A stretch of DNA of 64,000 nt from Ferroplasma acidarmanus Fer1. GTDB taxonomy: Archaea; Thermoplasmatota; Thermoplasmata; Thermoplasmatales; Thermoplasmataceae. The notes beneath the pieces were generated by a model. That model did not search any database and was not told the DNA's origin. It worked only from the letters and a program-made list of their open reading frames with translations. The position numbers were made by a program, and so were the translations under genes. The DNA is taken from assembly GCF_000152265.2 (NCBI RefSeq), contig NC_021592.1, positions 1,488,001 through 1,552,000 of the forward strand, given 5' to 3'. This document shows, piece by piece, positions 1 through 64,000 of the stretch. Every line of letters starts with the position of its first letter. The stretch's first letter is position 1.

Positions 1-426
1 CGGCGAGAATTCATTGTAATATTCAAAAGCCAAACTTGCAGCCAGTGGAAATGCGTTTACAATGGAAATAAATAAAAAATCAGAAAGAATCCTGTACCTC
101 TTCCTCTCCTTCGAGAATATGCCTGTGAAAATTCTAGCTTCCCTGGCATTTTTATGTTTTTTCCAGTAAATTAATGAAGAATATTTATATACCGCAAGGG
201 CTTGAAGCCAGTTAATGCATGAATCCGTATAGGATATTGGGCTATCTCCAGAAATATTTTTAATTGACCTTGCCATGCCCCTGTAGAAATGTAAAGGCAT
301 TATATGGCCTCTGATGCCCGCAATAAAAACAAGAAAATTTGATGAATTATGTTTCATTGTTCCTATAATAGATTTTTTGAAAATCGGTGAATTTTTACTG
401 TTGTTTTTATCTGGAGCAAAAAGCAT
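1..426 (-). CDS. Unknown protein, C-terminus outside the window
   Basis: A reading frame stays open from an ATG at 426 to the left edge of the window, giving 142 codons of an incomplete protein. It begins MLFAPDKNNS. A later in-frame ATG at 357 is possible. I do not recognise the family. The middle is basic (a KHKNAREAR stretch) and the last visible part is hydrophobic (ISIVNAFPLAASLAF), which could be the start of a membrane segment. The start at 426 is favoured because an AT-rich TATA-like stretch sits about 24 bases upstream (centre near 450) with no Shine-Dalgarno, the leaderless arrangement common in this window. It runs in the same direction as the hydratase/dehydrogenase gene whose stop lies 40 bases upstream. 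Confidence 0.5.
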   Translation of the reverse strand, partial: MLFAPDKNNSKNSPIFKKSIIGTMKHNSSNFLVFIAGIRGHIMPLHFYRGMARSIKNISGDSPISYTDSCINWLQALAVYKYSSLIYWKKHKNAREARIFTGIFSKERKRYRILSDFLFISIVNAFPLAASLAFEYYNEFSP

Positions 427-465
427 CAATCTATATCAAAAAATAAATATTTATTATTATGGTTA

Positions 466-2394
466 TTAATTCCCTTTGTAATCCGGTTTTCTTTTCTCAA
501 GGAATGCCTTAACGCCCTCTTTCATGTCGTTTCCTGCATATAGCATGCCCATTGAAAGTGCTTCTTCATCAAGATTAATTGTTGCTGTATTATATATAAG
601 GCGCTTGGCTACATAAACGGATGCAGGCGATATCTTCTCTGAAAGGTCTTTAGCAAGTTTCATTGTATTTTCTTCCAGCTCTTCTTTAAATAGTCTTGTA
701 ATTATTCCGTATTCATATGCCTTTTCACCGCTAATCCTCTCGCAGGTCAATATCATGTCCATTGCCCTGGAAATTCCTATAAGGTTTGGCAGCCTCTGGC
801 TTCCTCCGTATCCAGGTATAAGTCCAAGGGATGTCTCGGGGAATCCTATTACCGAATCCGGCAAAGACGTTCTTATGTCGCATGCAAGTGACAGTTCAAA
901 GCCACCTCCAAGGACATATCCACGCAGCTGTGCAATGAAAATCTTATTCATCCTGGTAATTCTGTCGAATATGCTTTCCCCTGTATTTGATATTTTCATA
1001 AACATATATGGATTGCTTATAAACTGTGACAGGTCTGCTCCTGCAGAGAACGCCCTTTCATTTCCTTTTATTACTACCACATTTACATCATTGGCTTCTT
1101 CTATGGCATCAAGTTGTTTGTCCAGTGCCTTCAGGAGCTCAAAGCTCATTAAATTATTTTTCCCATTTTTAATTGTGATCACACCAACCTTGCCATCTTT
1201 GCTATAATCAAGAATCCCTGATTTTTCTTCCTTTTTCACTTCAACAGGTTTTTTATTGAAAGACTCCTTCATTTTATGGGACTCTATAGTTTTTGATGGC
1301 TTAAAAACCTCTATTTTATACTGTTTGTAAAGGTTATTAAGTGTCTCAAGCACCTCATCGTTGCTCAATCCATTTGCCACGGTGATTGGCCCGAATGGCC
1401 TGTTTAGCCCGTATTTTACTCCAATTTCTATATCGTCAGGTACTGCAACCCCGTCTTCTATAAGCTTTGTAGCTTCGTTGATTTCCAGGGCAAACATATC
1501 CATAAGGCTAATTTTTTCGCTTTCGTTGGCATCCGGGATAATAGCTTTTCCATTTTCCCATTTGTATATGCCACTGCCTGTTTTAAGCCCGAGATGCTTT
1601 GCCTCTATGAAACTATCAAAGGCATGGCATTTTCCATAATCCGGAGACAGCTCTTTTCCATAATACTGGAGAGAATCAACAACTGTATCCAGGCCTACAT
1701 AGTCGAACAGCTGGTAGGGACCCATGGGCAGCCCCTGGGATTTAAAGTATTTGTCAATTGCCTCAGGGCGGTCTATTTTATTGCCATATGCATTGCAGAG
1801 TAATAGCATCTCGGGGGCAGATATTCTGTTGACAACAAATCCTGCTTCATCCTTAAGGACTTTTATGGGCTTTTTCCCTATTTTTCCAGCCAGTTCATAT
1901 ATCTCTTCAACGTATTCCATGGAAGTTTTATCTCCCTTTATTACCTCAACAAGCTTCATGAGTATCGGCGGATTAAAGAAATGCATTCCAACAAGCCTTT
2001 CAGGATTTTTTATTTCTTCTCCCATTTCAGTAATTCTAATATTTGATGTGTTGGAGGCAATTATTTTATCTGTATTCTCTGCTATCTCCTTCAGCACCTT
2101 GACTTTAATATTATAAATTTCAGGTACAACTTCTATTGACAGATCTACATTTTTTACTGCTTCTCCAATATTATTAAAAAATTTGATATTGTCCAGAGCT
2201 GCTTTTTTAGCTGCATCATTAATCTTCCCCGATGCAATGAGTTTGTCCAGACTGCCATTAATCCCCACTTTTGCCTTCTCTATAACTTCCGGGTAAAAAT
2301 CTTCCAGATTCACCTTATATCCATTTAATGCAAAGACTTCAGCTATGCTATGACCCATTACACCTGCGCCGATTACCGCTACCTGTTTAATCAT
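466..2394 (-). CDS. Fused 3-hydroxyacyl-CoA dehydrogenase / enoyl-CoA hydratase
   Basis: This 642-residue enzyme joins two beta-oxidation steps: hydration of trans-2-enoyl-CoA and NAD-dependent oxidation of the 3-hydroxyacyl-CoA. The N-terminal half has the Rossmann loop GAGVMG near residue 9 and the dehydrogenase pair His138 (GMHFFNPP) and Glu150, spaced 12 residues apart as in the family. From about residue 393 a crotonase fold follows, with Glu500 (GGGFEL) and Glu520 (FPETSLGLIPG), the two catalytic acids spaced 20 apart as in enoyl-CoA hydratases. The order dehydrogenase then hydratase is the reverse of bacterial FadB and is the arrangement seen in archaeal fusions. It is divergent from the ligase-thiolase-dehydrogenase operon, so all core beta-oxidation activities sit together. 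Chain-length preference cannot be read from sequence. Confidence 0.93.
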   Translation of the reverse strand: MIKQVAVIGAGVMGHSIAEVFALNGYKVNLEDFYPEVIEKAKVGINGSLDKLIASGKINDAAKKAALDNIKFFNNIGEAVKNVDLSIEVVPEIYNIKVKVLKEIAENTDKIIASNTSNIRITEMGEEIKNPERLVGMHFFNPPILMKLVEVIKGDKTSMEYVEEIYELAGKIGKKPIKVLKDEAGFVVNRISAPEMLLLCNAYGNKIDRPEAIDKYFKSQGLPMGPYQLFDYVGLDTVVDSLQYYGKELSPDYGKCHAFDSFIEAKHLGLKTGSGIYKWENGKAIIPDANESEKISLMDMFALEINEATKLIEDGVAVPDDIEIGVKYGLNRPFGPITVANGLSNDEVLETLNNLYKQYKIEVFKPSKTIESHKMKESFNKKPVEVKKEEKSGILDYSKDGKVGVITIKNGKNNLMSFELLKALDKQLDAIEEANDVNVVVIKGNERAFSAGADLSQFISNPYMFMKISNTGESIFDRITRMNKIFIAQLRGYVLGGGFELSLACDIRTSLPDSVIGFPETSLGLIPGYGGSQRLPNLIGISRAMDMILTCERISGEKAYEYGIITRLFKEELEENTMKLAKDLSEKISPASVYVAKRLIYNTATINLDEEALSMGMLYAGNDMKEGVKAFLEKRKPDYKGN

Positions 2395-2573
2395 GCTGAT
2401 ATATATTTTTTAACTTTAAATCCTTTTTCATTCAGAAATTATGTTTTGTAAAACACCATGTATGAGCTTAAAAAAATACTTAATAACATAGCGGGAACCG
2501 GTTATTAAATAAAATTCAATATTTATAAATATCCGGTTTTTCTACGCAGGACAATGTTAACGTTGTAATGATA

Positions 2574-2604
2574 AAGCTTATAAAACAATAAATTATCATA
2601 ACCT
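2574..2604 (+). promoter_or_regulatory. TATA element of the acyl-CoA ligase operon
   Basis: The sequence AGCTTATAAAAC (2576-2587) is centred about 24 bases before the ATG at 2605, and no Shine-Dalgarno precedes the ATG. This is the spacing expected for a leaderless archaeal transcript. The rest of the 210-base divergent spacer is AT-rich and contains the 8-bp palindrome AACCGGTT around 2500. Confidence 0.6.
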
Positions 2605-4182
2605 ATGGCTGATTTTAAGTTAACGATAAATAATCTTCTTGATAGTGCAGTTCGGGCAAATGGAGACCAGAAAATTATCTATAAGAATTTGCAGTTAACA
2701 TATAATTCATTTTACAAAAACGTCAAAAATTTTGCAGCCAATCTTGTAAAGATAGGCGTTAAACCCGGTGATAGGATAGCAGTAATTGATTACGACACTA
2801 TAAATTACATGTATTGCTATTACTCTATTCCAATGATTGGCGCAGTGATACATATGGTAAACATCAGATATCCTCCAGAAATACTGTATTATACCATAAA
2901 AAATTCAGAGGATACCTATATTGTAGTTAATTCAGATTTTATGCCACTGTTAATGCAATTTAAAAATATGTTTGAATTCATAAAGGGTTTTATTGTTTAC
3001 TCCGAGCACGGGCATGAAAATTATCAGCTCGACAATGTATATTATGCCGATGACCTTTTAAAAGACACAGATTATAATATCACACCTCCGGATGAGAATG
3101 ACATGGCTACACTATTTTATACATCAGGAACCACCGGGCTGCCGAAGGGAGTGTATTACAACCACAGGCAGCTTGTGCTTCACAGCATGGCTACTGCAGA
3201 AGGCCTATCAGATGATCCAATATTGCTTAATAAAACATCTATTCTTCTTCCCCTTGTTCCAATGTTCCATGTACATGCATGGGGCATGCCATACTTCGCC
3301 ATAATGAAAGGATTGAAATATGTGCTTCCCGGAAAATACGAATGGGACAGGATAGTGGAAACAATGGAAAAGGAGCATGTTACCAATTCCGCAATGGTTC
3401 CATCGATACTGTATCTGCTCCTGCAGGCAAAGAGGGGGCCGGAAGTGCTCGGCAAACTAAAGCTAAAATCAGTTATCGGTGGCGCAGCACTGAATGAAGG
3501 CTTAGCCAGATCTGCCGAGTCTATAGGCATGTCCCTTGTAACAGGATATGGGATGTCTGAAACCTGCCCTATCCTCACACTGGCCAGTTATACCAATGAT
3601 ATACTGCCATTAAGCGAGGAAATAAAGGAAAAATACCGCAGAAAAACCGGTGTACCTGTTCCTATGGTCAACCTGCGTGTTGTTTACCAGGGAAAAGATG
3701 TAGCAAAAGACGATACGGAAATAGGAGAAATAATAGTACAGGCACCATGGTTGACAGCAGGTTACCTGAAAGACCCGGAGAAAACTGCAAAGCTATGGAT
3801 CGACGGATGGCTGCATACAGGCGACCTGGCAACAATGGATAAATACGGATATATAAAAATTGTTGATAGGGAAAGCGATGCTGTAAAATCCGGTGGTGAA
3901 TTTATCCCGTCAATGGTTCTTGAGGACCTCATAAGCACCGTTCCCGGAGTAGGAGAGGTTGCCGTAACCAAAAAATCCGATGAAAAGTGGGGCGAAAGGC
4001 CAGTGGCTTTTATAAAAGGAACAGCAACCGTAGAAGCCATAAAAGAACACATGCAGCAATTCGTGGACACGGGGAGAATAGCCAAGTTCTGGCTTCCGGA
4101 TGACTATATATTTGTGGATGACTTTGAAAAGACAGGAACAGGAAAAATAAATAAGGTTGTACTTAGAAAAAAATTGGAGTGA
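2605..4182 (+). CDS. Acyl-CoA synthetase (AMP-forming), fatty acid type
   Basis: This 525-residue protein belongs to the ANL adenylate-forming superfamily and would activate a fatty acid to its CoA ester with ATP. The P-loop-like signature YTSGTTGLPKG lies near residues 172-182, the adenine-binding GYGMSE motif near 312, the WLHTGDLA motif near 410, and the C-terminal catalytic Lys in GTGKINK near 517. The length is near the medium/long-chain acyl-CoA ligase norm. It heads an operon with thiolase (6 bases downstream) and two acyl-CoA dehydrogenases, which supports a fatty acid substrate rather than an aromatic acid. The start is set by the leaderless promoter. Confidence 0.9.
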   Translation: MADFKLTINNLLDSAVRANGDQKIIYKNLQLTYNSFYKNVKNFAANLVKIGVKPGDRIAVIDYDTINYMYCYYSIPMIGAVIHMVNIRYPPEILYYTIKNSEDTYIVVNSDFMPLLMQFKNMFEFIKGFIVYSEHGHENYQLDNVYYADDLLKDTDYNITPPDENDMATLFYTSGTTGLPKGVYYNHRQLVLHSMATAEGLSDDPILLNKTSILLPLVPMFHVHAWGMPYFAIMKGLKYVLPGKYEWDRIVETMEKEHVTNSAMVPSILYLLLQAKRGPEVLGKLKLKSVIGGAALNEGLARSAESIGMSLVTGYGMSETCPILTLASYTNDILPLSEEIKEKYRRKTGVPVPMVNLRVVYQGKDVAKDDTEIGEIIVQAPWLTAGYLKDPEKTAKLWIDGWLHTGDLATMDKYGYIKIVDRESDAVKSGGEFIPSMVLEDLISTVPGVGEVAVTKKSDEKWGERPVAFIKGTATVEAIKEHMQQFVDTGRIAKFWLPDDYIFVDDFEKTGTGKINKVVLRKKLE

Positions 4183-4188
4183 GAGATA

Positions 4189-5364
4189 ATGGAAGATGTA
4201 TACATAGTTGATTATAGAAGAATACCCTTTTCCAGGGCACGTCCCAGGGACCCTGAAAAAGATGTTTATAATGATTTGAGAATGGATAAGATGCTGTCTG
4301 AATTGATCAGGCATTCTGTCAGTGAAACTAAGATAAACCCGGCTGAGATCGAGGATGTTATTACCGGATGTGCTTTCCAGGCAGGAGAAAACTGGACATA
4401 TGGTGGCAGGCACCCTGTACTTCTTGCAGATCTGCCGGTCTCAGTTCCTGCAATGTCCCTTGACAGGGCATGCTCATCTTCACTTAACGCTACAGGCATA
4501 GGGGCTCTGGAAATTATGGCAGGCAAAGCAGGCATAATAATTTCAGGTGGAATGGAGCATATGACACATGTGCCACTGGGCGTAGATAACCAGTTTATAA
4601 AGCCAAATATGGAGCTGATGGCCAACCCTAAATATTCAAAATTCAATATGAACGTATCATATAATATGGGATTGACCGCAGAAAAACTTGCCAAGCTAAG
4701 GAATATTTCCAGGGATGAAATGGATGAATACTCATACAATTCACACAAAAGGGCAGCAAAGGCTTATGAAGATGGTTTCATGAAAGGCGAAATAATGCCT
4801 GTTACCGTAAATGGAAATACAATAACTTCAGATCTGGGAATTAGAAAGGATACTACACTGGAACAGATTAAATCACTGAAGCCAGCATATTCAGAAGATG
4901 GAATAATAACGGCAGCGAATTCTTCTTCCCTGAATGACGGCGCATCCATGGTCATGTTAATGTCAGGGAAAAAGTTAAAGGAATACGGGCTAAAACCCAT
5001 GGCGAGGATAGTAGACTTTGCAGCAGCGGGTGTTGATCCCACAATAATGGGCGAAGGCCCGGTACCTGCTACAAAGAAGGTACTGGAAAGGAATAACCTG
5101 AAACCGGAAGATATAGATTACTGGGAAATTAACGAGGCATTTGCTGTTGTTGTTTTAAACGCAGTACATGCATTCAACCTTGACCTTAACCGTGTGAATA
5201 TTCATGGTGGTGGTTTATCTATAGGCCATCCATTGGGAGCAACAGGTGCCAGGATAGCCGGTACACTGGCGAGGACACTTGAGGACAAAAAAGGAGACCT
5301 CGGAATCGCTACATTATGTGTTGGCGGTGGGCAGGGCTATTCAATGCTATTGGAGCGTGTTTAA
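4189..5364 (+). CDS. Acetyl-CoA C-acyltransferase (thiolase)
   Basis: This 391-residue thiolase would perform the last step of beta-oxidation, cleaving 3-ketoacyl-CoA with CoA. The nucleophile is Cys95 (DRACSSSLNA), the general-base loop is GHPLGATGAR with His347, and the second cysteine is Cys377 in CVGGGQG, so the active site is complete. The ribosome site GGAGTGA overlaps the end of the upstream ligase and sets the ATG. The stop codon abuts the start of the first acyl-CoA dehydrogenase with no gap, implying cotranscription. Biosynthetic direction (acetoacetyl-CoA formation for isoprenoids) cannot be excluded, but archaeal mevalonate thiolases usually pair with a DUF35 protein and HMG-CoA synthase, absent here. 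Confidence 0.93.
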   Translation: MEDVYIVDYRRIPFSRARPRDPEKDVYNDLRMDKMLSELIRHSVSETKINPAEIEDVITGCAFQAGENWTYGGRHPVLLADLPVSVPAMSLDRACSSSLNATGIGALEIMAGKAGIIISGGMEHMTHVPLGVDNQFIKPNMELMANPKYSKFNMNVSYNMGLTAEKLAKLRNISRDEMDEYSYNSHKRAAKAYEDGFMKGEIMPVTVNGNTITSDLGIRKDTTLEQIKSLKPAYSEDGIITAANSSSLNDGASMVMLMSGKKLKEYGLKPMARIVDFAAAGVDPTIMGEGPVPATKKVLERNNLKPEDIDYWEINEAFAVVVLNAVHAFNLDLNRVNIHGGGLSIGHPLGATGARIAGTLARTLEDKKGDLGIATLCVGGGQGYSMLLERV

Positions 5365-6444
5365 ATGTTTGAAGAATATGATGAATACAGAAACAAAATC
5401 AGGGAATTTGCCCTGAAAGAATTTACAGAGGACGTGGCAGCAGATTATGATAGAAAGGAAGCATACCCTGATGAGCTCAGAAAGAAATCACTTTCACTTG
5501 GAATAGTTGATATGCAGAACCCCGCAAAGGTAATGATAGGAATTGAGGAGCTCTGCAGGGTTGATGCCGGGCTTGGGATAGCTCTTACCACACCATATTT
5601 CGGCAGCGAAGTTATAATGCTATTCGGGAACGATGCGCAGAAAGCCATACTTGAAGATGTTTACAAAGGAAAGTATATACTTGGTCTTGGTGTCACAGAA
5701 CCATCGGGCGGAAGTGATGTGGCTGGATTGAAAACCACAGCAAAGAAACAGGGCAATAAGTATATATTGAATGGTTCAAAGATGTTCATTACAAATGGTT
5801 CAATAGCTGATTACCTGGTAGTATTGGCAAGAACTTCTGAAGATTCAAACCCCCACCATGGTTTGAGTACATTTCTTGTGAATACAAAATTGAAAGGTTT
5901 CAAGGCAAACAAACTTGTTGACAAACTGGGAGTCAGGGCTACAAATACCGCTGAGTTGCAATTTAACAATATTGAACTGAGTGAGGACGACCTTATAGGC
6001 GAGGAAGGAAAGGGTTTCTATTATATTATGATGTTTTTCAATATAAGCAGAATTTACGTGGCAGCACAGTCACTGGGAATAGCAAGAGGTGCATTTGATA
6101 AAATTAAGTCTTACATAAAGGAGAATAACATAAAGGACGAGGAATCAATGTTCAGGCTTTCCGATGTGGGCACAAGGATAGAAGCCACAAGGCAAATGAC
6201 ATACAATGCCGCTACATACCTGTTTGAATTCAAGCCAAAACCGGAATTGACCAGCATGGCAAAGGCTTATGGAAGTGAAACGGCAGTATATGCTGCAGAA
6301 TCTGCCATGGAAATACTTGGCGACCACTCTGCATATGAAGATGTCCAGAGAATATTCAGAAATGCCAAAATAATGGAGATCTGGGAAGGGACAAGTGAAA
6401 TAGAAAAACTGGTAATTGCAAGGTATATATTAAAAGGTGAATAA
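5365..6444 (+). CDS. Acyl-CoA dehydrogenase, catalytic type
   Basis: This 359-residue flavoprotein would oxidise acyl-CoA to trans-2-enoyl-CoA using FAD. The segment VTEPSGGSDVAG and the following FITNGSIAD loop are the family's FAD/substrate-binding signatures. The catalytic base is Glu341 in IWEGTSEIEK, at the position used by medium- and short-chain dehydrogenases. The start codon directly follows the thiolase stop. Together with the adjacent, degenerate paralogue it may form a two-subunit enzyme. The electron acceptor (ETF) is not encoded in this window. Confidence 0.93.
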   Translation: MFEEYDEYRNKIREFALKEFTEDVAADYDRKEAYPDELRKKSLSLGIVDMQNPAKVMIGIEELCRVDAGLGIALTTPYFGSEVIMLFGNDAQKAILEDVYKGKYILGLGVTEPSGGSDVAGLKTTAKKQGNKYILNGSKMFITNGSIADYLVVLARTSEDSNPHHGLSTFLVNTKLKGFKANKLVDKLGVRATNTAELQFNNIELSEDDLIGEEGKGFYYIMMFFNISRIYVAAQSLGIARGAFDKIKSYIKENNIKDEESMFRLSDVGTRIEATRQMTYNAATYLFEFKPKPELTSMAKAYGSETAVYAAESAMEILGDHSAYEDVQRIFRNAKIMEIWEGTSEIEKLVIARYILKGE

Positions 6445-6446
6445 AG

Positions 6447-7433
6447 ATGAAAGAGGAAAATAATATTCTAAAGGAAACCGTAGCAGAATTCTGTGAAAAA
6501 AATCTCGATGAAAAGAAGATCGAAAACGAAGGAATTAGCAAAGCAACAACAGAACTTCTGGCTTCCCAGGGTTTTCTTGGAGCTACAATTCCAGCAAAGT
6601 ATTCCGGTTCTGAACTGGATAATACGTCATATGAAATTATACTTGAAGAAATATCTAAATATTCACCTTCAGTAGCAATGAAAATTTTCATTTTAAATTC
6701 ACTGTATTATCCCTCTGTAAAAGGTACATCTGCTGAATCCACACTAACAGATGCAGCATCCGGAAAGCTGGATGTTGCTGTTGATGTTATAGGTAATGGA
6801 AGTGATCTGAAGGAAAATTCAGGGAAACTTTCTGGAACATTAAAAAGTATTCTCGGTACAGATGCTGAGAATATTATATTATTCAATGGAAAAACATCAA
6901 TGGTTTCAGGCAAGTTTAAATCAGCCGCTCGGGATTTCATGGGATTCCGAGGAATGAAATTCGGGGATGTAACACTGGATAATAGCATAACCATTCTTGA
7001 TCAGAAAAGCAGGAAGGATAAAATTATAGAGGAATCATATGGCCCATTGTCTGCAATTGCACTTGGAATGATATCCGGGGCACTTCAAAAAGCCATTGAT
7101 TACACATCTGTGAGAAAAGCCTTCGGCAACTATCTTAAGGATTTTGAACCTATTTCATTCAGGCTGTCGAGATTCAGATCCATAGAATCTGTTTTAAGAA
7201 GTGCCCTTTATGGTGGTGTAGACCCATATTATGCATTTAATCTGGCCATGGAATCCATGGTTGAAATTGCAAGATATTCTGTCAACACACATGGTGGGTA
7301 TGGATATTTCCAGGATTTTGGCGTTGAGAAGTTTTACAGGGATTCAATAGTAATGAAATCTATATTTTATGGAAATCAGGAATTGAAAAAACTTGCCGAA
7401 CACGTGTATTCTGAAAAAATAAATTTTGTTTAA
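6447..7433 (+). CDS. Acyl-CoA dehydrogenase-like protein lacking the catalytic Glu
   Basis: This 328-residue protein is shorter than its neighbour and clearly related at the C-terminus (NTHGGYGYFQDFGVEKFYRD matches the family's conserved end). At the catalytic position IFYGNQEL replaces IWEGTSEI, so Tyr308 stands where Glu341 is in the upstream enzyme. The middle beta domain is also divergent: the usual TEP..GSD and ITNG signatures are not visible. A ribosome site GGTGA ends the upstream gene and the gap is 2 bases, so the two are coexpressed. Known heterotetrameric dehydrogenases of steroid degradation pair one active and one inactive subunit, and that is the simplest reading here. The alternative is a decaying paralogue, but the frame is intact. 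Confidence 0.85.
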   Translation: MKEENNILKETVAEFCEKNLDEKKIENEGISKATTELLASQGFLGATIPAKYSGSELDNTSYEIILEEISKYSPSVAMKIFILNSLYYPSVKGTSAESTLTDAASGKLDVAVDVIGNGSDLKENSGKLSGTLKSILGTDAENIILFNGKTSMVSGKFKSAARDFMGFRGMKFGDVTLDNSITILDQKSRKDKIIEESYGPLSAIALGMISGALQKAIDYTSVRKAFGNYLKDFEPISFRLSRFRSIESVLRSALYGGVDPYYAFNLAMESMVEIARYSVNTHGGYGYFQDFGVEKFYRDSIVMKSIFYGNQELKKLAEHVYSEKINFV

Positions 7434-7911
7434 ATATATTATATTTTTTCATACAAGTTATTATTTTTATAGCGAATAATAAGCAATTGCCTGAAATTAA
7501 GTTCCTGATCTATTATTGAAATAATTTTTCTTTATTGCCTGCATTGTATTTAAATTAATCAGAAAATTATATGCCTGTAGGAGCAGGGGTAAAATAATCA
7601 TGCCACTTTTAAAGGTTTCCCCGGGGTCCCCGGTATAAAAAGTCTATAGTATGATAGGAGCGATTGCTGATAATCACATAAGGAAGTTTTGAACTGTCCA
7701 TTCCGTTTATTCCTGCTGAGATGAATTCCATCTATATGATAATTTCCATAAATCATTATGGGAATAATTATTAGAATAACAACCTTTGGTAGATAATTAA
7801 ATTAAAAAGTGTTTAAAATTATTGGAACACATTAGAAGCTAAAATTAGAGTATGTTTGTACAGTTCGACTATGAATACTCTATTCAACGAAGCTTCCAAT
7901 GTTATATTTAC
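7434..7911. other. Intergenic, no gene seen
   Basis: This 478-base spacer separates two converging transcription units. It is AT-rich apart from a short G+C block (CCCCGGGGTCCCCGG near 7620-7635), which is partly self-complementary. No convincing reading frame is present. A small frame on the plus strand running into kdpC is antisense to that gene and is not supported. Confidence 0.5.
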
Positions 7912-8388
7912 TTAACCTGTTGTTTTACAAACATTATTATAGATTTTATTGTATACGGCTATTTTGCTGTGGAACTCATCTATTATCTGGATATCCAGCT
8001 TCAATGCATTTACATAGGCTGTCCCGAAGAAGAATAGCGTGTGCCTTGTATTGTTGTGGATTAATCCATCCAGATAGGACAGAGATATATTTGTTGCATT
8101 GTGGATTACCTGTGCCTGGATAAGTGCGCTTGCCACAGTAATATCAGGGTCAACTCCAGAGGCTGAATTATTCCTCACATTGAACAGGTACTGTGAGTTA
8201 TTAGTGGATTGCCCTATTAGATATGAGCCCACAGTTGTATTGTCTAATTTAGCTAATTCACCGTTTGCCTGGTATGGGAAAACACCCTGACCTATCCCGG
8301 TGACAACAGCGGGATATAGTAAACCGCAAATCAGGACAAGGATAACTGCCATGCGCAGGCTGCTTGAAATCATTTTTTTTGTTTTCAT
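7912..8388 (-). CDS. kdpC: Potassium-transporting ATPase subunit C
   Basis: This 158-residue subunit stabilises the KdpFABC complex and assists coupling between the ATPase and the K+ channel-like subunit. It has one N-terminal membrane segment (about residues 12-32, rich in V, I and L) followed by an extracytoplasmic domain with the family's GSYLIGQ and SGVDPDIT motifs. The protein is somewhat shorter than the bacterial norm of about 190. The ATG is preceded by a near-perfect AGGAGGTG ribosome site, and it overlaps the kdpB stop by 4 bases, implying translational coupling. It is the last gene of the operon. Confidence 0.95.
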   Translation of the reverse strand: MKTKKMISSSLRMAVILVLICGLLYPAVVTGIGQGVFPYQANGELAKLDNTTVGSYLIGQSTNNSQYLFNVRNNSASGVDPDITVASALIQAQVIHNATNISLSYLDGLIHNNTRHTLFFFGTAYVNALKLDIQIIDEFHSKIAVYNKIYNNVCKTTG

Positions 8389-10547
8389 ATTACACCTCCT
8401 AGAAATACCAGAACTATCGCAATAAGTTTTATACCTGCAAAGGGCAACAAAACTCCTCCCCCACCATATATGACCAGATTTTTAAGGAATAGCTTCAGTG
8501 TACTCTGTGGTTTGAATGTGGTTCCCCTGAGTGCCAGTGGTATCAGTGCCGGGATAACTGCAGCATTGAAAATCAAAGCAGAAAGCACTGCAATATGTGG
8601 TGAAAGGCCAAGGATATTCAAAGCTCCAAGAGCCGGGATGCTGGCAAACATTATAGGCACTATTGCGAAGTATTTGGCCACATCATTTGTTATGCTGAAT
8701 GTTGTAATGGTACCCCTAGTCATCAGGAGCTGTTTTCCAAGCATCACCACATCGATTATCTTCGAAGGGTTTGATTCAAGGTCAACCATATTTGCAGCAT
8801 CCTTTGCAGCAAGCGTACCTGATGCCATTGCAAGGCCCACATCCGCAGCTGCAAGGGCAGGAGCATCATTTGTACCATCTCCTATCATTGCCACAATCCT
8901 GTTCTCAGCCTGTTCATCCTTTACTTTCTGATACTTTGTCTCGGGCTTTGCCTGGGCAACATAATCCTCAATTCCCACCTCGCCGGCAATATTTTTTGCG
9001 GTAAGTGGATGGTCTCCAGTGATCATTACCGGCCTGATGCCCATAGTTTTGAGCCCTAGTATTTTTTCTTTGATTCCCCGTTTAATCACATCCTTGAAAT
9101 ATATAATCCCTAGGATATCTCCATCCATTGATACTGAAATGGGGGTACCTCCTTCTGATGTTATCCTGGTTACCACATCATCATATCCATCAGGGCATAT
9201 TTTTGCGGATTCCTTGATCGATTCTGGAGCACCTTTCTGTATTGTTGTTTCCTGTGTCATGGGTGTCTGTAGCTCGAATTTTCTCCGGAATCTGTGCCTT
9301 TGCAGTATATCCCTCCCTCCTTTAAGCAGGGTAAAATCATCCGCATCGGTAAGTGTTATCCCGCTCTTTCTTGTAACTGCGCTGAATTCTTCCTGTACTC
9401 CTTCTCTCAGGGCATCATATTCCCTCGGAACGAATTTCTTCTTATATGCGAGTTCCAGGATGCTCTTTCCTTCCGGGGTATCATCGTTCCAGGACGATAG
9501 GAATGCGGCTTCAGCTAATTCCCTTTCTGTGTGGGTGCCTAGTGGAATAAATTCATAGGCTAGCCTGTTTCCAACAGTTATGGTACCCGTTTTATCAAGA
9601 AGTATCGTGTCTGTGTCTCCTGCAGTTTCTATAGCTTTGCCTGATTTTGCTATAATATTGTTCTTTGACATCCGGGTTATTCCTGAAATTCCTATTGCAG
9701 GAAGCAGTGCCCCTATGGTTGTAGGCAGAAGGCAAACATACAGGGCGATAAGCACAGAAAGATCGGCTCCAAGGTTAAGCAAAAGGGAGAATGCAATTAG
9801 AGATATAAGAATGATAGTAAATACGCCGGTTAACCCGATAAGCAATATGGAAAGCGCAAGTTCGTTGGGTGTTTTAGGCCTTTCTGAAGATTCCACCATC
9901 TTCACAAGCTTGCTGATATATGTTTCATCCGGGTTAACGTTAACAATGGCAACAATGGAATCACTTATTACCGTAGAGCCGCCTATAACTGTATCGCCCT
10001 TAGATTTTTTCACTCCAGCAGATTCCCCTGTGAGGAGTGATTCATCAACCATAGCGATCCCCTCTGTAACTTCAGCATCTATCGGAACCTGGTCCCCCTT
10101 TTCAATGAGTATTACATCTCCTTTCCTGAGTTCTGATGATTTTACAGATTCAATAGTTCTTCCACTGCCTTCATCTTCCTTTATTCTCTTTGCTATTCCT
10201 TCCTTCTCGAGCTTTTTCAGGCTGGCAGTAGTTACCCTGGATCTGGCTTCGGCAAAGGAATCAGATACTGTACTGAACCATACTGTAATAAGAAGAATCG
10301 CCGCAACATCTGCATAGAACATTCTGCTGCTCTGATGTGCCAGATGGGGAAATGCCCCGGGAACTATTGCCATAAGGAGAACGACAAAGAATGACAATTC
10401 AACCACGAACATAACAGGATTTCCTATAAGCCGGGCAGGGTTCATCCTCAGGATCGAATCCTTTATAATAAATGCCCAGCTGATATGTCCTTCAGGGTTT
10501 CCTGATTCCTTTTTACCTTCAAAGTTTTTATTTTTATTAAAGAGCAT
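8385..10547 (-). CDS. kdpB: Potassium-transporting P-type ATPase subunit B
   Basis: This 720-residue catalytic subunit hydrolyses ATP to drive high-affinity K+ import. The phosphorylated aspartate is Asp318 in LLDKTGT; the actuator motif LLTGES and the hinge motif GDGTNDAPALA are present, as is the P-type MITGDHPLTA segment. Seven or so membrane segments flank the cytoplasmic domains. A GGAGGGGAT ribosome site precedes the ATG, and the gene overlaps kdpA by 11 bases. No sensor kinase KdpD or response regulator KdpE is encoded nearby, which is usual for archaeal Kdp loci, so regulation must be different from the bacterial paradigm. Confidence 0.97.
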   Translation of the reverse strand: MLFNKNKNFEGKKESGNPEGHISWAFIIKDSILRMNPARLIGNPVMFVVELSFFVVLLMAIVPGAFPHLAHQSSRMFYADVAAILLITVWFSTVSDSFAEARSRVTTASLKKLEKEGIAKRIKEDEGSGRTIESVKSSELRKGDVILIEKGDQVPIDAEVTEGIAMVDESLLTGESAGVKKSKGDTVIGGSTVISDSIVAIVNVNPDETYISKLVKMVESSERPKTPNELALSILLIGLTGVFTIILISLIAFSLLLNLGADLSVLIALYVCLLPTTIGALLPAIGISGITRMSKNNIIAKSGKAIETAGDTDTILLDKTGTITVGNRLAYEFIPLGTHTERELAEAAFLSSWNDDTPEGKSILELAYKKKFVPREYDALREGVQEEFSAVTRKSGITLTDADDFTLLKGGRDILQRHRFRRKFELQTPMTQETTIQKGAPESIKESAKICPDGYDDVVTRITSEGGTPISVSMDGDILGIIYFKDVIKRGIKEKILGLKTMGIRPVMITGDHPLTAKNIAGEVGIEDYVAQAKPETKYQKVKDEQAENRIVAMIGDGTNDAPALAAADVGLAMASGTLAAKDAANMVDLESNPSKIIDVVMLGKQLLMTRGTITTFSITNDVAKYFAIVPIMFASIPALGALNILGLSPHIAVLSALIFNAAVIPALIPLALRGTTFKPQSTLKLFLKNLVIYGGGGVLLPFAGIKLIAIVLVFLGGVI

Positions 10548-12198
10548 TTCCTATCCCCTCCAGATGCATAAGAATTGGGCCAATGGCAAGAAATGGAAAG
10601 AACGTAAGCACTGCCAGTATAAAAATGCTTACGATCAGTATCGCAGGGAAAACCAGGCCATCGGTTCTAAGCGCAGCCTCAGAGCTTCTCTTTTTTTCAT
10701 GCATTCTACCGGCAATGGCAAGCATTATAAGTATAGGAATAAATCTTCCAGCCCACATCACTATTCCTGTGGAAACGTTGAAAAATGTTGTGTTCGCCTG
10801 TGTACCCAGATAATCTGATCCATTGTTGGCTGCAGATGAAGTAAACTCATAGAGGATCTGTGTGAAACCCACAGGTCCACTTCCCAACCCAATTCCATGT
10901 ACCGCTCCTGTAGCATATGCCAGGGCAGTTGGAACGAGTATTATTATAGGGTGGGCCAGGAAAGCTATGACGGCAAGTTTAACATCGCCAGCAGTTATCT
11001 TGCCACCCAGATACTCTGGGGTTCTGCCTGCCATTAATCCTACAATGAACACAGTTATGATAATATACATAAGCATGTACATAGCTCCGACCCCAATTCC
11101 ACCTGGCGTTGCCTGAATAATCATTCCCATGAATGCTGCAAGAATTACAAGAGGATGCATTGCAGCCAGTGAAGTGTTTACGGAGCCCGTGGTGAATGCC
11201 GTTGTTGTTACTGTCCATAGAACTGGAGAAAATCCGCCAAATCTGGTTTCCATACCTGCTCCCAGCGTTGTAACAGGTATCAGGGCTATTGCCAAATCAA
11301 TAGCATAAAGTGTGTATGATGCCAGGAGAATGGTTCTCCCCTCATTTCTATTCCGCAACATCCCTCCAAAAAGGAAAGGCATTGAAGTCGGAATTAACAT
11401 CATCATTCCCAATTCCACATAATTGGAAAGCGGGCCTGGATTCTGCAAAGGATATGCAGAATTGGCACCGAAATATCCACCACCATTGGTACCCAACTGC
11501 ATGATGGAAACCAGAGAACCAACAGGCCCTACCTTGATTATCTGTGAAATTCCTGAAAGACTTGTTGTCAGATCGTATCCGGATAGAGATTGCGGAACTC
11601 CCAGGGCTATAACTATAATTGCTCCTATTATCGATAGTGGAAGGAGAACGCGAGTTATACTTCTTATAAGGTCGACATAAAAGTTTCCGAGCTTTGACTT
11701 TTCATCTTTCTTACCTACAAATCCCCTGAAAATCGCAACAGCCACAGCGAGTCCAGTTGCTGCTGAAGTAAATTGGAGGGACTGGATTCCTGCCATCTGC
11801 CCGAGATATGAAAGTGATGATCCCCCGGCATAATGTTGAAGGTTAGTATTGGAAGAAATAGAAAGGGCAGTATTTAATGCCAGTGGCCATTTCAATCCAG
11901 CAAATTTCATGGGATTCAATGGCAGTACTCCCTGGAATGATAGCACAAGAAATGAAATAATCGCTGTGAATATGCTGAATATAAACAGGGAGAGAAAATA
12001 TTCCTTCCATCCCATTTCCTGATTTTTGTCTATGCCTAGAATTTTGTAAATAACATTGTCAACTGGATCCATTATTTTATCAAAAATTGTTTTGCCGCTG
12101 TCATACACACCCTGCAGGTATTTAGCAAGAATCCATGCAAGAAGGACAACTATTGCCCAGACAAGTGCAATAATAAGAAAATAGTAAGGCCCAATCAT
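10537..12198 (-). CDS. kdpA: Potassium-transporting ATPase subunit A
   Basis: This 553-residue polytopic membrane protein is the K+-binding, channel-like subunit of KdpABC. The repeated selectivity-filter loops can be seen as SISSNTNLQHY, TNGGGYFGAN, TTGSVNTSL and SAANNGSDY, one in each of the four channel-like repeats. Length is normal for the family. The ATG is preceded by GGAGGGG and overlaps the stop of a 53-residue gene upstream in an ATGA arrangement. The predicted role is scavenging K+, relevant to an acidophile that keeps an inside-positive membrane potential; that last point is inference. Confidence 0.97.
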   Translation of the reverse strand: MIGPYYFLIIALVWAIVVLLAWILAKYLQGVYDSGKTIFDKIMDPVDNVIYKILGIDKNQEMGWKEYFLSLFIFSIFTAIISFLVLSFQGVLPLNPMKFAGLKWPLALNTALSISSNTNLQHYAGGSSLSYLGQMAGIQSLQFTSAATGLAVAVAIFRGFVGKKDEKSKLGNFYVDLIRSITRVLLPLSIIGAIIVIALGVPQSLSGYDLTTSLSGISQIIKVGPVGSLVSIMQLGTNGGGYFGANSAYPLQNPGPLSNYVELGMMMLIPTSMPFLFGGMLRNRNEGRTILLASYTLYAIDLAIALIPVTTLGAGMETRFGGFSPVLWTVTTTAFTTGSVNTSLAAMHPLVILAAFMGMIIQATPGGIGVGAMYMLMYIIITVFIVGLMAGRTPEYLGGKITAGDVKLAVIAFLAHPIIILVPTALAYATGAVHGIGLGSGPVGFTQILYEFTSSAANNGSDYLGTQANTTFFNVSTGIVMWAGRFIPILIMLAIAGRMHEKKRSSEAALRTDGLVFPAILIVSIFILAVLTFFPFLAIGPILMHLEGIGNAL

Positions 12199-12356
12199 GA
12201 TGGTTTCCCCTCCAGCCTTTCAAAATACACTAATGCAGTATCTTTACAATATCGATCCTCTGTCAAAGCCTTCTCAATTTCACGGTTAAATGAAATTTTC
12301 CTCAATATGCCTTTTAAATTATATCCAGTTTTTGTTTTACTATCTTTGTTATACAT
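12195..12356 (-). CDS. Small protein coupled to kdpA
   Basis: A 53-residue frame beginning MYNKDSKTKT ends in an ATGA overlap with kdpA. An upstream in-frame start exists, but the ATG at 12356 has a GTGAGGATATT ribosome-site arrangement just before it, so the shorter form is preferred. The product is soluble and charged (for example RKISFNREIEKALTEDR) with no membrane segment, so it is not a KdpF-like hydrophobic peptide. It is the likely first gene of the kdp operon. I do not recognise the family; a regulatory or assembly role is suggested only by position. Confidence 0.6.
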   Translation of the reverse strand: MYNKDSKTKTGYNLKGILRKISFNREIEKALTEDRYCKDTALVYFERLEGKPS

Positions 12357-12410
12357 AATATCCTCACATTTACATTTTCCTGAAAAAAAACTCACTTCAG
12401 GGTGGGTTAA

Positions 12411-12707
12411 TTACTGTTTCCTATCTGACCTAGGTCCTTTATCTGAGGTCAGTACTATAGAACTAACTACGCTCTTGATTCCAGGTATCTTCATAATTTT
12501 ATTTTTCAGAAAATCCCTGAAGTCTTCTATATTTGTAGAACTAATAACTGTTGCTATATCGAATTCGCCTGTAACTTCGTAGACTTCCTCTACCCGATCA
12601 AGTCGGCAGAGTTCATTAACAACGTCTTCTATTTTTGTAGTATCTACAAAAACATCGACTATAGCCGTAACAGGTTTTTCACTCGGTGGCTCGCTTTCTG
12701 TACTCAT
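12411..12707 (-). CDS. Stand-alone Lrp/AsnC ligand-binding (RAM) domain protein
   Basis: This 98-residue protein matches the effector-binding half of Lrp/AsnC regulators without any helix-turn-helix. Diagnostic features are the alternating beta strands AIVDVFVDT and DIATVISSTN, the motif VYEVTGEFDI, and the closing segment IPGIKSVVSSIVL. Such single-domain proteins form ring-like oligomers and can bind amino acids or modulate full-length Lrp proteins. It lies 54 bases upstream of the kdp small gene on the same strand, so cotranscription with kdp is possible but not proven. The role is unknown. Confidence 0.85.
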   Translation of the reverse strand: MSTESEPPSEKPVTAIVDVFVDTTKIEDVVNELCRLDRVEEVYEVTGEFDIATVISSTNIEDFRDFLKNKIMKIPGIKSVVSSIVLTSDKGPRSDRKQ

Positions 12708-13026
12708 ATTTCTCTGCTGATAATATATATGAAATATTTAAATGTTTAGACATATGCTGGAATATCCCAGAATAACCCTAGGGAACACGAGATTTCTACG
12801 AAATAGTATAATAACACCTATCGTCGATATTACAATTTTCATTTTATCACAATATGATTTTAAAAGAGGGGCGTGAAGTAGCTAACTTCATCTTTATACT
12901 AGAACTTGTAAAAATATTAACTTTTAAATGATCATTAAATAAGATTAAAATCATGAATTGCCGATATATGAAATATCTATCAATTGGTTCATGATAAAGA
13001 ATTGAATAATAAATATTATTAAAATA
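12708..13026. other. Intergenic, no gene seen
   Basis: The 319 bases between the RAM-domain gene and the next small gene are AT-rich. An ATTTAAATATTT stretch about 20-30 bases upstream of 12707 could be the promoter of the RAM-domain gene. No reading frame of note is present. Confidence 0.4.
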
Positions 13027-13221
13027 TTAAGAATAAAATATATCTGTTCCCGGCCTATGGCCCCAGTATAATGCATAAATGAACCTGTCTTTAGCATAAA
13101 TTATTTTTATGCGCAACCGTGGGTAGAATGGATCTGGGCTATCCTTCCTTTCTATATACACATTGAATTTTTCCAAAGACTCTCTGTCAATTTTTAAGTG
13201 AATTGGTAGAGTGCTCCACAT
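13027..13221 (-). CDS. Small hypothetical protein
   Basis: This 64-residue frame encodes MWSTLPIHLK to TDIFYS. Its composition is protein-like (mixed charge, several aromatic residues, a RLRIKIIYAKDRFIYALY beta-like stretch) and an AT-rich TATA-like region lies just upstream. It shares a 69-base divergent promoter region with the MEMO-family gene. I do not recognise it. The amphipathic pattern resembles a small all-beta/alpha domain, but nothing more can be said. Confidence 0.5.
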   Translation of the reverse strand: MWSTLPIHLKIDRESLEKFNVYIERKDSPDPFYPRLRIKIIYAKDRFIYALYWGHRPGTDIFYS

Positions 13222-13250
13222 TTATATATAATCATAATTGGAGTTTAAAC

Positions 13251-13272
13251 CTTTATATAAACTTTATATAAA
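13251..13272 (+). repeat. Perfect tandem 11-bp TATA repeat
   Basis: CTTTATATAAA occurs twice head-to-tail at 13251-13261 and 13262-13272. The second copy is centred about 23 bases before the ATG at 13291, the normal position of a TATA box for a leaderless gene. The unit is nearly palindromic, so the repeat could serve both this gene and the divergent gene ending at 13221. Confidence 0.7.
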
Positions 13273-13290
13273 TAATAGTAATTCTTATAT

Positions 13291-14106
13291 ATGGATAACA
13301 CCAGAGAACCACACGTATCGGGGGGATTCTATCCGGATGACTATGAAGCACTTATGGATAGTATTAAGGGTTCCATGGATATAACAATGCCTGATATTCG
13401 GTATAAAAAACTCATAGGGGCCATAGTTCCACATGGCCAGTATATGTATTCCAGCCATACAGCTGCATATGCATACAAAATAATACAGGAGAGCAAAAAA
13501 AGGACATTCCTTATAATCGGGCCTAACCATTCAAAATTTCCTGCGTACCCTGCCATATATCCTGATGGTTACTGGAGCACCCCTCTAGGCTATGCAAAGG
13601 TTAATTCCGAATTATCTGAGAGGCTGCTTTTGAAATCTGATATTATCCATGACGATAAGGAAGCACACATAACAGAGCATTCAATAGAAGTCCAGCTTCC
13701 ATTTTTACAATACCTTTTTAAAAGTAATTTTACCTTTACACCATTAATACTTGGGAATCAGGGAGCAGCTATTGCCAGAAACATAGCAGAGACCATTGAA
13801 AGCCTGGAGGAAAAACCGTTTGTGCTTATAAGCTCAAATTTTAACCATTACCTCCCATATGATAAAAACAATGAGCTGGATCAGATTTTAATAAATGACA
13901 TACAGGAAATGCGTACACTAAAATTTTACCAGGATATTGAAAAATATGGCATTACTGCATGTGGTTATGGGGCTATTGCCATACTTATGTTAATTACCAA
14001 AAATATGAAAGGGAAAATAGCCCTATTAAACCATAGCAATTCCGGCGATTACAGCAAGGATAGAAAAAGGGTAGTTGGTTATTCTGCCATGATAGCATAT
14101 AAATGA
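13291..14106 (+). CDS. MEMO1-family protein
   Basis: This 271-residue protein belongs to the MEMO/AmmeMemoRadiSam protein B family, which shares a fold with class III non-haem iron dioxygenases. Visible signatures are the N-terminal GGFYPDD, the GAIVPHGQYMYSSHTAAYAY block (family: PHAGY.YSG), FLIIGPNHSK, EHSIEVQLPFL and SSNFNHYLPY. The metal-binding histidines of MEMO are represented in PHGQY, GPNHS and EHSIE. The AMMECR1 and radical SAM partners often found beside it are not in this window. The enzymatic function in archaea is unproven. Confidence 0.9.
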   Translation: MDNTREPHVSGGFYPDDYEALMDSIKGSMDITMPDIRYKKLIGAIVPHGQYMYSSHTAAYAYKIIQESKKRTFLIIGPNHSKFPAYPAIYPDGYWSTPLGYAKVNSELSERLLLKSDIIHDDKEAHITEHSIEVQLPFLQYLFKSNFTFTPLILGNQGAAIARNIAETIESLEEKPFVLISSNFNHYLPYDKNNELDQILINDIQEMRTLKFYQDIEKYGITACGYGAIAILMLITKNMKGKIALLNHSNSGDYSKDRKRVVGYSAMIAYK

Positions 14107-14161
14107 CAGGGATAATATTTGCGATAAATAATAGTTCGTTAATTTTAAATATATGATAAGA

Positions 14162-14413
14162 TTAAAGTTCCGATTGCTGGCTTAATAATTTTTTCATTGA
14201 CAGTGGTATATTTTTCTCAACTATGTGTTTCATGCTCATGTGCCTGTTAGCAATGTATGCATCAATGAATTCATTGCTAATATAATACACAAGAAGAAAA
14301 TCTATTATAACTTCATTATCATCAAGCCGCTCTATTTTATCAAACATATGATCACATGAAATTTTAGTAACAAGATACTTAGAAATCTCCCGCCTTATTA
14401 TAATATATATCAT
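14162..14413 (-). CDS. STAS-like (DUF4325-type) small protein
   Basis: This 83-residue protein has the layout of stand-alone STAS-like domains: a short N-terminal strand, a helix, the strand EVIIDFLLVYYISNEFIDAY and a closing helix IPLSMKKLL. In DUF4325-type proteins the equivalent block is a conserved VIIDF..V..IS..F.DE segment, and that resemblance is the basis of the call. It starts 8 bases after the nitrilase stop and is probably in the same transcript. Such proteins are often regulatory partners of other proteins, but no partner is evident here. Confidence 0.5.
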   Translation of the reverse strand: MIYIIIRREISKYLVTKISCDHMFDKIERLDDNEVIIDFLLVYYISNEFIDAYIANRHMSMKHIVEKNIPLSMKKLLSQQSEL

Positions 14414-14420
14414 AGAGCAC

Positions 14421-15203
14421 TCACAGTTTATATAATTCCGGCCTCCTCTGTTTTAAAACCGGCATTTTTTTCCTTACAGTTGATATCCTGTTTGTATCAA
14501 TGATCGAATAAATAATATCTTCATCTTCTGCTGCCCTATTTATTATAGCTCCTATGGGGTCGGTAAATGTAGTTATGCCAGTAAAGCCACCGCCAATCAT
14601 GTTAGAAGTAGCCAGGTATGTTGTATTCTCTAGTGCCCTTGTGGATACAAGTGATAACCATTGCTCCTCTTTTATAGGGCCGGCAAACCATGCTGAAATC
14701 AGTATAACCATATCCGCATCATTAAGTGAGTAATTCCTGAAAACCTCAGGAAATCTTATATCATAACATATTAACATCCCAAAATTTATATTTCCTATTT
14801 TCGAAATTTTAAATGGTCCATTTCCATATGTATAAATATCGGATTCCCGGTATCCAAAAGCATCGTACAGATGCGATTTTCTGTAATAATTTAATAATTC
14901 ACCATCGTTTACATATACGGCAGTATCGTAATAATTATGGTCGTAGACCTCATTGATGCCAGTTATTATGCCGATTTTATTGGTTCTGGATATCTCTTTT
15001 ATCCTTTTTATATAATTGCCATTAAGCACCTCCGCATTTCTTATTATAGCATCCTTATACTGTGAATAAAACATATAATATTCTGGAAATACTATTAAAT
15101 CAGCGGAATTTGCAGCCGCAGTGCCAGCATAATATTCAATATTTCTTAAGCTTACATCCTTGTCTGCTACAGGCTTTAATTGTGTGAGTGCTATTTTTAC
15201 CAT
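14421..15203 (-). CDS. Carbon-nitrogen hydrolase (nitrilase superfamily)
   Basis: With the start at 15203 (MVKIALTQLKP) the protein has 260 residues, the normal size for a single nitrilase domain. The Glu-Lys-Cys triad is visible as FPEYYMF, YRKSHLYD and MLICYDIRFPE. The family hydrolyses amides or nitriles (omega-amidase, carbamoylase and others); the specific substrate is not readable. An upstream extension to 15242 is open but would add a hydrophobic stretch unlike the family; a TATA-like TTTATATTAA lies about 25 bases before 15203, supporting the shorter form. Confidence 0.88.
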   Translation of the reverse strand: MVKIALTQLKPVADKDVSLRNIEYYAGTAAANSADLIVFPEYYMFYSQYKDAIIRNAEVLNGNYIKRIKEISRTNKIGIITGINEVYDHNYYDTAVYVNDGELLNYYRKSHLYDAFGYRESDIYTYGNGPFKISKIGNINFGMLICYDIRFPEVFRNYSLNDADMVILISAWFAGPIKEEQWLSLVSTRALENTTYLATSNMIGGGFTGITTFTDPIGAIINRAAEDEDIIYSIIDTNRISTVRKKMPVLKQRRPELYKL

Positions 15204-15366
15204 AGCATATATAACCTGTATTAATATAAAAATCATACGCATATTCCACTTCTATGCAGTTACCTTCTGGAAATTTCTATATCGAGAGTTTAATTATAAT
15301 CATGTTGAAACAAAGGAAAAATTGAATTTGCTGAAACGTTTTAATATTATCTGCATATAACCAGAT

Positions 15367-16233
15367 ATGAAAACCTTAAAAATTGGTGCTTTAGCAGATT
15401 CCGGAGATCTATACCCATTTATTCCATTACTGGAAAAGAAGGTAAAAAGCGACGATTTTAACCTGGAGTTTGAGTTCATTCCAACTGTGCAGGAGGTTAA
15501 TGATAAAATAGTGAAAAAAGATGTTGATATATCAGTTCCATCGGCTGCACTTTACCCTTATATCCAGAATGATTACTTTATCCTTTCAAGTGCTGTTGCT
15601 TCGGCTGTTGACGGAATCACAGGAATGCCCATTCTGGCAATGAAAAAAATGGATATTGATGAAATAAAGAATTCTAAAATAATTGTCCACGGATTGAACA
15701 CCACTGCCTTTAACCTGTATAAGTTGCTAATCGGGAAGTATAAGAAACTTATAGTGGTACACAGGGTCCTCGATGAGGTAAATTCCATGGTGAACGAAGA
15801 CGGTGTTATGGTTGCAGTCCATGAACTTAAGGCAATGTATGACCTGAGAAAGATGGGAGTTGAACCTGTAAGGCTTGCAAGCATGTGGGAAATGTGGAAA
15901 CAATTATCGGGCAACAGGCCGATGCCCATGGGAACAGTTGTCATCAACTCTGAAATTGGAGAGGAGTATGCTTTAAAATTCAAGGAATTGTACAATAAAA
16001 GCAAAAAATATGCCGAATCACATATGGAGGAAATACTGCCTGTAGATGTAAAAATTATGAGAGAGGTGCAGAATTCAGATATCAGCCTTGAAGTTATAAA
16101 GGGTACTATAGGTGCGGATGTAAAGGAATACAATGTTTCCATAGATGATGTAAAATCAGGACTGGAATTCTTCTATGAAATAATGCATAAAAAAAATCTC
16201 CTGCCCGGAGTTAAAGAATTGAGATTGATATGA
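15367..16233 (+). CDS. MqnA/MqnD-family (menaquinone biosynthesis-type) protein
   Basis: This 288-residue protein has the periplasmic-binding-protein-like fold of the futalosine-pathway enzymes MqnA and MqnD. The region DVDISVPSAALYPYIQNDYF is characteristic of the family (MqnD carries a very similar D..vPS...yp.i.d.y block). There is no signal peptide, consistent with a cytoplasmic enzyme rather than a transporter subunit. MqnD cleaves cyclic dehypoxanthine futalosine to 1,4-dihydroxy-6-naphthoate. No other futalosine-pathway gene (MqnB, C, E) is in the window, so the role in thermoplasmaquinone or menaquinone synthesis is inferred from family only. Confidence 0.75.
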   Translation: MKTLKIGALADSGDLYPFIPLLEKKVKSDDFNLEFEFIPTVQEVNDKIVKKDVDISVPSAALYPYIQNDYFILSSAVASAVDGITGMPILAMKKMDIDEIKNSKIIVHGLNTTAFNLYKLLIGKYKKLIVVHRVLDEVNSMVNEDGVMVAVHELKAMYDLRKMGVEPVRLASMWEMWKQLSGNRPMPMGTVVINSEIGEEYALKFKELYNKSKKYAESHMEEILPVDVKIMREVQNSDISLEVIKGTIGADVKEYNVSIDDVKSGLEFFYEIMHKKNLLPGVKELRLI

Positions 16234-16305
16234 AAACTACTGGAAATAACTGCATATAGAATCTATAAATAATAAGTGTACTTTCAAATTTTAATATTTT
16301 AATAA

Positions 16306-16319
16306 GTGAAGGTTGTGTA
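16306..16319 (+). repeat. 14-bp inverted repeat, left copy
   Basis: GTGAAGGTTGTGTA at 16306-16319 is the perfect reverse complement of 17384-17397. The inner nine bases GGTTGTGTA match the terminus of the IS256-family element at 36200. The copy lies just upstream of the promoter of the CcmE-like gene. Confidence 0.6.
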
Positions 16320-16352
16320 GATGTATTTAAATAGATAATTATAGATAGGTAT

Positions 16353-16700
16353 ATGAGTAAAATGGCAAGAAATAAACATAAAGGAATAATAGTCCTTGTA
16401 ATAATAATTGTACTGGCATTATTAATATACGGCCTTATACCAACTATTCTAAACACCAGCCCTTCTGCAATGAAAGACAATAATTCATATTATTTAGCCG
16501 GCAAGATAACGCAAGATGTAACAGTAAACGGGCAATCTGCATTCACACTGAATGACAATGGTAAATCAATTACTGTCTTGTATAACGGAACAGCATCAGT
16601 TAATTCCTTTGTACTGGTACACGGAACCTATCAGAATAGTTTGCTAGGGAGCTATATAAACAGCAGTTCAGTAACGCCCTGGCTTTACTCCATAAGTTAA
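16353..16700 (+). CDS. Membrane-anchored OB-fold protein, CcmE-like
   Basis: This 115-residue protein starts with a basic patch and one membrane segment (about residues 11-31), followed by an extracytoplasmic domain. The domain pattern YYLAGKITQDVTVNGQSAF, TLNDNGKSITVLYNG and SFVLVHGTYQN follows the OB fold of the haem chaperone CcmE (family: F.ltD....i.V.Y.G..P....eg..vvv.G). The haem-binding His of CcmE's C-terminal region is not present, so haem binding as in bacteria is unlikely. No other cytochrome c maturation gene is near. The gene is flanked by IS256-type end sequences. The fold is reasonably supported; the function is open. Confidence 0.55.
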   Translation: MSKMARNKHKGIIVLVIIIVLALLIYGLIPTILNTSPSAMKDNNSYYLAGKITQDVTVNGQSAFTLNDNGKSITVLYNGTASVNSFVLVHGTYQNSLLGSYINSSSVTPWLYSIS

Positions 16701-16966
16701 TTGATACCAAAATAATACATTTATGCTAATATTTGTGTTAAAGCAAAGGAATTTTTTTCTTATTTGGGCGTTGTAAAATTCTGCGATAGTTTTGAATCTG
16801 CTACATCTTCTTTTATCAGGAATTTATATTCCCAAATTGCAGAAATAAAGATGACCTGAGTTATATTACCAATTCAGATATCTCCCTTATTGCTTTAATT
16901 CTATGTTGCCCTTCATATCAATTTCATAAATTCGATAGTGTAAGTAATTGTCCGTAAATTATAAAT
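16701..16966. other. Spacer with possible coding remnant
   Basis: The 266 bases after the CcmE-like gene contain no intact gene. On the minus strand a short frame around 16860-16925 reads YEGQHRIKAIREISELVI and then stops, looking like the end of a decayed protein. This is weak evidence. Confidence 0.25.
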
Positions 16967-17010
16967 GGTCTTGCATAATTTAAATTAGGAGATGAAAAAA
17001 ATGCAAGACC
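16967..17010 (+). repeat. 10-bp inverted repeat enclosing a start site
   Basis: GGTCTTGCAT (16967-16976) and ATGCAAGACC (17001-17010) are perfect inverted copies separated by 24 bases. The loop holds a GGAGATG ribosome-site-like sequence and the right arm contains the ATG of the following small frame. In RNA this would put the start codon at the base of a stem. Confidence 0.6.
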
Positions 17011-17163
17011 AATTAGAAGTAATAAAAGAAAAGATAAAAAGTTATGGATTGAACAGAGAGAATATGAGGGATTTAAAGAAGTGGAACCTTAATGATAGAT
17101 ATAAATGAGGGGTATGTAACAGGAAGAAAATATATTAATATGGAGGAAATCAACAGAGAGTAA
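17001..17163 (+). pseudogene. Short frameshifted reading frame, probable mobile remnant
   Basis: From the ATG at 17001 a 35-residue frame reads MQDQLEVIKEK to LNDRYK and stops at 17108. A shift of frame around 17085-17090 would continue it as LMIDINEGYVTGRKYINMEEINRE up to a stop at 17163, directly before the decayed IS256 sequence. Both parts have protein-like composition. The likely reading is a frameshifted or internally deleted transposase-associated frame, but the family is not recognised. Confidence 0.35.
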
Positions 17164-17164
17164 G

Positions 17165-17392
17165 GCTATTTACAATTTACAGAAAATAATGTACATTATC
17201 TGATTGCACAGTGTTATTCTTATTTCAAAAATTCATTCTCTCTTTTATTGTTTCCTTCAATATTCTATCCATATCTGTATTTTCAATATTTTGTTACCCC
17301 CTTGCTCAAAAGGTGTATCATTCCATGTTATTTGATGATTAAATTTGCTAGTAACAGGGGATTTATATTTACACATAATTATGTACACAACC
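17165..17392 (-). mobile_element. Internally deleted relic of the IS256-family element
   Basis: Read on the minus strand from 17392, the sequence matches the left end of the element at 36200 base for base over long stretches: GGTTGTGTA, then TAATTATGTGTAAATATAAA, the CTGTTAC block, TTTAATCAT, the GGGGGTAACAAAATA ribosome-site region and GAAAATACAGATA at the transposase start, then TAGAATATTGAAGGAAAC. About 28 bases are missing after codon 5 or so, the ATG has become TTG, and a large internal part is deleted. The last 60 bases resemble the region after the transposase stop at 37468. It is therefore a short, non-autonomous or dead derivative about 228 bases long. Confidence 0.8.
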
Positions 17393-17397
17393 TTCAC
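17384..17397 (-). repeat. 14-bp inverted repeat, right copy
   Basis: TACACAACCTTCAC is the exact reverse complement of 16306-16319, 1.09 kb away. Its inner part is the outer terminus of the IS256 relic. Confidence 0.6.
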
Positions 17398-17872
17398 AGA
17401 TTTTATTATTTATCCTCAGGCACTTAATATCCATATATGCAATAATAGGTATCGTCGAACCGAGAATTAATGACTATATAGTTGTTTTAAAGTATAACGA
17501 CTATGGCTTTAGATATTAATCAAAAACTCTGTATTGTATATGAGAACAGATTAAAATGAATAATTATTTTTATATCACCTTACTCTTTGCTTATTACAAT
17601 ACTACGCTTTCGAACTCAGAGCTATTAGCTAAACTACCTAATCTAAAAGTGTCCGGATTAGAGGCAAGTCTAAAGAGAGAACAAAATCATTTTTGAAGGC
17701 CACGGAGGTATGAAGTTATTTATAAGGATAACAGAGAAGGCATAATAACATGGATGTGAAAATTGGATTGACTTTTATTTTCAAATATTCAATAATTTCT
17801 ATATATCTAAAACATTTTAAAGGCATCTATAAAAGGTGTTATATGAGTTCATTTTACTTACAATTAATGGAA
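17398..17872. other. Intergenic, no gene seen
   Basis: This 475-base AT-rich stretch between the IS256 relic and the tRNA gene contains only short interrupted frames. No RNA structure or repeat stood out. Confidence 0.4.
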
Positions 17873-17944
17873 TGGGCCCGACCGGATTCGGACCGGTGAC
17901 CTTCTCCGTGTCAGGGAGACATCATACCACTAGACTACGAGCCC
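17873..17944 (-). tRNA. tRNA-Val (anticodon GAC)
   Basis: The minus strand folds into a complete cloverleaf of 72 bases. The acceptor stem is GGGCTCG with CGGGCCC (one G-U pair) and discriminator A. The anticodon stem TCTCC/GGAGA holds the loop CTGACAC with anticodon GAC, read as valine. The T arm is ACCGG, TCCGAAT, CCGGT. No intron is present and CCA is not encoded. Confidence 0.93.
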
Positions 17945-17985
17945 TCTAAGGTTGATTTGAAGATAATATATAATTTTTACCTAAT
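17945..17985 (-). promoter_or_regulatory. TATA element of tRNA-Val
   Basis: On the minus strand AATTATATATTA lies about 28 bases upstream of the first tRNA base, the usual archaeal promoter position. Confidence 0.5.
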
Positions 17986-18139
17986 AGAGATTTACTATTA
18001 TATCCTGAATTGCGTTTCTATATAAACACTACCATAGAAAAAAAGAATTAAAGAAAAAAGCTCACAGAAATTAAAAATATTACATATTTTCAAATAAATA
18101 GACAACAATACTCATATAGATAGGATTAATACTAAATAA

Positions 18140-19195
18140 ATGGTAGTTAGAGATTATTCGCTTTACATTAAAAGCCTCATGCATGAAAATAACAGAAAAA
18201 ATGATGTTGATAAACCAGTTTCCATCTGGAAAGAACTGGATCGCCTGAGAGGTAGCCCGGAGAAAACAATGGTATGTATTTTCAGGACAACAGGATGTGC
18301 GTGGTATAAATTTACGGCATGTTCCATGTGTGGCTATTTTAATGACACCTCCCCTGAAATAGTGGATGAAAATCTTATGAGGCAGGTAGATACATTATAT
18401 GATTCGCTTAACGATACAAAAGTATTGAAAATATTTACTTCCGGAAGTTTTCTCGATCCCAACGAAGTACACCCTGCCGTGAGGGATTACTTTATCGATA
18501 GGATGAAAGATAAGGTTGATAAATTGCTTGTAGAGTCAAGAACAGAATATATAAAACCTGAAACATTGCAACCATTTAAAAAGGCAAAGATTGACCTGAG
18601 AATAGCCATAGGGCTAGAAAGTGCAGATGACTATATTATGAAATATTCAGTTAATAAGGGAAGTACATTGAAAAAATTTATTGATGCTGCAAAAATTCTG
18701 CAACAGGAAAAAATAGAATTACGTACGTATTTATTGTTTAAACCTCCATTCATATCAGAAAAAATGGCTATTGCTGATATAGAAAAATCAGTTTCTATTG
18801 TAGCCCCATACTCGGCAGATATATCAATAAATCCAATGAATATCCAGAAGAATACACTGGTAGAGAAACTATGGAAAAAGGGACTGTACCGCCCACCCAG
18901 GCTATACTCCCTGGCAAAGATTTTGATAGACCTCGGAAGCCAGTACCCTGTCCTGTCATACCCTACAGGCGGGAATAAGGAGAGAGGAGTGCATAACGAT
19001 AAATACGACGGCAAATTGCTTGACCTTATAATGCAATCTTCCCTTGACCATGATTTTGGTGAATTAAGTGATTATTATAATTCACTGGATCTGGAAGACT
19101 ATAGATATGATCTGGATCTGGAAGATAAAATGTTCTTCCAGGGTGATTATATGACGCTTCTAAAACGCTTATCAGGTTCATCTATTACCTATTAA
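18140..19195 (+). CDS. Archaeosine biosynthesis radical SAM protein (RaSEA)
   Basis: This 351-residue protein matches the TIGR01210-type radical SAM family, now known as RaSEA, which works with ArcS to turn lysine-modified preQ0 into archaeosine at tRNA position 15. The iron-sulfur motif is the unusual spacing GCAWYKFTACSMCGY rather than CxxxCxxC, which is diagnostic for the family. Further family blocks are IFTSGSFLD, VESRTEYI, IGLES and INPMNIQ. The ArcS/TGT genes are not in the window. The gene's 3' end overlaps the convergent TyrA gene by 18 bases. Confidence 0.87.
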   Translation: MVVRDYSLYIKSLMHENNRKNDVDKPVSIWKELDRLRGSPEKTMVCIFRTTGCAWYKFTACSMCGYFNDTSPEIVDENLMRQVDTLYDSLNDTKVLKIFTSGSFLDPNEVHPAVRDYFIDRMKDKVDKLLVESRTEYIKPETLQPFKKAKIDLRIAIGLESADDYIMKYSVNKGSTLKKFIDAAKILQQEKIELRTYLLFKPPFISEKMAIADIEKSVSIVAPYSADISINPMNIQKNTLVEKLWKKGLYRPPRLYSLAKILIDLGSQYPVLSYPTGGNKERGVHNDKYDGKLLDLIMQSSLDHDFGELSDYYNSLDLEDYRYDLDLEDKMFFQGDYMTLLKRLSGSSITY

Positions 19196-19816
19196 TTTTT
19201 TAAGCTCATCCAGTTTTTTTTCTATATTTATTATTATTTCCATGGCCCTTTCATTGTATTTTATTGTGTCAAGAAAAATTTCGGTATTTTCATTATGTTT
19301 TATTTTTTCAATCTCGAGAAATTTGATATAGGAACCTGTTACTATATCTGTATTGCTAGCTTCAGATATGTATGAAAGTATATATGGTTTCACAAGTAGT
19401 TCGCTCATAAGATAATCATGCTCTCGGGCATTCATAGATATTATTCTGTATCCATTGAATAGTTCTTTTACCTTATCCAGTGAATCAGGAGTTGAAATAT
19501 CATTAATGAAGATAATTGTCTTATTAGTTTTATAGGATTCTGGCCCGAATAATGGGTGAATACTTATTATATGCCCGGAAAATTCCTCCATGTTATACTT
19601 CATGGATGTTAAATCAACAAACCCTCTATATTCAGGAAAACTGCGGATAATATTCACTGTTTCCTCCAATGGAACTGCTAGAAGTGCAAAATCAGCTTTT
19701 GTAAGTTCAGATTGAAGTTGATCTTCATTTTCAAGGTCTATGGATGATGACCCGGGAAAAATTTTCATCAATGTTCTTCCTAAACGCCCCTCTGATCCTA
19801 CTATTAATAAATGCAT
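19178..19816 (-). CDS. tyrA: Prephenate dehydrogenase
   Basis: The start at 19816 gives a 212-residue protein beginning MHLLIVGSEGRLGR, a Rossmann dinucleotide loop at the very N-terminus. The pattern ALLAVPLEET, FVDLTSMK and IISIHPLFGPES matches TyrA enzymes, where the HPLFGP/HPMFGP motif carries a substrate-binding His. It would oxidatively decarboxylate prephenate to 4-hydroxyphenylpyruvate in tyrosine synthesis. It is short for the family (usually about 270), the C-terminal dimerisation domain being reduced. The start lies just after the stop of chorismate mutase, so the two consecutive steps are coupled. Confidence 0.85.
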   Translation of the reverse strand: MHLLIVGSEGRLGRTLMKIFPGSSSIDLENEDQLQSELTKADFALLAVPLEETVNIIRSFPEYRGFVDLTSMKYNMEEFSGHIISIHPLFGPESYKTNKTIIFINDISTPDSLDKVKELFNGYRIISMNAREHDYLMSELLVKPYILSYISEASNTDIVTGSYIKFLEIEKIKHNENTEIFLDTIKYNERAMEIIINIEKKLDELKKLIGNR

Positions 19817-19817
19817 A

Positions 19818-20393
19818 TTACTGTATTTCCACGGTATATATATTTGCTTTACTGGCAAGGAAATTTTCAGATATAAGCATGGAACCATCTTTTATTATTA
19901 TCTCCTGATTTTCTCTTCCATCCATATATATAACAAGATCAGGCTTTTCAATAGCATTTGCTATATGGTGCCCGGCACTGATAAGGATTTTGCTAATTTC
20001 ATGGTAATCGCATAGCACCACAGTGCCCGGATTAAGGATTCTGGAAAGGAGAAATATGAGATTATCCCTCTCACTTCTGTATTCTATATATTTTACTCCA
20101 TTAAGAATTCTGGAATACTTTACACTATCAGCAGAGTTTCTATTTAAAACTTCATAATTTATTGAAAACTCGAAAAGCAAATTCAACACAAATTCAGTGA
20201 AATGATCGTATGAAAGGGATTTTAATATCTCTATTTCCCTCTCCCGATTTCTTATTTTCAGACCTCCGGCAACCTTACATTCCCCAATTTTACCAGCTAT
20301 TTCCCTCCTTTCTTCAAGTAGTTTGATAATATCTCTGGAATTATTGTAAAGTTCATTTCTCAGGGTATCCATATTATTAATAAATTCTATCAC
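19818..20393 (-). CDS. Chorismate mutase (AroQ type) with extra C-terminal domain
   Basis: The first 90 residues are an all-helical AroQ chorismate mutase: LRNELYNNSRDIIKLLEER, then IAGKIGECK, then IRNREREIEILK fit the H1-H2 pattern with the catalytic Arg, Lys and Glu positions. It converts chorismate to prephenate, the TyrA substrate made by the next gene. The remaining 100 residues (from about RILNGVKYIEYR) are not a prephenate dehydratase or dehydrogenase that I can recognise and look like an alpha/beta domain. The annotated start is GTG at 20393, with a TATA-like TTTTATATG about 25 bases upstream; an ATG at 20372 would shorten the protein by 7 residues. Confidence 0.8.
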   Translation of the reverse strand: MIEFINNMDTLRNELYNNSRDIIKLLEERREIAGKIGECKVAGGLKIRNREREIEILKSLSYDHFTEFVLNLLFEFSINYEVLNRNSADSVKYSRILNGVKYIEYRSERDNLIFLLSRILNPGTVVLCDYHEISKILISAGHHIANAIEKPDLVIYMDGRENQEIIIKDGSMLISENFLASKANIYTVEIQ

Positions 20394-20397
20394 CTAT

Positions 20398-20414
20398 GAT
20401 AGAGTATATCTATC
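20398..20414. promoter_or_regulatory. Palindrome GATAGA-N5-TCTATC before chorismate mutase
   Basis: GATAGA (20398-20403) and TCTATC (20409-20414) form an inverted repeat with a 5-base spacer, between the TATA-like element and the GTG start of the chorismate mutase-TyrA pair. The position would block the transcription start site, so it is a candidate operator. No binding protein can be named. Confidence 0.45.
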
Positions 20415-20525
20415 ACATATAAAAATTTTCCAATTTTAACAACAATGCATTACCATTAAACTGCTAATTCCACACAGAAAATTTAGAGGGCAAACTTTAA
20501 ATTAAACAAATTTATAAGAGAAATA

Positions 20526-21494
20526 TTGAAATTAAAAGATTTAGGGGAGAGAAAAATAATACAAACCCTTGAAGATGGCTCTAAAAATCTTGACAACAGG
20601 GACGATTGTGCAATTATAGGCTTTGGCAATTATTATGCTTTGTTATCAACGGATCTTATAACAAGGGAAACCCATTTGCCAGAAGGCGCAGAACCTTTTC
20701 TCGCCGGAAAATTTTTTGCGGCAATTAACCTGAGCGACATTGCAGCTATGGCCGGAATACCATCAGGTTTCCTTATCTCTTTATCTGTATCTCCTGAATA
20801 TGATATTTCCTATCTGGAGGAATTTTACAGGGGAGTGAGGCACGAGCTGGACAAGTTTAATGTGTCTATCATTGGTGGCGATACAAAAGAAGGTTCTGAT
20901 TTTACAGCAGCCGGTACTATAATAGGGAAACAGGTGCCGGAACTTATAAGAAGGCGATCAGAAATTAAACCCGGGCAATTTCTGATGGTAACAAATTCTT
21001 TAGGGTCATCGGCCGCCGGATATATTTATTACATGTATGGAATAAACCGTGAACTGGGAATCAGAAAGATGCTTGATGTTGAGCCAAGGATTAATGAAGC
21101 AATAAAAATTAGTGCCTCCGGGGCAAAATTTATGATGGACTTATCAGACGGGGTTTACGCTTCTATACATCAAATTTCAACTGACTTTGGCGTTGGCTTT
21201 AAACTATACGGTGATAAAATACCATTTGACAGGGATGTTGAAAAGGCTGCATCCATCTCCAATTTTTCAGTCAGCGACATAGCATTGTCATTTGGCGGAG
21301 ATTATGAACTGATGTTTACAGTTGAAAAAAATTCCCTTGAAGAATTTATGGCAGCCATGTCACATGAAAATATAGAAGTCCATTGCATAGGCGAAACATA
21401 TAACGGCGATAATGTAATCTATGATGGCAGGGCATGGGTTCCAGTAATAAATAAGGGATACGAACATTTCAACAGTATGCCACTTAATAAATAA
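20526..21494 (+). CDS. thiL: Thiamine-monophosphate kinase
   Basis: This 322-residue enzyme phosphorylates thiamine monophosphate to thiamine diphosphate, the cofactor needed by, for example, the decarboxylase at 33655-35196. Family signatures include the N-terminal LKDLGERKIIQ, NRDDCAII, STDLITRETH, INLSDIAAMAG, SIIGGDTKEG (metal and ATP site) and LSFGGDYELMFTV. Length is normal. The start codon is TTG at 20526; no ATG fits, and an AT-rich region upstream (TTTAAATTAAAC) suggests a leaderless transcript. Confidence 0.93.
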   Translation: MKLKDLGERKIIQTLEDGSKNLDNRDDCAIIGFGNYYALLSTDLITRETHLPEGAEPFLAGKFFAAINLSDIAAMAGIPSGFLISLSVSPEYDISYLEEFYRGVRHELDKFNVSIIGGDTKEGSDFTAAGTIIGKQVPELIRRRSEIKPGQFLMVTNSLGSSAAGYIYYMYGINRELGIRKMLDVEPRINEAIKISASGAKFMMDLSDGVYASIHQISTDFGVGFKLYGDKIPFDRDVEKAASISNFSVSDIALSFGGDYELMFTVEKNSLEEFMAAMSHENIEVHCIGETYNGDNVIYDGRAWVPVINKGYEHFNSMPLNK

Positions 21495-21511
21495 TGCCAA
21501 AAGGGTAAAAC

Positions 21512-21536
21512 TTATATAGAAAATATTTATATAGAA
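21512..21536 (+). promoter_or_regulatory. Duplicated TATA element of the grpE-dnaK-dnaJ operon
   Basis: TTATATAGAA occurs at 21512-21521 and again at 21527-21536, a 15-bp offset. The downstream copy is centred about 20-24 bases before the GrpE start codons. Two TATA-like sites in series could give two start points or a heat-responsive promoter; this is inference. Confidence 0.5.
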
Positions 21537-21550
21537 GAACAAATATACTT

Positions 21551-22066
21551 ATGATGAACCATAAAGAATATAATAGGCCCCTTGAATTCGATATAGAGCA
21601 GGTAAGGAAGAGAAATAAAATGAAAGACAGGGAAGAGATGAAGAAATATAAACAGTTATACACAGATACGATGTCTGATCTCAATGACTACAAGAGCCTC
21701 TATGTGCGCCAGCGTTCAGAGATGGAAAACTATTCAAAATACAAAGAAAGGGAAATAGAAAACATCAGAAAAAATGCTAGCAGTGATCTCATTAAGGAAC
21801 TCCTGCCTGTTCTTGATACACTCGATGCCGGTATAGCCCACGACCCAAAACTGGAGCCGGTAAGGTCCCAGCTGTTAAAAGTACTTCAATCACATGGATT
21901 GCAGGTACTTGAGGTTAAAGGGACAAAATACGATCCGAATCTGGAAGAGGCTGTGGGTGTCCTGGACCAGGGGGAGGATGGAACCGTTCTTGAAGAGGTT
22001 CAGAAAGGTTATACACTTAATGGCGATGTTCTAAGAACATCAAAAGTAATAGTTTCAAAAAGGTGA
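21551..22066 (+). CDS. grpE: Nucleotide exchange factor GrpE
   Basis: This 171-residue protein releases ADP from DnaK. It has a long N-terminal coiled coil (about residues 20-75, highly charged) followed by the beta-wing domain with family motifs DLIKELLPVLDTLD and YDPNLEEAVGV and the closing GYTLNGDVLRTSKVIV. It starts with two ATG codons and heads the chaperone operon, 6 bases before dnaK. Confidence 0.95.
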   Translation: MMNHKEYNRPLEFDIEQVRKRNKMKDREEMKKYKQLYTDTMSDLNDYKSLYVRQRSEMENYSKYKEREIENIRKNASSDLIKELLPVLDTLDAGIAHDPKLEPVRSQLLKVLQSHGLQVLEVKGTKYDPNLEEAVGVLDQGEDGTVLEEVQKGYTLNGDVLRTSKVIVSKR

Positions 22067-22072
22067 AATAAA

Positions 22073-23959
22073 ATGAGTAAAATAATAGGTATAGATCTAG
22101 GTACAAGCAATTCGGCAGCGGCTGTTGTTATTTCTGGAAAGCCAGAAACCATTCCAGCAGCAGAGGGCGTATCACTGGGCGGAAAATCTTTTCCAAGCTA
22201 TGTGGCGTTCACAAAAGACGGACAACTACTGGTAGGCGAGCCTGCAAGGAGACAGGCTCTCCTTAACCCCGAGGGAACAATATACGGTGCCAAAAGGAAA
22301 ATGGGAACAGATTTCAAATATAAAATATTCGGAAAAGAATATACGCCGCAGCAGATTTCAGCATTTATATTGCAGAAGATAAAAAAAGATGCAGAGGCAT
22401 TTCTCGGTGAACCGGTAAACGATGCTGTTATCACTGTACCGGCATATTTCAACGATAACCAGAGACAGGCAACAAAGGATGCCGGGGCTATAGCCGGGCT
22501 TAATGTAAAAAGGATTATAAATGAGCCTACCGCTGCGTGCATGGCTTATGGAATTGATAAGCTCAACGAAACTTTAAAAATACTTATTTACGATTTTGGC
22601 GGAGGCACACTTGATGTTACAGTGATGGATTTCGGCCAGGGAGTTTTTGAAGTTATGTCAACATCCGGTGATACAAAACTGGGTGGCAGTGATATGGATG
22701 AAGCTATAGTTAACTTCCTTGCTGATGATTTCAAATCCAAGGAAGGAATAGATCTCAGGAAAGACAAATCTGCATATATCAGGTTAAGGGATGCAGCCGA
22801 GAAAGCAAAAATAGAGCTGTCTACAGTTCTGGAATCAGATATAAACCTTCCATATATAACAGCCACTCAGGACGGCCCGAAGCACCTGGAATTTAAACTT
22901 ACCAGGGCAAAGCTGGAGGAACTTATTGCGCCAATAGTCGGAAAGTCTGCAGCATCTCTGGACAAAGCACTTGAAGGAGCCAAGCTTTCAAAGGGTGATA
23001 TAAACAAGATTATACTCATTGGCGGACCTACAAGGATGCCATATGTCAAAAAATATGTTGAAGATTACTTTGGCAAAAAATCCGAAGGCGGTGTTGACCC
23101 GATGCAGGCAGTTGCAACAGGTGCTGCAATTCAGGGAGGAGTGCTGATGGGAGATATAAAAGATATTGTACTTCTGGATGTAACTCCTTTGACACTTGGC
23201 ATAGAAACTGTTGGTGGAGTTATGACTCCGTTGATAAATGCCAATGCTACAATACCAACAAAGAAAACCCAGGTCTTCTCTACTGCAGCTGATATGCAAA
23301 CATCTGTCGAGATTCATATAGTCCAGGGTGAAAGGCCACTTGTTAAAGATGATGTTTCTCTAGGAAATTTCGTACTCACAGGAATAGCACCTGCGCCAAG
23401 GGGAGTCCCACAGATTGAAGTTACATTTGATATCGATGCAAATGGCATACTGAACGTTTCCGCAAAAGACAAGGGTACCGGCAAATCCCAGAGTATTTCT
23501 ATCAGTGCCTCAAACAAGCTTTCCAAGGATGAAATAGAAAAAATGAAAAAGGAAGCTGAGCAATATGCAGAAGAGGACAAGAAAGAAAAGGAGACAATAG
23601 AAACACTGAATAACGGTGAATCTCTGGCATATACTGTAGAAAAAACAATAAACGAAGCAGGGGACAAACTTGACAACGAAACAAAGGATAAAATAAAGGG
23701 CATTATAAAAGACCTGAAGGATGCTGTTGAGAAGAAAGATGTAGATAAAGTAAAGGAGATTACAGAAAACTTAACAAAGGAAATGACTGAAGTCTACACT
23801 AAAATGGCTCAGGCGCAGCAGCCAGATCAGGGCGCCGGGCAACAATCTGAACAACAGTCTGAACAGCAGGGAGAAGAGGGATCCTCGCAGGAACAGAATA
23901 ATAACGAACAGCAATCAGATGACAGTACTGTTAATACCGACTATAAAGAAAACCAATGA
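22073..23959 (+). CDS. dnaK: Chaperone DnaK (Hsp70)
   Basis: This 628-residue ATP-dependent chaperone starts [15 protein letters not shown], the Hsp70 phosphate-1 motif. Further family signatures are [13 protein letters not shown] and [13 protein letters not shown]. The substrate-binding domain begins near residue 370 ([14 protein letters not shown]), and the C-terminal tail is rich in Gln, Glu and Ser. A GGTGA ribosome site precedes the ATG. Hsp70 systems in archaea were acquired from bacteria and Thermoplasmatales are among the groups that carry one, so the operon fits the suggested lineage. Confidence 0.98.
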
Positions 23960-23965
23960 GTTAAA

Positions 23966-25069
23966 ATGTCAGGAGATTATTATCAGATACTGGGAGTAGA
24001 TAAAACCGCTTCTCAGGAAGAGATACGTTCAAAGTTCAGAGAACTTGCTAAGAAATACCACCCCGATGTAAATTCAGGCAGTAAGGAGGCTGAACAGAAA
24101 TTCAAGGAAATCGCAGAAGCGTATGAAGTGCTTTCAGATCCCCAGAAAAGGCAACAATATGATGCTACCGGCTCTACAACATTTGGAGATGCAGGAGCTG
24201 GCGGTGGCGCAGGCTTTAACTGGGATAATTTCTCACATTTTGACGATATTAATGATATATTTAATACCATATTCGGCGGCGGATTTGGAAGAGGAAATTT
24301 CAATGGTTCCTATGGCAGTAGTAGCCCCCAGCCGGACCTCGATATTTATGTAAAACTTAACGTCACTATGGAGGATGCATATTACGGTGCATCAAAACCT
24401 ATTAAGTTCAAAAGAAATGCCATGTGTGAAGTATGCAATGGTACAGGAGCGGAAGGTGGAGTACTGGTTACATGCCCCACCTGCCATGGTACCGGCCAGG
24501 AAAGAATAAGCAGGGGGCAGGGTTTCTTTAACTTTGTCCAGGTAATAGTATGCCGTACCTGTATGGGAAAAGGAAAAATACCGAAAACCCCCTGCAAAGC
24601 ATGTGCTGGAAAAGGATACATACCAAAAATGGAGAACATTTCTATAACAATACCAAAGGGCGTTGATACCAACACAAGGCTCAGGACACAGAAACTGGGC
24701 AACTCTTTTGGTGGTGTGACCGGTGACCTATACGCTGTCGTTTATGTCCAGCCGAACCCGAATATAAAACGTACCGGCGATAATCTCTACGTTAAAGAAG
24801 CCATAGATTTCCCTACAGCTGCTCTGGGCGGGTCTGTTGAAATTCCCCTTTTCAAAGAGAAATTTACTTTAAATATTCCTGCTGGAAGCCAGCCAGAGGA
24901 TGTATTGAGGATTAAAGGTGCTGGAATGCCTAAATTAACCTCACGTGGGAGTGGAGACCTCCTTGTTGTGCTAAAACTTCAGGTTCCGAAGCACCTTACA
25001 TCCAGGGAAAAGGAACTAATAGAGGAGCTCAAGGGCGAACCTGTTAAGAAATCCTGGTTCCACATATGA
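23966..25069 (+). CDS. dnaJ: Chaperone DnaJ (Hsp40)
   Basis: This 367-residue co-chaperone has a J domain with HPD (KYHPDVN, about residue 33), a Gly/Phe-rich linker ([14 protein letters not shown]) and four zinc-finger repeats [24 protein letters not shown] and CKACAGKG, followed by the C-terminal peptide-binding domain. It is a complete type I DnaJ. It lies 6 bases after dnaK, completing the operon. Confidence 0.97.
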
Positions 25070-25296
25070 TATTATTATAAATTACAACAGAAAATTGTTA
25101 TCTTTTCATTTTTATATTGAATAGCGAATTAACGTTCTTTATTTTTATATAATATAATTCCGGCTTATCCTAAATGCGGGAAAATAGAAAAGATGATCCA
25201 TAACATAAAAAAACTAAAAGTTTCAGACTAAAAATGAAGTTAAGCAAATGAGAAAGTTTAATTTAAATTCCAGTAAAATATATTTTATAAAAAAAT

Positions 25297-26220
25297 TTAT
25301 GGAGAGTTAAGGTACTCTCTCCATGTTGTTCCTTCCATCATCGGGTTTAAAAGCCTTATATAGGGCCCTCTTATCAATGTGTCAAGAACCTTGTCGTGGA
25401 TCTCTCTTGCTGGATGTGCAAACAGAACCCTTCCAATTCCAAACATTGCGTCGTTCGGGGAGGCCCATTCCATATGAACTTTGTACTCAGGTGGTGTAGG
25501 CCTTGCCTCTTCTGGTTTGAATGAACCCTCCTGCTGTGTTGGTACTTCACCACCGGATTCCAGTGTTTCATGAATTCCCTTTGACTTCAGCTGGAATGAC
25601 CCTACTGCTGAGACACCAACTTCTTTTAAAATCATGTATCCCAGAAATCCCGGCGCCTTTTCAAAGTCTTTCATTACTTCAACTATTGTTGATTCGAATT
25701 CCTTTTCCTTATCCTTCTTTACAGTGTGCTCGGACAGTGCTATTGTTCTCTGGCCGTATGGCATGGATATAGGCGGAACTCCTGCTGGGTCTCCCGCAGC
25801 GAATTTTTTCCCGAACATGGTTGTGAAATCAGCCATTTCCGTGTTTAATGGCATGCTGGCATCTACAATTTCATATAATGGTTCCCATGGTCCATAAACT
25901 ACCTGTGAAAGGCAGGATGAGCATAATCTGAATATTGAAGAGAAGTTTTCCCTGTGCATATCTTCGTGGTCTTTAATGCTTTTCCACATTGTATACTGAT
26001 ATACATTCATAGTATCCATTTTTGTCATATCCATGGAGCCACCGCCCCATCTTGTACCCATCGGTATTATCCCGAATTGCATATGATTCTGGAATCCAAC
26101 AAATCCCGGATGCCTGGCTGTTACCTGGCATACTTTCGGACCAACCTGCTGGAACATCTGCATGGTCGTGTCGTTATTCAACATCTCCACTTCGTTTATT
26201 GCTACGTAAGGTTTAGGCAT
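25297..26220 (-). CDS. sor: Sulfur oxygenase reductase
   Basis: This 307-residue enzyme disproportionates elemental sulfur with O2 to sulfite, thiosulfate and sulfide in the cytoplasm. All essential features of the family are visible: Cys31 (VCQVTARH), the iron ligands His85, His89 ([10 protein letters not shown]) and Glu113 (GPWEPLY), and the CSSC pair at 100 and 103. Length is normal. The start is fixed by a GGTGAT ribosome site 5 bases before the ATG. It forms a single-gene unit. The gene indicates sulfur metabolism in the host; in characterised archaea SOR forms a hollow 24-mer. Confidence 0.96.
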
Positions 26221-26224
26221 TTTT

Positions 26225-26262
26225 TATCACCATATTATAGATGAATAAGTCATATATAAGGT
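26225..26262 (-). promoter_or_regulatory. Promoter and ribosome site of sor
   Basis: On the minus strand CTTATATATG (around 26251-26260) lies about 36 bases before the ATG, and GGTGAT lies at about 26226-26231. Unlike most first genes here, sor therefore has a short leader with a Shine-Dalgarno. Confidence 0.5.
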
Positions 26263-26689
26263 TTATTAATCACAGATGTGAATTTCGTGAAATATTAATG
26301 ATATCTAGAGAAATTTATTTGTTTTGTACTTATATTCGTAATAATATGACCCAAAACAGCGTAATCTGTCAAAATAAATTCATAAATTTTATCTTCTTTC
26401 AAAAATAATTTTTAAAGAATTCTTTTGTATGAGTTCAGTGGGCTGGAACCTTTGTGAAGCTGCAATAATATCAATGGAAAAATAGTCGCTAGATTATCAT
26501 ATTATAATTAAGCCGTTAACAGGATAGCTGTAAAAGATTCTGATGAGGATGGTAAAGAACTTATCCTGTACAATAAAGAAAAAGGTAAATATCTCTATAG
26601 AATAGGGCAAGTGAGATGCTTAACAGGACACCACAAATTTTAATCAGTTGGCTGTACCAGTAGAACATCATAGTTAGAAACAATTTATA
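26263..26689. pseudogene. Spacer with coding remnant
   Basis: The 427-base spacer holds no intact gene. A frame open from 26512 to a stop at 26641 reads AVNRIAVKDSDEDGKELIL and ends RCLTGHHKF; it has protein-like composition but no start and no recognised family, so it is probably the end of a decayed gene. A second short frame from 26429 reads MSSVGWNLCEAAIISMEK and stops. The perfect palindrome AAAGAATTCTTT lies at 26414-26425. Confidence 0.35.
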
Positions 26690-27142
26690 TTAAAAAATGT
26701 TGGCGATGTCATGATATTTATATATATTTAAAACCGTATGTGTATCCGACCGTTCTATTTCTGTAATTTTTTCCAGTTCATTTAATATAATTACGTAATC
26801 ATCTTTTGTTTTAGTAGCACATAGAATGTAAAAATCAATATCTCCAAGCAGGAACAGAACATCAATTACCCCCTTGATCTTCATAATCTTTTCAGCAACT
26901 ATATCATGGTATTCTATTCCATATTTAGCCCTCACAAAGGTAGCCGTTACGAAGTTATACCCTAATTTACCGAAGTCTATTTCTGCTTTGAATCCCTTTA
27001 TTATATTATTTTCCTGCATTTCCTTTATTCTCCTGCTGATTGCCGATGCAGAGTATATTCCTATAGCTTTCCCTATCTCTTTTAATGGCTTTCTAGAATC
27101 TCTGGAAATTTCTTTTAAAATCCTCAAGTCAAAACTATCCAT
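26690..27142 (-). CDS. Lrp/AsnC-family transcriptional regulator
   Basis: The start at 27142 (MDSFDLRILKEISRDSRK) gives 150 residues, the standard Lrp length, and a TATA-like TTATTATATATTTA sits just upstream. The N-terminal winged helix-turn-helix (LKEIGKAIGIYSASAISRRIKEMQ) is followed by the ligand-binding RAM domain (FLLGDIDFYILCATKT). Longer upstream starts would add a hydrophobic extension not seen in the family. It is divergent from the aminotransferase-permease pair, its likely target. Confidence 0.9.
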   Translation of the reverse strand: MDSFDLRILKEISRDSRKPLKEIGKAIGIYSASAISRRIKEMQENNIIKGFKAEIDFGKLGYNFVTATFVRAKYGIEYHDIVAEKIMKIKGVIDVLFLLGDIDFYILCATKTKDDYVIILNELEKITEIERSDTHTVLNIYKYHDIANIF

Positions 27143-27227
27143 ATATAAATATATAATAACAGTATTAATAAATATTTTCACTAAATTGCCAATTTTACGC
27201 ATATTGATACTATCATACATATTAATT

Positions 27228-27244
27228 AAAGAAAAACATTCTTT
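27228..27244. promoter_or_regulatory. Palindrome AAAGAA-N5-TTCTTT in the divergent Lrp/aminotransferase region
   Basis: AAAGAA (27228-27233) and TTCTTT (27239-27244) form a perfect inverted repeat in the spacer between the Lrp-type regulator and the aminotransferase. It lies upstream of the probable TATA box of the aminotransferase (around 27274-27284, about 25 bases before its ATG). It is a candidate operator; AT-richness makes chance occurrence possible. Confidence 0.4.
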
Positions 27245-27303
27245 AAAATACCTGTGTAAAGACATCATAGAAATAATTATATTATTCGAGAAATTGTCTT
27301 TTT

Positions 27304-28617
27304 ATGGCATCAAATGACTATAAAAACCTACCAAAAATTATTACAGATGTACCGGGACCGGAGAGCACATTATTACTACAGAGGCAAAGGGAAATGGAAT
27401 CCAGCACAGTAATCTATCTGGATAGTTTTCCCATTGCAATTAAGAGGGCTGAAAACTCATTAATAGAAGACCTGGATGGGAATATTTTCATTGACTGGGT
27501 ATCAGGAATCAGTGTTATGAATTTGGGATTTAATGATAAAATAAGGGATGCCGTGAAAGCACAGCTGGATGACATATGGCATGCTCTGGAGATTCCTACG
27601 GAAGTTAGAATTAATTTTCTTGAAGCATTGAGAAATAGCTTCCCTCCAGAGATGAGAAATTATAAAACAATATTTGGAATCAGCGGTGCTGATGCATGTG
27701 AAACTGCAATCAATATTGCACATGCAATAAGGAAAAAGAATGCCCCAACAATTGCATTCGAAGGTGCATACCATGGAGTATCCGGGGGAATTATTGCTGC
27801 CACTGCCGGGAGAAAATACAGGGAAGCAGTATACAGCGATGGATTTAAGATAATAAGGGTGCCATACCCATATGAATTATGGTATGACTATGATGTTTCT
27901 GATATAATTTCCATAATGAAAAAGATAATGGATGATGGAGAAGCAGGATACGATAGGCCCGATTCTGTTATAGTTGAACCCATCCAGGGAGAAGGCGGTT
28001 ATATTGTACCTCCAGATGGATTTTTAAAGGCCATAAGGGAATTCTGTACTGAATACGACCTTACAATGATTGTTGATGAGGTTCAAAGCGGTGTAGGCAG
28101 GACAGGCAAGATGTGGGCATTTGAATATGAAAATATTACCCCTGACATAGTGTGTGTCAGCAAGAGCATAGGAGGTGGTTTGCCCGTATCATTGGTTTAT
28201 TACCGGGACGACTATGACAAAAAATTGCCGAAGCCATTCCATCTGGGAACGTACAGGGCCAATCCACTGGCAATGGCTGCTGGAATAACTGTTATCAATG
28301 AGGTTCCAAAATATTTTGATAAGGTAAAATCCAGCGGAAAGGAAATGTTAAACAAATTCAACAAGATAGATTCCAATCTTATAGGAGAAGTACGTGGCAA
28401 GGGCTATATGATAGGCATAGAGCTTGTAGACAACGGAAAGCCAATGAATTCGAAGCGCATGATGGAATTAAAGCATGAACTCCTCCAGAACGGATTGTTA
28501 ATGCATACATGCGGGCACTATGGGAATGTATTCAGATTCATGGGTGCGTTGAATATGCCTGATGAATTAATAAATACAGGAATTAACATTTTCGGCAAGG
28601 TTTTACGGGGTAAATAA
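27304..28617 (+). CDS. Class III PLP-dependent aminotransferase (or amino acid racemase)
   Basis: This 437-residue enzyme belongs to the class III (ornithine/GABA) aminotransferases. The PLP features are visible: FGISGADACETAI (phosphate-binding loop), FEGAYHGVSGG, VDEVQSGVGRTG and the Schiff-base Lys in VCVSKSIGGG. The N-terminal layout, ...DVPGPESTLLLQRQREMES, resembles archaeal broad-specificity enzymes that include amino acid racemases as well as 4-aminobutyrate aminotransferases, so substrate and reaction are uncertain. It is followed 1 base later by an amino acid permease, suggesting uptake and conversion of an amino acid. Confidence 0.88.
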   Translation: MASNDYKNLPKIITDVPGPESTLLLQRQREMESSTVIYLDSFPIAIKRAENSLIEDLDGNIFIDWVSGISVMNLGFNDKIRDAVKAQLDDIWHALEIPTEVRINFLEALRNSFPPEMRNYKTIFGISGADACETAINIAHAIRKKNAPTIAFEGAYHGVSGGIIAATAGRKYREAVYSDGFKIIRVPYPYELWYDYDVSDIISIMKKIMDDGEAGYDRPDSVIVEPIQGEGGYIVPPDGFLKAIREFCTEYDLTMIVDEVQSGVGRTGKMWAFEYENITPDIVCVSKSIGGGLPVSLVYYRDDYDKKLPKPFHLGTYRANPLAMAAGITVINEVPKYFDKVKSSGKEMLNKFNKIDSNLIGEVRGKGYMIGIELVDNGKPMNSKRMMELKHELLQNGLLMHTCGHYGNVFRFMGALNMPDELINTGINIFGKVLRGK

Positions 28618-28618
28618 G

Positions 28619-30016
28619 ATGGATCAACTGAAAAAGAATAATGGGGGGTTCTGGCTTGCCCTGTTTCAATCCATGGCTTTTGTGGCCCCTGCCGCATCCG
28701 TTGCAAGTTTTTTTACTACAGGTGTGGCTGCAATAGGCGGATCTTTGCCACTGACGTACATTATTGCAACCTTTGGTGTTCTGTCTGCAATGTATATGGA
28801 TTATTCTTTTGCGAAGAGAATATCACATGCGGGTGGCTATTACGCATTTGTGCGTTCAGGGCTTGGCAATAAACTTGGTACGCTGAGTGCATGGTTCTAC
28901 CTTTACGACATGATAGCAGCAATAGCAGGTTTTTCCACCCTTTACTTTGGTGCTATCGTAGCCCCATACATACCCTTTCTGAATACAAGCCCCTACGGCT
29001 GGCTGCCTTTATCACTCATTCCATTTGCTATAGTATTCTTTTTCCTCTGGAATGGGCTCAGGCCATCATTATGGTATACCCTAATAAGTTCTGTTGCTGA
29101 GATTTCTTTCCTTGTAATAGGCGCCATAATAATCATTATACTCCTCGGGTCCAAGAATACACTTGCACCATTTACACTCACAGGGCACCCTATAAGTGCT
29201 CTCGGGCTTGCAACTGTTTACTCAGTTTTAAGTTTCGTGGGGGCCGGTTCAGTAATAGCCTTATCAGAGGAGATTAAAAATCCAAGGAAAAACATTCCAA
29301 AGGCCCTGGTTATAGTCGCATTGCTGGCTGCAGCAGTTTATATACTAGCATCATACGCAGTAGTTGTTGGATGGGGATTATCAAACATATCAAGTTTTGC
29401 CACATCTACAAATCCCGGGATAACTGTTTATGCCAGATACCTTGGTCCGGTTGGACTGGTTATTTTCGTAGTACTAGTAGCAAATAGCTTCATTTCAAAT
29501 GGAATTGCACAAGGTAATGCGGGGAGTAGAACAGCATATTCTATGGCTCGGGACAATATTCTATTTTCTTCAAGGTGGGCAAAGGTAAACGAAAGGACGG
29601 GCGCGCCACGGATGGTTATAGGTATAATGATAATAGTAACTTTCATCCTTATGATCGTTTTCGGGTTAATTTTCGGGCCCTTTGAAGGTGGCACTATCCT
29701 TATCACCGCCGAGGCAGCTCTCCTTTATATTATACACATACTGGGTGATATATCACTACCCATATACGCAAAGAGAAAACTAAAATACAGGCTGAAAGCC
29801 TATCTGCCATTGCTTTTAGGGCCATTGCCAGCAACTATTGTATATGCGGTAGCGGAATATGGTGTTTTCATTCCTATCCCGGCATACCCTAACAGCATCT
29901 ATGTCTACGGCACTCTTGCACTGATAGGGGTAGGTATAGTACTGGCAATAACAATACGCCACAAGCCTATACACGTTGATCAGTCAGTATTTGAGCAGGA
30001 GGCCGAAACCAAATGA
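28619..30016 (+). CDS. APC-family amino acid permease
   Basis: This 465-residue polytopic protein has about 12 hydrophobic segments. The first, QSMAFVAPAASVASFFTTG, carries the small-residue substrate-binding pattern of APC transporters, and SFVGAGSVIALSEEIKNPRK is the classic loop after segment 6. It probably imports the substrate of the aminotransferase encoded immediately upstream. The exact amino acid cannot be inferred. Confidence 0.92.
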   Translation: MDQLKKNNGGFWLALFQSMAFVAPAASVASFFTTGVAAIGGSLPLTYIIATFGVLSAMYMDYSFAKRISHAGGYYAFVRSGLGNKLGTLSAWFYLYDMIAAIAGFSTLYFGAIVAPYIPFLNTSPYGWLPLSLIPFAIVFFFLWNGLRPSLWYTLISSVAEISFLVIGAIIIIILLGSKNTLAPFTLTGHPISALGLATVYSVLSFVGAGSVIALSEEIKNPRKNIPKALVIVALLAAAVYILASYAVVVGWGLSNISSFATSTNPGITVYARYLGPVGLVIFVVLVANSFISNGIAQGNAGSRTAYSMARDNILFSSRWAKVNERTGAPRMVIGIMIIVTFILMIVFGLIFGPFEGGTILITAEAALLYIIHILGDISLPIYAKRKLKYRLKAYLPLLLGPLPATIVYAVAEYGVFIPIPAYPNSIYVYGTLALIGVGIVLAITIRHKPIHVDQSVFEQEAETK

Positions 30017-30167
30017 GCCGGTTAAAACGGAGACTTTCTTCAATAGTAGTGGTGATGGATATGTATATTACCATCTGCCACTCAGTTATTAATTGATTCT
30101 GGTGGGAAATAGGGATGAATGAAACGTGTAAAATCAATGATCAATGTCGGTCGGAGAATACAGTTAA

Positions 30168-31487
30168 ATGATACCACCGATACACACATTGCATGATTTA
30201 ATTATTTCTGGAGAGATATCTCCATATCATTTGTTTAAAAAATCAGCTGAGAACATAAGCCACTTAAACCCGGACATAAATTCTTTTGCGACGTTAAGGC
30301 CATTTAATGAACCTACCATACATAAACATTCTAGTAGCCCATTGTATGGAATCCCATATTCTGTGAAGGACATAATAGACACTAAAAATCTCCGGACTGA
30401 GTACGGGTCTGAATTCTTCAAAGGCCATGTTCCACAGGAGGACGCAGATGTTATCAGGGCATTGGATGAATACGGGCCTGTATTGCAGGGCAAAACAAAT
30501 ACACACGAGTTTGCCATGGGCATAGTTACTCCCGTGTGCAACAATCCCTGGAACGTATCAAAAATAACCGGGGGTTCAAGTGGTGGGTCAGCGGCTGCAG
30601 TATCATCAGGGCTTTCCCTTTTCTCATTGGGAACAGATACCGCCGGTTCTATACGCATTCCATCAAGCATGTGCGGGGTGAGTGGATTAAAACCAACAAC
30701 CGGTAGCCTTTCAGTAAAGGGGATATTCCCTGAAGCCTGGTCACTGGACACTGTTGGCCCGATAACAAGATATGCCTCTGATATACCTGCCATAGTAACC
30801 GCTATGGGCTTTAAATCACCTAGAGCAAAAAGTCAGAGAAGGAAACCTTTGCTGGGGATAATAGGAAATTTAACTGAAAGTTCCGATACTAATGTAAAGT
30901 TTGCATTTTACTCATTCATGGATCATATGGTTTCTGAAGATCTTGTAGATATAAAAGAGATACATATAGACAACATGGAGAGCATGGCATCAGCTGCCGA
31001 TATGATTGATGGTTGTGAGAATGCAACCATACACCGCTCCAGATATGAAAATAACCCCGAGTTATTTTCTGTGGAATCCAGAAATCAAATTAAATATTAT
31101 TCGTCACTTAAACCAATGGATTATATTGAGGCAAAGAGATTAAGAATGAGACAAGGCATGGAATTCAACAGCCTATTCAACCAGTATGATTTCCTGGTTT
31201 CCCCTACATTGCCAACCATAGCGCCGGATAAAAAGGAAATTGAGAATGTGCCATTTGATTACTTTATGAAATATATAAAATTTACAAATCCGTTTAATTT
31301 GTTTGGAGTGCCTGCGCTTTCAATTACCTGTGGCTTTAGCAGAGATATGCCTGTGGGACTTCAGATCGTGGGTGGCAAACTAAGGGATATAGAGGTATGC
31401 AACCTTGCTTCCAGATTCCAGGAAATAACTGATTTCCATACACGAATACCCCCTATCGCAAAAAATATAAATTATTTTGATATATAA
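30168..31487 (+). CDS. Amidase (amidase-signature family)
   Basis: This 439-residue enzyme belongs to the amidase-signature family. The Ser-cisSer-Lys triad lies in YSVKDIID (Lys), GGSSGGSAAAVSSG (cis-Ser) and GTDTAGSIRIPSSMCG (nucleophile). It is related to GatA, but no gatB or gatC is nearby, the protein is shorter, and Thermoplasmatales use GatDE and other genes for tRNA amidation, so a catabolic amide hydrolase is more likely. It is on the strand of the permease, about 150 bases downstream; the gap holds no gene. Confidence 0.87.
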   Translation: MIPPIHTLHDLIISGEISPYHLFKKSAENISHLNPDINSFATLRPFNEPTIHKHSSSPLYGIPYSVKDIIDTKNLRTEYGSEFFKGHVPQEDADVIRALDEYGPVLQGKTNTHEFAMGIVTPVCNNPWNVSKITGGSSGGSAAAVSSGLSLFSLGTDTAGSIRIPSSMCGVSGLKPTTGSLSVKGIFPEAWSLDTVGPITRYASDIPAIVTAMGFKSPRAKSQRRKPLLGIIGNLTESSDTNVKFAFYSFMDHMVSEDLVDIKEIHIDNMESMASAADMIDGCENATIHRSRYENNPELFSVESRNQIKYYSSLKPMDYIEAKRLRMRQGMEFNSLFNQYDFLVSPTLPTIAPDKKEIENVPFDYFMKYIKFTNPFNLFGVPALSITCGFSRDMPVGLQIVGGKLRDIEVCNLASRFQEITDFHTRIPPIAKNINYFDI

Positions 31488-31507
31488 ATAATATTCTGGT
31501 GTAAAAT

Positions 31508-32998
31508 TCATTCAGTTTTGATCAATATGCCATATGCCACATCGCTCATTCCAGATTCATTATTTCCATAGAATATGTGCCTTGTCTGTGTATATTCCAG
31601 AATACCTTCAAGCCCCAGCTCCCTGCCAATGCCGCTTTTCTTAAATCCTCCTCTCGGTGCAGCAGCTGACAATAGATGGTATTCGTTTACCCATACAGTT
31701 CCTGCCTCTATCATTGATGCTACCCTCCCGGCTTTCTCAATATCCTTTGTCCATATTCCGGCAGCAAGGCCATATTTTGTGCTATTTGCCAGATCTATGG
31801 CTTCTTTTTCAGATTTAAATGGATATACTGTCAATACAGGGCCAAATATTTCTTCATCAGAAATTTGTTGTCCTGGAGTTAATCCGGTTAGAAGTGTTGG
31901 AGGAAAATATGTACCCTTATCAGGTGTGCCCTGCATATTCTTTGAATAAAATATATTTCCGCCCGATTTGACAGTCTGGCTAATTAATGACTCTATTTTT
32001 TCCTTTTGCTCCTTAGTTGTTATGGCGCTGATATCGGTCTCGAAATCCATTGGATTTCCTGATTTCATGGAATCCAGATATGTTTTCACTTTCTGGAGGA
32101 ATTTGTCCATAATTGATTCTTCAATGATTAACCTGCTTGCAGATTCACAGAGTTGCCCTGCGTTAAGGAATATTCCAAATATTACGCCTTTTACAGCGTG
32201 GTCCAGATCGGCATCTGCAAAGACGATATTAGGTGATTTTCCACCGAGTTCAAGGGATACTTTCTTTATGTTTTTAGCCGCCTGTTCCATGATTCTGGAT
32301 CCTGTAGGGGTGGAACCTGTGAAACTTACCATATCAACATGGTCACTGTTCACCAGGAGGTTCCCGGTTGTCCTGCCTGTGCCGTTTACAAGATTCACAA
32401 GCCCATCTGGAAAGCCCGCTGCCTTCATATCTTTTACAAGTTCAATAGCAGTCAATGGTGTATAATGTGATGGCTTAATGACAACAGCGTTTCCAGCCAG
32501 TACCGGTGGGATGATTTTCCATACAGCCATTAAAAAGGGAACATTCCATGGTGCTATGGAAGCTACAACGCCCATAGGTGCGTTCTGGACTATGCCCTCT
32601 GTGCCTGGGTATTCCGGATGCGTAATCTTCCTCTGAAATTTGAATTCATCTGTTTCAGCAAAGTACCTGATATGGGATATTGCCAGAGGTATATCCATAA
32701 AAGTACTCTGGCGGATAGTTTTCCCGGTATTTTTTGATTCCAGGTCTGCATATATTGTGGCCTTTTCCTGGACAATATCAGTAAGTTTCCCGATCAATTC
32801 CTGCCTGGATTTTATTGTGGATTCAAGGTAAAATTTATTGAAAGCCTCCCGGGATGATTGTATTGCCCGTTCAACTGTATCCTTATCCGTATCTATTATA
32901 TACCCTATCAATGACCCGTCTACCGGGCTCTTTAGTTCTATTCTCTCCCCACCGGTTTCCTCAATTCCATTAATTATATTGCCAAATATCTTCTCCAT
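31508..32998 (-). CDS. NAD(P)-dependent aldehyde dehydrogenase
   Basis: The ATG at 32998, preceded by an AGGTGG ribosome site, gives a 496-residue protein; a GTG 9 bases upstream is the less likely start. The family signatures are complete: PWNVPFLMAVWK, FTGSTPTG (cofactor loop), LELGGKSPNIV with the general base Glu, and NAGQLCESASR with the nucleophilic Cys. It oxidises an aldehyde to a carboxylate. Three genes upstream on the same strand make an aldehyde by decarboxylation, so it probably takes that product. Confidence 0.94.
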   Translation of the reverse strand: MEKIFGNIINGIEETGGERIELKSPVDGSLIGYIIDTDKDTVERAIQSSREAFNKFYLESTIKSRQELIGKLTDIVQEKATIYADLESKNTGKTIRQSTFMDIPLAISHIRYFAETDEFKFQRKITHPEYPGTEGIVQNAPMGVVASIAPWNVPFLMAVWKIIPPVLAGNAVVIKPSHYTPLTAIELVKDMKAAGFPDGLVNLVNGTGRTTGNLLVNSDHVDMVSFTGSTPTGSRIMEQAAKNIKKVSLELGGKSPNIVFADADLDHAVKGVIFGIFLNAGQLCESASRLIIEESIMDKFLQKVKTYLDSMKSGNPMDFETDISAITTKEQKEKIESLISQTVKSGGNIFYSKNMQGTPDKGTYFPPTLLTGLTPGQQISDEEIFGPVLTVYPFKSEKEAIDLANSTKYGLAAGIWTKDIEKAGRVASMIEAGTVWVNEYHLLSAAAPRGGFKKSGIGRELGLEGILEYTQTRHIFYGNNESGMSDVAYGILIKTE

Positions 32999-33108
32999 TT
33001 TTTCCACCTGTTATCAAATAATTTGCATGCACTTTTTATAGTCAGATTATAATTTAAATGTATATTATTATAAAAATTATGATTCAGGTTGAATTCCAAC
33101 TATCCAGA

Positions 33109-33513
33109 TTAAAATTGTGAATCAACCATTTTTGCAGTGTTTACCATTTCCTTGGCTGCGTTGGTATACCTCATAATTTTCATCATGGATCCGTCGAGCT
33201 TGAATTTTCCAGTCATAAGCCCCTGTATAGGGTCTATTTCACCTTTTATGAGTTTTACCCAGTTTGAGTACTTTCCCATGTACTTGAAAGTTGCTTTTGG
33301 AACATCGCTTTCAGCCTTGCCCACCTTCGAATCTATACACTTGCCAGCCTTCAGGTTCAAATAAAGGTACCATGAGTCATTATAAGTTTCATCGGGCTGA
33401 ACAACAAATGTTAGAGAATCATCCCATGTTTTTCCTGCCTCAGCATAAGCTGGATTAGAATTTAGCTTTTCTGTATACTCTTTTGCCCATTCATCACTTG
33501 GAAATTTTGCCAT
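33109..33513 (-). CDS. SCP2 sterol-binding domain protein
   Basis: This 134-residue protein matches stand-alone SCP2 lipid-binding domains: the strands LTFVVQPDE, WYLYLNLKAGKC and ATFKYMGKYSNWVKLIKGE, and the end GLMTGKFKLDGSMMKIMRY, in which the GKFKLDGSM block is characteristic. It would bind a hydrophobic ligand, perhaps an acyl-CoA or aldehyde of the neighbouring pathway; that is inference. It lies between the aldehyde dehydrogenase and the decarboxylase genes. Confidence 0.85.
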   Translation of the reverse strand: MAKFPSDEWAKEYTEKLNSNPAYAEAGKTWDDSLTFVVQPDETYNDSWYLYLNLKAGKCIDSKVGKAESDVPKATFKYMGKYSNWVKLIKGEIDPIQGLMTGKFKLDGSMMKIMRYTNAAKEMVNTAKMVDSQF

Positions 33514-33654
33514 ATTAAATATAAATGATATTATTATATTAATTTTCTTACCTGGAAATTAACCATTGCGGCATATCCATACATATTTAGCAGTTTCACA
33601 GGCTATCAATACTTTAAAATGGATATAAAAAATTGATATAATGTATGAACAGTA

Positions 33655-35196
33655 TCAAAGAAACAGTTTTTCAACTGTTTTTTCTGTATTTACAACAAGC
33701 ACTTTTGGCACATCTCCATCCCGTAGCCATTCCAGATCTGAAAGGTTTTCATCAGCTGTATGTGTCTCCACTCCAAAGCCCTTTGCAACAGATTCTATGT
33801 CAAGGTTCAGCTGGAAATAATCTTTTTTCTCCATATCCGGATAATAGCTCTTTGAAAAGCTTTTGAGTATATTGTATCCACTGTTGTTGAGAACCAGGAA
33901 TTTAACAGGTATATTATAATGCTTTGCAGTCCACAACCCCTGCACAGTGTACATGAATGCGCCATCACCAATAATTACCAGAGTTTTTTTGTTATTCATC
34001 CCTATTCCGAGGGCCGCTGCTGTAGCCCATCCAAGCTGGCCTGATTTTGCCGTATAGTATTTCCTGTATCCGTAGCCAAATGTGGAACGCACGTTCTCGG
34101 AAGCTGATATAGCTTCATCAACTATGGTGTAATCGGAAAATAATTTTTTAGCTTTAAACAGTACATAATCCACGCCCATACTTAGCCTCTGGCGGGCCAC
34201 CCTATTTGCATACAGATAATCAGTACCCCTTTTATAGTCACCTTTTGCCTTTATTAATTTTACAGCTTCACTGAGGAATAGTTTTGGATTCATTGTATAT
34301 CCATCACCTGTTTTGTGTGATATGTCTGTACCTATAAATATTACATCTTTTCCCGGGAATGGCAATGATGGGAGATAGGGATAAAATGTTATATCGCCAC
34401 CGATGAAGACTATCAGGTCGTTATTCACAAATTTCAGGTTCATCAGTGTTGAGGCAGGCAATAGGTCCCCTGCATAGTGTTCGTTGGCTGTGTTAAATGT
34501 TCCTCTGGATGCCAGCGGTTCACTGTATACCTCTACACCTAACCTGTCAGCAAAAGCTTCCGCTTCTGCGTAAGCGTTGTAAACATCTATTTCATATCCA
34601 AACACCAATGCAGGATGTTTTGCTTTGTTTATCCTTTCAACAATTTCGAATACAGCTTCAGGGTCATAGGAAGAAACGTTTGTTCTAACATCATTGAAAT
34701 ATAAATTTTCAGCAGTATAATCCATCATATCCATTGGCACAGATATGAATACAGGGCCCATTGGTGGTGTCATAGCTATGGCCTTAGCCCTTCTGAAGGC
34801 TGTAGGAATATCAGATGGATTTTTTATTTCATAGGAATATTTTACCAGGCCCGACACAGTATTTAAGAGGTCTCCTGATAACAGCGGGTCAAAGACAATA
34901 TGCCTCGTATCCTGCTGCCCTGCGGTTATTACCACCGGGGAACGGTTCCATTTCGCAGTGTTCACAAAGGACATTGTATTGCCCAGCCCTGGAAGTGTAT
35001 GGAGATTCACAATGGAAGCAGTATTGTTATACTGTGCATATCCATCAGCCATTCCCAGAGCAATGGAATCATGAAGTGTCAGGTAATAGTTTCTGATGCC
35101 ACGCAACATCGGTATTTCAGTAGTGCCTGGATTTCCAAAAACAGGGTCAAGTTTCAGGGCAGCAAGGGTTTTTTCCAGAATTTCATATCCTTTCAT
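33655..35196 (-). CDS. ThDP-dependent decarboxylase, benzoylformate decarboxylase-like
   Basis: This 513-residue enzyme has the Pyr-domain motif FGNPGTTEIPML with the ThDP-activating Glu and the PP-domain motif GDGAFMYTVQGLW followed by NNSGYN, the GDG-to-NN cofactor site. The segments VNLHTLPGLGN, SPVVITAGQQDTRH and LVKYSYEIKNPSDIP align with benzoylformate decarboxylase better than with acetolactate synthase. It would decarboxylate an aryl or branched 2-oxo acid to an aldehyde. Its ATG overlaps the stop of the 2-hydroxyacid dehydrogenase (ATGA), so the two act together. The exact substrate is unknown. Confidence 0.88.
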   Translation of the reverse strand: MKGYEILEKTLAALKLDPVFGNPGTTEIPMLRGIRNYYLTLHDSIALGMADGYAQYNNTASIVNLHTLPGLGNTMSFVNTAKWNRSPVVITAGQQDTRHIVFDPLLSGDLLNTVSGLVKYSYEIKNPSDIPTAFRRAKAIAMTPPMGPVFISVPMDMMDYTAENLYFNDVRTNVSSYDPEAVFEIVERINKAKHPALVFGYEIDVYNAYAEAEAFADRLGVEVYSEPLASRGTFNTANEHYAGDLLPASTLMNLKFVNNDLIVFIGGDITFYPYLPSLPFPGKDVIFIGTDISHKTGDGYTMNPKLFLSEAVKLIKAKGDYKRGTDYLYANRVARQRLSMGVDYVLFKAKKLFSDYTIVDEAISASENVRSTFGYGYRKYYTAKSGQLGWATAAALGIGMNNKKTLVIIGDGAFMYTVQGLWTAKHYNIPVKFLVLNNSGYNILKSFSKSYYPDMEKKDYFQLNLDIESVAKGFGVETHTADENLSDLEWLRDGDVPKVLVVNTEKTVEKLFL

Positions 35197-36131
35197 AGTT
35201 CATCCTCTACCTTATACAGAGGGTCAATGCCCTGTGAATACCTTATAACATTTCCAATAGTTTCCGTGATAAACCTTTCCTGGCTTTCCATGGTTACGCC
35301 GGCAATATGTGGTGAAAAAATAACATTGTCAAGATGGAACAGTTCAGAGGAAAAATCCGGAGGCTCAACACTGAACACATCTATTGCAGCGTAAATATTC
35401 TTTTCCTTTATAGCTTTTACAAGGGCTTTCTCATCAACTATTTCGCCCCTTGAAGAGTTAATAAAAATGGAATTTTCTTTCATCAGGTTAAACCTGCTTT
35501 CATTGAACATAGATCTGGTTTCCTTGGAAAGGGGAGTGTGGATAGATATAATATCTGAAACTTTGACCAGTTCGTCCAGTGGAAGGTATGTCAACCCGTA
35601 AAATTCCTCATCCTCTGGCTTTAACCTTCTTGGGTCGTAATAAACTATTCCCACATTGAATGGTATTAATTTCTGTACCAGTTTTATGCCTATAGCACCC
35701 ATTCCAATGATTCCAAATGTTTTGCCCTGCAATTCCCTGGAGTTTGTTAATAATGGCCAGTTTCCGGACTTAATTTGCTGGTCGAATGGTATAAAATTCT
35801 TCAACAGGGCAAGCGACATGCCTATTACATGTTCTGCAACAGCATCCTTATTGGCTACTGGAACGTTGCACAGAAGTATTTTTCTCCTTCTTACTTCCTT
35901 CAGGTCAACGTTGTTATACCCAGTACTTGCAACCTGTATATATTTCAACTCAGGGAATTTATCCATCTCCTTTTTTCCGAATGGGGTAAATGTTGTAATC
36001 ACCACAACATCCGCATCATTTTTCTCAAATTCTGTATTTGTTGCGATCTCAAGGCCGGGCATTATCTGGTCTATAGATTTTTTAATATTTTCAATATCCA
36101 GAAATGCTGGAAGGATAGCTAAAACTTTCAT
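35193..36131 (-). CDS. D-2-hydroxyacid dehydrogenase
   Basis: This 312-residue NAD-dependent enzyme is of the D-isomer 2-hydroxyacid family. The Rossmann loop is GIIGMGAIGIKL, and the catalytic Arg, Glu and His are in NSSRGEIVDE, an acidic residue before DVFSVEPP and SPHIAGVT. It could be 3-phosphoglycerate dehydrogenase-like, but the coupling to a 2-oxo-acid decarboxylase suggests it interconverts a D-2-hydroxy acid with the 2-oxo acid used by that enzyme. It is the first gene of the minus-strand set. Confidence 0.88.
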   Translation of the reverse strand: MKVLAILPAFLDIENIKKSIDQIMPGLEIATNTEFEKNDADVVVITTFTPFGKKEMDKFPELKYIQVASTGYNNVDLKEVRRRKILLCNVPVANKDAVAEHVIGMSLALLKNFIPFDQQIKSGNWPLLTNSRELQGKTFGIIGMGAIGIKLVQKLIPFNVGIVYYDPRRLKPEDEEFYGLTYLPLDELVKVSDIISIHTPLSKETRSMFNESRFNLMKENSIFINSSRGEIVDEKALVKAIKEKNIYAAIDVFSVEPPDFSSELFHLDNVIFSPHIAGVTMESQERFITETIGNVIRYSQGIDPLYKVEDEL

Positions 36132-36199
36132 GAAATACCAGCATTTATAAGTATAAAAGCATTATTAATAGTAAATTAGGTAATGGTTTGTAATTAATT

Positions 36200-37521
36200 G
36201 GTTGTGTATGTAATTATGTGTAAATATAAACTCTCCTGTTACCAATGAATTTAATCATTAAATAACAGGAAAGTATACCTCTTTTGAACACAAGGAGGTA
36301 ATAAAATATGGAAAATACAGATATAAACATATCGGCTCTTGAGAATGTAGATATAGATAGAATATTAAAGGAAGCAATAAAAGAGAAAATAGAGAAATTA
36401 ATGGAAACAGAATTAAATGCATATCTAGAGGAAAATCCAGGAATAAAGAATGGAAAATATAAAAGAGATTTAAAGACAAAGTATGGTGAAATAAAACAGT
36501 TAAATATCCCCAGAGACAGGGATAGCAATTTCCATACAAAGGTAATAGAGCCCTATAACAGATCAATAGGAATAGAGGATCTTATAGTATCAATGTATTC
36601 CAATGGAATATCTACAAGGAGAATAGCAGGTATAATGGAGGATATTTTAGGAAATAAATATTCTAAATCTACTATATCAAGAATAACAGATTTAACCATA
36701 GAAGAGGTTTATAAGTTTGTTAACAGGCCTTTAGATAAACGGTATATAGCAATATTCCTGGATGGATTATTCTTCTATTTAAGAAGGGGAAATGTGGATA
36801 AAGAGCCAGTTATATTTGCTTTAGGAATTAAAGAAACTGGAGAATACGAAGTACTGGGATTCTATTTAACAGTTAAAGAATCACATAATAGTTATAAGGA
36901 AGTATTAGAAGACCTTTATAGCAGGGGATTAAAGGAGCCATTATTGATTGTAGCAGATGGAATAAAGAACTTAGATGAGGAAGTAATGGAAATATATCCC
37001 AGATCAGAATTCCAGCTATGTACAATACACTATACCAGGGGATTAAAATCCAATGTAAGGGAGAGAGATATTGAGGAAATATCTATAGACGCAAATAAAA
37101 TGTTTAAATGTGACAGTAAAGAAGAGGGTATAATAAAATTCAATGACTTTAAATATAAATGGGAGAGTAAGTATCCTAAGGTAATATACAATACTGAAAA
37201 GAATCTGGGAAAGCTATTAAGGTTCTATAATTATCCTTCCAGTATATGGAGATCATTGAAATCTACCAATGCTATAGAACGGTTAAATGGAGAGGTAAGG
37301 AGAAGGGTAAAAACAATATCATCATTCCCTGATGAGGATTCAGCAATGAAGGTATTCTATTATAAGTCAATAGAATACAATTCAAAGCATGCATTCAGGA
37401 AGATGAACGGATACTATAAATGCAAGGATGAAATAAAGGAAATGTTCAATAAGCGGTATCCTTTATAAATACACCTATATTAGATTATCGCATGTAATAT
37501 TTTATTTACAATTTAATGACC
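36200..37521 (+). mobile_element. IS256-family insertion sequence (right end uncertain)
   Basis: The left terminus starts GGTTGTGTATGTAATTATG at 36200, as shown by the matching relic near 17392. The right boundary is uncertain. One reading ends at 37521, where GGTCATTAAATT on the minus strand partly resembles the left end. The other ends at 38966: CACAAAATTATGGACACAATC there resembles the inverted left terminus, and both sides (36193-36199 and 38967-38973) carry ATTAATT as a possible target duplication. In the second reading the IS110 element sits inside the right end. Confidence 0.75.
36308..37468 (+). CDS. IS256/mutator-family DDE transposase
   Basis: This 386-residue transposase has Asp152 (FLDGLFF), Asp217 (VADGIKN) and Glu324 (TNAIERLNGEVRRR), the DDE triad of the IS256 family with the characteristic C-terminal motif around the Glu. 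A CxxxH pair (LCTIHYTRG) lies between the second Asp and the Glu, as is usual. A GGAGGT ribosome site is 7 bases before the ATG. The frame is complete, so the element may be active. Confidence 0.95.
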   Translation: MENTDINISALENVDIDRILKEAIKEKIEKLMETELNAYLEENPGIKNGKYKRDLKTKYGEIKQLNIPRDRDSNFHTKVIEPYNRSIGIEDLIVSMYSNGISTRRIAGIMEDILGNKYSKSTISRITDLTIEEVYKFVNRPLDKRYIAIFLDGLFFYLRRGNVDKEPVIFALGIKETGEYEVLGFYLTVKESHNSYKEVLEDLYSRGLKEPLLIVADGIKNLDEEVMEIYPRSEFQLCTIHYTRGLKSNVRERDIEEISIDANKMFKCDSKEEGIIKFNDFKYKWESKYPKVIYNTEKNLGKLLRFYNYPSSIWRSLKSTNAIERLNGEVRRRVKTISSFPDEDSAMKVFYYKSIEYNSKHAFRKMNGYYKCKDEIKEMFNKRYPL

Positions 37522-37522
37522 A

Positions 37523-38728
37523 TTATGCATACCTCTTATAATTCCCTACCATTTTCTCCTTATATGGTTTATGATTCTTCATAATGCTGTATATATGGAA
37601 TAATAATCTTTTTGAAACTGCTATATATGCCTGTACATTGGATTTCTTTTTTCCTATTTCCCTGTTGAATATATCATAGAATTCCTTATTTTTATTCATT
37701 ACAAGTGAAATTGCACTCTCATATACAGCATTGCTAAGAAATTTATTCCTTACATGTGTTATTCCCTTAGAATGTGTTTTACCTCCTGAACCCTCTATAT
37801 CAGGACATTTTCCTGCATATGACTGCAATTTCAATGCTGATTCGAACTGTTCTATATTTCCTATCTCAGATACTATTATTGCAGAATTTATAATCCCAAG
37901 GCCCCTGAGATTGGTGAGGTTATTAACATCCCCATTATTGCTGCTTCTACTTATAATCTCTTTTTCAATATTCTTTAAATTATTCATCTCATCCCTTAGC
38001 CTGGATATATTCATCCTTATTTTGAATTTATATGCATCATCTTTATCAGGGATTCCTATGCTGTTTTCAGCAGTTTCCATTAGCCTGTTTATATCTTCTA
38101 TTCTATAATGCCCCTTGCTTGCCTTTTTTATCGATTTTATAATATTATCAATACCTGCATTTAGAATACTGTACGGTGTTGCATATTCATAGAGTATTGC
38201 CATTCCTGCAGCAGAATTAATGCTGTACAAATCTGTAAATTCAGGGAATACAGCTGCAAGGTCACTATGTATATAATTCTTTATTGCAGTAATACTTTTA
38301 ACAACAATACTCCTTTCCCTTGAAATACTGGACAATGAAGACCTATTATGGCCTGTATATTCCCTGTATTTAGGATCATGCCATGGTGTAGCTGCTAAGA
38401 TATGTGCATCTTCACTGTCTGATTTAATAGTATTAAGGTTTATCATCTTTCTTAAATTCAATGTCTTCCTTGCATCTACCATGTATACAGTAAAATTATT
38501 ATTTTCCAGGAAATATTTCAATGGAACATGGTAATTCCCAGTAGGATTCATAAATATAAATTCAACCTTATCATTATTGCTCTTCTCTATTTTACTTATT
38601 TTATCTATTAAAAATTCAAAATCTTCTTTTATATTCCTGATCTTTCCATGCCATAGTTTATTTTCTTTTTCATCCTGTATTTCTGCATAATGCATTCTTT
38701 CATGCGTATCAATTCCTACGGATAACAT
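37523..38728 (-). CDS. IS110-family transposase (DEDD type) with Asn at the Glu position
   Basis: This 401-residue recombinase has the RuvC-like N-terminal domain (GIDTH with Asp7; KSDSEDAHILA with Asp104 and Asp107) and the C-terminal Tnp20 domain (GLGIINSAIIVSEIG, SYAGKCPD, EGSGGKTHSKGITHVRNKFL). The second acid of the DEDD set is normally in an E-P-T-G motif; here it is NPTGNYH with Asn61. The reading frame is otherwise intact. IS110 proteins work with a bridge RNA encoded in the noncoding part of the element, and such a region lies upstream of this gene. Confidence 0.93.
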   Translation of the reverse strand: MLSVGIDTHERMHYAEIQDEKENKLWHGKIRNIKEDFEFLIDKISKIEKSNNDKVEFIFMNPTGNYHVPLKYFLENNNFTVYMVDARKTLNLRKMINLNTIKSDSEDAHILAATPWHDPKYREYTGHNRSSLSSISRERSIVVKSITAIKNYIHSDLAAVFPEFTDLYSINSAAGMAILYEYATPYSILNAGIDNIIKSIKKASKGHYRIEDINRLMETAENSIGIPDKDDAYKFKIRMNISRLRDEMNNLKNIEKEIISRSSNNGDVNNLTNLRGLGIINSAIIVSEIGNIEQFESALKLQSYAGKCPDIEGSGGKTHSKGITHVRNKFLSNAVYESAISLVMNKNKEFYDIFNREIGKKKSNVQAYIAVSKRLLFHIYSIMKNHKPYKEKMVGNYKRYA

Positions 38729-38930
38729 TTATATTTCCTCCACCCATACATATACAGGGATTAATGATTCATTAAGCAGACACCTATTACTTTCCCATTG
38801 GAAAGAGAATGCCGATCAGCAATGATGAATCAGGGGAGATTCACAGAACAGTACGTAAGTACAGTATTTATATACTCCCCCTCCCTATACACATCTGGAT
38901 AACTCCAGATTGATTTTTAGTATAGGTTAT
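38729..38930 (-). ncRNA. Candidate bridge RNA of the IS110 element
   Basis: The 200 bases 5' of the transposase are noncoding and rich in inverted repeats. First (on the minus strand) GTATAGG/CCTATAC (38920-38926 and 38884-38890) encloses the hairpin ATCTGGA-TAAC-TCCAGAT (38893-38910). Then ATGAATCA and TGATTCAT (38825-38832 and 38765-38772) enclose the hairpin CTTTCC-CATT-GGAAAG (38790-38805), leaving a large two-sided internal loop. A 5' stem-loop followed by stem-loops with big internal loops is the architecture described for IS110 bridge RNAs. Assignment of target- and donor-binding guides is not possible without the empty site. Confidence 0.5.
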
Positions 38931-39060
38931 TTCTCATATAGCATTCACAAAATTATGGACACAATCATTAATTATTATCAATCTAAATTTTACGATCCAT
39001 TAGCAGAAATCCTACTGGCTTTATAGTAGATCGAAATTATATAAGGAAAACTTAATGTAT
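38931..39060. repeat. Remnant element ends between IS110 and IS200/IS605
   Basis: CACAAAATTATGGACACAATC (38946-38966) resembles the inverted left end of the IS256 element. CCATTAGCAGAAATCCTACTGGC (38997-39019) is an inverted copy of 42149-42171 (19 of 23 positions). Both suggest old element boundaries rather than genes. Confidence 0.45.
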
Positions 39061-39089
39061 GGCTATTCTCTATTTCTATTCTGGAATAC

Positions 39090-39260
39090 CATTAGCTGAC
39101 ATACTCCCACAGCTAAAGCATGTGGGGTTCTAAGGTCGCCATCGTTCCTAACGTTGCCTCTTCAGGGATACCAGTGTTCCCTTTGTACGCATCTCTGTCT
39201 ACGTACAATTGATCTATGCCTTCCTCAAATACTGGACGCAATGCTATGTTGAACGAAGCA
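39090..39260 (-). ncRNA. Candidate omega RNA (reRNA) of TnpB
   Basis: In IS200/IS605 elements the guide RNA comes from the 3' end of tnpB and the right end of the element. Here that stretch ends in the stable hairpin CCCACA/TGTGGG with a short loop, overlapping the tnpB stop. The guide would be the sequence beyond the right end. The call rests on position and the hairpin only. Confidence 0.35.
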
Positions 39261-40162
39261 TTGGCATCAGCATGATCAACGTGCCCGCAATTGTTGCACT
39301 TAAATGATTTTCCTGAACGGTTGCCTATCTGTCCACATCTGCTACACTCTTTAGATGTATTATATGGATCGACATAGGCAACAGGTATTCCAGGTAGTCT
39401 GGCCTTATATTCTATCATAGTTTTAAGCTGATAGAATGACCAGCTATTCAGGGAATACCTGAAACTCTTGCTCGATTTTGCATTTCTTATTCCGTTTAAA
39501 TATTCGAGCTTTATTCCCATTCCATTATCCTTTGCTTCCTGCACTATCTTTCTTGCTACCTTATGGTTAATATCTTTGACTATTCTGCTTTCCCTGTTCT
39601 TTATTCTCTTAGCTTTCCTATTTTTTCCTTTTTTCTGCAGATTCTTCCTCGTCTTGCTATACTTCTTATGCACATGACCTGCTTCCTTTCCAAGCTTTAT
39701 TATTTTTCCCGTTTCTGGATTGCCAGCAACAGCAATATGCCCTGTTGTGTTCCTGTCCACTCCTAAGTATCCATTGGGTTCAATGAGATCATTATCAGGG
39801 ATATTTATAGATACATATGCAAATTTATTATCCAGTTCAATCTGGTTTATCTTATCAAAGTCATTCCTGAAATAATAGTTTAAAGTTAGCTTCAGGGGAG
39901 TTATGGTTATTGTTCTGTCCTCATTATTACATTTTATTCCCTGATGTGGCACTGTCAATTTTATTTTATGTACATCCTTTGCTTTTGAATTCCTGGAGTA
40001 TTTCCTTAATATCTGGTTTGAAATGGCTGATTTTAACCCGAACTGTTTTACATCCCTGGATATAATGGATTTTGTTTTAATGGCAAACTCTGCTATTTGC
40101 CTGGCTTTGTTTAATTCTTCAGAAAAATCTTTGCCATGTTTAATTTTATATGTTAATATCAT
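39113..40162 (-). CDS. tnpB: RNA-guided nuclease TnpB
   Basis: The ATG at 40162 overlaps the tnpA stop (ATGA) and gives 349 residues; an upstream start at 40246 would overlap tnpA too far. The RuvC residues are visible as LGVDRN (Asp), IKLEYLNG (Glu) and DHADANASFN (Asp), with the C4 zinc finger CSRCGQIGNRSG..CNNCG between. The coding frame is complete, so nuclease activity is plausible. It ends EPHML with the stop inside the right-end hairpin. Confidence 0.94.
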   Translation of the reverse strand: MILTYKIKHGKDFSEELNKARQIAEFAIKTKSIISRDVKQFGLKSAISNQILRKYSRNSKAKDVHKIKLTVPHQGIKCNNEDRTITITPLKLTLNYYFRNDFDKINQIELDNKFAYVSINIPDNDLIEPNGYLGVDRNTTGHIAVAGNPETGKIIKLGKEAGHVHKKYSKTRKNLQKKGKNRKAKRIKNRESRIVKDINHKVARKIVQEAKDNGMGIKLEYLNGIRNAKSSKSFRYSLNSWSFYQLKTMIEYKARLPGIPVAYVDPYNTSKECSRCGQIGNRSGKSFKCNNCGHVDHADANASFNIALRPVFEEGIDQLYVDRDAYKGNTGIPEEATLGTMATLEPHML

Positions 40163-40560
40163 ACTTTCTTCTGCTCCTCTATATATTTCCTGACTACTGA
40201 CTCGGATATATGCCCTACAGATTCTATATAATAGCTTCTTGTCCATAGTGTTGGCAGCTTGCGTTTCAATACTGGAAATTCCTGCCTCAGTATCCTGGAA
40301 GTATATCCTTTGAATTGCTGAATAATATAATGCGGGCTCAATACTGGATCTGCTTTTATAAATATGTGTATATGGTCCGGCATAACTTCCATTTCTTTAA
40401 TTTCTATCTTTAATTCCTGTGCCTTATAATTTAATAATTCCTTCAATCTTACATCTATGCCATTTACCAGTACATTTCTTCTGTATTTCGGGCACCAGAT
40501 AATATGGTATCCCAGATTATATACTGATTTATTGCTTCTTGTCCATCGTTCTGACACCAT
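40159..40560 (-). CDS. tnpA: IS200-type Y1 HUH transposase
   Basis: This 133-residue single-strand transposase has the HUH motif in VMPDHIHIFI and the catalytic Tyr near the C-terminus in VRKYIEEQK. It is full length. It precedes and overlaps tnpB. The IS4-type element is inserted 16 bases before its ATG, so the native promoter and left-end structure are separated from the gene and expression may now depend on the inserted element. Confidence 0.95.
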   Translation of the reverse strand: MVSERWTRSNKSVYNLGYHIIWCPKYRRNVLVNGIDVRLKELLNYKAQELKIEIKEMEVMPDHIHIFIKADPVLSPHYIIQQFKGYTSRILRQEFPVLKRKLPTLWTRSYYIESVGHISESVVRKYIEEQKKV

Positions 40561-40696
40561 TACAATACTATATAACCTTAACTATTAGTTTTTTACGTTA
40601 TAGATCATCTTTATTCTTTCTATCAATGTAATAGTGAGTTAGTGTTTTACGGGGTTTATTACCACATTAGATTAGAGAAATATTTATATACATATT

Positions 40697-40710
40697 ACGT
40701 ATATATACGT
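40697..40710. promoter_or_regulatory. 14-bp palindrome before the IS4-type transposase
   Basis: ACGTATATATACGT is a perfect palindrome ending 3 bases before the ATG at 40714. It overlaps the region expected for transcription start and could be an autoregulatory site or simply the promoter. Confidence 0.4.
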
Positions 40711-40713
40711 TAT

Positions 40714-42090
40714 ATGAATAATATGCCAGACTGGGTACTGGAACATAAGGGCAAAGGGATAGAAATAAGGAGATTCGGTGACAGGTATTATGCATATGAA
40801 TCGTCAAGCAGGTATGACAAGGATCTCAAAAGAGCAAGGAAAGTTACAGGCAAATACCTTGGTGTTGTAACACCTGCAGGGATAATAAAGAAGAGCGATG
40901 TTTCGGGCATAAGGGGAGACTATGAATATGGAAATATTGCATTACTGTATGGAATAGCAGGGAAGACAGTACTCCCGGTACTGAAGCAGGTATTTCCATA
41001 CATGTACGACAGGATAATAATATATGTTATCCTCAGGGATATACAGCCACTTCCAATGAAATCTTTAAGGTATTTATATGAGAAAACATACCTTTCAAGA
41101 ATGTATAGGGAATCCATGTCTCCCGGGTCTATTTCCGGAATGCTGTCATCACTGCCACAGGAAGGCATGGTAAATGCAATGGGGAAGCTCACGGAGAAGG
41201 GAGAATATGTTTTAATGGATTCAACAGCCATATTCTCCAGATCGGATAATATATCATTCCTGGAACCCGGCCATAATTCTAAGGAGATACACCTGCCACA
41301 GATCAATGTTATGATGTTATTCTCATCAACAAGGACTCTACCCACATTTATAAGGGTACTTCCAGGGTCAATAAGGGATGTGTCAGCTATGGCAAATACA
41401 ATAGACATGGCAGGTATTGAGAAATGCGTTATAGTTGCTGACAAGGGTTTCTTCTCCGCAGACAATATTAAAAAGCTAAAGAAGAGGCACCTGAGCTACA
41501 TAATACCATTGAGGAGGAATTCTTCCCTTGTACCTGATACTGATGATTTCCTTGGTGTATTCATGTACAATGGGAAACCAGTAAAGTACTGGAAGCCTGA
41601 GAATGGTGTTTACATGTTTGAGGACCCTGTTCTAAAATCAGAGGAAGAGAGGGACTATCTCATAAGGATTCATGACAATATAAGGCCTAAATCATCATAC
41701 TATGACCATTCTGGTGACTTTGGAAAGCTTTACCTCCTTTCCGATATCAATGATGAACCAGAAAGGATATACAGATTGTACAAAGATCGTGAATACGTTG
41801 AATACGCTTTTAATGTGTACAAGAACGATCTTGAGGCAGATAGATCATATATAAGGGACGACCACATGCTTTCAGCATACATGTTCCTTAATTTACTATC
41901 ACTGTACCTGCATTTCCAGGTACTTAACATGATAGATGGAAAATACAGTGTAAAGGATGTTCTCCTGATACTTTCAAGGATAAAAATATACAATACAGGG
42001 AAAACTGAGATGGTAAGTGAAATACCTAAGAAGGCAAAGGAGCTTATATCAAAATTAGGGATAGACCTGGACATATTACGTAAAAAATGA
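40714..42090 (+). CDS. IS4-superfamily DDE transposase
   Basis: The start at 40714 (MNNMPDWVLEHKGKG) gives 458 residues. The catalytic residues are Asp169 (VLMDSTAIF), Asp243 (VIVADKGFFS) and Glu363, the latter inside YKDREYVEYAFNVYK, which is the Y-(2)-R-(3)-E-(6)-K signature of the IS4 superfamily. The general layout resembles IS1634-type proteins. The frame is complete. An in-frame extension upstream to 40642 is not needed. Confidence 0.93.
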   Translation: MNNMPDWVLEHKGKGIEIRRFGDRYYAYESSSRYDKDLKRARKVTGKYLGVVTPAGIIKKSDVSGIRGDYEYGNIALLYGIAGKTVLPVLKQVFPYMYDRIIIYVILRDIQPLPMKSLRYLYEKTYLSRMYRESMSPGSISGMLSSLPQEGMVNAMGKLTEKGEYVLMDSTAIFSRSDNISFLEPGHNSKEIHLPQINVMMLFSSTRTLPTFIRVLPGSIRDVSAMANTIDMAGIEKCVIVADKGFFSADNIKKLKKRHLSYIIPLRRNSSLVPDTDDFLGVFMYNGKPVKYWKPENGVYMFEDPVLKSEEERDYLIRIHDNIRPKSSYYDHSGDFGKLYLLSDINDEPERIYRLYKDREYVEYAFNVYKNDLEADRSYIRDDHMLSAYMFLNLLSLYLHFQVLNMIDGKYSVKDVLLILSRIKIYNTGKTEMVSEIPKKAKELISKLGIDLDILRKK

Positions 42091-42106
42091 AGAGTTAAGG
42101 ATATAA

Positions 42107-42527
42107 TTGACAGATGTACATAATTTATGCATTCATCCCACAGTTAAAACTGGTAGGATTTCTGCTAAGGGATAGTAAAAATAGGGAACAGTATAAGAAT
42201 ACTGGTAGGTTCAGGCCTCATAAGAACCGGTGCCTTCAATGCAAATACTGTTAATCAAAAAAGCCACTCTGGAGTTAATTTTTGTTCTCCTGCTTAGCGC
42301 GGGAGCATATCAGTGTACGGTACATCCAGTTTATGTACCAGTCCTGTCACTGGACACGGAGGCTTACTGTTAATGGATAGGAATATTTCTACAATATGCT
42401 TTAATATTAAAAGTTAAATCATAATTTTTCCTTAAATCTGGCCGATAAGAATTTTATTTTCTGGATGAATTAGTCATAGTTGTGAATATCTCGAAAAATA
42501 TTTATATAGATACACTATGTATAAATC
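42107..42527. other. Left flank of the IS200/IS605 element and spacer
   Basis: The first 70 bases hold the left-end-like hairpin at 42137-42157 and the inverted partner (42149-42171) of the sequence at 38997-39019. From 42190 to 42380 the sequence is richer in G+C than its surroundings and contains a possible hairpin (GTTCTCCTGC..GCGGGAGC around 42282-42306), but no start or complete gene. It may be remnant mobile sequence. Confidence 0.35.
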
Positions 42528-43259
42528 ATGGTAAACGAGTTAATTGAAAAGAATAAACCGTACTATATAAAATCACTGTCGCTTGAGGACCAGTTTTCCA
42601 GATTGGATGCATGGTATAAGGTTGATTTCCTTATTGATAACAATATACTCACAAAAGAGTATGTTATTGAAAATAAGACAAAATTCCTCGATTTGCTAAC
42701 TACCACTGATGAAATGGTTAAAGTACATGCATGGGTACTGGCAAGAAGGTTTGCTGATGCAGGATATATAAGTAAGGAAGATATAGATAAAAGGAAATCC
42801 TATCTTATTCCATATGTAAAAAGTGGGGACCTTACCGCATGGTGGAATGCTATTGACCTTGTAAATGGTGGATATATAGACAATACCTATCTAACTCCGT
42901 ATAAAGATATTTTCATAGCAAGCCTGAAAAGTGATAATCCCAGGGTTGTAAGCGATGCATGGCACATGGTTCCATTGCTATTGAAGGCCGGCGTGATTAG
43001 CAATGCAGATTACGACGATAATAAAAAATATCTTTTTAATGTTCTTAAATCCTCCAATCAGTATATACGGCTGAATGCCTGGGAAACAATAATTGACCTG
43101 GGTGAAAAAGGAATTCTAACAAAAGAAGATATATTCCCATTTAAATCGAAGGCAAAGGAGCTTATAGAAGGAGAAGACCTGATAAAACTTACATCGTTGT
43201 TTGACACCAGTAAAGATGATTTCATAGCAAGGTTGAAGAACCTTGATCTGGCAGACTAA
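42528..43259 (+). CDS. Five-unit helical repeat protein, function unknown
   Basis: This 243-residue protein consists of five units of about 39 residues, each with a conserved Trp or Ala-Trp near its start: LDAWYKVDFLIDNNILTKE, VHAWVLARRFADAGYISKE, WWNAIDLVNGGYIDN, SDAWHMVPLLLKAGVIS, LNAWETIIDLGEKGILTKE. Each unit ends in a helix (for example KKYLFNVLKSS). The pattern is HEAT-like and suggests a curved scaffold for protein binding. The TATA element ATATTTATATAG lies 25 bases before the ATG. It borders the insertion-sequence island. I do not recognise the family. Confidence 0.75.
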   Translation: MVNELIEKNKPYYIKSLSLEDQFSRLDAWYKVDFLIDNNILTKEYVIENKTKFLDLLTTTDEMVKVHAWVLARRFADAGYISKEDIDKRKSYLIPYVKSGDLTAWWNAIDLVNGGYIDNTYLTPYKDIFIASLKSDNPRVVSDAWHMVPLLLKAGVISNADYDDNKKYLFNVLKSSNQYIRLNAWETIIDLGEKGILTKEDIFPFKSKAKELIEGEDLIKLTSLFDTSKDDFIARLKNLDLAD

Positions 43260-44380
43260 ATAAAATCTGCAACATCTATGGCGCTGGCGAATATAGCAAG
43301 GTATAATGGGACAGAGTTCTCCCCCCTGGCTATATTATAATTTTGTCGATTCATTTCTATGGAAAATTTATCTATCTTTAAATTAATTTTTACATCCCTT
43401 CCCTGAAACACATCTGGAATAGCCTCATCAAGCGGGTTAAAGGTTTTTAATTCGCCTATAGCTACCGGTTTAACCATTAGCCCTGTTTTACCGTGGAGGC
43501 TATAGGGGAATCTTATAAGGCGGTGGATATCTGTGGTTACAGGTTCATCAATCTCTGCCAGCGCATTACTTTTAAAATCTTCAAGAATTTTGCCAAGAAT
43601 TATCCTGTCATAATCTATTGAAGCGTTTTCATTGCTTTTATTCTGCTTTATCAACAACTTAAATTTGTTTCCTTTTTCATTGCTGAGGAAATCCCTGATT
43701 TTTTCCCCATTGTAATATTTTTCCAGATACTCTAAATAATTCCACCAGGATTTCGGGAATACTTTTTTTATGTAATTTTCATCCAGATTTCTGTAAAAAT
43801 TGGATATGTAAATGTTAAATTTCTTAAGTATTCCATATTCAAAGTAACTATCGTCAAGCAACTTCAAATCCTCCATATTCAATCCTTCAATTTTGATATA
43901 ATCTCCGATTTCCCTTCTGGAATCAGAATCCATTGTGTATATCCTATCACTTTCCACATGAACATGGTACCCTCTGCCTCCGGAGAAATAAAGGCGAATA
44001 TTTTTCTCTTCAAATCCAAAATCATCCATAAGCATTTCCAGGAGCCTCAGAGTATGCTTCTTAACCTCCGCAAGTATTTCCATATATGTCATTTTATCTG
44101 CTCCTTCAATATGGTCCGCATCAAGGTCAAAGATAAGTTCCGCACCGAGCCATTCCTTTTCAAGCATTTTATGCTGGTCAGGAAACCTGTAATAGGAAGA
44201 TGAATAATAAAGGTGCCTTGGTATAGCCCTGCGTACGAAATTTTCTATTTCGTTCTGGCTATCGAATTTTTTATGCCTGATCATTGTACCGTTAAAAGGT
44301 ATAAAGCCAATCTCCCTCTGGAATAGCATATCAGGTATGCCAAGATGGTTTTTATAATAATATTCCCTGAAATATTGCAT
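43256..44380 (-). CDS. priS: DNA primase small (catalytic) subunit
   Basis: This archaeo-eukaryotic primase subunit makes RNA primers for replication. The start at 44380 (MQYFREYYYKNHLG) gives 374 residues and matches the family start; a GTG at 44398 would add six residues. The catalytic aspartates lie in LIFDLDADHI, and FSGGRGYHVHV carries the conserved Ser-Gly-Arg-Gly-His block; the third acid is in VTTDIHRLIRFPYSLHGKTG. Its 3' end overlaps the end of the helical-repeat gene by 4 bases, so the two converge. Confidence 0.95.
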   Translation of the reverse strand: MQYFREYYYKNHLGIPDMLFQREIGFIPFNGTMIRHKKFDSQNEIENFVRRAIPRHLYYSSSYYRFPDQHKMLEKEWLGAELIFDLDADHIEGADKMTYMEILAEVKKHTLRLLEMLMDDFGFEEKNIRLYFSGGRGYHVHVESDRIYTMDSDSRREIGDYIKIEGLNMEDLKLLDDSYFEYGILKKFNIYISNFYRNLDENYIKKVFPKSWWNYLEYLEKYYNGEKIRDFLSNEKGNKFKLLIKQNKSNENASIDYDRIILGKILEDFKSNALAEIDEPVTTDIHRLIRFPYSLHGKTGLMVKPVAIGELKTFNPLDEAIPDVFQGRDVKINLKIDKFSIEMNRQNYNIARGENSVPLYLAIFASAIDVADFI

Positions 44381-44493
44381 TAATCCGGTACCTGTCACAT
44401 TGTATGATTAATCTAATAAATATAACCATTTCCTTGATTGTCTGGATACAGATAAATGAATAAATTTATAATATGCAACACTATCTTATTCCA

Positions 44494-45507
44494 ATGATAG
44501 GAGTCGCTATTAATGGTTATGGCACAATAGGCAGGAGAGTAGCTTATGGAGTATCCATACAGGATGACATGTACGTTACAGGCATTGTAAAGAATTCCCC
44601 TGATTATGTTACAAAACTTGCTTCCAGGAATTTTAATATTTACACTCCAGATATGGACAAGAAACGGGAATTTGAAGCACATGGAATAAGGGTGAAAGGC
44701 ACACTGGAGGATTTGCTTTCAGAATCGGATATTGTTGTTGATGGCACACCTGAAGGAAATGGAGAAAAAAATTTGAAGTTATACCGCCAGTATGGAATCA
44801 AGGCCATCCTGGAAGGGGGAGAAAAAAGCACCGTTGTTGAATCAAGCTTCAATTCATATTCCAATTATCCTAAATCTTTAAACAAAAACTATGTGCGTGT
44901 TGTATCATGCAATACCACAGCACTTGCCAGGTCTGTTTCTCCATTAAAGGAAAAGTTTGGAGTCCAGGAGGTAAACGCAACAATTATGCGCCGTGCTACA
45001 GACCCGAATGATAATAAAAAGGGGCCAATAAACGCAATTGAGCCTTCAATGTCATATCCATCACACCATGCTGAAGATTTAAAGACAGTTATGGATGGAA
45101 TAAATGTAGAGACATCAGCTATAAAGGTTCCAACAACACTTATGCATGTCCATGTTATAAACCTCGAATTAAAATCAGAACCCGGCATTGATGAAGTAAT
45201 ATCTGAATTATCGACGAAAAGGCGTTTAATTCTTATTAATGATAAGGAAGGGGTAAATTCCACAGCACAGGTTATGGATTATGCAAGGGAACTATCCAGA
45301 AATAGATCGGACCTTTATGAGATAGCGATCTGGAAAGGCAGTATAAATATTTATAAGAATAAAGTGCATTATATTCAGGCAGTGCATCAGGAAAGTGATG
45401 TCATACCGGAAAACATTGATGCTATCAGGGCTATGTTCGGTACTGACCCGGATCTCTCGAGGGATAAGACAGACGCTTCACTTGGCATAAAAGGAGTTGA
45501 ATATTAA
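44494..45507 (+). CDS. gap: Glyceraldehyde-3-phosphate dehydrogenase, archaeal type
   Basis: The ATG at 44494 ([15 protein letters not shown]) gives 337 residues and lies about 27 bases after TTTATAAT, a leaderless arrangement; the start at 44473 is not favoured. The Rossmann loop is at the N-terminus and the catalytic Cys is in [10 protein letters not shown], followed by RRATDPN. It interconverts glyceraldehyde 3-phosphate and 1,3-bisphosphoglycerate, probably in gluconeogenesis. Its end overlaps the upstream region of radA. Confidence 0.95.
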
Positions 45508-45508
45508 A

Positions 45509-46504
45509 ATGGCAAAAGAAAAAAAAATAGATGATGAATTGGACAGCGAACTTGAAAATAAGAAACTTACAATAGAAGATTTACCCGGTGTTGGGGAGGC
45601 AACAGCTGAAAAGCTAAGGGAAAACGGATACGACGATATTATGGCTATCGCAGTTGCGTCGCCTAAGGACCTTGCTGATATCAGTGGCATAGCCGAAGGT
45701 GCAGCTGTAAAAATAATTAATGCAGCCAGAAAATATGCTGATGTTGGCAATTTTGAAACAGGGGAAGAAATTCTGAAGAGAAGAAAAGAAGTAAGAAAAC
45801 TTAGTACTGGTGCACAGGGGCTTGACAATCTTATTGGCGGTGGGCTGGAAACACAATCCATAACAGAGTTTTTCGGTGAATTTGGTTCCGGGAAAACACA
45901 GATAATGCTCCAGCTTGCAGTAAACGCAACAATGCCCGAGGAACAGGGAGGGCTTAACTCGGATGTGCTCATTATAGATACAGAAAATACATTCAGGCCT
46001 GAAAGAGTAATCCAGATGGCAAAAGCAAAGAATCTTGATCCTGATGAGACACTTAAAAGGATACACGTTGCAAGGGCATATAATGCACATCACCAGATAC
46101 TCCTGGCTGAGAAGGCATCCGATATAGCAAAGGAGTTTCCAATAAAACTATTGATAGTGGATTCATTGACATCCCACTTCCGTTCAGAATATGTTGGCAG
46201 GGGGTCACTTGCAGAGAGGCAACAGTTGTTGAATAAGCATATGCATGATCTGTTGAAATTTGGAACAATATTCAATGCTGTTATAGCTGTTACGAACCAG
46301 GTATCTGCAAATCCTGCAGTCTTCTTCGGGGACCCTATGACTCCAATAGGAGGGAATATTGTAGGGCATACCGCAACTTTCAGGCTCTATCTCAGAAAAG
46401 CCAAAGCAGGAAAAAGAATAGCAAGGCTAATCGATTCGCCTTACCTGCCTGAAGGGGAAGCTGTAATTACACTCACTGAGGACGGAATAATAGACGGTAC
46501 TTAA
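45509..46504 (+). CDS. radA: DNA repair and recombination protein RadA
   Basis: This archaeal RecA/Rad51 homologue catalyses strand exchange. The start at 45509 ([11 protein letters not shown]) gives 331 residues. A helix-hairpin-helix region ([20 protein letters not shown]) precedes the ATPase core with Walker [10 protein letters not shown] and Walker [16 protein letters not shown]. The oligomerisation and ssDNA-binding loops are present ([21 protein letters not shown]). A possible ribosome site AAGGAG lies 12 bases upstream, inside the gap gene. Confidence 0.97.
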
Positions 46505-47280
46505 AATAATTTTATAACTTCTATATTTCCAAATGGTTCTTCCTGGTTTAATGTAACTTTTCCTCCTCTTTCCAGGAAGAGCAAAAATAAAATAAAATTT
46601 GCCCTTTCATATTTTGTGTTTCCCCAGTAATCTTCAACAAAAAATGGATTCATATAATGTGATATTCTCTGCAATGTGTCTTTTATGCCTTCGTCAACAG
46701 CATCTGTGTTTGACCTGGCTATTATATCCTCATCAATATCTGGAATATCTTCTGGCTCCTCCTCCACTACCTTTTTTTCACTGTTCCTGTATACACTTTT
46801 CATTGCACTTAAAAACTCTTTAAGTGTTACTTTAGCTTCTTCCTGATGTATTACCGGAACACGGAGGTCTGGCATAGTTCCTATGGTGGTATCATCGGCA
46901 TTGAATACATCCATGCCATCTTCAGGCTCTGCATATTCTTCAGGAGAATCAGGGCCCTCATAAATAGCACGCTGAACCATGTATATGCTTTTTTCATAAA
47001 GGACATGCCAGGCACTGGAAATAAGTATACCGGCAATTTCGAAATTTTCATTCTTTTCCCGGGCAAAAATATTTTTAAATTCTGAAATGTTAACACTCCA
47101 CGGGTCCAGTTTCCCCGTGAGGACGAGCCTGAATATTTTCGAAACTGTCTGTGATAATATATCAGGATAATCTATATTGTCCTCTGTGCTGTTAAGGATT
47201 TCATTATAGTATGATAGGTCTTCGCCCACATCCTGTGTTATCAGGGCCTTTAATATTTCATCCCTTTCCAATCCCCTCAC
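46501..47280 (-). CDS. scpA: Segregation and condensation protein A (kleisin)
   Basis: This 259-residue kleisin bridges the heads of SMC in the chromosome condensation complex. The N-terminal part [19 protein letters not shown] is the family signature (bacterial: G...P.di.i..i..qy). An acidic middle segment ([15 protein letters not shown]) and a C-terminal winged helix ([21 protein letters not shown]) follow. The start overlaps the smc end by 23 bases, so both are translated from one message. No scpB is visible. The 3' end overlaps the end of radA by 4 bases. Confidence 0.93.
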
Positions 47281-50200
47281 CTATACGTTTCTGTATTATT
47301 TTTGTATTTCCATGCTTATCTGTGGTTACAGCAATCAGGTTATCCGCAAATTTCGTTACCGCACCCTTCAGGGAAACCATCACCACCTGTGAAGTTTTGG
47401 AATTTTCCATAAATAATTCGCCTACATGTTCGGCATTATGCCCGTCAAGGAACATATCAACCTCATCAAGATAGTATATGGGCGATGGATTTTTTATCTG
47501 GAATGAAAGTATCAATGCCAGTACAGCCACACTTTTTTCACCACCGCTAAGTGCGTCTATTTTTATCATGTGTTTTCCCCTGGGCTTTACCTTTATATAA
47601 ACTTCAGAATTCAACGGGTCATCCCTGCTGGTGATTTCCAGGTTTGCCTCTCCTCCTTCTGATAACCTTGCATAAATTTTCTGAAACTGGGAATTAATAG
47701 TATCAAATAATTCGAGGAATATTCTCTTTTCGTCTTCTATGATCTGATTCTGCAGGTCTATAAGGTCATTTTTCTCTGAAAGCAGGGTTTTGTATTTTTC
47801 CTCTGTGCTATTGTACTTATTGAGTTCCATGTCATACTGTTCAATTGCTTTCATATTTACCGCCCCCAACTTTTCGATTTCCCGGCTGTTTTCATCTATT
47901 TTTTGCTTCACCTCGGATATGCTCATGTTGAACTCTATGTATTCCATGCCTGTATTTTCTATCTCGTAATTTATTGTTTCAAGCTGGAATGCCAGATTTT
48001 CTATTTTTGTTTTAAGGCCTGCTATAATGGCTTTTTTATTGCTTATTAGATCATCATTCTTCCTTATATTTTCAAATAATTTGTCCCTGGCAGTGGAAAC
48101 CTGGTTTTTTTCGGTATAAAGCTCCCTTGAACGGGAATCTATTTCATTTTCTTTTGCACGGTTTTCCTCAAGCTCTTTTTCCATTGCTTCGACTTTATTT
48201 TTGAATTCAGCTACCATGCCGGTAAATTTTGTTATTTCATTTTCAAGCCCGGTTATTTTTTCCTCCAGCTCCTGGCTTTTTTCTGTGAAGTGTTTAAATT
48301 CAGTTTCAATCTGTGCAAGTTTACTGGAATAATTTTCCCTGCTTTTCATTTCATTGCCCAGTTCCTCTTCCATCTGTTTTTCTATCTCCACATTTTCTGG
48401 GGCCAGTTCCTTTAATTTTTTAAATAGCTCTTTACGTTCCTTATCCAGGGTAAATAGCTGCATCTTTACTTCATTTTTCTTGAACTCAAAATTGCTTTTT
48501 CTATCTTCTGCATCCTTTATTTTCAATTTAATTTCTTCAATCCTTGTTTTCGCTGCCTCTATGGAGTTCTCAGATTCCTGCAGCTGGGTTTCGTAATTAT
48601 TAATATTGCTGGTTGAAATATCCCGCTTCCTTGTAAGGTCAGCCAGTTTGGAGGATATTTCCGAGTTTTCTTTTTCCTTGAAGCTTATCTCACTTTTCAG
48701 TATTTCATTCTGTTCCTCCAGTTCAGCTATGGCTTTCGTTATACGGTTTGCCAGAATTTCATCATTTTTAATTGATCCGCCTGTCATTGCTCCGGAAGGG
48801 TCCAGAACATCCCCATCCAGCGTTACTATACGTACTCCGGTCATATGCTTCCTTGCATTTTCCAGTGTATCCATAAGTACGGTGTCACCGAATGCGTATT
48901 TAATGGCTTTTTCAAATGCAGGGTCGCAGGTTATAAGATTTCTGACAAAATCAATAGCATTGCCTGAATTTATTAATTCTGCTGCCTTTTGCCTGTCCGG
49001 TGAAGTGGCAATCTTATTCAGAGGTATGAATGTCAACCGCCCCAATTTCTTTGCTTTTATTGCCTGTATGCACATCTGTGCCACAGAATCATTATCAACA
49101 ACTATGGAATTCAATCTGCCTCCTGCAGCCACAATCACAGCATTTGCATATTTGTCCTCATATTCTATGAGTTTTCCCAGTGGCCCGTGAATTCCACTTT
49201 CCGTTTCCATCATACTGTTTATTTCCCTTAATGCCGGGCTAGCTGTGCCTCTATAGTTAAGGCCACGGAGTTCTTTCTCCTTATTCCTGATTTCCACGTC
49301 GTTGTTGCTTTTCATTGTTACGAGTTCATTAAGCTTGTTCCTCACGGTAAGAAATTTTTTATTTACTTCATTGATTTCTTCACTATACTCTTTAATATTT
49401 TTTTTCAGGTTATCTATTTTCCATTTTAAATCCTTTACTTTTATGGATTCTTCCTTTATTTTTTCCTCGTTCATGGTATTTTCCCTGGAAAATCCTGACA
49501 ATTCCTGTTCTATAGTTCTGATGTCGTAATCATTGATAATCTGGTCATTTGCCTGCTGCATTTCTACATCGATTGCTGCGAGCCTGTCGTTAATTTCCCT
49601 TGTCAATTTTGAGTTTTCGTAATTTTCCTGCCGGAATTTTTCCAGTTCCCTGTTAATTTTAGCTATGGAATTCTCTGTTCCCTTAAGGTAAGACTCATAG
49701 TTTTTCTTCTCTTTGAGTTTATTTTCCAGCTGTTCCCTGTTGAAGTTATAGGCCTCACGGGAAGTTTTTAACCGTGCTTCTGAATTTGTCTTTGATTCAC
49801 CAGTGCTGCCTATCTTTGTTTTTAACTCTGCAATTCCAATATTCAATTCTTCTATCCTTTTTCTAATGCCTTTAACTTCCTGCCCACCCATTGCATCCAA
49901 TTTATCTTCTATTTCCTTTATCCTGTTAATGGCTTCATCCCTCTGTATGGACAGGTTTTTATTCTCATTTTCCAGATTATCTATGTCTGATTGGCTTTTC
50001 TCTATATTCCCGTTATACATGGCAAGTTCCTGGTTTATCCTGTCCCGGTCCTTTACTTTAAGGAAGAATTTTAATTCGTTAACTTCTTTATTGAGCTTAT
50101 TGTATTTTAAGGCGTTTTCCCTATCTACTTCCAGGGTATCAAGCATACTTTTTATTTCTAAAAGCACAGCATCCATGCTATTGAGGTTTTCATTCAGCCC

Positions 50201-50728
50201 ATTTATATCATTCTGCGCACTTTCAATTCTTTCCTTATAACTTTCTATCCCTGCAATGGATTCAAAAAGCTTCCTTTTTTCGGTTCCTGTCATTTTTACA
50301 AGGTTGTTTATATCGCCCTGGAGAACGAAGCTGTAGGCGTCAAGATATATATGGAAGCTATCTATAAGCTTCAATACATCAGTCCTGCTCGCACGTTTAT
50401 CATTTATATAATAATTGGATTTGTATTCGCCATGGTTGTATACAAGCTCCCTTTTTATGGAATACCTGTTATTTTCGTTGGATATAACGTTTAATACAAC
50501 GTAACAATGTTTTTTTGGAGGATCGGTTTTGTGGATAAAATCCTCAAGTTTATCTACCCTGACAGTTTTGTTTGCCCTGATGCCAAGAACAAAGAGCATG
50601 CTGTCGCCAATATTGCTTTTGCCGGAACCGTTCGGGCCAATAATTACCGTGAACCCTTTGTTAATTTTAATTGATTGTTTGTCTCCATAAGATTTGAAGT
50701 TTTCCATTTCAATAGAGTCTACGATCAT
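47258..50728 (-). CDS. smc: Chromosome segregation SMC protein
   Basis: This 1156-residue protein has Walker A GPNGSGKSNIGDSM near residue 33, two long charged coiled coils, a hinge domain around residues 490-640 (GPLGKLIEYEDKYANAV, LDPSGAMTGGS), and the C-terminal head with LSGGEKSVAVLAL signature and Walker B IYYLDEVDMFLDGHN. It is full length. It dimerises through the hinge and acts with ScpA in chromosome compaction and segregation. It is the first gene of the smc-scpA unit. Confidence 0.98.
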   Translation of the reverse strand: MIVDSIEMENFKSYGDKQSIKINKGFTVIIGPNGSGKSNIGDSMLFVLGIRANKTVRVDKLEDFIHKTDPPKKHCYVVLNVISNENNRYSIKRELVYNHGEYKSNYYINDKRASRTDVLKLIDSFHIYLDAYSFVLQGDINNLVKMTGTEKRKLFESIAGIESYKERIESAQNDINGLNENLNSMDAVLLEIKSMLDTLEVDRENALKYNKLNKEVNELKFFLKVKDRDRINQELAMYNGNIEKSQSDIDNLENENKNLSIQRDEAINRIKEIEDKLDAMGGQEVKGIRKRIEELNIGIAELKTKIGSTGESKTNSEARLKTSREAYNFNREQLENKLKEKKNYESYLKGTENSIAKINRELEKFRQENYENSKLTREINDRLAAIDVEMQQANDQIINDYDIRTIEQELSGFSRENTMNEEKIKEESIKVKDLKWKIDNLKKNIKEYSEEINEVNKKFLTVRNKLNELVTMKSNNDVEIRNKEKELRGLNYRGTASPALREINSMMETESGIHGPLGKLIEYEDKYANAVIVAAGGRLNSIVVDNDSVAQMCIQAIKAKKLGRLTFIPLNKIATSPDRQKAAELINSGNAIDFVRNLITCDPAFEKAIKYAFGDTVLMDTLENARKHMTGVRIVTLDGDVLDPSGAMTGGSIKNDEILANRITKAIAELEEQNEILKSEISFKEKENSEISSKLADLTRKRDISTSNINNYETQLQESENSIEAAKTRIEEIKLKIKDAEDRKSNFEFKKNEVKMQLFTLDKERKELFKKLKELAPENVEIEKQMEEELGNEMKSRENYSSKLAQIETEFKHFTEKSQELEEKITGLENEITKFTGMVAEFKNKVEAMEKELEENRAKENEIDSRSRELYTEKNQVSTARDKLFENIRKNDDLISNKKAIIAGLKTKIENLAFQLETINYEIENTGMEYIEFNMSISEVKQKIDENSREIEKLGAVNMKAIEQYDMELNKYNSTEEKYKTLLSEKNDLIDLQNQIIEDEKRIFLELFDTINSQFQKIYARLSEGGEANLEITSRDDPLNSEVYIKVKPRGKHMIKIDALSGGEKSVAVLALILSFQIKNPSPIYYLDEVDMFLDGHNAEHVGELFMENSKTSQVVMVSLKGAVTKFADNLIAVTTDKHGNTKIIQKRIGEGIGKG

Positions 50729-51133
50729 CTAGTATGACAATGTGCATACATATATTATTTTTTCCATAAATAAATATGCGGATTTTCATATTTATTTTAA
50801 TTTTTAATTACCCTGATTTATGCGGGTATTATTATACATCATATATTGACCTGAAAACTAAACCACTAAATTACTGGGGGGACACTCAAACCCAGATTAT
50901 TAATAACAGAATACGGATATTAACCGGTTACTTATAGAATAAACATATTCAGTTATAAGGATAATTGCCCTGTAATAATTTTATCCTGAAAGATAATTCT
51001 ATGCAAATATGTGGTATTATAAACCGATTCAGATTGCCACAACAATCGGAACAATTAATTTTATCTATGTATTATTATATAAGTTCCATATATGCAATCG
51101 TAACATATAAATACTTCGGTAAAATAATTATTT
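50729..51133. other. Divergent spacer
   Basis: The 405 bases between smc and the radical SAM gene are AT-rich with one G-run (TACTGGGGGGACAC near 50874-50887). No gene or clear C/D or H/ACA RNA was recognised. The TATA element ACATATAAATA (51104-51114) lies about 25 bases before the ATG at 51134. Confidence 0.45.
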
Positions 51134-52756
51134 ATGGCTAAAGTGATATTGACTTCTGATAGGGGAACTTTTACCGATTATGGTGGAGTTTCCGTTTTAG
51201 GGTATGTTGCGTGTATGCCAAACAATATAGTTCCAAAACTATTAATGGACAAATTTTTCGCACCCCCTGCGAAATATAACAGGGGAGAGCCACTCCATGT
51301 GCCATATCCTCTGAGAAAAATAGAAGCCTCTCTAGTTAATGCGGGAATTTCCGACATTAAAATAGTATCGCCTGAAAGGCTCGAAAAGGAGGTAAATGAG
51401 GACACGAAAGTAGTTGGCATTAATGTGCATGACCCATATGGATTGAGCCCTGTTACATTTAAGTTGACCATGCTCTTCGGTGGCCAGATGAGCTGGACTG
51501 CCAGATATTTCGAAGAGTTGGCTGATGTGGTAAGAAAATTAAAGCAAAAATACAACTTCCGTGTTATCGTAGGGGGGCCGGCAGCATGGCAGATTGGCCT
51601 GAATAAACCGGATTTTGTGGACACAATTTTTAATGGTGAAGCTGAAATAGATTTCCCTGTACTTGTAAAAAAATCACTGGATGGGGAATCTTTGCCCGCT
51701 GAAATTACCGGAAGGATGCCAGATATCACCCATATACCCAACATTATAAAACCGGGCCGTTTCGGTGAAGTGCAGGTTACCCGTGGATGCCCCCGGGGAT
51801 GTTCTTTCTGCTCAATTACCCCGGAAACATACCGTACGATTCCAATGGAAAATGTAGAGGCCGAAGCTTCGCTTTATCTGAAAAACGGGTATAAGGATAT
51901 AGAGTTCATTACAGATGATATAATGCTCTATGGCCAGAAAAAACTTACCGTGAACCATGATGCTATTGTCAACCTGTTTTCAACAGTTAAAAAAATGGGT
52001 GCCAGGTACCTTACATTCCCGCATATATCTGCACCCGCTGTCCTGGTTTCGCCTGATACACTTTTTGAAATATCCGAAATAGGCGGATTGAAAGAATATG
52101 GTGCAGAGGCTCCTGTTGTGGGGCTTGAAACGGGAAGCACCAAAATTATGCATAAATACATGAATGCAAAGCCTTATCCATGGAAACCTGAGGACTGGAA
52201 GGACGTTATCGTAAAGGCAACTTCTATAATGAACCAGGCCAGTGTTTTTCCATGTTATACCATGACAATTGGATATCCGGAGGAAACAGAGGAGGACCTC
52301 CAGCAAAGTATCGATATAGTACAGAGTATAATTGACAGCAATTATACAGCATGGATATTCCCCCTGCCTGTAATTCCAATGACATCATCCAGGATAAGCA
52401 AGAATCCCTTCCCATACATGGAAAAACTGCCGGCAGGTTACTGGGATCTACTATATGAAGCATGGAAATACGATTTCAGGACAACAAAACAGGTTATTCC
52501 GAATATGGTAAAGAGGATGAACCCGGTAACTCGGAGGATAATAGACCTTATGAACGGCGCTGTATTTGATAACCTGGACAAAATATTTAAGCAACTTGCA
52601 GAAACAAAGGGGAAGAAATCGGCAGATTTTACAGATATTAATATGAATACTGTTACAGGATTCCTGAAAACTGTCTACTGGATAACAAGGTACACTGCTG
52701 GAAAAGAGATCAAAAATAAAAAAGTTTCCTCTTTAACAAATGAAGCAAGAATATAA
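51134..52756 (+). CDS. B12-binding domain radical SAM protein
   Basis: This 540-residue enzyme has an N-terminal cobalamin-binding-like domain (VVGINVHDPYGLSP and VIVGGPAAWQIG) followed by a radical SAM core with the cluster motif in RGCPRGCSFCSIT. The block LETGSTKIMHKYMNAKPYPW and the long C-terminal region are seen in archaeal members of this class. The reaction is unknown; relatives methylate or rearrange carbon centres. The gene stands alone with a leaderless promoter. Confidence 0.87.
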   Translation: MAKVILTSDRGTFTDYGGVSVLGYVACMPNNIVPKLLMDKFFAPPAKYNRGEPLHVPYPLRKIEASLVNAGISDIKIVSPERLEKEVNEDTKVVGINVHDPYGLSPVTFKLTMLFGGQMSWTARYFEELADVVRKLKQKYNFRVIVGGPAAWQIGLNKPDFVDTIFNGEAEIDFPVLVKKSLDGESLPAEITGRMPDITHIPNIIKPGRFGEVQVTRGCPRGCSFCSITPETYRTIPMENVEAEASLYLKNGYKDIEFITDDIMLYGQKKLTVNHDAIVNLFSTVKKMGARYLTFPHISAPAVLVSPDTLFEISEIGGLKEYGAEAPVVGLETGSTKIMHKYMNAKPYPWKPEDWKDVIVKATSIMNQASVFPCYTMTIGYPEETEEDLQQSIDIVQSIIDSNYTAWIFPLPVIPMTSSRISKNPFPYMEKLPAGYWDLLYEAWKYDFRTTKQVIPNMVKRMNPVTRRIIDLMNGAVFDNLDKIFKQLAETKGKKSADFTDINMNTVTGFLKTVYWITRYTAGKEIKNKKVSSLTNEARI

Positions 52757-52803
52757 TAATTTTCCGTAAATAATTTTATTTATGATTAGCATATCACTTC
52801 TGT

Positions 52804-52986
52804 ATGTACAATAAAAATGAAAACATAACAAAAAAGCAATTATCATTTGTGAACGATCTTATAAAAAGGGGAGAGGAAAACCAGAAGATTGTGGATGATT
52901 ATGTAAAATCCCTGAAAAAAGGTTCAATAGAAGAATTATCCAAAAAGGAAGCCTCATCATTGTTAGATAAACTTCTCAAAAAATAA
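52804..52986 (+). CDS. Small conserved-looking protein
   Basis: This 60-residue frame encodes a highly charged protein with the pattern ITKKQLSFVNDLIKRGEEN followed by LSKKEASSLLDKLL. The combination T..Q..fi..L...... sKkeAS.li..L occurs in various DNA-associated proteins as a small helical motif. It lies between the radical SAM gene and tyrS and starts with an ATG preceded by an AT-rich region. The function is unknown. Confidence 0.65.
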   Translation: MYNKNENITKKQLSFVNDLIKRGEENQKIVDDYVKSLKKGSIEELSKKEASSLLDKLLKK

Positions 52987-53018
52987 AAATTAATAAAATA
53001 CCAGGTTATTAAGACAAA

Positions 53019-54008
53019 ATGGAAAATACGGTTATTTTAAAAAAGAATACTGCCGAGGTAGTTACCCTCGAGGAGTGCAAAGATCTCGTTCCGGATAACA
53101 GCGAAGCTTATATCGGGTTCGAGCCCTCCGGCCTTCCACACATAGCAATACTGATTTATGTAAACAAGATAAATGAACTTGTAAAGCTTGGATTTAATGT
53201 AAAGGTCTTGCTGGCTGACTGGCATGCAAGGGTTAATGATAAGTTGGGCGGCGATATAGACCTTATCAGGAAAAGTGGTGAAACACTGAGAAAAAGCATG
53301 TTATATGCCGGGCTTCTGGAAGGAGTCCAGTTTATCTGGGCCACAGATCTGGTAGCAAATCCGGATTACTGGGAATTGCTTCTCCAGACAGCAAAGAATT
53401 CATCATTATTGAGGATAAGAAGATCACTTCCAATCATGGGAAGAACAGAAGAAGATGCTGATAAGGATTTCAGCAAATACATTTATCCGCTCATGCAGGT
53501 GACAGATGTATTTTACCTGAATTCCGATATAGCAATTGGTGGAACAGACCAGAGGCATGCATATATGCTTGCAAGGGATATTGCAGAAAAAATGGGGAGG
53601 AAAAAACCCATATTGCTGGAAATGCCACTGATTGCCTCTCTTAAGGGAAAGGGGAGAATGGATGATTTTAAAAAAATGTCAAAAAGTGATCCGGACTCTG
53701 CATTATTTCTTACCGATAGTGAAGAAGATATCAGAAGAAAAATAAAGAACGCTTTCTGCCCTATGGGCATTGTTGATGGCAATCCTGTCATTGATATAAT
53801 AAAGTATGTTATATTCCCCTATTATGCAACAGAAATAGAGATAAACCGGCCGGAATCGCATGGAGGGCCCTATACAATTCACTCCTTTGGAGAATTGGAA
53901 TCAAAATATCTTAATTCCGAGATCCATCCTATGGATTTGAAAAAGGCACTTACACAGATTTTGATAAATGTTATATTGCCTGTAAGCAATAAACTTAATA
54001 GTGATTAA
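53019..54008 (+). CDS. tyrS: Tyrosyl-tRNA synthetase
   Basis: This 329-residue class I synthetase charges tRNA-Tyr. The archaeal TyrRS hallmarks are YIGFEPSG, LLADWHARVN, the tyrosine/tRNA segment IAIGGTDQRHAYMLARD and KKMSKSDPDSAL. The HIGH motif is unusual: where most have HLGH or HIGH, residues 41-44 are His-Ile-Ala-Ile. Length is normal for the short archaeal form. A 92-residue gene follows immediately. Confidence 0.93.
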   Translation: MENTVILKKNTAEVVTLEECKDLVPDNSEAYIGFEPSGLPHIAILIYVNKINELVKLGFNVKVLLADWHARVNDKLGGDIDLIRKSGETLRKSMLYAGLLEGVQFIWATDLVANPDYWELLLQTAKNSSLLRIRRSLPIMGRTEEDADKDFSKYIYPLMQVTDVFYLNSDIAIGGTDQRHAYMLARDIAEKMGRKKPILLEMPLIASLKGKGRMDDFKKMSKSDPDSALFLTDSEEDIRRKIKNAFCPMGIVDGNPVIDIIKYVIFPYYATEIEINRPESHGGPYTIHSFGELESKYLNSEIHPMDLKKALTQILINVILPVSNKLNSD

Positions 54009-54287
54009 ATGCCATGGATACCGATTAGAAGCGTTGATAAACACGTTTACAGCATGTTAGTTAAGATGGATAATAATTACATGCTCACTATAAAGAGCTT
54101 TAAAAAGGATAGGATAGTTACAGTGAAAAAGCTAGAAGGCAGGTTCAACATTATCGAAGAGGGATTCAGAAACGAAAATTTCACCGTGGACGAAAAAGAC
54201 CTGAAGAAAACTATGAAAGAGATAATAGAACTGGAGTATCCAAGGTCACATAAGGTAATGGTATCGGAGCAGGAGTTGCACCTCTAA
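54009..54287 (+). CDS. Hypothetical protein following tyrS
   Basis: This 92-residue protein starts on the base after the tyrS stop codon. The N-terminal half reads as beta strands (YSMLVKMDNNYMLTIKSF, RIVTVKKLEGRFNII), and the C-terminus is helical (LKKTMKEIIELEYP). No motif identifies it. The tight junction with tyrS indicates coexpression. Its end overlaps the end of the FEN1 gene by 4 bases. Confidence 0.75.
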   Translation: MPWIPIRSVDKHVYSMLVKMDNNYMLTIKSFKKDRIVTVKKLEGRFNIIEEGFRNENFTVDEKDLKKTMKEIIELEYPRSHKVMVSEQELHL

Positions 54288-55303
54288 AAATATTTATCAA
54301 GGCTGGACTGGTTTGCTCCGGAGTAATTCTTTTCTATCCTGTCAAGTATACTGTTTATCCTATTCTCTGAAAAGCTATGTTCCGCACAGAGATATTCAAT
54401 TATTTTCTCCCTGTAAGGCGGTGCAAATTTTAATTCTCCAGTATCCTCAACCGGTGGATTCAGAAAAAATTCCTTAATTTCATCCAGATTATCTATGGTT
54501 TTATTCTTCTGTTTCAGCACAGATTCTATATCGCCGTATTTTTTTATCAGGGATAGTCCGGTTTTCGCGCCTATTCCCCTTATGCCCGGATTAAAATCAG
54601 TTCCAACAAGAATCCCGATGCCAATCAGCTGATCCTGTGTAATTCCCAGATTGTCAAGATTTTCCTTTAAATCTATGATTTCGGGGGTAATATTTATGAA
54701 TTTTCCTGTTCCGGAAATTCTCCTCCGGCCATACATGGTAAAATTCCTTAGAACCCTCCTGGCACCTAACAGGAGGCAATCATAGTCCTGTGAAATTACA
54801 GAATCAACAGCTCCTACTTTACTCATGTAGGAAGCCTGGGCTTCGCCTTCACTTGGCGCCTGAACCCATGGAACACCCATCATGTCTAAAAGCTTTTTGG
54901 ATTCTGATACTATGTCTGCCGTAATATAATTAATCCTGGAGGATAGTGTTTTTATTTTTTCCGCATCTTTGTTTTCCATTGCAAGATTAAGTTCAGCTAT
55001 ATTTTTTTCTTTTATGGCTTTTCTTTCCTTTAATGTTTCATCCTTCAGCCGGTATGGCTTCCCATCAAATGAATAAACAGGTTTTATATTGTTCTCCAGC
55101 AATGTGGCTGTCCGGTAAAAAATTCCGGAAAGATGTGATGTAATATTTCCGTGTTCATCCTTAAGCGGTTCTCCATCCTCACCCCTTATGCTGCTTAGAA
55201 ACTGGTAAATTATATTAAAAGCATCTATGGATACTGTTATACCTCCGTTCTCCCTTATGCTGGTCTGATGTTTGACCAGGATTCCTGATATATCTACCCC
55301 CAT
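54284..55303 (-). CDS. fen: Flap endonuclease 1
   Basis: This 339-residue structure-specific nuclease removes 5' flaps in replication and repair. It begins MGVDISGIL with the free N-terminus expected after Met removal, and shows the XPG-N and XPG-I domains (VSIDAFNIIYQFL, VPWVQAPSEGEAQASYM, VISQDYDCLLLG). The helix-hairpin-helix (GTDFNPGIRGIGAKTGLSL) binds DNA. The C-terminal SSLDKYF is a PCNA-interacting peptide. Confidence 0.97.
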   Translation of the reverse strand: MGVDISGILVKHQTSIRENGGITVSIDAFNIIYQFLSSIRGEDGEPLKDEHGNITSHLSGIFYRTATLLENNIKPVYSFDGKPYRLKDETLKERKAIKEKNIAELNLAMENKDAEKIKTLSSRINYITADIVSESKKLLDMMGVPWVQAPSEGEAQASYMSKVGAVDSVISQDYDCLLLGARRVLRNFTMYGRRRISGTGKFINITPEIIDLKENLDNLGITQDQLIGIGILVGTDFNPGIRGIGAKTGLSLIKKYGDIESVLKQKNKTIDNLDEIKEFFLNPPVEDTGELKFAPPYREKIIEYLCAEHSFSENRINSILDRIEKNYSGANQSSLDKYF

Positions 55304-55305
55304 TT

Positions 55306-56016
55306 TTAAACCTCACATTCTATGCCACTGTCAACTATTCTGAAGCCGGTATAGGAACCTTCCCGTATTGACCTGTGTTTTTCAACGGTTATTCTCCTCA
55401 TTCCCCCTGAAAATTTCTCTATCCTGTATATGGCTTTCATGGCATGGTCTATAAAAAATCCGCCGAAAGGCTCCAGTGTACTATTATTCACATCCTCATA
55501 TATCTGATTGGTTATGACCACCGGAATTTTATATTTAAGCGCGATCCCGGAAAGTATATTCAACTGCTTCTCATAGCCCTCCATTCTGGCGGACGCATCT
55601 TTGCCTGCCTCCATTCTAAAAAAATTTGTGAAGGAATCAACCACCATAATACCGAAACTATTCTTTGACTCTCTCTTTTCTCCTATCAGTTTATCCGATT
55701 TTATGAGTGCTAAATACTGGTCATCAAGTGATTTTACCCTGTAAATATTCATATGGTTAATTAATTCCATATCGCCATTTGCTATGCTTCTGAACCTTTC
55801 AACCGAAAAGCCCTCACTGTCAATATAAATTGCAGAATTCCCATTTTTTAATGCAGAGATTGAATAGATCATGGCCAGATTTGATTTCCCGGCTCCACCT
55901 TCTCCATAAAATTCAGTTATTATTCCGGGTTCTAGACCTCCCTCCATTAATTTATCAATGCACGGATAACCTGACATAGTTTTATACTCACTTTCATTAA
56001 GTTTTATCTTTTCCAT
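55306..56016 (-). CDS. radB: DNA repair and recombination protein RadB
   Basis: The start at 56016 (MEKIKLNESEYKTMSG) gives 236 residues, normal for RadB, a RadA paralogue without the N-terminal HhH domain that modulates recombination. Walker A is EFYGEGGAGKSNLA and Walker B-like IMVVDSFTNFFRM. The longer open frame to 56082 would add a Trp-rich stretch not seen in the family. The stop lies 2 bases before the FEN1 start, so the two repair genes form an operon. Confidence 0.93.
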   Translation of the reverse strand: MEKIKLNESEYKTMSGYPCIDKLMEGGLEPGIITEFYGEGGAGKSNLAMIYSISALKNGNSAIYIDSEGFSVERFRSIANGDMELINHMNIYRVKSLDDQYLALIKSDKLIGEKRESKNSFGIMVVDSFTNFFRMEAGKDASARMEGYEKQLNILSGIALKYKIPVVITNQIYEDVNNSTLEPFGGFFIDHAMKAIYRIEKFSGGMRRITVEKHRSIREGSYTGFRIVDSGIECEV

Positions 56017-56765
56017 TTGCCACCACATTACATATAGCCAACGACCTGCATAAGTAGGCTTATACTGGACCTCCCACCGCATTAATTAACTTCTTTGATA
56101 CCACTTGATCATATCATACTTTTTTTGACGAGACCCTTAATTTTCAGAGCTATACTCCTGAATTATTATACCATTATCAACACTTTATTTTTATTGTTTT
56201 TGCTTTATTGAGATTGGCACAGTTTTCATATCTATACAACAACCTGAGAAAGCCTGGAACATCTTTAGGTATGTTTTTCCATTACTTATTTTGATGGTAC
56301 CCGTTCAATCTACTGATCGTTAATGGTTCTATCATCCACCACATCTGTTGTGTAGTCTGAACGCTAAACATGACGGTACTATATATCAGTATCACACGTC
56401 ACTATTGGTGTATTTTGTATGGACTATAAAGATTTTCGGTTAAATTTCCAATTTCCTACAAAATATAATTCACCTTCAACTTATTCCGCTGATAGAACAG
56501 AAGTATATGTAAGGATTTAAGGTGTCCATCAATGATATCCTGAAAAGGTAACGTTATAACTGGCATCAACCTTAAAACTCTGCAACCTGTCCCAGCAAAA
56601 CCGTGATGAATGAAGGCAAATAATAAGAAAAAGTAAGGAACCCAAAATGCTTTAGCGAAAATATTTTACCACCGGAAACTATATGTAATATAATTATTCT
56701 TATAGTTTAATACAGCTATCAAAAATTCGGGTAAATTATATATAATAAATGTAAATACATACCGG
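56017..56765. pseudogene. Spacer with decayed gene on the minus strand (56177-56371)
   Basis: The 750-base spacer upstream of radB has no intact gene. On the minus strand a frame begins at an ATG at 56371 (MFSVQTTQQMWWM), meets one TAA after 29 codons, and continues in the same frame (WKNIPKDVPGFLRLLYRYEN, ending AKTIKIKC) to a stop at 56177. The last part has the look of a transposase C-terminus, but the family is not certain. The remaining sequence is AT-rich without clear signals. Confidence 0.4.
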
Positions 56766-57212
56766 ATGGCAAATGTATATCTTGCTATAGGAGTCATATT
56801 TTTTATTATGTCTGCACTTTCGTTTACCTTAGGCATATATTATCTGGCTATTCCCCTACTTATAATCTTTCTTATTTTGATGTTTTTATATTATAGAACT
56901 TCAGGAAGGCATGTTAATAAAAAGGTTTCCAGTATTACCTATGATGGCATTATGCAAACCGGGCTGTCAAAAATAGAAAAGGGTACATTTTATATAGATA
57001 AGGAAAAATTTATTTCAATAATGAGTAAAATTAATGATCTGGTTTCATCGCAGGGAACAATGCCAGAATTCGGGCTTGATGCAATATACGTAGATTTTAA
57101 CAAACAGGAGAGTGCGGAAAAATTTGTTGGTCTTATACAGCAGAGGGGTGTAAAGGCTGCAACAGTCCAGGAAAGGTCTATATGGAAGGTTAAAATAGAA
57201 TTTTCTGATTGA
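56766..57212 (+). CDS. Hypothetical membrane protein
   Basis: This 148-residue protein has two adjacent N-terminal membrane segments (about residues 4-20 and 22-44) and a basic loop followed by a soluble, probably cytoplasmic domain. The domain contains the strand-helix pattern GLDAIYVDFNKQESAEKFV and VKAATVQERSIWKVKIEF. No family is recognised. The context (between radB spacer and an MFS gene) gives no clue. Confidence 0.75.
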   Translation: MANVYLAIGVIFFIMSALSFTLGIYYLAIPLLIIFLILMFLYYRTSGRHVNKKVSSITYDGIMQTGLSKIEKGTFYIDKEKFISIMSKINDLVSSQGTMPEFGLDAIYVDFNKQESAEKFVGLIQQRGVKAATVQERSIWKVKIEFSD

Positions 57213-57307
57213 AATACTGTCAACTATATATAAAGTGCCCCGCAATTTTTGCCTATGTGCCAGCTACAGTCAGGGAAACTTTAACTTAAATGTTAAAATG
57301 CCGTATT

Positions 57308-58513
57308 ATGAAGGATTATTTCCATGCTACGTTTGCTGCCACCGGTTCCTGGATTGGCAATATTTATGATTTAACTCTTGTAACATATATCTATGCCGAA
57401 CTGGAAAAATCATATCACATAAGCCTCGGTGTGGTTTCACTACTCTTCGCCCTCGGGTTAATAGGGAGATTTTTTGGCGGGCTTTACCTCGGGAACTTAT
57501 CAGACAAAATCGGGGCGAGGCGTGTAATGGCTTTCAGTACTGCAGGATACGCTATCTTTGCAGGGGTAATGGCCTTCTCACCTGACGTAATCATACTTTT
57601 CTCCGCCAGATTCATACAGGGAATTTTCATGGGTGGTGAGTGGACTTCCGGCACCATGCTGGGATATGAATTTTCCCCTGCAAGCATAAGACAAACAATA
57701 TTCGGGATAATCCAGAGCGGTTATGGAATTGGATACGCATTAACCGGAATAGCGTATATCCTTTTCCTACCAACAATAGCAGTTACCTGGAGATTCTTTC
57801 TGATAACCGGCAGTATTCCACTCATCATCGCACCATATACCATAATGAAAATTCCACATGATAACAAAAAAATCCGGCAGGCAGAGAAAAAAATTAATCT
57901 CAGGGATTATAAAATTCCACTGGCAAAATCCATGATTATGATGTCTGGATTCTTCTCTGCATATTTTGCAATACTCTCATTTTACCCTACTATTGCCACA
58001 TCGTTCGGTGTTCCGGCATCACAGATAGGGATAATAATGATAATCTCCAGCCTCACAGTTGCGGCCGGATTTATATTGTTTGGAAAACTGGCGGCAATAT
58101 TCAGGAAGAAATACCTTATTATGGCAGGTTCTATGATAGCTCTGGCATTTGCATGGCTGGCCGTGCCCTACTTTTCCCCTATCAGGTTTCTTGCAGTGCC
58201 GGGCATGGTTGTATTTAGCCTGGGAATCGGTTCTATGCCCATTATACCATTGCTGCTTATGGATCGTATAAATCCGGCTGTCAGGGGTTTAATTTCTGGG
58301 GTATCATATAATTTCGGTGCTCTTTTTGGAGGGCTTATATCAGTTTTACTGGGCACAATAGGTGGAATAGTGGGCTATAGCCAGTTACTTTTAATCATAG
58401 ATGCAACAACACTGGTGTGCCTTCTAGCAGTATTTATTACCGGTGCCACAATTAAAAAAAGAAACGAATCTACTTCCTATCTATCCGGGCTTTCCGGGGA
58501 CATGGACCAATAG
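57308..58513 (+). CDS. Major facilitator superfamily transporter
   Basis: The ATG at 57308 (MKDYFHATFAATGSW) is preferred over the open frame from 57290, giving 401 residues with about 12 membrane segments. The loop 2-3 motif GNLSDKIGARRVM and the similarity of the first half (GGEWTSGTMLGYE) point to the metabolite:H+ symporter type of MFS (sialate/aromatic acid/sugar acid class). In an acidophile it could couple uptake to the large proton gradient. The substrate is unknown. Confidence 0.88.
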   Translation: MKDYFHATFAATGSWIGNIYDLTLVTYIYAELEKSYHISLGVVSLLFALGLIGRFFGGLYLGNLSDKIGARRVMAFSTAGYAIFAGVMAFSPDVIILFSARFIQGIFMGGEWTSGTMLGYEFSPASIRQTIFGIIQSGYGIGYALTGIAYILFLPTIAVTWRFFLITGSIPLIIAPYTIMKIPHDNKKIRQAEKKINLRDYKIPLAKSMIMMSGFFSAYFAILSFYPTIATSFGVPASQIGIIMIISSLTVAAGFILFGKLAAIFRKKYLIMAGSMIALAFAWLAVPYFSPIRFLAVPGMVVFSLGIGSMPIIPLLLMDRINPAVRGLISGVSYNFGALFGGLISVLLGTIGGIVGYSQLLLIIDATTLVCLLAVFITGATIKKRNESTSYLSGLSGDMDQ

Positions 58514-58546
58514 AAAAAATAATATGCTATTTTTATCTAATGATAT

Positions 58547-59464
58547 ATGAATTTTCTGGATGAGATAAAAAATTTGAAGGAACAGATAAAATCAAAAGAC
58601 AAATTTGATATAAACTTCAACTTTGATAATATAGTTATATCCGGTATGGGCGGTTCTGGAATTGTTGGAAATATCTTTCAGGAATACTATACTTCCATAC
58701 CTGTTATTTCAATAGGTGATTACGGCATACCGGGATTTGTAAATGAAAAGACCCTGTTTATTGTAGTGAGTTATTCAGGCAACACAGAAGAAACTCTCAG
58801 CAATGTGGAAGATGCGAAGAAAAAGGGTGCCCATGTAAGGGCTATCACCTCGGGTGGAAAGCTGGCAACAATTGTAGAAAAATCCATTATCATACCATCG
58901 GGCATCCAGCCAAGGTCAGCTCTGGGATATATGCTCATGCCTCTTTTTAACACCTTTGCCCCGATAGATGATGCCATAGTCAGCCAGACATATGGCATAC
59001 TGGATGATATGGATAAGAATCACAGCGACATAAAATCTGAAGCATTTAAGATATACGAAAATAGTTCTATTCCTATAATATACGGGTCTAAACCATTCAA
59101 ATCTGTAGCATACAGATGGAAAACCCAGTTTAATGAAAATGCAAAAACCTTCGCTTTTTATAGCTATTTCCCGGAACTTAACCATAACGATACTATGCCT
59201 TTGAAATCCGCATACAGGAGGGATGAATATCTGTTCTATGCATTTGAATCTGACAATGCAAGAATTAACCAGAGAATAGGGATTACAGAGGAAATTACAG
59301 GGGAGCAATTCACAGTGGTAAAATCCCCATCACAGGATTATTTCTCTAAACTGTTCTACCTGATTCATTATGCCGATTATCTGACATATGAACTTGCCCT
59401 GGTAAGGAATGTAGACCCCACAGATGTATCAACCATAGAGGAACTTAAAAAGAAATTAGCTTAA
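58547..59464 (+). CDS. Bifunctional phosphoglucose/phosphomannose isomerase
   Basis: This 305-residue SIS-domain protein matches the PGI/PMI family of crenarchaea and Thermoplasmatales, which interconverts glucose-6-P, mannose-6-P and fructose-6-P. The signatures are SGMGGSGIVGN, VVSYSGNTEETL and the C-terminal FPELNHNDTM with the catalytic Glu and His. It starts 33 bases after the transporter and ends inside the 3' end of rqcH (9-base overlap). Confidence 0.93.
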   Translation: MNFLDEIKNLKEQIKSKDKFDINFNFDNIVISGMGGSGIVGNIFQEYYTSIPVISIGDYGIPGFVNEKTLFIVVSYSGNTEETLSNVEDAKKKGAHVRAITSGGKLATIVEKSIIIPSGIQPRSALGYMLMPLFNTFAPIDDAIVSQTYGILDDMDKNHSDIKSEAFKIYENSSIPIIYGSKPFKSVAYRWKTQFNENAKTFAFYSYFPELNHNDTMPLKSAYRRDEYLFYAFESDNARINQRIGITEEITGEQFTVVKSPSQDYFSKLFYLIHYADYLTYELALVRNVDPTDVSTIEELKKKLA

Positions 59465-61303
59465 TTCCTTTATTTCTTTTGAATTCTCTACAACTATAGA
59501 CCCTCCGGGCGGAAGAATAGAATCAATCTCTGATTTTTCTATTCCAAGTATTTTTGCTATCTTTTCCGCAGCCACAGACCTTTTTTCATTTCCCGGTTTA
59601 ATCAGGACCCATTTTTTTGATTCAGTTCTGGTTTCAGCAGGTGATATCATAGGTATATTATTGCCTTTATAGTCTACAATTGATACCTTTAACTCCAGAG
59701 GAATGTTCAGGACATAATTTCTCTTTCCCCTTACTATCCAGGAACCTTTTGATACAAATTCACCGGATTCAGGTGTTTTGCTGACCTGCGATGGATATAC
59801 CCAGTATGCGGTTCCTGATCCGATGCCTGCGGGCCATGCCCTTGAAAGGGAGATTGAAAATATGCAGGCCTCCTTTATAGTTTCCTCTGTAATTTCTATT
59901 CCTTCATGTTTAATTACTGTACTGGGTGCACCATAAAGATCTGCATGCACATAAATATCATCATCGGACATGTGTTTTTTAACAAGCTTCTCATTGGTTT
60001 TGGCATCCCTGCCAGCCATGATCATGTTTCCGGAAGAAGAAATAAACCAGTGGTATGACTCAAACCAGTATTTTACGCGTTTCTTTTTTCCTGCTTTCTG
60101 TTTTTCTTTTACTATGAGCTTTTTTGTCTCCTCTATTGCTTTTTCAGCCCCCTCAATTTTGCCCTTATAGTCTTTTGCCGTATTAAACACATAATTTATA
60201 TTATTCCCTGCAGATTCCCTGTAATTTAAAATGATTTTAGTTCCATTATAATTTATGGCAAATGTATTTTTGCCAGGGTTAATGTCACTTATATCCATAT
60301 CCATGTACTTGAAATCTTCAGGTGTGTTTCTTTTTACATTGTTGTAAATTATATTTATAAGTTTCTGGAGTTGTGGGAAATTCATTTTAAGGTAATTTCC
60401 GAATTCATTGTATACCTGCATCAATTTATTAAATTCTTCAATTGACCTTCTCTGTGACTCAATCCTTCTTTCCACGCTGGATTTATTTTTTTCATTTTCA
60501 GGATAATGTTTCAGGTAAAAATCAATTCCTTCATTAAAGTCTTCAAATTTCACATCAGGTTCTTTATTTATAGCTGTCAGGAGCACAGGCGATAGTAGTT
60601 CTTCTGCCTCATAATAAAATGCATTATTTTTAGAAGATTCCCCGATTATCTCCATTATGCTATCGTAGAGAATCTGATACTGGTCTTTTATTTCAGAGGG
60701 CATTTTGTCTTTCTCTATATTCGCCCTGTATAATGCTTCTTCAGCTATCTCCCCACCAAGATTGACCCTTGTTGCGAGAGTTTTAACTATTGATGCACTG
60801 CTTTTATCCAGTATTCCGGAGAAAGTTTCCAGGTCTGCAACAGGGTTAATAACTGCGGGAGGAATATATTCTTCACCAATCTGTACTTTACGGGTTTTGT
60901 ATACATGCTGCTCCATAGCAAAAACAATTTTGCCATTATCTGTAAGTATAAGATTTCCGCCACCGAATAATTCAAGAATAATCTCCTGGCCTGTATGCAG
61001 TGTGATCCTTACTACCCTATCAAAATTAATCTGTTCTATGCCCACTATACGTTTCTCCGAAAGCTGTTTTCTGAATAGCATTGATAATTGTGTAGCTTCT
61101 TCAGGCTTTTCTGCATCATAAAATCCAATTCCCTTATTTAACGATATGAAAAAATCCCTCTTTTTTACATCAGAACGGTATATCTGTAGCACGAATTCTT
61201 TCTGGTTTACCTGGTATACCTTCTTGATAAATGAGTTTAATATTGTATCGCCATAGATGGCAATAAACGCATGGAAATCCAATGACGACTCTTTAAGTTT
61301 CAT
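59456..61303 (-). CDS. rqcH: RqcH/NEMF-family ribosome quality control protein
   Basis: This 615-residue protein is the archaeal homologue of Rqc2/NEMF (FbpA family), which binds split large ribosomal subunits and recruits Ala-tRNA for tailing. The NFACT-N domain starts KLKESSLDFHAFI; two HhH-like and coiled-coil segments (about residues 260-400) follow; the NFACT-R domain holds FISSSGNMIMAGRDAKTNE and DIYVHADLYGAPSTVIK. The motifs conserved in the tRNA-binding part (D-R type) are represented. The C-terminus is short. Confidence 0.93.
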   Translation of the reverse strand: MKLKESSLDFHAFIAIYGDTILNSFIKKVYQVNQKEFVLQIYRSDVKKRDFFISLNKGIGFYDAEKPEEATQLSMLFRKQLSEKRIVGIEQINFDRVVRITLHTGQEIILELFGGGNLILTDNGKIVFAMEQHVYKTRKVQIGEEYIPPAVINPVADLETFSGILDKSSASIVKTLATRVNLGGEIAEEALYRANIEKDKMPSEIKDQYQILYDSIMEIIGESSKNNAFYYEAEELLSPVLLTAINKEPDVKFEDFNEGIDFYLKHYPENEKNKSSVERRIESQRRSIEEFNKLMQVYNEFGNYLKMNFPQLQKLINIIYNNVKRNTPEDFKYMDMDISDINPGKNTFAINYNGTKIILNYRESAGNNINYVFNTAKDYKGKIEGAEKAIEETKKLIVKEKQKAGKKKRVKYWFESYHWFISSSGNMIMAGRDAKTNEKLVKKHMSDDDIYVHADLYGAPSTVIKHEGIEITEETIKEACIFSISLSRAWPAGIGSGTAYWVYPSQVSKTPESGEFVSKGSWIVRGKRNYVLNIPLELKVSIVDYKGNNIPMISPAETRTESKKWVLIKPGNEKRSVAAEKIAKILGIEKSEIDSILPPGGSIVVENSKEIKELS

Positions 61304-61406
61304 GTTTTCATTTAGCCCTTGCTCTTATTTTAATTTTGTTATGCATTTTACACTATATTTTAGCATGCAGCCGAATAATTTTAGAACAATAGTTCAATCA
61401 CTTATC

Positions 61407-62021
61407 ATGGAAGTAAAGGAAAATAAAGTAGATATAGGTGGAAAATCAGTTTATTACATTTCATATGAGCGTGGAAATATGCGCAATTTCATCCTGCTCC
61501 ATGATTCAACAACAACTTCAAATTCATGGGCAGGCATCGATGCATTAAGGAAAATCGGCCAATGGGGGTTCAATGTTTATGCACCGGATTTCCCGGGATT
61601 TGGAAATTCTGAAGCAAATGACAGTTATAATTTCGGGTCATCCCCTTCTAAAGGTGCGTTATTTATAAAGGATTTTGCGGAAAGCCTTTTTCTATCATCC
61701 ATAAATGTTGTTGGTCCATCAGTATCAGCAGGTGTGGCGTTGAAAAGCCTGATAGACTACCCGGAATTAATAAATTCATCAATTATTATAGGCGGGCTCG
61801 GTGTTGACCATATACTGAACGAATTAAACAGAATCGATAAGCCGGTTCTTATCCTCTGGGGATCGCGGGACAATGTAGTGCCGGTTAGCCATGGGTTAAG
61901 ATACCATGACCTGATTCCTTCATCAACCTTTGTCAAAATTAATGGGGCAGGTCATTGCGTTCAGATTGAAAAGCCGGATATATTTTTCAACAATATTAAA
62001 AAATTTATAACTAACCTGTGA
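61407..62021 (+). CDS. Alpha/beta hydrolase, ABHD14-like
   Basis: The ATG at 61407 (MEVKENKVDIGGKS) gives 204 residues; the larger frame upstream overlaps rqcH and is not supported. The core FILLHDSTTTSNSWAGID, YAPDFPGFGNSE, VVGPSVSAGVALKS, ILWGSRDNVVP and NGAGHCVQIEKPD gives the Ser-Asp-His triad. The nucleophile elbow is GPSVSAG instead of GxSxG, as in the ABHD14 group (SPSLSG), which have been linked to lysine deacetylation; the function here is unknown. Confidence 0.87.
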   Translation: MEVKENKVDIGGKSVYYISYERGNMRNFILLHDSTTTSNSWAGIDALRKIGQWGFNVYAPDFPGFGNSEANDSYNFGSSPSKGALFIKDFAESLFLSSINVVGPSVSAGVALKSLIDYPELINSSIIIGGLGVDHILNELNRIDKPVLILWGSRDNVVPVSHGLRYHDLIPSSTFVKINGAGHCVQIEKPDIFFNNIKKFITNL

Positions 62022-62054
62022 CCTGTAGTATGTTATCTGTATATTATTTACAGG

Positions 62055-63635
62055 TTAAATTATCCGCGGAGCTATTATAATATACATCAAAAGAAGGAAT
62101 ACAAATATTCCCATTGCGTAATATATTTTTTTGACATTATTTTCATCCCTCAGGAATTTCAGCCTGTCTCTTCTTGATGCAATTGTCAGGGTATCCCTGA
62201 AGAACTGACCCCCATCAAGTATGGATAATGGCAGTGCGTTCATAATGCCAAGAAGGAAATCTATCCAGAAGAACCAGTAAAGGGTATTAGTTATTCCAAA
62301 GAAGATATATGAGTTAAAGGGCGTAGAAAACATGTGGGATAATGAAGCCGGTATGGGTGAAAGCCCGAGAAGTGGCAGGCCAAGGGTTTCGTAGAAATTT
62401 GGGCCCACCAGCTGTCCGCCGAAAACAAGGCTATGCAGGCTATCAATGGATTCATACCCTATACCTGAATAATCTATCTGCACCCCGATAAAACTTTCAT
62501 CTTTGTATGCTGCCTTATTTGCAGTAGGGTCATTCTTTGCATAATAATGATATGTGGAAACAGTTTTCATTGTATATGTTGTATATGCAGGTACAGTTTT
62601 TCCCGTGTGGAATGTTAGTACCGTCATATTTATTGTTGTACCCGGTGTTATGTTATCCAGAACATCGCCCAGAGTATTTATGTTATATATAATGTGGCTG
62701 TGCCCTGCATCGCTTATGTTATATATGATTGAATCTGTGGAGACATTTGCCGCCGCCGCAGGACAACCGGAAATTAAATCCACAATGGCCACGCCCGTCG
62801 GTACGCTTCCATTTGTTTCGGTTTTTCCATTAAACAATGTAATATTTGCCAATCCCGGTGTAATCATGGAAGTTGTTTCCAGATTGTTAAGCTGTTTCCC
62901 GCTTAAATTTCCATATGAAGTAATCTCCATTCCTTTCGGTATTGCATGTCCACTGTAAAGTGTTGTAGAATTATCTACATAAACGCCACTGTGAATAGGG
63001 GTCGAGGCAGGCATCATGACAAAAACAAGCAATACGATGCATATTGCAGCTATGATAAGATTTATACCCGGGCCGGCTGCAATGATCCTTCTTCTCACTA
63101 CAGGGTCAGCCGCCATAATTTCTTTTTCATCCGGTTCTACAAAAGCTCCTATCGGGATTATAAAAAATAATGCGCCAACACTGTTTACCTTTATTCCATG
63201 CTTTCTTGCAACGATACCATGAAACATTTCATGTATTACAACCGCAAAAACGAGGCTAGCAGTTCCATATCCCAGCGGTATAAAGGGATTAATAAGTGGA
63301 AGTGCAAGGTAATCCTGCAAAGGGGGTGCAGCACTGGTGGGGATATGGATAATTGTAAGCAAGACCGCTTCATATAAAAGCATGCCAAAAGCAAGCAATC
63401 CTCCAAAAACAACAAGTACAGTGGATATCTTCCCCAGAGATTTTGCTGGCAAATGTTTGGCAACAGCATCAAGGACGCCACCATTTTTTGTTGACCTTAT
63501 CATTAAAGCTGGCCCCATGGTTGCAAAGTGTTTTGATTTATTAATTGCCGGTGCCAGCGGTATAATTATAATTATCCAGGAAAACACGATAAGAATAATC
63601 AGGAATATATCATTATAATTCATGAATAAACTCAT
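62055..63635 (-). CDS. Site-2 protease-type metalloprotease (M50)
   Basis: This 526-residue polytopic intramembrane zinc protease has HEMFH with His135, Glu136 and His139 in a membrane segment, and the second metal ligand motif NALPLSILDGGQFFRD with Asp474. A long extracytoplasmic insert (about residues 200-400) contains a PDZ-like region (GVAIVDLISGCPAAAANVST). Its likely role is regulated cleavage of membrane proteins. Confidence 0.93.
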   Translation of the reverse strand: MSLFMNYNDIFLIILIVFSWIIIIIPLAPAINKSKHFATMGPALMIRSTKNGGVLDAVAKHLPAKSLGKISTVLVVFGGLLAFGMLLYEAVLLTIIHIPTSAAPPLQDYLALPLINPFIPLGYGTASLVFAVVIHEMFHGIVARKHGIKVNSVGALFFIIPIGAFVEPDEKEIMAADPVVRRRIIAAGPGINLIIAAICIVLLVFVMMPASTPIHSGVYVDNSTTLYSGHAIPKGMEITSYGNLSGKQLNNLETTSMITPGLANITLFNGKTETNGSVPTGVAIVDLISGCPAAAANVSTDSIIYNISDAGHSHIIYNINTLGDVLDNITPGTTINMTVLTFHTGKTVPAYTTYTMKTVSTYHYYAKNDPTANKAAYKDESFIGVQIDYSGIGYESIDSLHSLVFGGQLVGPNFYETLGLPLLGLSPIPASLSHMFSTPFNSYIFFGITNTLYWFFWIDFLLGIMNALPLSILDGGQFFRDTLTIASRRDRLKFLRDENNVKKIYYAMGIFVFLLLMYIIIAPRII

Positions 63636-63670
63636 AGTTAAACATTAATAATAATCTTTTTCCTGCAATA

Positions 63671-64000
63671 CTATTTTGATTCGACATTTGTCTCTATTTT
63701 TTTGAGGAAATTGAGGATATTATATCTCTCTTCATAACTAAAATTCCTCAGTGTGTCATCTATAAATTTCAGATGCCTTGACTCTATTGTTTTAAAGAAG
63801 GCTTTCCCTTTTGGCGTGACTGTTATATTGATAACTCTCCTGTCCGAGTCGCTTCTCTCACGCATTACATACGACAATTTTTCCAACTTGTCTATAACAC
63901 CGGTGATCCAACCCTGCGTTACCATATTTATATTTGCAAGCTCTATCATGGGCAAAGCCCCTCTTTCTGTTAAATTTTTCAATATTCTGTATTCTACTGT
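63671..64000 (-). CDS. MarR-family transcriptional regulator, N-terminus outside the window
   Basis: A frame stays open from the right edge of the window to a stop at 63671. The visible 109 residues contain the winged helix of a MarR protein (YRILKNLTERGALPMIELAN, VTQGWITGVIDKLEKLSYV, RERSDSDRRVINITVTPKG) and the C-terminal dimerisation helices. The start is beyond the window. It is followed by the site-2 protease gene on the same strand, 36 bases downstream, possibly one unit. Confidence 0.88.
   Translation of the reverse strand, partial: TVEYRILKNLTERGALPMIELANINMVTQGWITGVIDKLEKLSYVMRERSDSDRRVINITVTPKGKAFFKTIESRHLKFIDDTLRNFSYEERYNILNFLKKIETNVESK

Follow-up and report, generated by a model that had tools for sequence, protein, structure and literature searches.

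A predicted bridge RNA upstream of an archaeal IS110-type transposase gene with its guides in the IS1111 order

A structured noncoding leader precedes an IS110-type transposase gene of the acidophilic archaeon Ferroplasma acidarmanus Fer1, which raises the question of whether it encodes a bridge RNA and how the guides of such an RNA would be arranged. The gene lies in the window, the stretch of 64,000 nucleotides that was analysed (NC_021592.1, positions 1,488,001 to 1,552,000), whose numbering is used below. Both loops of the IS621 RNA carry the left guide first, on their 5' side, and the right guide second, on their 3' side (Durrant 2024, PMC11208160; Hiraizumi 2024, PMC11208158), and the guide order of ISEc21 agrees with it (Siddiquee 2024, PMC11187229). 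In IS1111 elements, the order is opposite to that of IS621, and the RNA is usually downstream of the gene (Siddiquee 2024, PMC11187229). RNA position and guide order thus differ together between the published groups, IS110/IS621 and IS1111, suggesting a linkage of the two. The open-access literature that was searched contained no archaeal bridge RNA described in detail.

By its domains, the open reading frame at 37523-38728 is an IS110-family transposase (PF01548, DEDD_Tnp_IS110, E = 6e-23; PF02371, Transposase_20, E = 5e-13), as the initial annotation had read it. That annotation had placed the element at 37523-38930. An IS110 element is present there, but its true ends are at 37472 and 38947. 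Comparison with a second copy and with unoccupied target sites fixed these ends and the core dinucleotide, TG (Table 1). The second copy (G000:1337561-1339047) differed from the window copy at 12 of 1487 positions, its flanks were unrelated to those of the window copy, and the two sequences diverged beyond the element ends. That two such similar copies occupy different sites implies that the element moved recently. The window copy was inserted at the inner border of an IS256-like element end. Empty-site comparison showed that uninterrupted ends of this kind read ...TTTATAAATACAC/AGAATTC..., and three of them, together with one solo end, provide four intact copies of the target elsewhere in the same genome. 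The core common to filled and empty sites was GTG in the transposase direction, and relatives narrowed it to TG (TA in some elements). One TG is present at each element junction, seen on the plus strand as CA at 37472-37473 and 38946-38947. When the ends were set against the empty site, no target duplication was found beyond the short core, a trait of the IS110 family. The subterminal inverted repeats matched at 8 to 9 of 10 positions in related elements and at 7 of 10 in an interrupted one (L048), and 7 bases separate them in the predicted circle junction. Two relatives (L052 and L053) had unequal junction cores within one element, TG on the left and TA on the right, which could be a record of core mismatches left by strand exchange. 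Other insertion sequences are clustered nearby (36308-37468, 39113-40560, and 40642-42090), comprising the IS256-like host of the insertion, an IS200/IS605-type TnpA with TnpB, and a DDE transposase.

Table 1. Features of the element and its leader in window coordinates
Feature	Position	Strand	Basis
IS110-type element, complete	37472..38947	minus	Second copy and uninterrupted target sites
Right subterminal inverted repeat, TCTAATATAG	37475..37484	minus	Near reverse complement of left repeat
DEDD-type transposase/recombinase, 401 aa	37523..38728	minus	Pfam domains and motif alignment
N61 codon	38546-38548		Asn at Glu position, also in 10 relatives
GTATGGG, just upstream of ribosome-binding site	38743..38749	minus	Alternative partner of CCTATAC of the 5' stem-loop
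Predicted donor-binding loop	38765..38832	minus	Covariation
Putative left-donor guide AUAGGUG, 3' side of donor loop	38781..38787	minus	Identical to right end ATAGGTG
Putative right-donor guide GGCAUUC, 5' side of donor loop	38807..38813	minus	Pairs with element left end GAATGCT
Predicted target-binding loop, stem GGGGAG/CTCCCC and apical hairpin	38833..38880	minus	Covariation
Putative left-target guide UUCUGUG, 3' side of target loop	38842..38848	minus	7/7 bases matched to TTCTGTG
Putative right-target guide UAUAAAUAC, 5' side of target loop	38864..38872	minus	9/9 bases matched
5' stem-loop	38884..38926	minus	Outer helix covariation
Left subterminal inverted repeat, CTATATGAGA	38932..38941	minus	9/10 bases matched to right copy

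The leader precedes the gene and spans the 217 nucleotides that separate the left end from the start codon, and relatives showed the same upstream layout with leaders of 215 to 230 nucleotides. These relatives were gathered by protein searches of the order, phylum, and class, and most of them shared 44 to 54% identity (one truncated relative, 87%). Folded in the transposase direction, the leader reached -68.4 kcal/mol against -47.5 ± 4.4 kcal/mol for shuffled sequence (z = -4.8, 0 of 200), which bears out the structured leader noted in the initial annotation. All of the inverted-repeat arms quoted in the initial annotation were located in the leader: CCTATAC (38884-38890) and GTATAGG (38920-38926) enclosing ATCTGGA (38893-38899), TAAC, and TCCAGAT (38904-38910), which form the 5' stem-loop, and TGATTCAT (38765-38772) and ATGAATCA (38825-38832) enclosing CTTTCC (38790-38795), CATT, and GGAAAG (38800-38805), which form the predicted donor-binding loop. 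Both nested structures were therefore present, but the third and equally important stem-loop between them (38833-38880) had been missed. In an alignment of 16 leaders from related Thermoplasmata elements, RNAalifold predicted 34 pairs, 16 of which showed compensatory changes. The named structure of 39 pairs was paired in 91% of cells, with changes on both sides in 20 pairs. Cells changed on both sides numbered 66, compared with 22 after shuffling and 5 to 11 when partners were slid, with the reservation that the shuffle statistics, here and in the guide tests below, ignore the relatedness of the leaders. The stems expected to covary in homologous elements thus did so.

The outer helix of the 5' stem-loop was paired in 96% of cells, three of its pairs were changed on both sides, and swapping arms between elements never equaled the pairing of an element's own arms (0 of 5000). 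In the transposase sense, the CCTATAC at 38920-38926 has two exclusive partners, GTATAGG at 38884-38890 within the stem-loop and GTATGGG at 38743-38749. The second helix (alignment columns 22-28/217-223) was likewise paired in 96% of cells with three pairs changed on both sides, and it was closed in the predicted minimum-energy fold. Both pairings covary, which suggests that the leader could switch between forming the bridge RNA and allowing translation of the transposase. The same two covarying partners, one of them beside the ribosome-binding site, also speak for a reading of the leader as an RNA regulator of transposase translation, either an attenuator or a switch, with the guide matches secondary. 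We regard that explanation as very improbable, since, as described below, the loop bases covary with the flanks of each insertion, and such covariation has no place in a pure regulator. A regulatory role and a bridge-RNA role can coexist.

In the predicted target-binding loop, the stem was paired in 99% and the apical hairpin in 97% of cells, and the stem showed G-C, C-G, U-A, and A-U at the same positions across relatives. Both putative guides of this loop match the uninterrupted IS256-like end completely. The left-target guide is identical to TTCTGTG of that end, and the handshake bases AAU come directly after it. The 15-base target occurred four times in the genome and its reversed control not at all. 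Across the elements with known flanks, the 5' side of the loop scored a mean of 7.0 of 8 against its own right target and 5.3 of 8 against the right targets of the others, and the 3' side fitted its own left target (mean, 6.0) better than others (5.1); neither difference was reached in 20,000 shuffles. In a fixed-register test by position, left-target positions -3 to -7 gave P values from 5e-5 to 0.03. The result for the left guide was repeated at eight held-out loci, which were found by the RNA covariance model only and not used to set the register (exact P = 1.5e-4). Wrong-strand controls were at or near chance (539 and 18,370 of 20,000). As an exception, the intact element L032 fitted its own right target poorly (5.5 of 8). 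Some flanks of the relatives came from draft genomes and may contain errors.

In the predicted donor-binding loop, the apical hairpin was paired in 97% of cells and the base of the stem covaried, and the inner stem pairs were not conserved. Position 2 of the left end, which may be A, T, or G, paired with the right-donor guide in 15 of 16 elements (0 of 20,000 shuffles), and the left-end variants AAT, TTT, ATT, AGT, and AGC were met by matching guide variants. The left-donor guide matched over 7 bases in each of the 12 elements that have a right end, apart from the last core base in three of them, and it is invariant among elements, so that the covariation in this loop is that of the right-donor guide. 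The complementarity expected of the internal loops was thus found on both counts, as loop bases matched the insertion target and the element ends and varied together with them. The ends, core, stems, guides, and covariation of the guides can all be seen in the sequence. Every test open to sequence analysis identifies the leader as a bridge RNA, and the proposal to this effect in the initial annotation was supported.

The standard IS110 layout that had been assumed along with this proposal was contradicted. As read from these matches, both loops carry the top-strand guide first, on the 5' side, and the bottom-strand guide on the 3' side, in reverse of the IS621 order. A standard bridge RNA of the IS110/IS621 type, in which the left guide precedes the right guide in each loop, would share the upstream leader and the 5' stem-loop followed by two large loops. 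When the elements were read in this order, the own-versus-other comparison did not rise above chance (2281 and 6489 of 20,000 shuffles), whereas the reversed order gave 0 of 20,000 in the same test. In addition, the genome contains a second IS110 lineage (L014, L015, and L016) with an upstream leader and clear similarity to ISCro4 and IS621 (1e-17 or better). Read in the same way, this internal control showed the usual order by eye, with 3'-side matches of 11/11 and 10/10 and a 5'-side match of 10/11 in each of two elements. The usual order in a second lineage of the same genome speaks against an orientation error. The own-versus-other and held-out tests together rule out the IS621 order unless the RNA strand is wrong, and we consider a standard layout extremely improbable. 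An Enterococcus element with empty sites, a CT core, and the usual order by eye was not counted, because its loops were not clear enough.

We consider it highly probable that the leader encodes a bridge RNA guiding recombination at the TG core, with its guides in the IS1111 order and the RNA upstream of the gene. The putative RNA resembles the IS621 bridge RNA in its position upstream on the gene strand, its 5' stem-loop with target-binding and donor-binding loops, its split guides on both strands that meet at a dinucleotide core, and its handshake bases, which follow the 3'-side guide and fit the partner DNA. It differs in the exchanged guide sides of both loops and in the core, TG (or TA) rather than CT, and the element differs from IS621 in its clear subterminal inverted repeats and its 401-amino-acid recombinase with Asn at the Glu position. 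The ISEc21 seekRNA, of IS110 type, also derives from an upstream noncoding region and has a short linear target within another insertion sequence, but its bottom-strand match comes first, the reverse of the element here (PMC11187229). With the IS1111-type seekRNAs of ISEc11, ISPa11, and ISKpn4 (PMC11187229), the element shares the top-strand match preceding the bottom-strand match, the subterminal inverted repeats, and the asymmetric ends. It differs from them in that its RNA is upstream of the gene and its transposase is longer and lacks GL-P. Judged by these matches, the element misses one defining trait of each published group, the guide order of IS110/IS621 and the RNA position of IS1111. 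What is new here, set against the published IS621, ISEc21, and IS1111 orders, is the predicted guide order.

The transposases bear on whether the element might still be a true IS1111-group member with an upstream RNA, a rare exception like ISMtsp17. The top-then-bottom guide order and the subterminal inverted repeats of about 10 bp point that way, and a tree joining the clade to the IS1111 side was not rejected (p-AU 0.38). IS1111-group elements are characterized by subterminal inverted repeats of 11 to 13 bp with 7- and 3-bp extensions, transposases of 330 to 350 amino acids, and a GL-P motif. The clade transposases, in contrast, were 399 to 433 amino acids long with a C-terminal G[KR]-P motif, the repeats in the circle junction were 7 rather than 10 bases apart, and the clade fell outside the strongly supported group (100/100) of the IS1111-type reference IS5075. 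We therefore regard membership in the IS1111 group as possible but doubtful. The catalytic positions of the window protein are D7, N61, D104, D107, and S314, with the Ser of the S-G motif kept. Asn replaces the catalytic Glu of DEDD in all 11 clade transposases aligned, in the motif [MI]NPTGN[YF]H, so that the full D-E-D-D set of the IS110 family was absent from the clade and activity is not certain. Solved structures nearest to the window protein matched it weakly in sequence. We see about an even chance that the RNA-guided recombinases of Thermoplasmata include a branch of their own, intermediate between the IS110 and IS1111 groups, in which an upstream bridge RNA with exchanged guides goes together with a TG/TA core and a D-N-D-D center. 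If this is true, the order of the guides, the position of the RNA, and the catalytic acids can vary independently. Because the clade uncouples RNA position from guide order, the determinant of guide order becomes testable. The elements also offer sets of guides, targets, and donors from acid-loving archaea, and thus recombinases whose hosts differ from those tested to date.

On the preferred reading of an upstream bridge RNA with exchanged guides, transcription, transposase binding, the circle, and recombination are inferred parts of the mechanism. The excision circle would join the right and left ends as ...ATATAGG-TG-AATGCTATATG..., and the bridge RNA would be made from the circle junction or from inside the element. 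At the junction, a sequence resembling a TATA box comes to lie some 27 bases before AACCTATAC, and our guess is that it could serve as an archaeal promoter. The RNA would bind the transposase and pair, through its first large loop, with a chromosomal target; its second loop would pair with the excised circle where RE meets LE. In each loop, the top strand to the right of the core would be read by the 5' side and the bottom strand to the left of the core by the 3' side. In the window copy, the guides would specify TTCTG-TG-TATTTATA at the inner border of the IS256-like end, with TTCTGTGTATTTATA as the expected insertion site. The recombinase would then exchange strands at TG, with the donor in the second loop and the target in the first, after which AAU, past the 3'-side target guide, would match the incoming left end like the handshake bases of IS621. 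Turning target and donor by 180 degrees would restore the IS621 pairing geometry and leave the logic of recombination unchanged; the difference from IS621 would probably lie in how the element ends and the flanks are assigned to the two sides of the RNA.

No bridge RNA family was matched near the element in an Rfam search, and the viral contigs searched contained no relative. A search of genome contigs with one protein gave a single relative. A covariance model built from the two loops detected the leader RNA in 25 of the 117 genomes of the order over which it was run. Several loci carried the leader with little or no transposase gene. In five of them (L091, L092, L097, L098, and L100), the leader was followed by just the first 30 to 40 or so transposase codons, and L091, L092, and L097 apparently share one orthologous site. 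A decayed solo leader in the same genome (L013, 1805-2017; G000:57324-57530), 73 to 74% identical to that of the window, had no transposase gene. On the reverse complement of L103 (1443-1850), the leader RNA and a right end made up an element of about 407 bp that had no transposase gene and may be a non-autonomous derivative with a bridge RNA of its own.
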